64,000 nucleotides of DNA from Utricularia gibba (taxonomy: Eukaryota > Streptophyta > Magnoliopsida > Lamiales > Lentibulariaceae). The position numbers and the translations under genes were made by a program. The stretch's first letter is position 1. Every line of letters starts with the position of its first letter. The stretch lies in assembly GCA_002189035.1 (NCBI GenBank), contig CM007992.1:1178001-1242000 (forward strand), in the 5' to 3' direction. Below are positions 1 through 64,000 of the stretch, in pieces. Below the pieces are notes generated by a model. It ran no database searches. It worked only from the letters and a program-made list of their open reading frames with translations, and had not been told where the DNA came from.

Positions 1-236
1 TTTTTGTTTCTTTCCCTCATGGTTTGTGTGCTGCTTGAATTCATATATCTTGCTATAAGGTTCTTGCACAGGCATTGTTTGGTTCGCTTCCTTCTCCTTT
101 TTCTATTTCATTCTTGCTGTTTGTGCCATAATATATATTTCCTGTGCCCCAAAGTTTAGGGTAGTTTTCTGCTGACTGACATCTATTTTTCGGATGGCCA
201 CCAGACTTGAGCTCCATCTGTTCTGGAAGTGATGAG
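1..236. other. 3' flank of the X8 gene
   Basis: No coding signal is seen here. The stretch is T-rich and lies directly downstream of the stop codon of the minus-strand X8-domain gene, so it most likely holds that gene's 3' UTR and polyadenylation region. The transcript end cannot be placed by eye. Confidence 0.4.
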
Positions 237-1231
237 CTACAAAGCTGTTAGCATGAGATAACTGATGCTGATGAGCAGCATGCTGATTGATGCAGATTGT
301 GCTGAGCTGGGTGGTTCATTATCAGACCCTGTTGGTTGGGAACCCGTGTCTCCTGGTGTGAATGGATTGGTTGTTGTGCTGTGGAAAAATCAGAAATTGG
401 TTTTTGCTGAATTCTCCCCTTTAAATTGCTGCATCATCACTATAGAGAGCAGAACTCACCTTGGCGGTGCCATTGGTATTGCCGGTGGATTTGTGATGAC
501 CGGTGGATTATTGATTACCGGTGGATTAGGCATTGTGTTTGTAGTTGCTGATGCAAACCGACAGTTACCGTTGCCTGTACAAAAATGAATGAGAGCTTAA
601 TGTTAAGCAGATACCAACAGTTTCTTGCAACGAGTTTGAGAAAGTTGCTCACTTGGATCAGTGTTGGAAAGATGAGCTGCTCCTCCAAATGAGCAGCTGG
701 TGGGAACCGGGTTTCTCTGGTAGTAGCTATTGAAGGCATAAGAAGCATGGTCACGAACTGTATCTGGATCGTGGCAAGGGCCGCCTGGTTGAATTGCCGA
801 ACAGTCTGCTCCACCAAGGCCACATGCATAGTCGAGAGCTACTTGTAATGCAGCCGGGGAAGCATTAGCACTGGCAATGCACCATTCTCTTCCAGATGGG
901 GTGGTTGTGGTTGGCCCAGTGGTTGGATTCGCTGCCGGTGTAGTCCCCGGTAAGGTCGGGTTTACGACTGGAACATTTCCCGGTGCTATTTGCCTCTGAG
1001 TGCCCGCCATTTGAACTTGTGGATAATACTCCAGGTTGTCCTCTTGAAATGCTTCAAATGGCATCCTCTCCACGATGGCTGCATCTGAAGATGAATTCCA
1101 TTGTCTGAAACAGCCATTCCATAGCATATAACATCTTTGGAAACAACAAATCAGTTAAACTCACCTGCAACGAAGAAGAAGAAGCCAAGGAAGATGAGGA
1201 CAACTGGAAGACGAGGTAATCTGGAGAGCAT
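237..1231 (-). CDS. X8-domain (CBM43) GPI-anchored protein, plasmodesmata callose-binding type
   Basis: Four coding exons on the minus strand: 1231-1165, 1084-653, 574-460 and 378-237. All junctions are GT-AG, phases close, and the protein is 251 aa. Residues 1-23 form a hydrophobic signal peptide (LPRLPVVLIFLGFFFF). A Pro/Thr-rich linker follows, then an X8 domain of about 80 residues beginning REWCIASANAS, with the family cysteines including the pair closed by SNGNCRFASA across the exon 2/3 junction. The tail is Pro/Ser-rich and ends in a hydrophobic stretch (SISMLLISISYLMLTAL) typical of a GPI-anchor signal. Known members bind callose (beta-1,3-glucan) at plasmodesmal cell walls and lack the glycosyl hydrolase domain, as here. 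The exact paralogue is not assigned. The acceptor of exon 2 was chosen at 1084 because only it keeps the frame; a nearby AG at 1105 does not. Confidence 0.88.
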
Positions 1232-3417
1232 TTCAATTGCTTTAAAGATTTGAGGTTTCTCTGTCATTTTGTCAGGGGAATGCCTTGGTTTCAATGAAAA
1301 GAAGCAACCAGAATATCTGTATCTAAAGCCACTGATGAGAGAAGGGAATCAATGATTCCGTGAATGGAGGATGAAATGGAAAATGGAATGGAATATACGA
1401 GTAAACTTCCAACAGGAGAGGCATTATCTACAAGAAAAGGAAGAATAAGAAACGAAATCCATTGCTCAAGTAACACAGACCCCCAACATTCCTTTTTAAC
1501 TCCAAAAAGCTGTTCTCAGGGGTGACTCAGAACAGAGTTGTGAACCATTGAACTGTAAATATTGAAGGAATGCAAAAGGAATGATATCAATTCTTGTACG
1601 GGGCACCTCCTTTTGAAGCAAAAGAGCATTCAGAGACCTATAGAAGATGTACTCTGGATCAAGCTCATTCACAGTTGAAGAACTGCATCAAGCAATTGTA
1701 TGGACATTTGGTAAGGGGTCATGAGATACCCATCAAGCAACACCATGCTTGTATTCCCTTTTCATCAAAGTGAATACTTTTTAGTTTGAATCTGTAATTT
1801 AAAGTTGTTTTTTGAATCATTTTAAAATTATACAATTGTTTTATAGAATAATATAAAATTATATTATAAATTTTAATAAAATAAAATATGTATTATGAAG
1901 TTTAATATATTAAATTATTATCTAATTTAATATTATGATATAAATATATTTTTAGAATAAATAAATATTGAATATTATAATTTATTATTTAATCTTTGAA
2001 ATAAAGATTTAATAAATTTAATTAAAATTATAAAATATTTAAAAATTAGAATTTAAAAAATCAAACAAAATCATTTCAATAAATTATGAAAATAGAACAC
2101 GCCCTTTATGTTCGATTTTGTTTTTTGAAAAACAAAATCAAATACAATTGATTTTCAATAACTTTTAAATAAATTTATTAAAAATATTTTTCCAACATCA
2201 AAATCAAGCACACCTGCGCCCCTGGTCCATTCCATCTAGAAGCAACCTTCAAAGCACCAGGGGCACGTCGTGACTGTTCATCGTCAACCCTTTGAAAACC
2301 GAGAAGGCGTTTCAAGGTTGAAGTTGAATTCCACAAAATCCCATTTTAATAAATGAAAAAATATTGAAAATTCTTGGGAGAAAAACAAATACGAACACAG
2401 GGATTTTGGGTCAATGTAGCTTCTTCTGGGTCAAATATTGATATAAATATTTATTGTAAAGCTTATTATTAAAAAATGAGAAAATTATTAATTACAGGTT
2501 TGGTATAGTGTGTTAAAATTAAAATTATATAATTAAAAATAAAAACAAAGTTTACTGATACCTTTATATATAAGATTAATTTGAATAATTAAGAATATTT
2601 GGATGGTAGTTTTAATTTATTTAAAAATTTGAAAACAAAATAAAAGGATCACATTAATCTTGTGTATATAAAAAAAATCATTCGACTATATAAATTATTT
2701 ATCATTTGATGGAGTTCAAATTATGATTGAATAATTTAAAAAAAACATCAGGGTTTATTTAAAATGTAATTATATTACAGTTCGTTTTTTATTTTATAAT
2801 TATTTGAATTTATTAAATCTTTATTTATGTTTGAAAAATATTTAATTTCGAGAATTTTTATTTTCTTTTAGCAAGGAATGAAACCTGGAGGAGAGGTGGG
2901 AATTCACACCGGTCACTGGTCTCAGCTTCCGCCTTTCACCGGCGAATACGCGGAGACTTGTGTGGTGTTACTGACTCTCGTTTTTTTTTTTCCACCGTCA
3001 TATGTAATGGAGGGGATTCATATGTAATCCGCGTTTCCTGACTCATTTGTCGCCATGTTGCCGTGGAGACGGCGAACTTTCTTGGTATGAGATACACGCT
3101 TCACTCCTTGAATTATGTGTTTCCTATGTTGTAGACTAATATCAAAGCTGGGGACCTTTTCAACCGTTTCCACTCAGCGGGAAATTCAAACCTTGAAGAA
3201 CGATATCGTTTCATGTCTTTATAAATTGTTGGTCTGGGTGGGTGTGGAAATGCATCGTAAAACATCTCCTCAAGTTTTTCACAAAGAATCCAGTCTTTGA
3301 GCTCTTCTGGGCTGTTGTTGTTTTTGTTTCTTTTGTTCCAGCTTGTTTACTTGGCAGAGACAAGCAGTTCTAGCTTCGGAATTTTTCAAAAAAGGAGTCA
3401 CAGAGATAAGGGCAGCT
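1232..3417. other. AT-rich spacer between the X8 gene and NADP-malic enzyme
   Basis: From about 1780 to 2880 the sequence is very AT-rich with no usable reading frame. The last 400 bases are richer in GC and probably hold the promoter and leader of the malic enzyme. A likely leader intron ends with the acceptor at about 3340, 78 bases before the start codon. A short upstream reading frame (3115-3300) lies in this leader region and is closed by a stop before the gene. Confidence 0.5.
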
Positions 3418-7370
<3,953 letters not shown>

Positions 7371-8138
7371 GCATCCGGATGATTGCATTTATTTGTTGCT
7401 TTTCATTTTCATTTGTTGTTGTTTGTATCCTTATCCGGATCGATGCTACATGTTTGTTTTTGCAATGAATTTTTCAATTATTTGTTATTGAGTTCTTGTC
7501 AAGTTTTTAGAATTATGTATTTAATTATAATTCAATTTCAAGATTTATTTAAATAATAACTTTTATTTTTTAAATATTTTAAAATATATAAAAAATTATT
7601 AAATCTATTATTAAATGACCGGTTATGTATTTTAAATATGTAATTTAGATTATGAAATTATATAAATAGAATAAATTTAAAGTTATAAAATTATTTTTTG
7701 TATAGTATAAAAATATATTATAAAATTAATAAGTAAATTATACATATATAATTGAATATATTAAATTATTATATATTTAATATTATGATAAAAATTTTCT
7801 AATTAACATTTTTATTTAATAACTAAAATATAAATTTAAAAATTCAGTAATCTATCAAATTAATCAAATAATTTAAATTTATGATTTTTTTTATAAAATA
7901 ATTAAATATTATAATTTTAAAATTTATTAAAATCACATTAGTAAATTAAAAATTGAATTTAATCATTTATAAAGTATTATTAGGGCCGCTCCTTACAACT
8001 AGTGGGCTAAGTATATCTATTGGGCCTTTTCATTTGAAACCCACGGGGGAAAATCCGTTACCCTATGGGCCATGTCATTGACCCTTTTTTGGAAAAGGAG
8101 ATAATGATATTCGTTGTTAGTTTTGAGTAGCTGCAGGC
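7371..8138. other. AT-rich spacer between NADP-ME and WRS
   Basis: The first 100 bases are presumably the malic enzyme 3' UTR. From 7490 to 7980 the sequence is strongly AT-rich with no frame. From about 7980 GC rises and probably marks the promoter and leader of the synthetase gene. Confidence 0.45.
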
Positions 8139-12030
<3,892 letters not shown>

Positions 12031-13336
12031 TCAAGTTGCGGAGAGGCTAACCATAGCTGCATGCATTCACACCCCTATTCAATTCATGCCGTCACCCTCA
12101 AATCCAGGAGCACGCTCTTCATACCTGCGAATCCTACCCACCGAAGCATTCCCAGCAGAAGTTTCGGTTTCAACAGGGTTGCATGATTCCATACTTGTGT
12201 GGCTTCAAGGTAAGCATGCATTTACAAGTTCCAATCGCACAAGTTTAGCCGTTGAAACACCACAGCTCCAAATTCAGTAGCATTCATTTTGCAGTATCAA
12301 ATATATAAATCTGCTTGGTTCTTTTTTTTAAAAAAAATATTTTTCGAAAAACGTTTTTAATAAATAAAATTTGGTGATTTTCAATTTTTTTGAAAATAAA
12401 GACAGCTTCAAAATTTTGTTTGATAATATAATTATTTTTAAAACATTTGTTTTAAAATTGTTCAACACAAACAAACTTATAATTAGTATTTCAATTCGAG
12501 ATTAGATTCGTTTTAATCTAAAGTAATTACATAATAATATTTATTTTTTTTTATCAAATTCACTCAATAAACACAATTCTTATCTTATATTTAATGTCTT
12601 ATTTAATCTTTAATAAATTAAATTTTCCTAAATATAAAATACTCTATCGAACAATACCGGATATATTTTCCACACGCGTACTAATGAGGATGGCGATGCT
12701 TAGGAGTCTAGGTATGGACGTGGCGGCTCTTGAGTGGCGCGCCATTCATAAACTTTTGATTAACTATTAACTTAAATAGTTATGGAACAAGAAAACAAAA
12801 TATTCTGTTCACTCTCCGGAAAATAGATATTTGATTGGTGACGGGGCAATCGTGAATGCGATGGAGATGGAGGATCTTGATGAATGTAATGATTGTATCA
12901 TTTCGCGGTCTTGGATTCTGTTTGTTTGTGGAAGCGACGAGCGGAGCAGGCACATGGTGGTTTCAAAATCCTTTTCTTCTCCATTCATGTTTTCTTGCGG
13001 ATATGATTCATCTAATCTCAGCTCGCTGTTTGAGTTGAGAATCACAGGTGCTGTTCCGCAGCTATATGGTGTTATTTCTATGTCTTTTCATGGATAATTG
13101 GATGTGTGCGCCGTTGGTGTATCACTTTGGATGTGTTTATGGCGAGACTGTTCGTTCGAAAGCTACCACCACAAAGGAACATGAATATAGAGAAATCTCA
13201 GGTTTGGCAACCTTGCAAAAAGGAATGGGAATTGCTTCATTCAAAAGAGACAAAGGGGATGGTGCTTGTATTGGGGAACAGATGTCGGTTGTAGAAACAT
13301 TACTGATCAAGTGGGGTTGGCATTGAGTCGATTGAG
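12031..13336. other. Spacer and leader region upstream of CIPK23
   Basis: The WRS 3' flank runs to about 12290. From 12300 to 12800 the sequence is AT-rich with no frame. From 12830 to 13336 it has near-genic base composition and several overlapping short open frames but no recognisable product. It most likely contains the kinase promoter and 5' UTR. Confidence 0.4.
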
Positions 13337-16299
13337 ATGAAGCCGGTGGCGTCAAGCTCAAATGCCGGTGGAAGCAGAAGTAGAAGCACAACATCTAGGA
13401 CTCGTGTGGGGATATATGAATTGGGCAGGACTTTAGGTGAAGGGACTTTTGCTAAAGTGAAGCTTGCCAAGAATTTAGAAACTGGGAAGAGCGTGGCTAT
13501 CAAGATTCTGGATAAAGAGAAGATTCTCAATCATAAAATGATAGGGCAGGTGATCTTTTCTTGTGTTCCAGTCTATTTTCCAAGAATCTACTGTTCTCTT
13601 CTTGAATTGATTTGTTTTCCGCCACTCAAACCTTCAATGCTATGAATTGCTTAATCCTTGTTTTGTCAGTCCCATATTCTGTGTGTTTTCTAGAGTGTAA
13701 TATTGCAGGTCTCATGATCCTTTGTGGCTATGTCCATCTAACTGATTTGAAAAGTGATTATTATCAGTATCTGAAACCTTTAATTTCTGATGCCCTTCTT
13801 TTTTTTCTTTTTCTGTCGTTTGTGCTGACTCTATTGCTATTGAATCACAATCACATCTTAATCCAATGTTCCTTGGCAGATCAAGCGGGAAATTTCAACC
13901 ATGAAATTGATAAGGCATCCTAATGTCATTCACATGTTTGAGGTCCGGCTGGTTCTTTTTCCATGATTCTTCAGTCCCACGTGCTTATTTTATGATGATC
14001 GAATTCTGTATTTGATTTTTTAGCGGTAAGATTGTCCTTAATTGAATATCCTTCCCAATCCTCATGTAGGTTATGGCCAGCAAAACAAAGATATACATTG
14101 TAATGGAATTTATCACTGGTGGTGAACTGTTTGATAAGATCGTAAGCTCTGTAGTTCTCCAGTTTTGTAGTGGGAGTAGGACTGCTGGCCATCATTTATT
14201 AGCTAAAACATGCCCGCTGCATTGCACTCTTTCTTGCAGTCTTCAAGGGGAAAGCTGAAAGAAAATGAAGCCAGAAAATACTTTCAGCAGTTGATCAGTG
14301 CCATTGATTATTGCCACAGCCGTGGTGTTTACCATAGGGACCTCAAGGTAAGACCATTTGAACCCGTTCTTAGAGGGTCTTAATAACTAATGGGGCTGGG
14401 TTAATGTACAGCCAGAGAATTTATTGCTTGATTCCAAAGGAGGTCTTAGAGTGTCAGATTTTGGGTTGAGCGCTCTACCTCAACAAGTCCGGGTATCAAT
14501 GCATTTTGATATATAACTTTCGCCACTACAAATAGAGAGGTTGAATATATAAACGGCTATCTTCATTCACTTGATGCGATACCAGGAAGATGGCTTGTTT
14601 CACACAACATGTGGTACTCCAAATTATGTTGCTCCGGAGGTATTTCTCGCCTCTACCAAGCTGTAGGTTTTTTTCCTTTTTGGTGAGAATTATTTCATCT
14701 TTTTTTTATTAAAGGTGATAAAAAATAAGGGCTATGATGGAGCGAAGGCTGATATTTGGTCTTGTGGTGTTATTCTTTTTGTTCTGTTGGCTGGCTATTT
14801 GCCCTTTGAAGAATCAAATTTGATGGTATTGTATAAAAAGGTACCTTGAATAAATACTTATCACCCTATTTTTGTCTGAATCCAAAGCGATGGATCAATC
14901 GTAAGTTCATGGGGTGTGAGATTCAATTCCCATTAATTGGCTAAGTGTTCTTGATGCAGATATTCAAGGCATATTTTTCGTGTCCTGGATGGTTCTCTTT
15001 CAGTGCCAAGAAGCTTATCAATAGAATCCTTGATCCAAATCCAGACACAGTATGCACGCTCTTGTCATTTCTGTAAATTTCACATAATATCAATGAATAG
15101 CTTTGGTCTTTTTGTCGTGGAAAAAGTTATTACTTCTGATGCTGAATTTTGAATGGTGTATTTATTATGTGAAACAGCGCATCACAATTGCGGAAATTCT
15201 TGAGAATGATTGGTTCAAGAAAGGTTATAATCAACCTGTTTTTGAGCATGAAGAATTTAATCTTGATGATGTTGAATCGATGTTCAACGAATCTGGGGTC
15301 AGTGTGCCACTTGTTGTCAAGCCTTCTTTTCATGCTCCATGGCTTTGAGACCAGGAATTAGTTTCACTTTAAGAATGGTTAGAATTTGACACAGTTGTTA
15401 TGCTCCACGTCAGGATTCCTCAACCCGTGTTTTGGAGAGGCTGGAAGAAAGGATCTCTGCAGCTCCAGTGACAATGAATGCTTTTCAGCTGATCTCCACT
15501 TCCCAGGGCCTTAATCTCAGTTCTCTGTTTGAAAAGCAAATGGTGAGACTTGAGAATGGACTCATTTAAAAAAAAATACATCGATAATATCAGTAACACT
15601 CGATGCATATTTTCCTATTCCAGGGAGTTGTGAAGCGAGAAGCTAGATTTACTTCTAAATGTCCTGCAGATGAGATCATCGCAAAAATTGAGCGAGCTGC
15701 TATGCCTATGGGTTTCTATGTAAAAAAGAGCAACTATAAGGTGTTCAATGCTCCGATGTTGGAAGCAGTTTCTTCTTTATTTTTTTTAATAGGTGGCTGA
15801 TATATTTTTTTCTTCCGGTTCCAGATGAAACTTAGCAGCGAGAAATCGGGGCGCAAGGGTCATCTAGCCATCACTGCAGAGGTCCACCTTCTTTATAACA
15901 CTAGTTCATGCATAACTTGTACTCTTCTTCTCTAATGCCTCTGCAGATCTTCGAGGTTGCTCCCACCCTTCACATGGTCGAGCTTCGCAAGTGTGGAGGC
16001 GATACCCTGGAATTTCACAAGGTAATGCAGTCAGTTGTATCGCTTCATGAGCCTATTTTACACTCCTAAGATGCTCTTTTAGACGGTTGTCTCTCTTGAT
16101 CCACGAACTCTAGATTCCTTCACAGATCGTAGCTCAAAACTAGTTGAAGTCACATATGATCTTAGTATAGCATGTCTGGTGCGCCATCATGAATCTTGCG
16201 TCCAACCTCCCTCTGCCTGTTGATCTTGCGCAGTTCTACAATGACCTCCACACTGGGTTGAAAGACATTGTGTGGGATCCCCATGGCAGTGGAGTTTAG
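13337..16299 (+). CDS. CIPK23: CBL-interacting protein kinase (SnRK3), CIPK23-like
   Basis: Ser/Thr kinase activated by calcineurin-B-like calcium sensors; CIPK23 controls potassium and nitrate transporters at the membrane. Fourteen exons: 13337-13549, 13880-13942, 14070-14141, 14240-14347, 14412-14492, 14586-14639, 14715-14840, 14960-15049, 15178-15297, 15414-15542, 15624-15740, 15825-15881, 15947-16021 and 16234-16299; 456 aa. Motifs: glycine loop LGEGTFAKV near 34, VAIKIL lysine, YHRDLKPEN at 147-155, [10 protein letters not shown] at 168, [10 protein letters not shown] ending at 197. The CBL-binding NAF motif is [16 protein letters not shown] near 330, followed by the phosphatase-interaction region. 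Kinase activation loop and exon pattern match CIPK23 closely, and the ARF6-like neighbour supports that orthology. The C-terminus (DPHGSGV) is short compared with what I recall of Arabidopsis CIPK23. Confidence 0.9.
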
Positions 16300-17405
16300 A
16301 TGAATGGTGAGCATTCCTTGCGCTTTTACAACTGAATCTCATCATATTGTTGCAACATGGAATTTTTAGTGCTCAGGTCTACATGTTGGCTACAGATCTT
16401 GTGTGTGTGTTGCATGGAATTCCTTGGTGCTTCATTTTATGAATAAAAATCCCTTAGATTTTGTTTAGGGATGTTTGTGAATTGGATATTATTCAAAATT
16501 GATTAAAAATGAATTCGTTGAAGAGATAATAAATTGAAATGGATAATAAATAATTTGAGTACGAATAAAAAATTATAAGAACTGATTATAAATAATTTAA
16601 ATCTTAATTTAAATTCTTATGAATCGTTTATTTGAAATCGAATCGATTATTTTTTATTTTTATATAAATAATTTTTTTATAATACTAATCATGTAATATA
16701 TTATATTTACATGAATAAATATATACATTATTTAAAATTAACAATAGAAATTTATAATTTATATACCAATGAAATAAAATATAATTGATATTTAAAATTT
16801 TTATTATTTAAAATATAAAATATAAATAAAAAATTATAATTGATTCTTATATAGAATCGTACCTAAATTGATTAAGAATCGGATGAAAATTGAATAAAAA
16901 TGGAAATTGACAATTCCGGTAAAAACTGATTAATAAAATATTTAATCAAGTTACATTCTTGTTCTTGCTGGTATCAAACCGAATCCAATTCACAAGCATA
17001 TCTAAATGTGTTTGATAGATGGTATTAAATAGAAAATGTATATCAAAATCCTAAATTTATTAAGGAAAACAAATCTTATGAGACAACCTTTGCAATAGCT
17101 CTAATATTTTTTTCTATTCTCCCGTGTAAAAATCTAACTGATGTAAACCACCCAGTTCATGAAACCCACAAAATCTAACTACACAAGACACCACGTTTGA
17201 ATGTGCATGCCCTGTCCAAACAAGGGGGTGGTGCGCGAGACAGAAGCTACAATTGGATTGAGTGCACGTACAATGCAACACAAGGATGGATAGGTGGATA
17301 CTTGGGGAGTTAGAAATATATCCCGAGGAACACAAAGACATGAAAAGGAGAAAGGAGAAGAGAAAGAATTGTACGGGATGTTGCAGACTGCTGCTACTAC
17401 TAATC
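16300..17405. other. Spacer between convergent CIPK23 and ARF6-like genes
   Basis: Holds the 3' UTRs of both genes. From about 16440 to 17100 it is AT-rich, with no credible coding frame. Confidence 0.45.
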
Positions 17406-20400
17406 CTACTCCCCCCATGCAGTGGCCTTCGTGTTGGGAACGTGGAACATGAAGTTGGCCACCCTTTCCCTGTCTCTTTCCTTCTGCTTCGGGAGATCGA
17501 TGAGTTGGAGTCCCAACCTCCCCATCTCCTGAACCTCCTGCGGCGACAGGATCTTGATGCACCACACGCTGTTCACGAATTCCCTGTCCAGAGAACAAAT
17601 GTAGAGCTGAGAATCATGCAGTGTGTGGCTGTTGCTTTTGTGTGTGTATCTGGAGTTGAACTTACTGGTAGGGGTCGTCGCCGAGGAGAAGAAGATCGTT
17701 CTCTCGGTCGACGAATACAAGCTGCCAGCCTGATCTTAAGGGGTCCTCCAGTTGCTGTTCCAGTCCAAACATGCGGCCAACTTCTCTGCGCAGCTCCTGG
17801 TAGCTGCTCAATTTGCTTATGTCGACTGATCTTCCAGGGGACCCTGATTTGTATACCTTGACAAAGTTTCTGTTCGAAGGACTAACAGCGTTGTTGCGGT
17901 TGTCTGAGCAGAACAGAAAACCTGAAGAATCATCAATGCAACTACTGGCAATGGGGTTTAGATTTCGGGAGGAACAATCAGCGGCAGCAGCAACACCGGG
18001 GCTGCTGCTGCTCATGTAGCTGCTGCAAGTGCCGAACCCTTTGTCACTACTCACAAGGGGCAAAGAGTCGATATTCACTCCGAACAGAAAGTGATTCTGG
18101 GGATCATTACCTCCTCCGTCGGCTAAACAATGATCCCACCAACCGGAGGGAAAGGAGGCAAACAAACAGAATTCTGATCAATGTGTTGCTGTTGTTGTAC
18201 TGAAAGAAGAGGATCCACCGCAATGCGCTTGTTTGGCCTGCAACTGTAAGATGCAAAGCTTTTTGATGCAGCATCATTATACACTCCTAATACACTCTCC
18301 AGAGGAGAAACAGAGTCCACCATCCCAGCTTTTGCATGTGAAATTGACTGCTGAATTGCCTCAAACTCTGCCTGGTAGCCTGAATCCGGAGCAGCAGCCT
18401 CAACTGGCTGCACTATTTTGTGACAAGTATCTGTAAAACGTTGAACAGCAGGAGGTTGCTGATGGTACACCTGACGAAGTTGCATTGGCGTGTTGGTGAA
18501 TGGCAACGACCTCTGGTGTATGGCTTGCTGCGGGAACACATCAGCAGGTGCATGATGAGACTGAACACCTGAAAGGCTCTGCAGAAAGTGATCAGAAATC
18601 TGTGGCTCAATGAAATCTGTGGCCTGGCCATTTGGAGCTTGGGATAGCTGCAGTTGCATGAGGGATGGAAGCATCTGTTTCGATGGGTCTACAACCCTGG
18701 CCTCCTGAACAGCAGCAGCAGATGCCATAGTTTGAAACATGTCACTTTGGAACCCAAGATCTGATGCACTGACCCGTGGATGCACCCACGGGTTTAATCC
18801 CATTCCCATTTCCATTCCTTGGTACATAGCATCTTCCCAGAGCCAGACTGGGGAAGAAGTTAATCCCATATCGTCCATCTTCATTCCTGAATGCAACATT
18901 TAGGTCTATGAATCATTAACTTGCAAAGATGTGTGTTTGTTTTGTGACCAGGAAAAAGGAAAAGATCGGTTCTTCATACCACCCGATGAAGAGAAGCGCC
19001 TGAATCTCAATGGAAATGATGAAGGATACATAGGAAAAGTGTTCAAAGCCTCAATCTCCCAAAGGGACACTCTTGGTTGCTTCTCCCCTGCTGCAGACTC
19101 ATCCCAGCCTACCTGCAACCAACACTCAAATTCAACTTAAAACATGAAGCATTTTCATGCTTCCAGAAGATAGAAACTTGTGGTCACCTTAACTGACCGC
19201 CAGTGTGAATTTGGCCACTTCACGGCATCCAAGTCACTTATAGCAGTAACAGTGCCCATATAACTGGCCAAAGAAAAAAGAAGAAAATAGAGAGAATGAC
19301 ATTGGCAAGGAAAGGAATAATCAGGATGCAAGTTCCAATCATACCGGCGAACACTAGATTCATCTGTTTCAAACAGCATTCGAAAGCGCATGCCAACAGA
19401 TATTCTAGTGTGATGCACTGCTTTTAGATACTTGGTGAGAGGTATCACAAACTCAGAAGGGCTAGCCCTGAAATAAGCAAACTTCATGTTAGTGTGTTTA
19501 GTGGGCATGGACTCATGCCACAAGTCCAGGAAATTGATACCTTGGATTGTAAAATACTGTGAAACGGGTGTTGGTTGCAGCTGCATGGGCAGCAGCAGCA
19601 AGGAGGCCTAGATGCATGCTATCACTGGATAAAACTGAAGAGGGCATTATGGTTTGTGGCCGGTTGGCACGACGAATGCCAATAAACAATTGGTTTTTCT
19701 CATTCCTGGGAAGCAATAAGTAAAACATTTCTCAGTAAACAGGGAGCCGCAAGTTACTACTACATGTCTCCAGAAGCTCACCATATGAAAATAACTGAAT
19801 CACCAGCAACAAGTTTTTTTGCAGTCACAAAAACACTCCAACCAGTTGTAAGTAGATGCCTCTTTGGCTGACCTGGTAAATTATCAGGAAACTCAGATGT
19901 CGAAGTCAGTATTTGTGTTGTTTCAAATGGATTACTTACCCCGGAAAATATGCTTGAATTTCCAGACGTTTTCATGCAGATCTCTAGCAACCAGCTCTTG
20001 AGTTGGAGGCTGCTGACTGAAGTCCTGCAAAAGAGATTTCAGTTTCAGCCAACAAGTATCAATCTAAACAAACAAAAAGTGGGAAACCAGCATGCTTAAA
20101 AATTGTTTTACCAAAGGGGGAAACACTTTCTCTGCAGCACGACGAGGAACTGAAAATCCTCCATGAGTACTGGTGTCACTTGCTGTCAATATCTTGCAGA
20201 AGTAATTTGTTGGCTGCTTGCTTCCGAAGCCTAAGTCTGCTGCAAGAAAGGAGATCCTGTTTTGTTCTTCCTGAACAAGGACATGAATAACGAACTGAAT
20301 CATCCAGCCGACAGACAGCATAATTAAAATGTCTAATGAGCAGAAATGCCTTACTGTGCTCAATGGTTGCAAAGTCATTTGTGCATAAACTTCATCTGTC

Positions 20401-21057
20401 TCAGGGTCAGCCTATTCAAGCAAAAATATGAGCAAACAACGGTGTAAATGCTTCAATAGACAGGGCCAGATGACTTACATGCATCACCACATTGTGAAGC
20501 TGGCAAATAAGTTGAGGTGGTAAGCTCGGGTAATTTGGAATCTGAGCATCAACTTCCCGCTTTGTGGAAATTGAAACCTGCATATCATACAAAAAACATC
20601 AAAGAGAAGGAAGCAGGCATTCATCAACATGTTGTTGGTTTGTTGGGATGGATAGAATACCTGTTCGCTGTGACCCTGAGGAAAATAAACCACATGACTG
20701 CCAATGGAAGGCAGGTAAACCAGAGGACCAGCACAGGCATGCCATAGCTCAGAGTTCAAGCAGCTTTTAACTCCTCCTAATCAAAAGCCAGCCAAAATAT
20801 CATCAATTCCAAAAGCCAACAAAGAATGTTGTTGAGATTAGAGAAGTTTGATCTTATCACCATGACTATCATACATTACATATAAGGAAGAGAGTTATGA
20901 AGTAAAAGGATAAGGAAAATGAAAGGGTTTTGCAGAATGGGAACCAAAACCTGAGAAAAAAGCAAATTTCATGCTTGCAAGAAGGAAAAAAAAGTGGGAT
21001 TTGAGGAAGCAGGAAAGATTCACCTTCAGGAGAGTAGTCATCTGCTGATTCTTTCAT
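17406..21057 (-). CDS. ARF6: Auxin response factor, ARF6/ARF8 clade, with an apparent frame break
   Basis: Transcription factor that binds auxin response elements and activates auxin genes. Exons on the minus strand: 21057-21024, 20776-20661, 20577-20479, 20411-20355, 20270-20112, 20024-19940, 19872-19782, 19705-19541, 19467-19345, 19263-19188, 19112-18980, 18886-17666 and 17583-17406; about 845 aa in total. The B3 DNA-binding domain lies about residues 120-220 ([36 protein letters not shown]), the ARF domain follows ([19 protein letters not shown]), then a Gln-rich activating middle region and a C-terminal PB1 domain ([33 protein letters not shown]). The middle region is short compared with what I recall of Arabidopsis ARF6. 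[20 protein letters not shown] and [13 protein letters not shown] favour ARF6 over ARF8. The long exon 12 changes frame between 18165 and 18100: the upstream frame stops at 18123. One base appears to be missing. Without correction the protein would lose PB1. Confidence 0.88.
17717..17737 (-). promoter_or_regulatory. miR167 target site in the ARF6-like mRNA
   Basis: The plus strand here reads ACAAGCTGCCAGCCTGATCT plus one T. Recalled mature miR167 differs from it at positions 1, 2, 14 and 21 only, so the minus-strand mRNA is complementary. It encodes RSGWQLV in the PB1 domain, the known position of the miR167 site in ARF6 and ARF8. Central pairing (positions 9-12) is intact, so slicing is expected. 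Confidence 0.88.
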
Positions 21058-21900
21058 TCTGCGAAGTCTTTTCTATAAGCAACAGCGCACCACAAGGTAG
21101 AGAAGAAAAGAGAAGCTACAAGCGGCCACCACAAAACTCACTGATGCGCTTCACCAGCTAATCCGCCATCCTCCTTTTCGCACCAACCTGAACCTGGACA
21201 CGGATTTGAAGTAATTGCAGGTGACGCGACAAAGCAGTAGCACCTGGTTTTCATAAATGAAGGACAGATGCACCGCACGCACATACAGCAGAGATTAAAG
21301 CTTTTTTTTTTTTGTTCTTTTTGAAGTTTTTCAGTAGGCACATGCCCATGAAGAAAATGAACCTGCTACACAAAGATTCCCCCACTGGAAAACAACTGGG
21401 GTTCACGAGACAGAAAGAACTAGCAACAAAAACCATAAGTTTCTCGCTACCCAGATCTCGCTGTCATCAACTAATACAACCCAAATCAAACACTTTCAAG
21501 AAAGCTACAGCTGATACTCTCCAGAAAGCGAAATCTCAGTCACATACCCAGAAAAACCGTTCTCAATTTAAGCTCCCTTTTCCATTTTCGGAAAACCAAA
21601 AAAGGGGGTGTTCTTCTTCAGACAGCACTATTTATCATCTCTTCTCCTCCCCCCCACACAGCAAAAAAAAGTAGGCGAGAACCAGAGCCACCAAATAAAG
21701 AAAAGCACTTGGATTTGAGTTGAGCTGAGGTGAGCTGCAGTACCCTCCGCTCCCTCCCTCCCTCCCTCCCTCCCTCCCTACGTAATACACACACATACAT
21801 GCACACACTGGTATTTATATTTCACTCTCCCCATCGTTGTATTCTCTGTCTTGGTTGGGTAGGCATGACTATAGATCTATTTCCAACTCCAGTCAAATGT
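21058..21900 (-). promoter_or_regulatory. Leader and proximal promoter of the ARF6-like gene
   Basis: Non-AT-rich sequence of about 800 bases upstream of the start codon, with pyrimidine-rich blocks on the plus strand (purine-rich on the sense strand). It includes the (TCCC)7 tract at 21751-21778. Long leaders are usual for ARF genes. I cannot place the transcription start or any leader intron with confidence. Confidence 0.4.
21751..21778. repeat. (TCCC)7 microsatellite
   Basis: Seven uninterrupted TCCC units, reading as (GGGA)n on the ARF6 sense strand, about 700 bases upstream of its start codon. Confidence 0.95.
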
Positions 21901-22653
21901 TCACATTTAATACTCCGATCACATACACAGTACGGTGGCTCCACGGCCCACGTCGTGAGAACGAATGATGGAGCTTCAAGTTTTTTCTCCCCCATTTTTT
22001 TAAAGATGACAATAAAAGGCTGTCGTGGGAAGGGCGGGCGGGCCATGCCAAATTATGGAAGATAACACCGGAAAAGTCTCTTTTATCCCTTTTCAACGTG
22101 GTGTGGGCCCCATCTGAATCATTTCAATTTCATATTTCAAAACAAAGCACCCAAAGCGCATATCATCATCCCTTCTGGATCGCCGTGGGCACCCATGCTA
22201 CTTAACCCGATTAACTTGTGGGTTGATTCGTACGGAATGATGTAGAACAAACACAAACCAAATTGGTATTTTTTTAATATATGCATATATAATAAATATT
22301 GATTAGCACAAATGGGATGTTGTGCAAATTACGATATTGCTTACTTTCGTAACTTACGAGAAACATTAATTGGAGCACATATCGTAGTTGCATTTTAAAC
22401 ATTTGATTTGGATCAAATCGTGGTACGAGTTGAGTTTATCTAACTCGTTGACTCATGATTTGATGAATTGTATTTTTATTCTACCTTGTCGAGTTTGATT
22501 TGTGATTCTATGAATACCGAGTCCTAGGTTAAAATCTTACACATGAACCAAATGACTCATAAATAAGATCGGTCAATGTCATGTTGGGAATCCATCACAA
22601 CAAGCTATACACCATTCTTAAATTCGAATATTTCACCCCAAGCATATAATATT

Positions 22654-22998
22654 TATTAGAACAAACAATATCATATTGAAAATTGAAATTAGAATAATCA
22701 AATATATAAAAGATTATATGTTTTAACATTTCATGCACACAAACATTCTAATCTTTTTTAATTTAATTCATCTTTTATGTGTACTTTAACTTCATTTGTG
22801 TTCATCTAATTCATCGAATATTGAATTTCAACAATATTAAGATGTTTGTGTGCATGAAATGTTAAAATGAAGAATCTTATAAGTCAAATAAGCATATTAA
22901 AATCTAAATATGCAATAGATATAAATTATACTATAAAAAATTAAATCTAATCCATTATTAATAATCTATAATTTCTTATACAATTATTTGTTCTAATA
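22654..22998. repeat. Foldback / MITE-like inverted repeat
   Basis: A perfect 26-bp inverted repeat lies at 22721-22746 and 22842-22867, separated by 95 bases. A second, outer 12-bp pair (TATTAGAACAAA at 22654-22665 and its complement at 22987-22998) bounds the region, and the sequence between the inner and outer arms is imperfectly complementary. The roughly 345-bp non-coding palindromic layout resembles a miniature inverted-repeat element. A clear target-site duplication was not found, so the class is open. Confidence 0.6.
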
Positions 22999-23570
22999 TG
23001 AAAGATAAACATTTCCAATAATAATAATTATTATTATTATTTTGTTTGGGAGGCAGCACCCAATACCCCCCATACAGCGAGAATGTAGACAAAAGTGAGG
23101 GGGGTTTTTTTTAGGGAAAGTGGATGGATGGCATACAAGTACGATGGGTACGCAGGTGACGTGGAAGGGGTGCACTTCTCGTCCCGTCTCGCGCGTCCTC
23201 GTCTGGAAGAGGGTGGCATCAATAAATTAAGCCCACCCACATGCACTGTCCCTCCACGGCTTCATTCATTGGTAGTTGAGGGAATTCAAAGCCACACTTG
23301 CAAGTACTAAATATTATATCATATAATATAACATCATCACTGCCATCTATCTACACTTGGTTACGTTACCTTACGTTATAGCTGCCATCCCCATCGATTC
23401 CCTTCAGTCATGGGATCTGTTTGACGTCGCCCAGACGCAGAGCAGAGGGTGGGAGAGCCCCTCAACGACTCGTCGCTGCCACGCCCCCCAGTTCTGATTT
23501 TGAAATTACACACAATAATAATAATAAAAATAAAAGGCGAGGAGGGTCCCACCCCATCCAGTGTAAAAGC

Positions 23571-23590
23571 TGATTGATTGATTGATTGAT
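23571..23590. repeat. (TGAT)5 microsatellite
   Basis: Five tandem TGAT units in the gene-poor stretch. Confidence 0.9.
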
Positions 23591-25711
23591 TATTGGAAGA
23601 GGAGGGTTTGGTCCGGGGTATTTTGGGGAGATTAATTAATTGATCGTCTTCGTTTTTTAATCTCACAATTAAGGTTTTATTTAACATATTTTTTATTCTA
23701 AAAAACAATAATTTTGTTCCAAATATAAAACCCAGAAATTTAGAAATATTTCTAAAGAATGATTTTTTGAGAAGTTGAATTTGAATCAAATAGAATCTAT
23801 AATTTAATATCCAATTTTAGATATTAACCTCACACACACCACTCGCCTCCTATCTGGTAGGTGAAGCGAGGCATAAGATATGCCACTTAGACAAGTCATT
23901 GGTGGTGGTGTTTTTAAACCCACACATTAACGTGTAAATTAATCAGATTAACAAATTTTCGATAATTCATCCATTCAGCAAGTATATGATTATCGAGAGT
24001 TTTTTTGAAAAATAACTATTGTGTTTTGACTGTGTTATAAATCTAATCATCCTATATGCATTTTTTTTTGTGCATAGTGTGTGTGAGATAAATGTGCAGT
24101 GGGTATGTTTCAAAAAAAACCAAAAATCAAGATAGGAGAAAGTGATGAATTGGTGCCTTGTAGGTTGGGAAAAAGTTGAGGGTGGCTTTTTTGTTATTTT
24201 CTTCTTGTTGGAGGGCACAAAAAAGCAAAAGAAGAAAAAAGATCCAATTATTGGAAGTGCTGAAATTGAATTTTTGTTCCAATTAATGAGCATTAGATAC
24301 ATTTTATTATAACAATAAACCTATTTCTATGCATATTCTATATTCACAACTTTATTCAATGTTTCAAATAGATTTTAAATGTATAACAATATTAATTGGA
24401 AATAATAATAAAATTCCAAATTTTTTAAATAAAATATAATTTATAAAAAATTAGCATTTGATATTGATATCTCTCAATTTCAAGATGTGTAAATCTATCT
24501 TCCTAACCTTCATTGGATACTCTTACCTACTATTCATTTTCATTTATGTTCAAAAATAATAAATACATAATCATATTTTATTATACATAAAAAATTATTT
24601 ATCAATCAAATATATTTTATCTCATACATATCTCCATTAAAATATTTTTAATATATTTAATTTTCTCTATCCTTTGATGATTGTCACTCCTCTTACATAA
24701 TTACATCTAACAAATGATCCAAATAATACATGATGGCACCATTTTATCAAAAAAAAAAAAAAGTAAGGAAAGCAACGTGTGACCAGTTCCCATGAGGATG
24801 GGGCCCATGGAATTTATGGCGCATCTCGATCTCTTCGCTCGTGGGACCCAGTCTCCCTTTCTCCACAGAGGGAATGAATACCCAATGCATTTTGTAACGG
24901 GCGCGGGTCGCCATCCGGTGGAGTCAACAGTGGTCAGTCGGGTCGGACCCCACGGCGGGCATGTTCAGTCTTCTGCACCCCTTCAGCGTTCGTTCAGAGC
25001 AAGGATGTTGTCTCTTTTAGTTTCCAGGAATTTGTGGTTGAATTTTGTAAGGAAATATCCGGATCCCAATGGGGATGAGTCGTCGCGATTCGCACGTGCA
25101 GTGGCAGGGGGGTGGGCCATTTCCATCATGTGGAATTAAGGACTGATTAATGATGATTAGGAAGTGGGTAATCGATCCCACTGGTTGTTGCTCCAGCAGC
25201 AGCAGGGCAGTGCCTCTTGCACCCATGGAATGGGATCAGACCTAACAGCACATCCATCCCCAAATATGGAGTCGTCCAAACGGGTGTTAAAATTAAACAT
25301 CCGATGGATTATACGAGCAAACGTGAATTTCAAGTACACATTAAACATAAATTATATTAAAAAAATTATATTTAATCAATTATTATTAATTCATAATTTT
25401 TTATATATTTTAATATTTAAATTTCATTTTAGATGTGATATTCTTTGTTTTAATACTCAGCTTCAAGTCCAATAGGTCTTTGATTTTGGTTAAGAATTAT
25501 GTTTTTTTAGTAATTCCATATAGTGTTGAGATCATAAGCTATTTTTTATCAGCAAAACCTAATGCATTTCATTGTTTTTTTTCTTTTTTTCTAATCATAA
25601 ATCGGATCAATACGAAACCCATCTTGGTTATTAAATATGTAATGTAAGATAAATATTTTAATATCATATTGAAATTAAGAATTTGATGAATCACACCATT
25701 ACATATGAAGC

Positions 25712-25972
25712 TCAAGTACAAAATAAATCTAAATCAATTTTAAAAAAAAGATTGGACACAATAGTATAGATACACAAGCTCATTTTAAGTGCTTCCACAA
25801 AATTACACGTGCGTATCGGTGGTTTATTTACTGTAAAACCAGCATCCATCCTGCATCCTACCACCAGGCCTGTAAGTAAGGTGCCAGGAGGAGCGTCCAG
25901 TTTCCTGGCTTCCTCATCCATCTTCTCTTCGTCTGCGGTGTTGGCGATGAAGAAGCGGCTAGTCATCTTCAT
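25712..25972 (-). CDS. Possible small hypothetical protein
   Basis: An ATG-initiated frame of 86 codons. Its first half (TADEEKMDEEARKLDAPPGT) has balanced composition and looks protein-like; its second half is AT-rich and less so. No family is recognised, no splice partner is evident, and it stands alone in a gene-poor stretch. It may be a decayed exon or chance. Confidence 0.15.
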   Translation of the reverse strand: MKMTSRFFIANTADEEKMDEEARKLDAPPGTLLTGLVVGCRMDAGFTVNKPPIRTCNFVEALKMSLCIYTIVSNLFFKIDLDLFCT

Positions 25973-28283
25973 ACTGGGGTTGGATGATATGACCCGCAGA
26001 GCAGAGGGTCCTCCCTCCCTCCCTCGCCTTTAAGACCGGGCCCCTGTTTCCGTCGCTGTCGTCATGTAGCTTGTCGGTCCATTCTTTCGGAAGGAGCATT
26101 TACAGTCTGCGCTCAGGTATCTCAGCATTCAACCTCATTATTCACCCAAGCTGGAATCAGCAAATCAAACCAGACCAGACCCACTGTGAAGAGGAAGAAG
26201 AAGAAAACCGATATTCATGTTGGTTTAAACAATATTTCGCAAATGAATGTGAATTATGTATAATGAAAAGTAAATTTTATAAGTAATTATTATTTTTTAA
26301 AATTTTTTAAATTATCGTTTATTTTATTATAATTACTTTATTAAACGTATTTTTTTTAATAAATAGAACTTAATAATAAATATAGATTCTATACAACTAG
26401 AGAATATAAATTTTGAAATACTCTTTATTTTTAAAAAAGTATATATATAACTTCTATTTTATTAGAAATATCTCTTGAATTTTTTTTTAATAAAATAGAA
26501 TCATTCTTGTATAGTTATACTATTCATATATTTATTTTTTGAGCATATGGATAACATACATAAATGGAGGGGATAAATGCTAATTATACTAATACTTTAT
26601 TATTAGACGACCTCTAAGAAAAACTAGATGCAATATATTGATCTTTATCCTCATCAACTTGATGTCATAATCCATGAAACCTAAGTTTCGTATTAAATCT
26701 CTAATTTTGTGATTTTAGAGTATCTGATAAATACTTAAATTTGATCAAACTCGATCATTTTATTGAATCGGATAACGTCAATTAAAAACATATAAATGAA
26801 AGTGATGTGTTGTGTAATTTGCTCCACGTTCCATATGGCATGTTCCACAAGAATGTGAATGAATATGGAACCATAGGGATGAGATTTTGTGTTGTCATTT
26901 TTATTTTTCGAGGACTGGTGGGGGCCACTCCATGCATCCTGATGAAATGCTGCATGTGGTAGGGCACACGCACACTTCACTCCCATCACCAGCACGTGTG
27001 TGCCACTGCCATATTTCTTTTTCCTAATAATTATATTCTCGAAAAAAAAAGTGCAGCTCCGGTCCATGGCAGGAACCAATACTCAGATGCTCCTCCTCCA
27101 CAGAATCGGTGGGCATGTTATGGTGTTGAGTGATATTCATAGGGGTTGGTTTTATCATGTGATAAGAGTAGAGTTTTGATCATGTTAAGGTTGATGGATT
27201 GGTTCTGCGGTGTTGCTCGGAGGTTCCTTCTTTTCTCCGGTCCCAGTGGGAAGGTTGGAGTCATTGGAAGAACTGGGAGCAGGAAGAATGTTTATTGATG
27301 ATTTTGGAATATTAAAGTTTGGGTTGCTCGATCTGGAGTTTTCTCTCGGGTTTCAACTGATTTCAGGTGACTAGTTAATTATCTCCTTTCTGGCCTCTCG
27401 TTTCCATGTTTGTTCATCTTTTTACCATCACTTTGGTGCACGAACCGTGCCGTTCAATGAGAGCTCCTTTGAAGGATGGCACCAGCAGGAATCCTTTGGG
27501 ACTGGATGCAGAGGTTGCATTCTCTGCTGGGTATTCTGAGTGCTTCGGGTATCTGAATCAGGGGAAAACTTCAGCACTAGACAGTGCCAACCAGTGACGC
27601 TCCACCGTGCGCTGCTCCCGCGGTCAGAGATTCTTGTTCTAGATGAAGCAATTCAACTAATGATTTAATAAATGAAACTTGAAGATTAAAATCTTTTTAT
27701 TAACTGTAATTTAGAGTAATGTCCGTAAACTCCAACTTATTACATTTTATAGATAAAAATCTTATAGTAAACGCATTTTTAAAAATTAAAGGCAATATTT
27801 AAATAAGAAAATCCCATACATATTTTTGTTGATGCAAATAATTGTTTTCATCTCGGGTTATCTCAAACCGATTAGTATGTTTTTGGTAACTTATGGATTA
27901 ACCAAATATCTGATTATTAATTTTGGATTAAAAATGGTTTTCATTCTGAAATTTTAATTTTTTTAAAATAAAAAGATTAATTGTGTTTCCAAATATTCTA
28001 ATGCTAAATTGTTAACATGGTTCAATATATTCTAGAAGGACTTCGATTTTTATTATTGAAAATATATAACACATGTATTATTCAATTTATTTAGTATATA
28101 TATCAGTATTTTATGTTAATATTTCAATATTATTTAATATGATTTTTTAAAAATTATAATTTATTTGTATCATATCAGTCCCATTTGGAACTCAGGTCAC
28201 ATAGACGTAAATGTGTTGCCGAATTCCCTCGTTACGGCAAAGTATTGCAGCCGTCTAGCGGAAGATGCGGTGAAGTCAACGGA

Positions 28284-28289
28284 CACGTG
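28284..28289. promoter_or_regulatory. G-box / ABRE-like core upstream of the CAT gene
   Basis: CACGTG within ACACGTGG, about 180 bases upstream of the inferred leader intron donor of the amino acid transporter. This is the core bound by bZIP and bHLH factors and is compatible with ABA or light control. Functional use is inferred from position only. Confidence 0.4.
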
Positions 28290-28467
28290 GAATTGGAAAC
28301 CAATTGGGGGTGATCTGGTGTGTGTGTTCCCATGAGAAGAGAATAGGGAGCACACACCGCAACAGAACTCGTCTGCCAGTCATGTCCGTTATAACTCGTT
28401 CCGCGAATCAGGAGGATTCACTCGCAGCGCTCGGAGATCTGTTCATCGTCGTTTTCTTTGATCGGGG

Positions 28468-28855
28468 GTAATGGCAATGTGATTCATGCTTTCCTTCTGC
28501 CTGCCTGCCTCATTTGGAGTAGCATTCTGCACGAATCTTACGTGTGTTGCCTGCCGCGTTTCCTTACGTTTTTTGATCCGAGTGAAGTTTGATTTTCCTT
28601 GATTCTATTCGCACATGGAGGTTGCTTTGTGAATCAGTCCCGTACTGTAAACATGCCTGGGGATTAGAGCTCTTGTTTGATTTGTGAGCTTTACTCGTTA
28701 TTGCGTAATCGGTTGTTTTTCTTGTTGTGCATGTCTGATTTATGATATGCGTATTTGGATTGTCTGATAAATATGTGATCTGAAAAACTGAAGAGGTAGA
28801 CTTCCGATCGCGATCACTGTTCTTGAGCTTTTCCCTCTCCCTTTTTATGCGTACA
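28468..28855 (+). other. Inferred leader intron of the CAT gene
   Basis: A donor-like GTAATG at 28468 follows a GC-balanced leader, and a pyrimidine-rich acceptor ending GCGTACAG lies at 28855, 40 bases before the start codon. The interior is T-rich like a plant intron. Inferred without transcript data. Confidence 0.5.
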
Positions 28856-28894
28856 GGAGGGAAGGTTGGGAACTGAATTTTGTATCAAGTGGTG

Positions 28895-30809
28895 ATGGGG
28901 ATAGTCAATGAGATGAGTGGAGGGGACCAGCCCTCGGAGCTCACTCGCAGAAGAGGATGTGCGTGCACAAAAGATGATTTTCTGCCTGAGGAATCATTTA
29001 AGAGCTGGGGAAACTACTTGACTGCGTTGGGGCAGACACCGGCTCGAATGGTAAATCGAGCGTTCACTCGTTCAAGTCTGGAGGAAGAGATCGAGGTGAA
29101 GATGCGGAGCCAACACCAGATGAAGAAAACACTCACTTGGTGGGACTTGATCTGGTTTGGTATGGGGGCTGTCATCGGTGCAGGAATATTCGTCCTCACT
29201 GGCCAGGAGGCACACGATAATGCCGGCCCTGCGGTCGTTCTTTCTTATGTTGTATCCGGGCTTTCTGCATTGCTTTCCGTCTTCTGCTACACTGAATTCG
29301 CCATTGAGATTCCAGTTGCGGGTAAGCAGGGGCAACCCTCGTGGTAGGAAGAGATGGTCATTTCTACTGCCGAGAGTAGTTTCATTTAATCTTGTCACTC
29401 ATTTTTCAGGAGGCTCGTTTGCATACCTGCGTGTGGAGCTTGGGGATTTTGTGGCCTTCATTGCTGCTGGAAACATTATTCTTGAATATGTGGTGAGTGG
29501 AGCAGCCGTTGCACGCTCATGGACATCCTACTTTGCCACACTCTGCAACCACAAGCCTAATGATTTCCGTATTCTAGTACATGATCTACCTGATGGCTAC
29601 AACGAGCTTGATCCTATCGCCGTTGGCATCATTATATTTGTCTGCATCGTTGCTGTAATGAGCACGAAGGGCTCCTCACGCCTCAACTACATTGCCTCAA
29701 TTGTCCATGTGGTCGTGATTGCCTTCATCATCATAGCTGGCTTCATCAAGGCAGATGTCAAGAATTTTACACCTTTTGCTCCATTTGGTGCAAGGGGTGT
29801 CTTCAGAGCCTCTGCAGTTCTCTTTTTTGCATACGTGGGTTTTGATGCTGTCGCAACCATGGCCGAGGAGACTAAGAATCCTGGAAAGGACATCCCTATT
29901 GGTCTGGTTGGATCCATGGTGATCACCACTACCATATACTGTTTGCTAGCAATTGTTCTATCTCTGATGCAGCCATACCAGAAAATAGATACGGATGCCC
30001 CTTTTTCAAGAGCATTTGAGATGGCTGGTCTGAGTTGGGCTCAGTGCATTGTTGCTGCTGGCGCACTGAAAGGCATGACTTCTGTGTTGCTGGTAAACTC
30101 TGTTGGTCAGGCACGATACCTCACCCACATTGCTCGAACTCACATGATGCCACCATGGTTTGCCAATGTTGATCCAAACACTGGAACTCCCATCAATGCA
30201 ACCATTTGCATGCTTGCCGCCTCTGCAGTCATTGCCTTCTTCTCAGAACTGGATATTCTTGCCAATCTACTTTCAATAGCAACACTATTCATCTTCATGC
30301 TCGTCGCACTGGCCCTCATCGTCCGCAGATATTATGCCACGGGAGAGACATCACCACAGCAGAGAAACAAACTTATCCTCTTCATTGTCTTAATACTGGT
30401 GTCCTCCATCATCACAAGTGCTTACTGGGGAATCAGTGAAACTGGTTGGATCCTGTACTGCGTGACGGTTCCCATTTGGCTCCTTTCTACTGGTGCACTC
30501 TGGTTTTTTCTCCCTCAAGCCCGTAAACCAAAGGTCTGGGGTGCTCCTTTGGTACCTTGGATTCCTTCAGCATCCATTGCCATCAACATCTTCTTGCTAG
30601 GATCCATAGACAGACAGTCATTCATCAGGTTTGGGATCTGGACGTTCATCCTCCTCGTCTACTATGTCTTCTTTGGACTCCATGCATCCTATGACACCGC
30701 CATATCTTATGAAGCTAAGGCATTGGAGGCCAAAGCATATGGCAAGGCTGAGGAAGGTAGTCATCCTCCTCCACCCAGCTCTGGTTCTGGGTCCGGGTTG
30801 ATGGTTTAG
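28895..30809 (+). CDS. Cationic amino acid transporter (CAT family, APC superfamily)
   Basis: Imports lysine, arginine and related amino acids, probably with protons, across the plasma membrane or an endomembrane. Two exons, 28895-29321 and 29410-30809, joined at phase 1 (PVAG|GSFAYLRVELGD) and giving 608 aa, the normal CAT length. The N-terminus is soluble and charged (residues 1-75). The APC core begins TWWDLIWFGMGAVIGAGIFV, and about 14 membrane segments follow. The AEETKNPGKDIPIGLVGS loop and the C-terminal CAT block (GAPLVPWIPSASIAINIFL) are intact. The tail is Pro/Ser/Gly-rich. Resemblance is to the CAT1/CAT5/CAT8 group; the paralogue is not resolved. The start ATG is preceded in frame by non-ATG codons only. 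It lies tail-to-tail with the next gene, 207 bases between stops. Confidence 0.93.
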
Positions 30810-31016
30810 ATGCCAAAAGCAGCTCTACAGCATCATCCTGATAATTTCCCTTGTCTGTTTGTCCAGTTAAGTCAAGAAGCAGCAAGCTGCTGGTTTTAAT
30901 CCAACTTCATGTCACAGCATTCTATGTTCATGATGTAAATACCAATTTACTTATCATTTAGGAAAATAAGAAAATTAAAAAAAATGACAATTGCCTTGGT
31001 AGGGTCGTCCCTCTCG

Positions 31017-31493
31017 CTACTCTTCCAACTGCTCAAGTTCTGCCTCAAGCTGCTCGATCTTGAGCCCCATGGATCTCTGAATCGAGGCTTTCTCCTTCTC
31101 CGGCACCCCGTCCAAGAGTCGACTGTACAACTCGAGGACTTCGTTTACGGCAGCACGAGCGCATTCCGCTTCTTCGTTGAAATACACAGTTTCTTTTGAT
31201 TCCATGGCGGATTCGATCTCTTCCCTTGCTTCCGCAAACTTCAGGTTGATTTTGTCGACTTCCTGATCGATTTTAACGCTGTAACGTCGGCAATCCTGGA
31301 AGATCGGGTGACCGGCCGCCACAGTCCACCTCCTTGGGTTTTGATTGTGAAAACCGTGATAATGCCTCTTCAATTCACAAAATGAAGGCGATTTGAATCC
31401 ATGTTTAGGGAGAAACCCCGATTGCGGGTTGGAGTGCCTCTGAACAGGGCGTCGAAGGAGGAATCTCTGGAGATTCAGAGGACGGGGAACCAT
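31017..31493 (-). CDS. Conserved-looking small coiled-coil protein, function unknown
   Basis: A single ATG-initiated exon of 158 aa. Residues 1-75 are rich in Arg, His, Pro and Asn with few acidic residues, compatible with a mitochondrial or plastid presequence. Residues 78-158 are strongly helical and charged (KIDQEVDKINLKFAEAREE, ending KIEQLEAELEQLEE), predicting a coiled coil. The helical half recalls an uncharacterised plant protein family, but I cannot name it. The start codon is 310 bases from the divergent TRS120 start, so the two probably share a bidirectional promoter. Confidence 0.7.
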   Translation of the reverse strand: MVPRPLNLQRFLLRRPVQRHSNPQSGFLPKHGFKSPSFCELKRHYHGFHNQNPRRWTVAAGHPIFQDCRRYSVKIDQEVDKINLKFAEAREEIESAMESKETVYFNEEAECARAAVNEVLELYSRLLDGVPEKEKASIQRSMGLKIEQLEAELEQLEE

Positions 31494-31803
31494 TTCTTCG
31501 CCAACGGGAATTGGGGATTTAGGGTTGCGAAAGAACGAACACTAGGTGTAGAGCTATTATGTAACATCAAATAAACAGTTATCCCAAGTGGGCCGAGAGA
31601 ACGATAACATTGGGTCGGGTTTGCTTATTCCCCGTCTGAAAAAATCGGGTGTGGACCATTTCGGGTTTTGGGTTTGTTCCGGGCGATCTCCCTTCCGCTG
31701 CATCCCTTCCCTTGATGGGTGTGGTTGCAGTTCAGGCTCTGCAGCAGCGCTGTTCAGTTTTAAACGAGAAAAGAGGTAACGGGGCCCCTCTGTGTGATCG
31801 GAG
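31494..31803. promoter_or_regulatory. Bidirectional intergenic promoter, TRS120 and the coiled-coil gene
   Basis: A 310-bp interval between two divergent start codons, relatively GC-balanced and without an obvious TATA box on either side. This is typical of divergent housekeeping genes. Confidence 0.55.
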
Positions 31804-34800
31804 ATGGAACCCGACGCCAGCATCGACACAAGCTGCATGATTCGTGTGGCGGTGCTGCCAGTTGCCGGCATCTCTCCGTCTCTCTTTCGTGACTACGCTT
31901 CGCTGCTTGCTTCCCACCACACCGTCTCCCTTAGTTCCATTAGTTCCTTCTACACTGAGCATCAGAAATCGCCATTCGCAAATCAGCGGTGGGATACAGG
32001 AGCCCTTCGCTTCAAATTCATCCTCGGTGGATCTCCACCGTCTCCTTGGGAGGATTTCCAGTCCAATCGGAAGGTTCTTGCCGTCATTGGTTTTTGCCAC
32101 TGCCCTTCCTCTCCGGATCTCCAACAAGTTGCTCAACAATTTGTGGCGGCTTGTAAGAGTTATTCCTCATCGCTGGTTCAGAGATGTTTCGCTTTCTGTC
32201 CCGGAGATTCTCAGGTTAGCTTCATTGAGTTTAATTGGTGTGCTCAACGCGAAGCCCTCACTAATTAGTAATTCGCCACTTTTTGTATCTGCATTCGTGT
32301 AAGTTGTTGTTTTGAGTGTTCACATGGCGTACTGGGATTGCGTTGCAGTTAGAAGAAGAGAGCTACAAAGGTAGCAACCTAGTTTTGTTTCCTCCAGCTG
32401 ATCAACAGACGCAGGAACTTCATTTGCAAACGATGATGCAAGATGTTGCTGCATCTCTGCTGATGGAATTTGAGAAATGGGTTCTGAAGGCAGAATCTGG
32501 TGGTAGTATATTGAAAACACCTCTAGATTCGCAAGCTAGCCTTAACTCAGAGGAGGTTGAGTAAACTTTTTCATATCTTTGTTCTCACTCTGTGACTTAT
32601 AGCTTTCTCGATCAAAATTAACAGGTGATTAAGGCTAAAAAGCGAAGGCTTGGCCGTGTACAAAAGACTATAGGAGATTATTGCTTGTTGGCTGGCTCAC
32701 CTGTTGATGCCAGTGCTCATTATTCTACTGCTTTGGACCTTACCCGATCAACTTCAGATTTTTTTTGGTATGCTGGAGCAAAAGAAGGAAGTGTTTGTGC
32801 ACTGCTGGTAAGCATGATAAGGAGAACCATTATTATTTTTTTGTCTCCTAATTTTTGCAGAATCTCTTTTAGCCATTTTTATTTCTGTTCTGGTGTTAAC
32901 TTATCCTTTGCCCTGTACTGGCGACATCAGAGAATAATTTTGGCCCAGAATATTAAAAAACGTTCACACCATTTGTTTTAAAATCTTCAACAGATTTTCA
33001 TTGTTGCACCACCGTGAGTATGCAACTTAAATTATTCTTGTCACATAGGCAAGTGCTTCAATCCTTATACTCTCTTACCATCACTTTATTCACATTATAT
33101 GTGATGCACTATTTTCTTGATGTTTTCCTGCACTTCTTTTGTGGGTGGATGGTGACTTTTGTTGAAATGGCAATGATAAATGCATATGGGTACAAGAAAA
33201 AAAGTTAACTAAGAAATAATTATATTGATTTCAATAGTATTCAAATGAATACTATCGTAAGATTTTTATTCATATGGTCCAAAGAAGAAAAAAAAACTGC
33301 ATTTACGCATTGTTATTCCTTTTTTTTTCTCAATGCATATTCTGCAGTATCTGATTTATCGCTGTTGGAGGTACCATATTGCCTTCTATTGATTTTCATG
33401 TATTTATTAGATGGATCAACTGGATCATAGAGACCCCATGATTGAAGATGAGGTTAAGTGGCAATACAATGATGCAATTCTGCACTATAAAAAGTCATTT
33501 ATACAAGACAATGCTCAGAGGTGAGCACGGTGCTTGAAAAATGCATCATCTGTTTTTATTGTATTGTATAACATCGGTTCACGGTATCATGCTGGAGTTC
33601 ATTTCATGATTTTTTGTGAACATATGGTTTCTGGTTCTTCCGAAAGGCTATACATACACAAATGAAGGCTATCCTTTTTCGTTTTCTGCTTCACTTTCAT
33701 TTTCTTTTTCATGATCTGTGATTTACTCAAGACAGCTACAATGTTCATGGATTGTGCTGTGGTTCTTTGGATCAGTAACCTTTGAAATAGTTGCCACTGG
33801 TTACAAAATTAGGTTATTACCTTTGTAACTGAGAACCGATTTTTCTTAAAGGACTACTGGCAAAGGCTGTGTTCTATGCTGTATAAAATGTTGACCTTAT
33901 GTCATTGAGTACTTAGTATCTCTTAAACGCTTGTGCATTTTCACTTTTCTTTTTTATGTGTCTTATGGATATGAGCCTTGCACAGGGTTTCACCATTGAG
34001 CTTTGAACTTGAGGCCGCATTAAAGCTGGCAAGATTCCTATGCAGGTAACCAAGTCATGCTTTTGCTTTCAAAACAAGGCTTTGAGTTCTCTCATGTTTT
34101 AGATGTCTTTCATTTGGATTATTTTTCAAGGCGGGAGCTGGCAAAAGATGTTACAGAATTGCTTAAAACCACTGCCTATGGAGCAAAATCTCTTGTTGAT
34201 CCGAGTGACAAATTAGTAGTATATGCTGAAGTAGCACGTCTGTTTGGAGCACTTGGTTATCATCGAAAGTCTGCCTTTTTCTCGAGACAGGTGGCTCAGT
34301 TGTACTTGCAACAGGATAATAAACTTGCCGCCATCAGTGCCATGCAAATATTGGCTATGACTACAAAAGCTTATCGTGTTGAAAGTCGTGCATATAGTGG
34401 GCAATCCAGTGTAAGTTTTGAAGCACCAATAATACCTTTACTCTTCCTTATGGCTTTACATTTTGAGCTTGAAAAAACTGCTAGCAAGTGAAGTTGAGGT
34501 TGTATGCTAAGTGTTTGTGGAAAGATGAACCTGTAACTCTTCTGCTCATCATCTTGCTGCTCATAGAAGAATGACCATGCATCATCTTTGCATTTGAATT
34601 TTATCATTTAATTTATATGCATTGTAGGATGCTGGACAAACTTTTCTTGATGGGGGGAAAATGCATCACCACTCAATTGTATCCTTATTTGAGTCGCAAT
34701 GGAGCACCCTGCAGATGGTTGTGCTGCGAGAAATTCTTCTCTGTGCTGTGCGTGCAGGTGACCCACCTGCTGCTTGGAGTGCAGCTGCACGGTTACTTAG

Positions 34801-37445
34801 ATCTTATTATCCACTTATCACACCGGCTGGTCAAAATGGGCTTGCTTGCGCTCTTGCTAGTGCTGCTGAGAGGCTTCCTATGGGAACCCGGTGCAGTGAT
34901 CCTGCTCTCCCCTTTGTCAGGTAAATTGATGAGTGTTTGAATTTTCTTATTTCTTAAGCAATTTCGATTGCATGGTTTCATTTGCTTCTTTACTTTGAAA
35001 TTTACATCCTGTATGATTAATTTTTGTGTAAGCTGTAGCATTAATTTCTCTAGCTACATTTATTTATTATCCTAAACAAGCATATGTTAATTGCAAACTA
35101 ATGTTGATGTGTGTAAAAAATGTTTATTTATTTATTTTTTGAACCATGTCTGTGTTACTGTAAATGTATCAGGTTCTATTCACATCCTCAACACTCATTA
35201 CAAATGGACATTGTGAAGCGCAATTTGAGTCGAGAAGATTGGTGGATGGGTTCAGCTCCTTCTGGTCCATTCATATACACACCGTTTAGCAAAGGTGAGG
35301 CGACTCAGGGGAATAAGCAAGAGATATTGTGGGTGATTGGTGAGCCGGTTCAAGTGCTTGTGGAATTGGCAAATCCCTGTGGTTTTGAACTGCTTGTTGA
35401 AAGCATCTCCCTCTCAGTGCATTCTGGTAACATTGATGCTTTTCCGATAAGTGTCACTCTTCCAGCAAACTCCTCTAAGGTGGTCACTCTATCTGGAATT
35501 CCAACGAAGGAAGGCCCCATCTCAATTCCAGGATGTATGGTTCACTGTTTTGGTGTGATTACTGAACACCTTTTCAAAGATGTTGACAATCTTATCATTG
35601 GCGCAACTCAAGGGCTTGTGCTTTCTGACCCTTTCAGAAGCTGTGGCTCTGTGAGGTTAAAAAACGTATGTGTTCCAAACATTTCCGTTGTATCACCATT
35701 GCCTTTGTTAGTATCGAAGATCGTTGGTGGTGATGGCTCTGTCATGCTATATGAAGGTGAAATTCGTGATATATGGATCAGTTTGGCCAATGCGGGCACT
35801 GTTCCCGTTGAACAGGCGAATATCTCATTATCAGGCAAAAATCAAGATTCTGTTCTATTCTATGCTTCTGAGACCCTTATGTCAGCTCTCCCTCTTAAGC
35901 CTGGTGCAGAAATAACAATATGTGTAACTATAAAAGCCTGGCAGCTTGGCGCAATGGACGCTGATGCTGTTTCTAGCAAAGGTGGTCCTGGGAAACGGTT
36001 CAAGGATGGAAATAGTCCTATCCTCTTGATCCACTATGCAGGTTTGTTGCACAGGAGTTATTTTGAGTAAATTATTCAGTAGTCTATTAACTTGTTGCTC
36101 TCTCTTATTGACTTAAGATCTTAGTTCTGGATCTGACACTGTGGCTTGACATAATTTAGGCCCACTCACAAATCATGGAGATCCATCAACTCTGTCAGCT
36201 CCCCCTGCTGGTAGGCGATTGATCATTCCATTAAACATCTCTGTTTCTCGGGCTTGTCCTTTGTAAGAGCTCGCTTGTTGTCAATGGAAATTCCAGCTCA
36301 TGTCAGTGAAAATGAGGAAAAGCTAGTGAAAGACGCAAGTCACTCTAATGGGAAAACCACATCCTCAGATAGACAAGCAGAAAGATTTATGAAAATTGAT
36401 CCTTACCGGGGAAGTTGGGGGCTCCAGTTGCTTGAGCTCGAGTTGTCTAATCCAACTGATATGGTCTTCGAGATCATTGTTTCAGTTGACATGGAGCATC
36501 CTGATGAGAAAGAAAGCCCTTCACTCCCTTCCTCCTCGTATATTTGCAATCCAAAAACAAGGATTGATCGAGATTACACTGCTAGAGTGCTTATTCCCTT
36601 GGAACATTTTAAGTTGCCAGTTCTTGATGGTTCCGTCCTTGCCAAAGGCCAACCAATGTCAGAGAAAAGTTTAAAGACTGAGCTTAACGCATTTATTAAG
36701 GGTTTGATTTCAAGAATTAAAGTCAAGTGGCAATCTGGACGCAATAGCTCTGGGGAGTTAGATATCAAAGATGCTGTACAAGCTGCACTCCAGGCATCTG
36801 TCATGGACGTCCTACTGCCAGATCCGCTGACATTTGGTTTTAGGCTGCTGAAACATAGTTTAGAGGCTTGGGAGGAAACGGATTCAGTGAACGAAGTTCC
36901 CTTTCCTGCAGGATCCATTGTAGCACACGAAATGACTGGAATGGAGGTTCTTATTCGCAACAACACCATGGAAACTATCGTGATTAACCTTAGCATCACA
37001 TGTAAAGATGTCGCAGGAGAAAACTGCATGGATGGTGGGGAGGCCACAGTGCTATGGGAAGGTGAATTTTGTTAAATTATTTGGGTAAACAGTAGAATTT
37101 ACTGTGTCACCACATTCTTTTGCATCAAGAGTATAATGGACACGAGTTAGCAGCCTTAATGAGCAAATCTGGTTTATGAATATTTTTTTCATCGTATGAT
37201 ACTAAATGATAGTTTGTTTTCCAGGTGTGCTAACGGGTATTTCCTTGGAGATACCTGCTCTGCATGAAGTGAGACACATTTTCTCCCTGTTTTTCTTAAT
37301 CCCGGGAGACTACACCATGTTGGCTGCTGCAGTTATAAATGATGCCAGCAAAGTTCTCCGAGCTCGAGCAAGAACAAGTTCAAGCGACGAGCCAATTGTC
37401 TGCCGTGGACCACCATTTCATGTAACAGTCGATGGAACTGCGTGA
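31804..37445 (+). CDS. TRS120: TRAPPII complex subunit TRS120, with an apparent frame break
   Basis: Subunit of the TRAPPII tethering complex that activates Rab GTPases at the trans-Golgi and is needed for cell-plate assembly. Ten exons: 31804-32214, 32349-32555, 32625-32807, 33411-33520, 33986-34045, 34131-34410, 34628-34920, 35173-36041, 36160-37061 and 37225-37445; about 1178 aa, close to the family length. Family blocks run the whole length: RVAVLPVAGISPSLFRDYAS at the N-terminus, AKKRRLGRVQKTIGDYCLL, EVARLFGALGYHRKSAFF, SREDWWMGSAPSGPFIYTPF, LPDPLTFGFRLL, and RGPPFHVTVDG near the end. Phases close except inside exon 9. The frame entering at 36160 ends at a TAA at 36264-36266, while the conserved continuation (LSFVRARLLSMEIPAHV) is in the frame one base earlier. 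The break lies between about 36237 and 36262, where no GT-AG pair of plausible size exists. Confidence 0.9.
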
Positions 37446-38947
37446 CAAGACAGTTCTTGCACATACAAAGGTTCAACCAACAGACCACCTTGCTGGATTC
37501 GGCCTTCATTTGTGGAGGATAAAGGGAAAGGTATCACAGCAGATATTTTTGGCTTTGGATGAATGAGTACTCCTGCTGCAACTCCCACATGTGGCCGGAC
37601 CGGAGAAGCTGAGTAGATTCCTCATATCCCGGAGTGATCTTGTGAAGAAGACCTGCCAATCGATTCATTTGTGCAGCATGTATCTATCAGAAGCGCACGG
37701 AAGCCCTGTGGCTCGAATTTCATATATATATCTATATGCATGCATTTGTTGGCTCTGGAGTATTCTCTTAGTTTTTGTTATTCAAGCATCCCGCGAGTGT
37801 GCAGGTGATGAAGGAAATAACCAATGCATCCATCTGTCTTCCTGGTTGGCGTACGGATGATCAACTTCAGCCCCAACCGGCCGGCAAATGGAGTGAGTAT
37901 ATTGGCATGGTGAAAGTCTGTCTTGTCTTCTCATAACCAGCCTGTACTCTTGCCCTTTCCGCCCAGGTCCACAGTGCGGTGCATACTCCCGAACCGGATT
38001 GCCATCTCATGGTAAGTAGTACTCGCAAAAATATATGGTTTAAATTACTTGAGAAGATAAAAACAAAGCACGGTGCAAATGTGTGACGGCATCCTCTTGA
38101 CAACTAGAGCGAGCCGCTTGCTTCACCCCTGTGGCCATTGGTCTCTGGGCCTGCATTCTGTGAGAAATTTGATCATTTCATATGATAAAAAATGCTCTTG
38201 TTGTATGAGAGACGAGTGATGGTCAGATTTCCCAAAGGCCGCGGCCGTACTCATGGGCCGCCGAATGCTCAGATCGACCCGGCCCAGGTGCACCCACATA
38301 AACAAAAAAACATTACTTGGGTCTATGTTTGATGGAGGTGGAAAGATTGCATTGGAGGATTTCACACATGCATACATATCTAGAAAAACATTCTCTAGAA
38401 GATTCTTTGGAATTCGAGGGGGAAACTTCATTTCTTTATTTTTTACAATATTTGGGTTTGTAACTATCATGTTTGATATTGTAATTTTGACTTTAAATCG
38501 TTTATTAATTTGATTTATTCAATTCTAATAAAAATGTGTTTTATAGTATAGTATTAAATATTTATATCAAGTTTATGTATATATTGTTATTTGATTAATT
38601 AATATCTATATACTTATTTTTTTAAATGCATAGATAATATATAAAAATAAAGTAAAAATCTAATTATATATATTAAATATTATATACAATTATATATATA
38701 TATATATATTATATTTAAATATATTAATAGTATGCTATCAACAACTCTAAATCTCATAATAGATAAATAATTCACATTCAAAGGTTGTCTTGTAATATCA
38801 TAAAACAGTGGCTTAAAAAATCCCCAAGTACAAAGCCATCGTCATCGGCCACGGAGTTGCAGCGTCTTTCAATTTCGCAGTCGGAGGCGCATCAGGTCCG
38901 CAATCCGCTTGGCGTTGGATGCTCTTCTTGATCCACCTGAATCAGGC
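37446..38947. other. Spacer between TRS120 and the SLC35F5-like gene
   Basis: To about 38100 it has mixed composition and probably contains the TRS120 3' UTR. From 38400 to 38800 it is strongly AT-rich and includes a TA microsatellite at 38691-38709. The last 100 bases are GC-balanced and probably form the 3' UTR of the minus-strand carrier gene. Confidence 0.45.
38691..38709. repeat. (TA)n microsatellite
   Basis: An uninterrupted run of about nine TA units inside AT-rich spacer. Confidence 0.9.
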
Positions 38948-40583
38948 CTATGAAAACCAGTCGGAAAGGTTTGCTATCAGGAACCCCACGAAGACCTGCG
39001 TTCATCAGATCAGCGCCATCACTACAGAACTGGGGGCCAAAAGAAGAGCATCATGATCACCTGGACGGAGCCGAATACATAGATCATGGAGTAGCGCCGC
39101 CCATGGATCATCATATCAGCGATCATGGCGAAGGGGATGGTGAGGGACATGCCCAGCGTCGCCACCAGCGGCGTCGTCCACACCACGCTTAGCGCCCTGG
39201 GGAGAGAAGCAGCCTCATGTCTGCCTTGATTTGAATGGGGTGGGTTTAGGATGGCGTACCAGAAGTAATCGGAAAGGACACTTCCGATGATCCCATTCGC
39301 AAGCACCACCTCGTCCAGCTTTGTGCTGTCAGGGACTTTGAACTCGGGCTCTATTCCCAATGCCGTCAATGGCCACACTGAGTTCAACGCAGAAAGGAAT
39401 CATCATCTCTCCCTCACGTTGCGGTTTCAGGTGAAAAAAATGGATTGAAATCGTGGTCTTACCCAGCCACCATAGACAGACGAGTGTGAATAAACCAATG
39501 TAACCAAACAGCTTCTGCACATCTGCCTTTTCCCCCTCGTCGCCTGAAAACTTTTTGAGAAGCACTGCACCGGAACACAAGGGCAGACACAGTAAGGCCA
39601 CAGACCAATCTCAGATGAGTAGTTCACCGGCGGCAGGAGGCGAACGGACCTGTAAACAAGCCGTATGTCACGGCTGACAGAAGGCCCAGTACGTCTCCAA
39701 CAAGAGAGCGCTCTGTATCCCTGATGAGATCCAAACCAAGTCTTAAGATCCGGAACACATACATACCATGGCCATTTTGAAGTTTTTCAGCTTACGCAGA
39801 ATCATCTACTTGAGAGTCATCATCAGCAGACCATGTCTTCCCTAAAGTCGTCATCGCCACACCAGCCATGCTGACAAACACAGCAACCACCCTCGCCACA
39901 TTCAGGGAATCTTGGCCCATGAAGGCTCCAATAAAAAGGGTAAACAGCCCTGATGTCGAAGACAAGATCGTTGTACTTGCTACGCTTGTGTGCGCCAATG
40001 CAGCATTGGAGAGGTACTGACAAAGAGGGAATGTTGTTTAAAGCTGTGCAGGTAATCAGAAACATGAATCAGAGAAAAAGCACCTCTGTCATGAACCAGA
40101 GAGGAGCAATACAGAATCCATAGGCAGCGATTTCTTTGGTGGAGAACACCTTGACATGATCCATAGCCATAGCTCTAACCCCAAGCTCAGGAGCCAGAAG
40201 CTTTCCCTCTTCTTCTGCAATATTCGTCCCACTATCCTTTCTGTTCATAGGGGAATATGCTTCCATTTCAAAGGTTTTCTTTCCCAGCCTTCGCCTATTG
40301 ATGAAGTTATACAGCCAATCTTTGAGGAACGAGATGGGCAGATAGACCACCATCAGAGAAACTCCCAGGTACGTTATCGCAAAGGGTTGTCTGTAAGCTG
40401 TAAAAATATCCTGTCAACATATCAATCATCAAAAACAAAATGAATTCCCAAAAGGATCAAAACCAAAACGGAAATGAAAAGATTGGAGACACATCCTCGA
40501 ACCTGTGTAACCTCCGCGGATGTAACCCAAATGATGACAACCGCAGCGATCAACAGGAGTCCAGCTTTGTACGTCCACCCCAT
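38948..40583 (-). CDS. Drug/metabolite-type (EamA) transporter, SLC35F5-like
   Basis: Multi-pass membrane carrier of the DMT superfamily; substrate unknown for plant members. Eight exons on the minus strand: 40583-40503, 40410-40084, 40016-39796, 39720-39650, 39564-39463, 39377-39260, 39196-39061 and 38995-38948; phases close to 367 aa. The first segment is MGWTYKAGLLLIAAVVIIW, and the second half of the EamA repeat includes SVVWTTPLVATLGMSLTIPF. A cytosolic loop of about 60 charged residues (GTNIAEEEGKLLAPE region) follows the second membrane helix, as in SLC35F5 relatives. The last exon adds only 15 residues (VFVGFLIANLSDWFS). Exon structure and length look intact. The assignment rests on family resemblance. 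Confidence 0.85.
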
Positions 40584-41420
40584 GGAATCTTGAATGTCTA
40601 TGGACGTGTCATGTCAACATTCCGTCAAGATTTTGAAATGGGAGAAAAAAACTCTGCAGAGAAGGCGAAGGGAGAATAAAAGGAGCTGATGAGGCAGGCT
40701 TTTGCTTTTCTTAGATTGATGGATGGTCAATGAAATGGGAAGTCATTCCCTGAAAATGAAAGGGCATGTTCCACATACAAAGGGGGATAACTAAAATGAT
40801 CATGTGTGTTTGTTGAAATTCATACATGTTTGATAGATGTATTCTTTAATTTGCATCTTGAGTATGTAAAAACCATTAGTGACTTTCAATGTTAAAATTT
40901 AGCATCTATTTGGTATATTTTTTCTTTTCCAAAAGTTATTTCAAAAAATTAGGAATTGAAAATTTTCAACTTATTAAAATTGAAAAAGCAATCCTAAAAT
41001 TTTTTTAGAACAAAATTCACTCTGCAATTTCTGGTTTCCAAAACATACGAATATGATAAAATGATGTAAGTAATGAAAGATCAATTGTCAGATTAAGGCT
41101 TAATGTGTTTAATAACAAGAGCGATTATAAATTATTTATATGAAAAACATAAGAAATTTAAATACATGTTTATGAATTCAATCTATCAAATACTTTTTTT
41201 TAAATATAATCCTACAATAAACACATTTGAAAAGAATTTATTTATTTTTTAGCTTATCATGGGTTATTACTGTTATCATTTTACCATCTCTGGTTTAGTA
41301 TCCAGTATGAGAGCACAGGGAGGGAGGGAGGGGGATGATGGAGAGGGAGGAGTGTAAGAAGATATTCGCAAGTGTCTGAATTTGGACATGATCAACACAG
41401 CAACTGTGGATCCAAATGGA
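40584..41420. other. Spacer between the SLC35F5-like and ATPG genes
   Basis: The first 150 bases probably belong to the carrier promoter or leader. The rest is AT-rich, with a purine-rich GGGA patch near 41319, and then the ATPG 3' UTR. No gene is seen. Confidence 0.45.
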
Positions 41421-42056
41421 TCAGGGAGCAGGAAGCACTTTCTTGACTATCTCCTGACTGAGAGCAGCGATCTGTGAATCCAGTGCCTTGATCGTCTCCT
41501 CCTTCTGCTTCTCCAAATTCGCCAACGCTTCCTGCAGCTCCGCCTCCACCTTCCGCCGTCCCTCGCCCAGTTTCAGCTCCACTTCGGCCTGCGTCTCCTT
41601 CTTCATCTTGTTCAGCGCCGCAGATATCTCCGCCCGCGCCGCTCTCATCACCGCCGCCGCCTGTTCTTCCAATTGCTTGACTTCCGAGGAGGTATCCTTC
41701 ACGCTGCTCAAATTCTCTCTAATCGCCGCGTCCCTCTTGTCCATGAATTGCCCTAGTGGACTGAACCAGATCTTATCCAAAGCGACCATCAGGACCAAGA
41801 ATTCAACCGCGATGATGGGGAGGGTGAGGTTGAAATCGAAGAGGGCCGCCTTCTCAATCTCCTCCGCCAGCGAAGGCGGCACCGCCATCCCCAGCGATAC
41901 AGCTGCTACCGACGCCGCCGCGAGGAGTCGCCGATGCGTTTCAGGGAGCTTGGGAACCAGGGACAATTTCCCCAAATTTAGGTTGAAATGGGGCTTCATT
42001 TTCGGAACGACCGCCATGAAAGGCCTGCAAGAGGAAGCAGAGATCATACCCGCCAT
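41421..42056 (-). CDS. ATPG: Chloroplast ATP synthase CF0 subunit b' (subunit II)
   Basis: Nuclear gene for the peripheral-stalk subunit b' of the thylakoid ATP synthase; it forms the stator with subunit b. One exon, 211 aa. Residues 1-65 are a chloroplast transit peptide followed by a thylakoid-type hydrophobic stretch ([21 protein letters not shown], ending in an ALA-like cleavage site). The membrane anchor [20 protein letters not shown] lies near 75-95. The remainder is a long charged helix ([20 protein letters not shown]) forming the stalk coiled coil, ending VKKVLPAP. Absence of introns is usual for this gene. A (CA)n tract lies about 50 bases upstream, probably in the leader. The large open frame on the opposite strand is a composition shadow. 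Confidence 0.96.
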
Positions 42057-42104
42057 CTCTTCGCTGTGAACGATTTCTCCTCTCCAAACCTATCGCTTCC
42101 TCCA

Positions 42105-42129
42105 CCACACACACACACACACACACACA
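42105..42129. repeat. (CA)12 microsatellite in the ATPG leader
   Basis: An uninterrupted CA/GT tract 49 bases upstream of the ATPG start codon, reading (TG)n on the sense strand. Confidence 0.95.
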
Positions 42130-42854
42130 ACCCGGCTTCAAGGTGCTAAGTTATTATATCTTCCCGTTTCTTGAAATGAAAACCAGTGGCCCTCAATTCA
42201 TGGCTGGAGATTTCATTCTTTTTTTTTTTAATTTGCTTTTAATAAAACCAAAAATTTAGAAACGCATATTATTATTACTAAAATAAAATTTTTTTATTTG
42301 TTAAAATGAAAACCAGCGTAGTAGCTTAGGTGTTTGTTTGTTAAATGTGATTAGTATACTATATGTATATATAATATATGTTACGTTTTGAATCTATATG
42401 ATTATTAACAATGTTACATACAAAATTGTTTTGAATGCAACCTTATTTTCAAGGTGTGGTCACATTGCATATTTACTTATATATTTACCTATTTTAATGT
42501 AATGAATCATATTAATAAAGACAACCTAAATTCTAGTTTTTAATTAGATTGAATGGTCACAATTCATTTTTCTTGGATTCTGAAGATCATTAACATGATC
42601 AATTCATAATTTAAAATAATTTAACTATCATAATTATGTCACATTTAACCCAATTTATATCCCAAGCTATTTGTAATTCAAAATCATTCAAATTCGATTC
42701 AATTATGCTTTAATTAGTACCTAGAGAATACTTGCCATTTATCGAAATGGCGAAAAAGGGACAGAAACGGCGTCGTTTGTGGAATAGAAGCTCGGCCTAG
42801 CAATCTACTTCACTCTTGAAAGGGACAAAATCATGTTTCAAGAAGAGGGCCCGA
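42130..42854. other. Spacer between ATPG and the UGNT1-like gene
   Basis: AT-rich promoter-side sequence of ATPG, then the 3' flank of the transporter gene. No coding frame is seen. Confidence 0.45.
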
Positions 42855-44935
42855 TCATCTTCCGATGAGCTTGTAGTATGCATAGAGACCGGAGCCGAAG
42901 AAGCCGACGGCTTGCCCGAGGACATTCAACTATCACCCAGGAGGATACAGATGATCAGATAGATAGATGATTGGCTAAAAGAACAAGCTGCTGGTACTCA
43001 CCAAATCGAATGGGAGGCCACCAAATATCAACCATCCAAGTGTTATGGTGAAAAGATCCTTCACGCAGTTAAAAAAGTTCATGTTTCTGATGGGAATGGA
43101 GTAGGGCAGAAAAGATGAGGGAGTTTTCAGTACCAACCTTTAGATTCCCACAGATTGTCTGTGTGAGTGCAGAATTCAGTGTAGTATTCAGAAATATGCT
43201 GTAGTTGAGGAAGAAAGCCAGTACACAAGAGAACAGCAACACCACCTGAGGATCAATAAAGCTCGAGCTTTAAAAAAGCAAACCAGGCTGTAAATAGTCA
43301 AAGTGCTGCTTTCAAACGATGTCCTGTTTTCCCCTTATATTACCAGAAAACCAGGAGAGAGCAAAGATGGGAAATTCAGTGTCACTTCCAAGTCACCGCT
43401 AAAAAGAGTCCAAAGAAGTAACACAGGGCAGCACAAAATGCCTGGCAAATAAAATGAAGAGGGTGAAAAGGTGGAGTAATAAAATAGAGGTTCAAAGGCG
43501 TTTAGTCACGCACTGTTGCACCACATGAGTCCAAAGCTGTTAAGACCGCTAGATTTTCCTGAAATATTGAGAACATTAAGGATAAGGAATGTAATGGAAA
43601 CATGATGGAGGATGAATCAATGATTTTACCAACACGAGCTATGGTAGCAAGGTATATGGAAGTAGTGATGTTAGCAAAGAAGACTATGACATAGCCATTC
43701 GAGTCAAATGAAAGATCTCGGGCTCCAGCGATAAATGCTCCCAACACTATCAATGAAACACTGGTGAAACGATAATTAACTGGTAGAGCATCCAAAAATT
43801 GTAACGTGTAATAATCTTCAACAGATGCAGAACAATATTGATGCTTACCTTCCCATAATAGGGTATGTGTGTGTCTGCCTCACGAGGATATACTCAACAA
43901 CCATGGTAAATACCACTGTTGTTCTCCTCAAGGTTGTATACATCGGAACATTTACACCTCGAACGGACTCCATGGTGACTAGCTTTCATATTAACCACAT
44001 ATGCCATGAATGAATATGGGGTAAGTATGCTTGCAAATTATGACAGAAGTAGTTAAAGCAGATGCATTAGCAAGACTACTACCATGTAAAGCAAATATGC
44101 CAAAGCTAGTGGGGATGTTTCAATCAACTTTCTTAACGGCAAGAATGTCCTAGAACTTCCGCTAGTTGTTACAGCATCAATGGAATTAAAAGAAATGAGT
44201 TTTGAGCGGCGTAGGGCATAAAGAAAGCAGCAAGAACATATCATCTGCAATAGATAAGATAAATAGAAACTGTAAGTAGGTTAATCTGAGAAAAGGATAG
44301 GGGATGTTTGCAACAAAGCATGTCAGACGTGATCCATGCTGCATCATGAGTAATCAACAATAAATGGCCACAAGTAGATTTCTCTACTGCACCTGGCAAA
44401 GTGTGATGATATTAGCGCTTGGAAATTTGTAGGAAGATAGAGCTGCTTTGTTGAATAGTACCAGCAGAACTGTAAAATAACAAATGACTATTACAACTAT
44501 GCTAAAAGGCTCAAAACATGTCAACTGAACGAAATCTGTTGAGAATGAACCAGGTCAACAGCCCAACCCTAGGAAAGTTCACAATCTACTATGCTCATCA
44601 CAGAATTCTCACCCGCGGCTTCCAATTTTCCCAGTTCACCATCATAAGCCAAAGCTCATCATTACTAAACATGAGAAAGCACCAATGCAAGCCAATATCA
44701 ACAGACAAAACTAAGTTCGGGATCACGACAAGAACAGCATTCTCACGGCACAGATGCCGTTACAGTAAATCCGAATAGCAGAAATGAAATTACCAGCACA
44801 AGACATGTAAGAAACTGCAGCATACGCGCCGCGTCTACTCATGGCGGATCCTTTGAAAACCTTCTCATCCAGTCTCGGCGCGGCATCGGTGGAGGCTATA
44901 GGCAAAATTGAACCGCTCTTGGAACTAGAATCCAT
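42855..44935 (-). CDS. UGNT1: Nucleotide-sugar transporter, UDP-GlcNAc transporter UGNT1-like
   Basis: Golgi antiporter that brings UDP-N-acetylglucosamine (and UDP-GalNAc) into the lumen for N-glycan and GIPC sugar addition. Ten exons on the minus strand: 44935-44794, 44469-44393, 44244-44083, 43982-43849, 43760-43630, 43558-43514, 43441-43344, 43245-43138, 43058-43002 and 42929-42855; phases close to 342 aa. The first 45 residues are cytosolic, then about ten membrane segments. Conserved blocks are VLLVLFNKAALSSYKFPSAN, ESVRGVNVPMYTTLRRTT, VLGAFIAGARDLSFDSNGY, KSSGLNSFGLMWCN and the helical end FFGSGLYAYYKLIGR. Similarity to Arabidopsis UGNT1 is recalled across the length. The ATPG neighbour supports orthology. 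Confidence 0.85.
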
Positions 44936-47900
44936 CGCTCGCGACAAATGATTCAGAAGTTCAACCGGTTACTTGACTTCAGGTAGCCTCGGACACGGCA
45001 AAAGAGAAAAAGAGAAGCCTTTGGTCAATGCCGATTGCCATTTGCAGGAGGAGCGCACACACAGCATTTTTCTATTTTTTTATAATCGAAATGAATTGAA
45101 AAAAGAGAAAAATGGATTCAGCATTTTACCCTAATAATCATATATTTTATCGGAAATGATGGTAAAATATTGATTTAAAATACGAAACCAGGTGAAATAT
45201 AATATAATTAAATAAAAATAAATTTTTAAATTTAAATAAATAATTTTAAAATCTAAATTTAAAATAAGCATTCAAGATATTTGAAAACTGTGACATTTCT
45301 AAAGTTATAGATAATCAAGAAAATTGTTAAAATGTTGCAATGAAAAACAAAATAAAAGTGAGAAAATTTTTAAATGGTGCCGCTAATCTTTTAATCTTTA
45401 GGTAGTGTTTGGTTGATGATATTAAATAAAAATATTAATGATTATATTAAAATTTGCATTTTTAAAATTAATATTTAACATTCCTCAATCTTAGAAAATA
45501 TAAATCCCACTATTTATTTGATATTTTATTGCCATTGTTTTTGGGTTCTCGGTTGCATTCTCTTTTGGGTTTCTACAATTGGAGTTACTTTAGCTCTTGT
45601 TGTTGGTGAAAATTATGATGGGCGGTAGGATGAATCTTCGGTTGATTGCAGATTTATTTTCTCTTCCTGTTGGTTCTTTCTTTTAACTCAGTTACAGAAC
45701 CTGCAGAAGATGATTCTTGATAAAACTTATGTTTATGAAAAATGTGATGTTTTGAGTTACTTATTAGAATGAGTGGTGGAGCAAGGAAGCAACATGGGTA
45801 TGATGAGGGAGAAGGAAAAAGCTCCTTTTCATTCAACAAAAAGTACTGATGGATACAAGAGAATAAACAATAAGAGATATGCAACTTTCTTATAGAATAG
45901 TGCTCAACTTACCTCAAGAATAGAGACCTTGCTTGACTTGATATTTTGTCAAGAAAGATTCATGCCAATCTCATTCAACTAAAACTTTGATAAGTTTGAG
46001 TCTTGAAGCTATTTAGTGAATTACACATTCATGGTGAGAAACATCATGTCTTCTTATAACTCCCCTCCTTGTCTCTTTTTTCATCCTTATGGCACCATTC
46101 AACAGGGGAGCTGGTGTGTCACAAAGGGATTTGAGGATTCCTTTGGTTCCCTTTTAAGCCAAAGGTGCAGATTTATAATTTGAGAACACTTTGTGAGCTT
46201 GAAGTACTAATAATGTAAAGATGATTGATGATTTCTCATCTCAGTCAAGAATGAATTTGTTAGGCTTGTTAGTATAGCTGCAACTTCATGAATCATAACC
46301 TATGTAATTATGGGAACACTTACCAATTTATTGCATCTTGTGTTATGTATATTCAAGAGCTTTGATTTTTCTATTTACAAACTATAGAAATGAGTACATT
46401 ATGAATATTGATTGTTCCATTACAAACCAAGCATTGAGGAGGGAGCTATTTGTCATCATCCAACTAAGGTCCTTCTCAACACCCCCTTCTCAAGCATCAA
46501 TGGAGATATATCTCGATATATCAGAAAGGCCTAGCTTGACAATGAAGGAGAGAAATTTTTTGAATACTTATCCCTTTTGTAAAGATGCCACCAAGTTGAA
46601 AGGAGGAATTAACAAAAGGACAAGAGGGAAATCCTACTTTGCATTAATCACATAGTCCATGGCATTCAACTTCTATATTCTTCTTGGTGCTTTCATGAAA
46701 AAAAAAATTAGATACTATGTGTAAATTAGCCTGGTTATCACACCATACAGGTATGAATAAGATAAAAAAAAAATGACCATATCATTGTGAAAATAATTGA
46801 TCCATTGTAAATCCTCTGTAATCAAAAGAATGATATAGGCTACTGTTTGGCTTTATAGAAAATGAAAATGGTACACAAAAAAATATAGTAACCTGAAATA
46901 AATCTCCACATATCAATAAGGCTTCATCAAAAGTCAAGTCTTGAAAACTTGAATTCCTTTATCATGGATGGATATCATTTTGAGTATGTCATAATGTATC
47001 TTCTATCTATCCAAGTGTGCCACGGCATGGTTTAATGATTCATCAGATGCATTTGAGGTACTGTTAATGGAGATAACCCATACTTTGTATTCCTTTAATA
47101 ACTTGTAGATTCAAGTATTTTATAAAAATATTACTAATGATATCCAAGTTAGATGATGTTTTAGAGGTTAATTCATATCATAAGTTATGTATACTTTTAT
47201 TGAAAGCTATTAAACAAAAGTTATTATTTTGAATAAATAATAAATGGTTGGATTGATATGTCATCAATACATTTTACAAATCAATGGATTTATTTTTCAA
47301 AATCAAAGATGTTAAGACATTTTTAGAGCATCTTTATTAATATTCGAAAATGTTAATATGGTATTTCTGAAAATTGAGTTATTGAGTTACTTTGTTAAAT
47401 TTTCTTTACGTTTGTATTCATTTTCGAAAATCTTAATATTAAAATAAAAGATTTCAAACAACATTTATATTGCATTTATTAAGTTTCATTTATGTTTTAA
47501 AACCGTTTCTAGAAGTAAACGAGACTTAGTCATTTCAGTTTTATGAAAAAATGATAAATAAGTTTATATATTTTTAGAAAAATTTAAATCATTTTTAGAA
47601 ATGTCACATCAACATTCCAGTAAATAGTTAAACATGGTGTTACCGTAGAAACTCAAGATGGAATGGACTACCAAGAAGTGGGTTGTAGAAATGCGGTTTC
47701 TGGTGCAAGATCACAACCCTGTTGCATGAATTAAAATAATGTTGACTTTTATGAATGTGTTTAAATGTATGAAATGATTGAGGTTTTTTCATTCAATTTA
47801 AGACAATTCTTACGAGGATTTGTCCCTTTGATTCGATTCCATGAGTCTTGTCGACAACCCAGTTGGTGTGCATACAATGCAGATAGCGTTAGCATCTTAG

Positions 47901-48451
47901 GTGGCAATTCCTGCTCCTTGAAATCACCAAGAGTCAACTTTTGTGTTGATGTTGTTGACCCGGTAAAAGGGTGGGGCATCTGGGTTGGAGGGAATGTGTT
48001 CTCTTCGCCATCGTGGTTCAGGGCAGCTGTGCCTCCATTGATTGATTGCTCCCACCGGCCCCCGTTTCCTTTTCTTCCGTTCCTCTTTCTGTTCCCACCG
48101 TCAATTGGCCGATTCCTCAGTCTCCATCACTGGTTTTCTTTAATTTTCTCCTGTAGTTCCTTTGTGTTCTTCTCCCTCTTCTCGGTTTCCGTTTCCCAAC
48201 GTGCGGAGCTCTCCAGCCGCTTTTCCTAGTTCTGTTTGGTGCCTGCCTGCTGCGATTACTTTCTCCCCATGGGGTTCCACCACCTTTTTCATAACCCAAG
48301 ATTTTCCAGCTAATAGATACTTTATCAAACGTTCTGGGCTGCTCTAAAGGTGCTTTCTGGTTACCCTCACTGAAGTAGGGAGTACCAAGTTTTGGGAAGG
48401 TGATTGTCTAGATCCTGGTGGCTTTTCAGGGGTTAATGAGATTTGGTTGTC
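44936..48451. other. Spacer between the UGNT1-like and SD2-5-like genes
   Basis: About 3.5 kb. 45060-45550 and 47050-47620 are AT-rich without frames. 45550-47050 has more balanced composition but is broken by stops in every frame; no retroelement motif could be confirmed. From 47800 GC rises, and 47950-48451 probably is the promoter and leader of the receptor kinase, with several short non-homologous frames. Confidence 0.45.
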
Positions 48452-50905
48452 ATGGAACGAATTTGGTTTTTTCTCTGCATTCCGATTCTGCGGTTGCTTC
48501 TGCTGTGTTTAATAGAGTTGGAACCATGCTCTGGTAGTATTCAGAATTACGGGAGATTGAAGCCGGGATTCAAGGCATCTGAGATGCTGTATATAGACAA
48601 AGGAGGGATCTTTCTGTTATCAAACAGCTCTGCTTTTGGGTTTGGCTTTACACCTACTCCCGAGGATGTTACCCAGTTTCTATTGAGTGTGATTCATCAG
48701 AGTACCTCAACAGTGGTTTGGACTGCAAATAGAGGCTCTCCAGTTCTAAATTCAGATTTCCTTGTTTTTGATACCACTGGAAATGTCTACCTGCAGCAGT
48801 CTCTGTCTCCTACATGGACAACAAACACATCCAACATGGGAGTTTCATCCATGGAATTGCTAGATTCTGGAAACTTGGTCCTGGTTGGGAGTGATGGCAG
48901 AGTAATTTGGCAAAGTTTTGCCCATCCCACTGATACCCTTTTGTCGGAACAATCATTCTCAGAGGGAATGAGACTTGTTAGTGACGTTGGATCCAATAAC
49001 CTGAGCTATTCCCTTGAGATCAGATCAGGGAATATGATTCTATCCGCTGGTTTCCAGCCACCGCAGGCGTATTGGTCTATGGCAAGTGATCCCAGAATTG
49101 TCATCAATAAACAAGGCGGTTCAGTGATGTCTGCAAAGATTATTGCTAATTCCTGGAAATTCTTCGATTCCACCAACAGCTTGCTCTTCCAGTTTGTCTT
49201 TTCACCAGATACTAACACAACAGCTACATGGATTGCTGCTTTAAATGAGGATGGTTCGATTAGTTTCAATATGCTTGGAGGAAGTTCCCCCGGTCCTTCC
49301 ACCACAACTATACCTCAAAATGCATGTAGTAGGGTGGCTGCTTGCGATCCTGCCTCCCTTTGCAGCTCTCAATCCCAATGTCAATGTCCAGCAGCTCTCC
49401 CCTCATGCACCCATATGAGATTCCCTTCATGTCATGATCCGGCTGTCCAATTCAAGCTTGTAACTGCTGCTGATGGTGTTAGTTATTCACCCCTGGGATT
49501 CTCCGATCCAGTCAGCCATACTACTTTGGAGGCTTGCAAAACCTCTTGCTTGAATAACTGTTCTTGTGGTGCTATGTTCTTTCAAAATAGTTCAGGAAGT
49601 TGCTATCATTTCAATGAAATTGGAAGCATTGAGCAATCCAATGGCAGTGATTCCTATGCCTCCTTCATCAAGATACCTGATAATGGAAGAACTGGAGGCG
49701 GGCCCAAAGCTGCTAAAGGTTCCTTGGTTGTAATCATCATCATTGTCATCGTGACGATACTATTTGTGACTGCACTGCTTTTAGTGGGAATCCGTTTATA
49801 CAGGAATAGCAGCAGCACTAAAGAGCCTGATACAGCAAAGGAGAGCTCAGACGAGGATAGTTTCTTGGAAGGCATATCAGGGATGCCAATCCGCTTTACC
49901 TACAAAGACCTCGAGACTGCAACCAATAATTTTAACAAAAAACTGGGACAAGGAGGATTTGGCTCTGTTTATCACGGCACCCTCCCTGATGGAACACCTG
50001 TGGCTGTGAAGAAACTCGAAGGAATCGGTCAGGGGAAGAAAGAATTCAGAGCCGAGGTTGCCATAATCGGTAGCGTTCATCATTTTCATCTGGTGAGGCT
50101 CAGAGGCTTCTGTGCTGAGGGCAGTCATCGCCTCCTTGCCTATGAATACATGGCCAACGGTTCATTAGACAAATGGCTTTTCAAAAAGGGTGCCGGAGAC
50201 TTCATGCTTGACTGGGAGACAAGATACAATATTGCCCTTGGTACAGCAAAAGGGTTAGCATATCTCCATGAAGACTGTGAAGCAAAGATTGTTCACTGTG
50301 ATATAAAACCAGAAAATGTTCTTCTTGATGATAAATTCATGGCAAAAGTTTCAGATTTTGGACTTGCCAAGCTTATGACGAGGGAGCAGAGCCATGTTTT
50401 TACTACATTGAGAGGGACACGAGGGTACCTTGCACCTGAGTGGATCACAAACTACGCCATCTCAGAGAAGAGTGATGTCTACAGCTATGGGATGGTCCTG
50501 CTTGAGCTAATCGGCGGTAGAAAAAACTACGACCCTTCGGAGATTTCAGAAAGATCTCATTTTCCCTCATATGCATTCAAGATGATGGAAGAAGGGAAGA
50601 TGATGGAGATTCTTGACTGCAAACTGAAGGTAAATGAAGAAGATGAAAGGGTAGGCATAGCTATCAAAGTCGCTTTGTGGTGTATACAAGATGATATGTA
50701 CCTCCGGCCACCAATGACAAAAGTAGTGCAAATGCTAGAACGGCTGTGCCCCGTCCCTCCGCCGCCAGTCACCTCTCATCTGGCATCCCGCTTGTACTCC
50801 AGTTTTTTCAAGCTAAGCAGTGATGGGGGAACTTCTTCAGGTGGCCCATCAGATTGTAACAGTGATACATATGTTTCGGCAACACGACTTTCAGGTCCAA
50901 GATAA
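48452..50905 (+). CDS. SD2-5: G-type lectin S-domain receptor-like kinase, SD2-5-like
   Basis: Plasma-membrane receptor kinase of 817 aa in one exon, the usual structure for the SD2 group. Signal peptide at residues 1-28 (FFLCIPILRLLLLCLIELEP). The B-type lectin domain follows, about 50-160 (VVWTANRGSPVLNS, ELLDSGNLVLVG, IWQSFAHPTDTLL). A cysteine-rich region at about 290-395 includes a PAN-like segment (ACKTSCLNNCSCGAMFF). The membrane helix is at about 422-447 (LVVIIIIVIVTILFVTALLL). The kinase domain runs about 495-765: LGQGGFGSVYHG, VAVKKLEG lysine, HCDIKPENVLLD, DFGLAKL, and GTRGYLAPEWITN. All catalytic residues are present; HCD replaces HRD, normal for this group, making it a non-RD kinase. 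The ATG at 48452 is used because the frame upstream has no other ATG. Ligand unknown. Confidence 0.93.
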   Translation: MERIWFFLCIPILRLLLLCLIELEPCSGSIQNYGRLKPGFKASEMLYIDKGGIFLLSNSSAFGFGFTPTPEDVTQFLLSVIHQSTSTVVWTANRGSPVLNSDFLVFDTTGNVYLQQSLSPTWTTNTSNMGVSSMELLDSGNLVLVGSDGRVIWQSFAHPTDTLLSEQSFSEGMRLVSDVGSNNLSYSLEIRSGNMILSAGFQPPQAYWSMASDPRIVINKQGGSVMSAKIIANSWKFFDSTNSLLFQFVFSPDTNTTATWIAALNEDGSISFNMLGGSSPGPSTTTIPQNACSRVAACDPASLCSSQSQCQCPAALPSCTHMRFPSCHDPAVQFKLVTAADGVSYSPLGFSDPVSHTTLEACKTSCLNNCSCGAMFFQNSSGSCYHFNEIGSIEQSNGSDSYASFIKIPDNGRTGGGPKAAKGSLVVIIIIVIVTILFVTALLLVGIRLYRNSSSTKEPDTAKESSDEDSFLEGISGMPIRFTYKDLETATNNFNKKLGQGGFGSVYHGTLPDGTPVAVKKLEGIGQGKKEFRAEVAIIGSVHHFHLVRLRGFCAEGSHRLLAYEYMANGSLDKWLFKKGAGDFMLDWETRYNIALGTAKGLAYLHEDCEAKIVHCDIKPENVLLDDKFMAKVSDFGLAKLMTREQSHVFTTLRGTRGYLAPEWITNYAISEKSDVYSYGMVLLELIGGRKNYDPSEISERSHFPSYAFKMMEEGKMMEILDCKLKVNEEDERVGIAIKVALWCIQDDMYLRPPMTKVVQMLERLCPVPPPPVTSHLASRLYSSFFKLSSDGGTSSGGPSDCNSDTYVSATRLSGPR

Positions 50906-51291
50906 GGAAACGGTTCACCAGGATGAGGCTAGCTGTTTGTGAGGTCTTTTGCTTTAGGTTTTGGATGATTCTTCCCGCATTTCAGCGATGTCGGAGCTTC
51001 AGTTCTTGCTGTAAATGACTCGGTGTTAATGGTTGATGTTATCATGTTTTTTTTTGCTCTTGGATGAGGGAGGCGAGCAGACACAGCTGACGCTCTGCAC
51101 CTCCAATAGTATATCGCAACCTGAAATCATAACATGAACATACAAACAACATGACCTTTGGAGACCTTGTGTTCCTGTGGAACTGAATGACACACAGGGA
51201 GCTCCATAGTGCACAAGAAGAAGTACCAACAATACCAACAAATTCTCCAGTAGAGAAGTAGAAGTTTCAAACATATGGAGAAACCACCCGA
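50906..51291. other. Intergenic region between tail-to-tail SD2-5 and GET2-like genes
   Basis: 386 bases between two convergent stop codons; it holds both 3' UTRs and no additional feature. Confidence 0.5.
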
Positions 51292-52382
51292 TCAGCCAAT
51301 TGGGTGCAACAGGGAGAGACCGCAGATGAGAACAACTGCGTATACAAACAAGTCCATTAACAACGCCCCAACAACATTCCATATCAGCATAAGTATCCCC
51401 AAATGTTTCCCTAGCAGATCAACTGTGGAAGTAGTTCCCGGTCCTGCTCTTGGTAACTTCAAGCCTTTTGCGCTCAATACGAATTTCGCCATAAAAATGG
51501 AGATATTAGTAGCCAACAAAGCATAAACTGGTGGCAAACCAAAGATGCTTCCTTGGGAAAAACAAGCAGGAACGGGCATTTGCATTTGTGACAGGATTAT
51601 TAATGTTGCCACTGAGAGAGAACACCATAGCCGGGTATTCTCGGAAGCTGTGATTGCGGAATATATGTCACTGGTTGGCTGGTGACTAGCATGATGTTGC
51701 TGCAGAGAAGATTGTGTGGATAATGAGATCCCCAATGGCTCGTTCTCGGAAACTTGTGAATTTGAGGCCCTATTCTCAGAAGCGGCAGTTGAAGAACATA
51801 TTTTTTCAGTTTTGGGAGAGGTTTTACGCCCGCTTTCTTCGAAGTGGAACAGCTGCTCAGATGAATCCGTGGATAATTGGATTTCCGGAAGTTCTTTCTC
51901 AGGGCAAGCTAACTCTGGTGCTCCAATCGCAGCGTTACTGCCCCTGGACAGAGTCTCATGAACAACATGGTTCTTGGCAGATTCATGACTGCAAATTACC
52001 CTATCAATCAAATCTTCACGTGGAGAGAAATCTGCAATGTTGAGTCCAAATGTCCGACATGAATATGAATTCAATAAGCCAAAACACATCCAGCCTACCC
52101 TACTAGAACTGCGAGTTACAATCCAGCCTACCTTAAACACAACGAAGTGCTCTAAGTAATTGGAGAAGTTGAAAAGAGTGCACGAAGAAAAAGTTCACGC
52201 GGATAAAGAATACAGCAGAGAACATTACCACCAGCAGGAGGATCAGACGAGGAGTTCGAGGGCAGCGACTTGATGTGGCCAGTGATGAACGCCAACCGCT
52301 CGGCACCTCGATCTGCGATACGGCGCCGACGAGCCTCTCTGCTGCCGCGGTTTTCGCTTCCGGCTGCCACAGCTTCCGCCAT
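51292..52382 (-). CDS. GET2: GET2/CAML-like ER tail-anchor receptor subunit (G1IP type)
   Basis: Two exons on the minus strand, 52382-52229 and 52031-51292, joined at phase 1; 297 aa. The N-terminus carries an arginine cluster followed by a helix, SREARRRRIADRGAERLAF at about residues 14-32, the layout by which yeast Get2 and mammalian CAML bind the Get3 ATPase. A long polar, Ser/Gln-rich linker follows (residues 55-185). Three hydrophobic segments end the protein (LWCSLSVATLIILS, FGLPPVYALLATNISIFMAKF, GILMLIWNVVGALLMDLFVY). In Arabidopsis the equivalent (G1IP, GET2) pairs with GET1 to insert tail-anchored proteins into the ER. The match is by architecture and N-terminal motif, so the family call is likely but not certain. 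Confidence 0.68.
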
Positions 52383-52614
52383 AGTCAACGGAAATCTGCC
52401 GGTTGCTTATCGCCGGAGGGATACGAAACGTGGAGGATGTGCATAAAGGCCCGTAGTTCGGCTTCTTCATTGAAGCCCACGTCTCCAGGCCCGATTAAAT
52501 TGATCAGCCCATATCCATCGGTCCACTAACCAACAATCAATTATACCCAAGTTTGAACCGGACAGTGAACCGGCACGTCGGGCCCGGTAAACTCAATCGG
52601 GTTTACACTCCACT
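52383..52614. promoter_or_regulatory. Upstream region of the GET2-like gene
   Basis: The 230 bases upstream of the start codon have balanced composition and carry GGCCC/GGGCC motifs near 52500 and 52580, of the site II/TCP type common in plant housekeeping promoters. The hAT-type element sits directly beyond. Confidence 0.3.
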
Positions 52615-52622
52615 CCCCACAG

Positions 52623-53625
52623 TAGAGGTGGGTTCGAAAGCCGTACGGTTTCGGTTTGGAACCGGTTCCAACGAACCGTCGATTTCAAAACCCTGATTCA
52701 TTGTAGACAACTGTTTTGGTTTCGCTTCGGAATCGTACAGACGAAACCTTGAACCGAATCGAAACCAGAATCGTACGGACGGTTTCAGTTCGAAACCGCA
52801 ACCGAGATTCACGAACCGAACCATAACCGAAATCGATTGATTACTGTTTGTAAGTGTTTTCCGGCACCCATATGAATCATTGTGTGTATCTGTCATTGAA
52901 ATTTGTAATAATTATTAATTTTTTTATAATTAAATATTATAAAACAATATATTTAAAAATATTAATTTTTATATTTAATTAGATATATTATGTAATATAT
53001 TATATTAATTTATAAAAAACTATAACTTAAATTACTTGATAAACTATCTTAATAAAGTATAATTAAAATCAATATAATTTGTGACTTAAATAAATGAAAT
53101 AAATTATTAAAATAATAAAATTATCAGTAATTGAAAACATATACAATAAATTACATTTTTTCAGACATCCACATTGGCTTGTGAGTGTCCAAAAAGAATA
53201 TTTGAAAGACAAAGACCATTCACTGGCCATCCTCATTTGCTCATGCCTCATGTAAGAGTGTTATGAGGGTGCCTGAGATCATTTTCCAGGCACTCACATT
53301 TACCGTTAGTGTGTCTAGGAAAAGGTGTTTTAGAAGATTTTTAAATCACCCACTTCCGTCATATAGGTATCTGAAAAAAATGTCTGAAATATATATATAT
53401 TTTTAATTTTTTCTAATTTTTTAATGTTTTTTTTAAATTTTTTTCGATTCCGGACCGATGGTTTCAGTTCGAAACCATGAACATTACAATTCACACACGG
53501 GTCGAAACCGTCGGTTCCATGGTTCCAAATTTGCCGAACCGAAACCGTACAGACATCCATCTCCTAGAACCGAAGCGGAACCGGAACCAACGGTTTCGGT
53601 TCGGTTCAAACCGAACCCACCTCTA
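52623..53625. mobile_element. Non-autonomous hAT-type DNA transposon, about 1.0 kb
   Basis: The ends are inverted copies beginning TAGAGGTGGGTTCG (14 bp perfect). They are flanked by direct repeats CCCCACAG (52615-52622) and CCCCACGG (53626-53633), an 8-bp target duplication with one difference, the hallmark of hAT elements. Both subterminal regions are packed with AACCG/CGGTT motifs, as in transposase-binding zones. The interior is AT-rich and has no transposase frame, so movement would need a transposase in trans. Confidence 0.85.
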
Positions 53626-53758
53626 CCCCACGGTTTGTTGGCTTTGTAAATCCAAATAAAGTCTTGTTTGGTTGATGTGTTTTAGGATTAGTGAGTTTAG
53701 ATTATTTAGATTTAGCTAAACCCAAATATGTGGATATAAAAATAATCATACTTTCCTT

Positions 53759-53760
<2 letters not shown>

Positions 53761-53792
<32 letters not shown>
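53761..53792. repeat. (AT)16 microsatellite
   Basis: Sixteen uninterrupted AT units, 130 bases beyond the hAT target duplication. Confidence 0.95.
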
Positions 53793-53795
<3 letters not shown>

Positions 53796-54160
53796 ATTAT
53801 TATATAAATATAATGACTATTACACATGTATATAAAATATAATTATATACATATATCAAACAATACAATTTATATAAACTTATCATAAATTAACCGAATA
53901 CGCTCATATCAAACAAGGCCTCAATGTGTTGTGAGGATGCAACAGAGAGATCGAGAAAAAAAAATTAAAATTTGATAATAAAAATTAAATTTACCATAAT
54001 CAAAAACAATAATAATTGATTTCATTTGATTTGGAACACAACAGAAATAGTTACACATATTTTTTAAATAGTCAGAAAATATGGTAATTTTTTGGGAAAA
54101 AAAACAATATAGATAATTTTCTCATTCCTTCATTGCTCCTCTTGGGTCAAGTGTGGCCTC

Positions 54161-54241
54161 AAGGCACCCCAAGGTCTATGGATTTAGCTACAGAAAACTC
54201 ACATGTTTGCAGGGAGGCTAAATCCATAGATATTGTGCCTT
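54161..54241. repeat. Short imperfect hairpin
   Basis: A 14-bp perfect inverted repeat (TCTATGGATTTAGC at 54175-54188 and its complement at 54217-54230) is extended by an outer 7-bp pair (AAGGCAC at 54161-54167, GTGCCTT at 54235-54241). The fold would have one internal loop and a 28-base terminal loop. Confidence 0.5.
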
Positions 54242-55182
54242 TCTCCACTTCTTCTGTTCATCAAACCTTCCCTGTTACATTGCATCAGAATTTCACGTTT
54301 TCATAGCTGGATATGCTGCCAAGATTGTGCATCCACAGTCTCCTGGATTCCCTGGTGAATAAGCACTGTACAACTTCTTTTAGTAACTGTTCCATAGATC
54401 AAAGTTTGGACAATCTTTAGAAAAAGACATTCAAAAGCCAGCCACATCTTGTCGAAATCACAAAAGGATAGTTCATTCGAAAGCTGACATATAGATCTTT
54501 AATTTGAATCAGGAATCATGAATAAAATAGTGCTCAAGTAAGTCCTGGTAGAAGAATGCTTGAAGATGAAGAACTTTATCCGCAGTTTAAAATGTAGACA
54601 GAAAATGCCTCAGCAATTGTTGCATAATTTTTAATACAAAACTCCTTTTCATGTGGTTCCAGGTTTGTATGAAAAATAAGGATATCAGTCGCTGTAAATG
54701 AATACGTTCACAAACGCACACAGAGGTGCATAATAAGGGAATAAGGGAGAAGTACATAAGAAAGCAATGATAGAAAAGCACATGAAACTCACAGCTGAAC
54801 GTCCAGAGCACAAGATCAGGTTAATCACTTTATGCAAAACCTTACTCAACAGGTCGAACATTGAGAAGTTGCTGCGATTCTTCCAACTTGACTCCTCCTC
54901 GTTCACCTCTATCTTAGTTTTCCATGCTGCCTTCTTCCATGTTTCTTCCTTCCACACCCATATAAATTCCATGTTGCACACATACCCTTAGAAAAGTGTG
55001 GAAAACGAGGAAAATTTTGAAAACTTGAATAATAAAAGGAGGACACAGATGAATTAATCCTTTCCAAAAATATCCACCCAAGTTCAAACCATGAACTCAG
55101 CCATACATAGATTGCCTGAAGAACTACATTACATCATTTTGAAATATAATCCATTTTGGGTTCCAGGGCTCCGCTGCTGGTA

Positions 55183-56314
55183 CTAGCCAAGATGGGGTTT
55201 GTCCAGCCACTTTGCCCGAAAGCCAGTGCCTTTACACTCGGAGCAGCAAACAGAACCCTAAACAGGGAAAACCGTGCACATCTAAATCAAGCATCAACAA
55301 TGAGACTATCGATTTGGCGACATCAACTTGTAACCAATTAAAACAAGTAAACAGAGCATAGCTTATGTGAGAGTCATTTCAATGAGATCTGCTCTCGTAT
55401 TTACTGAAAAACGTGTGGATTCTTCCTAACTGAATGAATTATATCAAAAACTCTAATTCATAGAGGGCTTCCTCTTATGCTAAGCCTTGACAGGCACAAG
55501 AATAAGCTTAAAAGAAGGATTACCTTGCCTGCACAGATAACACATGTGGTGTTCCTAGAAGGGACTTCGCACAGCATGTTATCCCCAATAACAAAGAAGC
55601 CAGTTCCACAACACCATTTGCATTCTACCGCACCCTTCTCACCACAAGATGAACAAGCAACAGGTCTTGGTTGCTGGAATTTATGACGAAGAAAGCTTAG
55701 GTGCAATTGCACAGAATGCCTAACATCTCCAATATGCATAAACATGAAAAGAACAAGAGAAATGTTCGTTGTGCTATTACTCACTTTGTATCTTTTTCTT
55801 CCTTTTCTGTTTCTCATTATATTGTTTTTGTGATTACGAATCCACTATAGCATCAAATAAGCCACAGCCGTGGAATCTATATTTCCGGACTAGAAGATTA
55901 GGATTTGAAGGCCATATATTCTATGCCAAAGAAGCACATGATTGGCACGAAACATCACATAGATGAAGCTTAGTCTATGCGAAACAAAAGAACTGCAAAA
56001 ATATCTACTTTTCGTCCCCACTATACAAAACAATCAGAAGAACATTCGAAAAACTCCCTAAACCGACGCGTGGGAAAAAGAATTCAAACTGCAAAAATAA
56101 ATGAGGACTTAAATAAAGGAATACAAAAGACCTGAGAAATCAACCAAGCCTGTTCCATTCGATGAACGAAATCAGAACTCCCGTAAGACTCCACAGTTGC
56201 TGCTTGCATGGGAACTCTTTTCGGCTTAATTGAAGTAGCGTGTTTAGGGGAAGCGAAAAACCTGGGCAGATACATATTCGTAGGCCGGCTACAGAAACAA
56301 TAATCAATCACCAT
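55183..56314 (-). CDS. BSD2-like DnaJ-type cysteine-rich zinc-finger protein
   Basis: Three exons on the minus strand, 56314-56132, 55673-55524 and 55257-55183, all joined at phase 0; 135 aa. The first 60 residues are basic and Ser/Pro-rich, compatible with a plastid transit peptide. The body has four paired-cysteine motifs: CSSCGEKG, CKWCCGTG, CVICAGKG and CSECKGTG, the DnaJ-type zinc-binding repeats without a J-domain. Proteins of this type (BSD2, PSA2, ORANGE) act as plastid chaperones or assembly factors. The start ATG is the first in this frame after an in-frame stop; an upstream exon cannot be excluded. The end RAKWLDKPHLG is recalled from uncharacterised BSD2-like plant proteins, so no symbol is given. 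Confidence 0.82.
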
Positions 56315-57314
56315 GACCGTAATCTATCACAGTTCCTTCCAACTGACAAACTAGAAGGCAGCAAACATGAAGAGTTAGCAGAAACGGAATTCGCGCTGAT
56401 TGAGAAAGCTTTCGTTTGTGGAGCCAGTCGAAATCCGGCCGGTCGTAAACTCGAAGAAGCTACCAGCTGCCCGCGGTGAGGAAATGGCGTGTCGCAACTC
56501 GCTTCACATGGAATCTTGCCGCTAGAAATTAGGGATTGATTAAGAAATTGATTTTATCATTTAAAAAAACAATAAAAATGTATAATATCAATTATATATT
56601 AAATATAAATACACTTCTAATTTTTTATAAAACATTTCTTCCAAAAGAAATAATGTAAAACCATGAGTAATAAGTGTATGAAGTAGATAATATCATATTA
56701 GAATAATGTGAATCATGAAATTTGATATTAGAACTAAACCCTCATTGTACTAATAGTGGGACAAGCGATACTTTGTATCTTAATACACAATTTCACATTA
56801 ATTATAGGTGAGAGAATATATTTTTAAATAGGGATACTTTATTCTTAATGAAATTTTTTCCTCAAAAGGTAAAAAACGTAAAATTATAAAAATCCATTGC
56901 CCATAATGAATAATTTCATTTAAGAAAAACGTGAATTCTGATATTAAATATATCTCATATATATCAAATAATGATAATTAATTATATTAATGAGGACTAA
57001 GCATACTACTTGAATCAAATAGCGGGAACTAAACGTGCAATTTTGACAAATTGTACGGACTTTAGGCATCCATGTGTCGTTATTAAATATTAACCACGGG
57101 ATTAAGCTTTCTCTAATTGGGTGCTTTGGAATATTCGCAAGAATTCTGGGGTAGCCTTTTGAAAAAAGAAGAATAAGTTGGGTTGCTCTGGAAATGTATA
57201 CTTCCTAATGGGTCAGATTGTAATTTAACTAATTAATCCCTCTTTGTCCCGTTGAGTTTTCACCCTAGAGACGAGAGGAGATCGCAGGTTTTCCATTGAA
57301 GGAAAAGGAGAAAT
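56315..57314. other. Divergent intergenic region, zinc-finger gene and EMC4
   Basis: 1.0 kb between head-to-head start codons. The first 200 bases are probably the zinc-finger gene leader. 56530-57060 is AT-rich; the last 200 bases contain the EMC4 promoter and leader. Confidence 0.45.
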
Positions 57315-58582
57315 ATGGATAAAGGCAAAGCTGTTATGGGTTCTGGCCGCCGTTGGGCCGTGGAGTTTACGGACAATTCCATGTCCAATTGGTCGCGGGA
57401 CATTCATGATCCGCCGGGATTCACTCGCGCTTCTCAAGACCAGGTTTGATTTGAATCACTTCTTGTATCGATCCGCTTTTAAGTTTTTTTTTTCTCCCTC
57501 TTTCATTGAACGGTTTAACCTCACTAATGGATAGGATGATTCTGCTGTTAGTAAGCAGAAAAAGGACGCTGAAGCCACATGGAAATCCCAGGTGAAGTTA
57601 CATGTTTTTTGGTGTTGTTTCTTTTGGGTTGCTGATGCTAGTTTATCGGAAGCGAAATAAGTTGGTTTGTGGAATTCAGTACCATCGAAAGTTCTTGCCC
57701 TCTATTTTACGATGCTTATGTTCAACATTTAAGGGCAATTGTCCATTTCTGTAATCTTTGATAAACTCTACTTTTTTCTACTCTGGAATCGATATGTCAA
57801 TGCCTCAGCTTGGCTGCTGTACTTTTTTTTTTTTCTGATTCAAATATGAGGAATGAGCCTATGAGTTGTTTTGTTTCTCTTTTGCAATGGGACTACCCGT
57901 TATTGCAGAAAGCATGGGAAGTTGCTCAAGCTCCTATGAAGAACTTGTTCATGATGGCCTTCATGATGTGGATGGCTGGGAGCACAGTTCATCTTTTTAG
58001 CATCGGTATAACGTTTTCAGCCCTTTTTCAGCCGATCAATGCCCTTCGAGGTGTTGGAAAAGGTAACCCACGTTTATCCTCTAGGATTTTGTTTTCCATT
58101 GCTGGGAGCATCTGACTGTTAATCGTATTTCCTTAGATCTTCATGTGGCTGTTAAAAAGTATGCTGTTTGCTGAAATATATTGTATGATCTTGAATGCAG
58201 TTTTTGAGCCTTTCAAAGACAAGAAAGTAGATCTCCTCGCACCCAAGCTAGCTTTTATTGCCCTTAATTTGGTAGGCTTAGGCCTAGGTGTCTGGAAGGT
58301 TTGTTCTGCAACATGCTTTACATTTGCTCCAGATTCTGCAAACTATGGAACAACTTGGCTAATCTTAGCTCATTTTGGCAGCTGAACACCCTCGGCCTTC
58401 TCCCAACCCATGTATCTGATTGGGTGTCATCTTTGCCTCCGCCTCAGGTTTGATTCTCCCACTTAAACGAGCTGAAAAAGCAACATGAGCATGAAGATGA
58501 GATTTTCCATAGAATTAACACATTATAACCTCTCTTTCAACTCCAGGAAATAGAATATTCGAGTGGTGGCATTCCACTTTAA
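57315..58582 (+). CDS. EMC4: ER membrane protein complex subunit 4
   Basis: Subunit of the ER membrane complex that inserts and folds multi-pass and tail-anchored proteins. Six exons: 57315-57443, 57535-57591, 57909-58062, 58201-58298, 58382-58447 and 58547-58582; phases close to 179 aa, the expected length. The N-terminus is cytosolic (RRWAVEFTDN). The DUF1077 core begins AWEVAQAPMKNLFMMAFMMW and continues GSTVHLFSIGITFSALFQP. A second hydrophobic hairpin follows (KLAFIALNLVGLGLGVWKL), and then TLGLLPTHVSDW near the end, a strongly conserved family block. The protein ends EYSSGGIPL, as in plant EMC4. No anomaly is seen. Confidence 0.95.
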
Positions 58583-59723
58583 GTACCTTCTCCTCCCAAC
58601 CTGGTAAAAGCACGCACGCCGTAAGAAATCTGCAGTGCACTTGAAGTTGGCTGGTTGTTATGTTGGGTAATAGAGGATTGATTCTACACTCACATGTTGA
58701 GGTGAAAGTTTTATTTGACCTTCTTCTGATTCTCGAAATTGAAGAGTTCTTTTGCTTCATCATGCGTTGTTTCGTTTTCATCCCAACCCCACAGAACCGG
58801 AAAAACTAAATCTCAACCACAAGCTCTTACCGTGCAAGGAAGAGCATTTTACTTAGGCAAATATGGATCCGATCATTATTTGGTACATTCGGGATTGATA
58901 TATCTATTCATATTTTTACACGATTTTCATGCATATCGAATATATACATATATTAAAACAAATTATGGGATTTCTTTTTTTAGCATTTTTTTGGTTGGAA
59001 TGATTAGTACGAGATTAATTTTGTATTTTGCTGTGGTGTCAATAATTTGTAGTTAAATATCGTTATCGAACTCTCAATTACTAATGATTTGATGACTCGG
59101 ATGAATTTATTTTGCAATGGTCAATTGGATCAAATGTAATACAAGGGGCTAGTCGCGATATTTTACATTAATTTTGAATAAATTAGGTGATGTGTTTAAA
59201 ATAGATGAATCTTTATAATTTTCTTTAAAAAAAAATAGAAAAATATAAATATTAGATGTATAAAACGAATATCATGTGAAAAAAGTATAGATTGTAATAT
59301 TTGATATTAAAGCTAAACTCTAACATATGCCAATAGTGAAACAAAAAGCATCAGTGTTTAGTATCTAAATATAAGATGAAAGGTCTAATTACGATATACC
59401 ATATTGATTGTAGATGATGATAAGAGGTCAATATAATTAAATAAAGAAATATTCCTAATTTTATATAACTTTTTTTTGAAATAGAAAATCAAAAAATTAT
59501 GAATATTTTTTATTCAAAGCAAATAATAATATATAAGTAAAATGTATGTCATGACATCAAATTCAATTTTCAACCATATCATAAATTAACTATTTTTTAG
59601 ACTAATGTGGTATAGTTCATTATTCTCCATAATATGTTTTAAGGAGTGGTTGATGCTGATTCTAGTCGTGAAGAAGTAGAATGAGAGCAAACGGGAAGGC
59701 ACATAAAGGCAAGTGTCGCTTCT
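58583..59723. other. Spacer between convergent EMC4 and LRR genes
   Basis: The first 300 bases probably include the EMC4 3' UTR. From 58900 the sequence is AT-rich. No coding frame with any family resemblance. Confidence 0.45.
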
Positions 59724-61583
59724 TCAAGTTTCAACAGAAACATATCGAGCAACGTTGCTTTTTGATCTTTCTTTCATCTTCTTATCATCTTGCTTGCTGC
59801 TGCTCCGAACAATCCGTGAAGTCGAGCTCCACTGACTTTGCAGCAACTTGTTCCCAGATTTCGTTCGATTTCTGTTGTTCCAAACACCATTTCCATTCAC
59901 CCCTTTGGCCTTCGCATCCTCATTTATCTCCCGTGCCTTTTGCAGATCGATCGGATCTTTGTTGAGGAACGCGAGCTTGGGAAGAACAGCACGTACTACT
60001 TTGCGCAGATGGTCATTGCTGGTGTTTGCTTGAAGAGGGTTTCCGGAAAGATCTAAAGCCATTAGAGAATTGTAGTTGGCTACGAGCTGACCAAGTGCTT
60101 TTGCTGCTGTAATCTTGTTGTTGCTTAAATCTAAAACAGTCAGCTTCAACAGCCTGTGCAGCCCTTCAACCATGCTGATCTTGTTTCCGGAAAGGTACAG
60201 CTCTTTGATCATCGTGCAGCTTGAAAGACCTACGGGAAAGAAGTTCCAGTTTCATACAGAATGGTGCCTCTGTGAAAAGAATCAAACGCTTTCTTTTTCT
60301 TTGTTTTGTACCTTGGCCGATCCGGGAAATCCGATTGTGGCTGAGATCAAGGTTTCTCAAACGCGTCAGCTCTCTGAAGCCTTGAATGGTTTGTATCTTG
60401 TTCCTGGACAAATCAAGAACATGCAGGCTTTTTGGGAGAGAGTCTTGTGGGATATTGACTGCAGGAAAAGGGAAAGAAGAGCTGAGGGAGGTTTCACGTA
60501 ATCTTTGTTTCTTCTGGCTAACAAACAGCATACCGATGGAGTTGCCGGAGAGATTGATGGCTCGGAGACTCGACAAATGCGACATGGAGGGTATAACTTT
60601 GAGTCCAACACCTGCAACATAAGCCACAGTGGAAGAGGAATCAAGGGACTGGACCAAACTACTTGCGTGGGTGATCTCTGAAGATCCTCGAGTTTTGTTT
60701 CCAGGAGAAGATGGGAACACAGAAGCATCTTCTTCATCTTGATCTTGATCTTGATCTGCAACATGATCTATTTCATCAGGGGGCAGTGTAGGAGATTCCA
60801 TGACCCATTGACTGACTCTTGACAAGGAGATAGCAGCAACAGGCCCTTGAGATTCACTTTCCTCCACGAAAGTGTTGATCGGGATTTCAGCAAAAGGGGA
60901 CGACTTTGGTTTCTGGGAGATGTTGTCGTTCCAGAGGAGTAAGTTCCAGAGCAAACTCTGGCTTTTAGAGGGAAGTATCCGCGCAGAGGAATGCTTCTTG
61001 ATCTCTTTGTCTTCCCGGCAACGAGGTTCCATCGGATTTGAATCCATCCTCATGGCGATTTCCCGACAAGAGACAGATTTTGGATTTATCTGCTGATTCC
61101 TAATCCGCAGCACACCCAAATCCGAACATGATCGTTTCAACCCACAAGAAAAAGCCAAGAATTCAGCTTTTTCCTTGTCATCCTCTCGTTCCAGCTCCTT
61201 CGCGTCCTCCCACGCCTCCGCGCTGTGAAAAGTGGTTTCCTCATCGGAACCGGAGTCTGCATCAGGATTGCACGGCGCGGTTGCCGGAGGAGACTCAGCT
61301 TCATGGTTCATAACTTTGGCCTTGGGACGAAAACTCCCGACTTTACTCAACACACGAGTAGCGCCTTTTAAACTTAGAGACTTGAAAAGCCGGGGGTTCC
61401 CATCATCAGCCTCAGTTTGCTTCTGCAGCCAGAGAAGTAAAAAGGGTTTAGTATTGCAACCAATTCCGATTAGCCGGAAAACCAGAATCGAACACCAACC
61501 TTCTTCTTCTTCTTCTTCTTCTCCTTCGCCTTCATCTTGCTCACAGCAGAATAACAAAAGCAGCAATCGAATCGCACTCCCAT
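59724..61583 (-). CDS. Leucine-rich-repeat protein (SDS22 / outer-arm dynein LC1-like)
   Basis: Four exons on the minus strand: 61583-61500, 61422-60534, 60458-60312 and 60229-59724; phases close to 541 aa. The N-terminus MGVRFDCCFCYS has Gly2 and a cysteine cluster, so lipid modification is possible. A seven-lysine run encoded by (AAG)7 ends exon 1. Residues 29-300 are acidic, Ser-rich and probably disordered (NHEAESPPATAP, DQDQDQDEED). SDS22-type 22-residue repeats fill about 300-440: LRAINLSGNSI, LHVLDLSRNKI, LRNLDLSHNRI, IKELYLSGNKI, LTVLDLSNNKI and LMALDLSGNPL. A basic, Ser/Asn-rich tail follows. Similar plant proteins are labelled outer arm dynein light chain 1 although flowering plants lack dynein; the real role is unknown. 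A start further upstream is excluded because the frame there runs through a splice acceptor. Confidence 0.85.
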
Positions 61584-64000
61584 TTGTCCGATTCCACTGG
61601 CTAACAAGGCACAAAATCCTCCTCCGAAATCTCTGCACTAACACTGTGGAAAACCAGCAGCATGAAGAAAACCGCCTTCAGCTACCACCTGCGTTTTATG
61701 AGAAGGAGAAAGATGGAAGCTTCCGCCAAATTTCTTATACTTTTTTTTAATATTTGACTTTCTACAAAATATATATTTTTCTAATAGTCATATGCTGATT
61801 CATTTACTACCATATTTTAAAATAATATGTTAATTTGACTCAATAATTTTTATAAAAAATTAAAATTTTAAATATTAGAAATCTTATACTTAAATAATTA
61901 TTTTTATTTTTCTAATATTTATATTTTATACTAAATACATTTAACCTTTAACTCATTATAAAAAAAAATATCAATCCAAAACATGTTCTTAAAACATTGA
62001 TTCATCACTATACAACCATTGTTTAGAAATTGTATGACTGGTTAAAGCATCCATCCACCAAATAATTGTACAAATGATTAGAATGACATGTAAGAGGAAG
62101 ATCAATTAAAAAATCATGCATTAGAATCATAGTATACTTTTTATGTTCTCTATCATATGTTTGTGATTGGTAAAAAGAATGATAACAATGATCTATCACA
62201 TCTGATCATCCCATACCATGTATTGAAAAGTTAGATACTCCAACAATTTAAATCTCTATGAATATATCATTTAGAAAAATGGTCACCTATCCATTATTTT
62301 ACACATAATTATATATAGGGTGATTATTTTTATGGCATAGCTATGAGAGAAAACTCAAGATTCCAACCTTCAAATCCCTATGAACCATTTAGAAAAACAA
62401 TCACTTGCATTTTCCATTATATATACTATAATCAAGAATTTACATAGGGTGGTCATTTTCATCACACAGAGAAAACTCAGGATTACAACCATCCAAATCC
62501 CTATCACTCATTTCTATTATATATGTCATATTAAAAAATGTATATATAAAGTGATTATTTTTATCACACAATCATGAGATAAAACTCAAGACACCAACAA
62601 ATTCTTATAAACCATTTAAACAATTTACAAATAGGATGATTATTTTTATCACATAATCAAGTAATAATGTCTAATTTTGTAAAAGATGTGGAAAAAGCGT
62701 TTGGTGGGAGTTTTATATTGCAAATTGAGGTGCGGAAGGGGGTAGGGCGTTTATTGCACTTCATGTGTGAGGTGTGGGCGTGTGGCGTGAGACACCTGCC
62801 CCCAGGCGTGCTCCTTGACCTGGTTTGTTATTAAAATAGTTAGATTTTTTTTAATTAAATTTTTTTCTGTTTATTTTTTTAATTATTTTGGTTACCGAAT
62901 ATAATATTATTTTAAATATATATTTGTAAAATTTATTTATCAAATATCCTTCTGATTTATGTTTTCAGAATGAAATGGTTTTATTTAAGGATAATATTTG
63001 ATTTTGAATAAATTCTATTTTAATAATCAGTTATGCATTTTCAAAAAAAAGTATTTTTTGAGGAATAGGATAAAAAAAAACCTTAAGCACTATGAATGTT
63101 TTTTGAAAGTTTTTTTTATTTCTAAAATAGTCAAAAAGAATAGCATAATATTTTATAAAATTAAAAACAAAAATAGTTGGAATATAGTGTTTTCAAATAT
63201 TTTTACTTTCTCAAAGAGTAGAGACAGTTTGAAAAAAATAAAACAGAATATTGCATTAATGTTCGATGCATTATAGGATTTTTGGAATTGAGGAATTCTC
63301 TCTAAAGTGATCAAACTTTATTTTATTTACATCACAATTATTTAAAACATTCATATTTATAATTACCCTTTGAAAAAGAAAAAAAGGGTGTAAAATATAA
63401 AGAAATTGCAAATAAGGCTCAAAATATACTTTTTTTTATTGCTTTTTGAAGAGAAAACATAAATTTGGAATATAATATGTGAATATTTCAATATGATTAA
63501 TAAAACCAAAGCAAATATCAAATTGTAATGACAACATCAAACTAGAGGATCTTTAAAAATAATGAAACCATTCTGACTTTCTAAATCAAAGGAGTATCTG
63601 AGGTAGTTTTATAAGCTTTCAAAGTAGGATACTTTTTGGTCTAGAAAAATAAATTTTAAGATGTATGGAACTTGAAATCATGTCTATAGAATTATATAGG
63701 ATTTTTATGGTGCAACACAAGCCATGAATGAAGACACATTAATGGAAAAAGGAGGATGGCTTTGATCTATTGCCAACTTTTGTATATTTCAATGGTTATG
63801 TTGGTGTTTCTGAAATAACATCTCAAGAAGTATTCAATGAAAGAGAATCAAAAAGTCATCTACAAAGAATGAAACACAAAAATGGAGCTTGTAGGAGATT
63901 AGAAGCTAGAAGATTTTGATTATGCATAATTTGTGGAAAAATTGAAAAAGGACATGATTGAACTTGACAAGGATTGCTGATAGAGCAGGTTTATATGGAA
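61584..64000. other. AT-rich spacer at the right end of the window
   Basis: The first 160 bases are promoter or leader of the LRR gene. Beyond 61750 the sequence is AT-rich with no gene. 62690-62830 is a small GC-richer island without a frame. 63680-64000 has more balanced composition, and one frame broken by stops contains a CxxC...GH arrangement, too decayed to assign. Confidence 0.4.

Follow-up and report, generated by a model that had tools for sequence, protein, structure and literature searches.

The window analysed here, a stretch of 64,000 nucleotides from Utricularia gibba, carries on its reverse strand an ARF6-like gene whose coding part we rebuilt as 13 exons, from a start ATG at 21057 to a terminal stop TAG at 17408-17406, with introns of 67–247 nt (Table 1). 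Pfam matches placed a B3 domain (PF02362, 5.2e-24) and an ARF ancillary domain (PF06507, 3.7e-32) in the protein before a break of the reading frame that falls in exon 12. In the frame after the break the AUX_IAA model of Pfam matched above its cut-off and the PB1 model only below its own. The closest solved PB1 domains were those of ARF5 (4chk, E=2e-30) and ARF7 (4nj6, E=7e-28). The C-terminal residues agree with those of ARF6, and from these features and a miR167-like site at 17737-17717, with 1 mismatch to the miR167 target sequence, we take the gene to be ARF6-like.

By its sequence features, the window gene is an ordinary ARF6-like activator ARF, with predicted B3, middle region and PB1 and a miR167-like site. 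It has in common with the activator ARFs of the ARF6/ARF8 clade, which are targeted by miR167, the B3 and ancillary domains, the middle region, the PB1 domain and the miR167-like site, here located in the PB1-coding part, but differs from them by an apparent deficit of one base in exon 12. As assembled, the C-terminal PB1 is therefore not in the reading frame of the preceding domains but lies intact in the next one. This does not decide the membership of the real gene, because we judge the break to be an artefact (see below).

Table 1. Coordinates of the ARF6-like gene, its exons and the elements around the frame break, given as positions in the window.
Feature	Position	Strand	Basis or remark
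ARF6-like gene, coding part, 13 exons	17406..21057	(-)	all borders GT-AG, phases consistent up to exon 12
Exons 1-6	21057-21024, 20776-20661, 20577-20479, 20411-20355, 20270-20112, 20024-19940	(-)	
Exons 7-11	19872-19782, 19705-19541, 19467-19345, 19263-19188, 19112-18980	(-)	
Exons 12, 13	18886-17666, 17583-17406	(-)	
Exon 12, middle region and most of PB1, 1221 nt	17666..18886	(-)	one base short for flanking phases
Interval where one added base gives a single open frame, 57 positions; TTT, CCC and GGG runs inside	18123..18179	(-)	open frames
TAG stop met by the incoming frame	18123..18125	(-)	sequence reading
Open frame with conserved continuation and first part of PB1	17662..18177	(-)	reading frame and domain matches
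PB1 domain (domains III/IV), spanning exons 12 and 13, limits approximate	17505..17889	(-)	structure-domain matches
miR167-like target site AAGATCAGGCTGGCAGCTTGT, kept	17717..17737	(-)	1 mismatch to miR167 target sequence

The frame break in exon 12

The incoming frame of exon 12 is open up to the TAG at 18125-18123, and the conserved continuation together with the PB1-coding remainder is open in the next frame (18177-17662). Summed over the 13 exons, the coding sequence comes to 2537 nt (2 mod 3), i.e. one base short, and the shortfall lies in exon 12. Both results bear out the sequence-only reading, which had described this stop and the displaced PB1 frame and had arrived at one missing base by phase bookkeeping over the same exons. 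Open frames alone place the missing base no finer than 18179-18123, and no run at the site is longer than 3 nt.

The assembly contains three further ARF6/8-type genes, one ARF6-like (on contig C328) and two ARF8-like (on C413 and at C4:223000-231000), and a miR167-like site is present in all four. Exon 12 is open in both ARF8-like genes. In the nearest ARF6-type paralogue, that of C328, exon 12 is itself broken by one missing base, at a site different from that of the window gene; the frame changes there near LLSSFSSEG (L043:1450-1550, C328 about 728950-729050). When the window gene was compared with this paralogue, the differences per codon position (1/2/3) were 0.17/0.12/0.53 in the DNA-binding part and 0.17/0.14/0.49 in the PB1 part. 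No relaxed constraint was seen after the stop in this comparison, the codon-position pattern being the same on both sides, although a very recent change would not show. PB1 past the break thus appears to have been constrained at the protein level about as strongly as the sequence that precedes it, and this shared pattern argues against an old truncation, but not against a very recent one.

Frame breaks in other conserved genes of the assembly

The search of the assembly covered 100 Mb in 516 contigs, and a break was recognized where two pieces of one profile touched or overlapped in the DNA in different frames, so that no intron could fit between them. Among the intron-poor GRAS genes, about 25 were open end to end, and among the loci examined in detail, which are a subset, at least eight others, which share 65–90% identity with an intact GRAS protein encoded in this genome, carried nine breaks without an intron (L071, L072, L073, L074, L076, L077, L078 and L081). 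All nine consist of a missing base, and several fall within G/C runs longer than those at the ARF6 site; three of the broken genes are of the DELLA type. Of seven HSP70 genes of the cytosolic type that have a single large exon, three are likewise broken by one missing base, and further frame breaks were found in 3-ketoacyl-CoA synthase (KCS) genes. The same class of break is thus frequent in unrelated conserved genes. As in ARF6, one base was missing in 19 of the 21 breaks scored, a sample in which one break was counted on two apparently redundant contigs and a few rest on short or weak matches. The breaks at the eight GRAS loci are probably consensus errors. Some of the breaks counted as controls may represent genuine pseudogenes, but the loss of so many DELLA-type and HSP70 genes by a living plant is not credible.

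Differences between copies of one locus provide a second and independent test, with a result that agrees. The GRAS gene found on both C414 and C422 (L079/L066) shows 0 mismatches and 8 gap bases in 1079 nt, and over 4128 nt C316 and C412 (L057/L058) differ by 1 mismatch and 10 gaps, all of the latter on the small contig. These near-identical stretches probably represent redundant contigs. The copies differ by indels and hardly by substitutions, a pattern of consensus indel errors, since alleles or young duplicates would show substitutions. For the ARF6 exon itself, a search of the assembly for a second copy carrying the missing base matched only the window. Judged from their HSP70 hits, C241 and C304 look like another redundant pair, and the break common to both may be one event.

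When only the safer breaks (9 GRAS, 3 HSP70 and 2 KCS) were counted and set against some 65 kb of exons of this kind, the rate came to roughly 0.2 per kb, about one break per 4–5 kb of the coding exons sampled, with an approximate denominator. At this rate, about 0.55 false breaks would be expected in the 2.54-kb ARF6 coding sequence, and the probability of at least one is about 0.4. Long exons elsewhere in the window are uninterrupted, namely those of a lectin-type receptor kinase (821 codons), an amino-acid permease and Trs120, so the local error rate may be lower and the accuracy is not uniformly poor. UDP-glycosyltransferases were dropped as a rate sample because their profile covers each gene only in part. 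Breaks suspected in the amino-acid permease gene (28877-30806) and in an LRR gene (about 60311-60230) of the window turned out to be ordinary GT-AG introns and were left uncounted. The receptor kinase gene (48440-50902, forward strand), which combines B_lectin and kinase domains, is intact in its single open frame.

Origin of the break

We attribute the frame break of ARF6 to the loss of one base in the assembly consensus and regard the gene as otherwise an ordinary ARF6-like activator (probability about 0.9). We base this reading on the deficit of one base, on the PB1 frame that continues intact past it, and on the high frequency with which conserved genes throughout the assembly are broken by one missing base. 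With such breaks in excess across the assembly, an artefact is a priori far likelier than a real truncation, and from the sequence comparisons the ARF6 break most likely belongs to the same class. In the plant itself, exon 12 would then contain an additional base within 18179-18123, and the encoded protein would be full-length, PB1 included. In long-read assemblies the dominant error is known to consist of short homopolymer-associated indels, mostly deletions, which fragment genes (PMC12007338). In such cases (e.g. Kastor, PMC12007338), single-base deletions, often in G/C runs, split conserved genes into two open frames, and indels far exceed substitutions between copies; this assembly behaves likewise in both respects. 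It departs from that example in that the ARF6 site has only 3-nt runs.

A real and recent one-base deletion in the sequenced plant, either allelic or fixed, that cuts ARF6 after the middle region and removes PB1 appears improbable. The break is there in the sequence as a clean shift, each frame being uninterrupted as far as the break, many plants have annotated ARFs that lack domains III/IV (PMC4737911), and after a recent event PB1 would still appear intact; against this stand the surplus of one-base losses among conserved genes throughout the assembly and the unrelaxed constraint past the break. The annotated ARFs of this kind have a DNA-binding domain and a middle region but no PB1 (PMC4737911), as the window gene would if the break were real, whereas in the window PB1 is intact and comes immediately afterwards, in the next frame. 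In plants, nonsense-mediated decay (NMD) is triggered by a stop upstream of the last exon junction (the rule of 50–55 nt) and by a long 3' UTR (PMC5040709). The TAG at 18125-18123 sits 457 nt upstream of the last junction and would leave a long 3' UTR, so that NMD is predicted and little truncated protein is expected. With a real deletion, the transcript would probably be subject to NMD and the allele would act mostly as a loss of function. There is thus only a slight chance of a real ARF6 allele without PB1, which would be either silenced by NMD or released from Aux/IAA control, and a weak or null allele would be likelier than an abundant PB1-less activator. Were the truncation true, it would provide a natural PB1-less ARF6, useful to test auxin-independent ARF action, and it would belong to a type already known, since PB1-less ARFs exist (PMC4737911, PMC12671496).

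Splicing within the exon could also yield a PB1-containing protein, by removal of a short intron (18163-18123 or another GT-AG pair) and with it part of the stretch around LPPFP. The sequence-only reading had taken 18163-18123 for the sole GT-AG pair able to repair the frame, which proved too narrow: we counted 25 pairs of at most 200 nt that would mechanically restore one open frame, e.g. 18200-18097 (104 nt) and 18244-18123 (122 nt). Every one of them has a weak donor (TTT/GTTTGC, TCA/GTACAA, ACA/GTTGCA and similar), no other intron of the gene is as short as the 41-nt candidate at 18163-18123, the ARF6/8-type paralogues show no apparent intron at this position, and a coding stretch regarded as conserved would be deleted, all of which makes such splicing very unlikely. 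We give still less credence to a regulated PB1-less isoform or a programmed frameshift with an effect comparable to that of MP11ir. In Arabidopsis, this functional isoform of ARF5/MONOPTEROS lacks PB1, as the window gene would if its break were real, and is produced by retention of intron 11 alongside the full-length form (PMC12671496). The break of the window gene lies instead inside an exon, the ARF8-like paralogues are without it and that of C328 is at another site.

The preferred reading thus remains a consensus deletion. The earlier suggestion that the protein, if the break were real, would be an ARF lacking PB1 was rightly put as a condition, but a truncated ARF6 as the actual consequence is disfavoured by the breaks of the same direction across the assembly, the differences between redundant contigs, which are almost only indels, and the constraint on PB1. 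For users of this assembly the warning is that a considerable fraction of its conserved genes is broken by the loss of a single base, and claims of gene loss or truncation drawn from it therefore need read support.

A further difference between the window gene and its paralogues lies between the middle region and PB1, at FVK/VYKSG (17870-17840). Here an intron is found in all three other ARF6/8-type genes (C328, C413 and C4:223-231 kb) and is absent from the window gene, from which it has apparently been lost precisely, as far as the sequence indicates.
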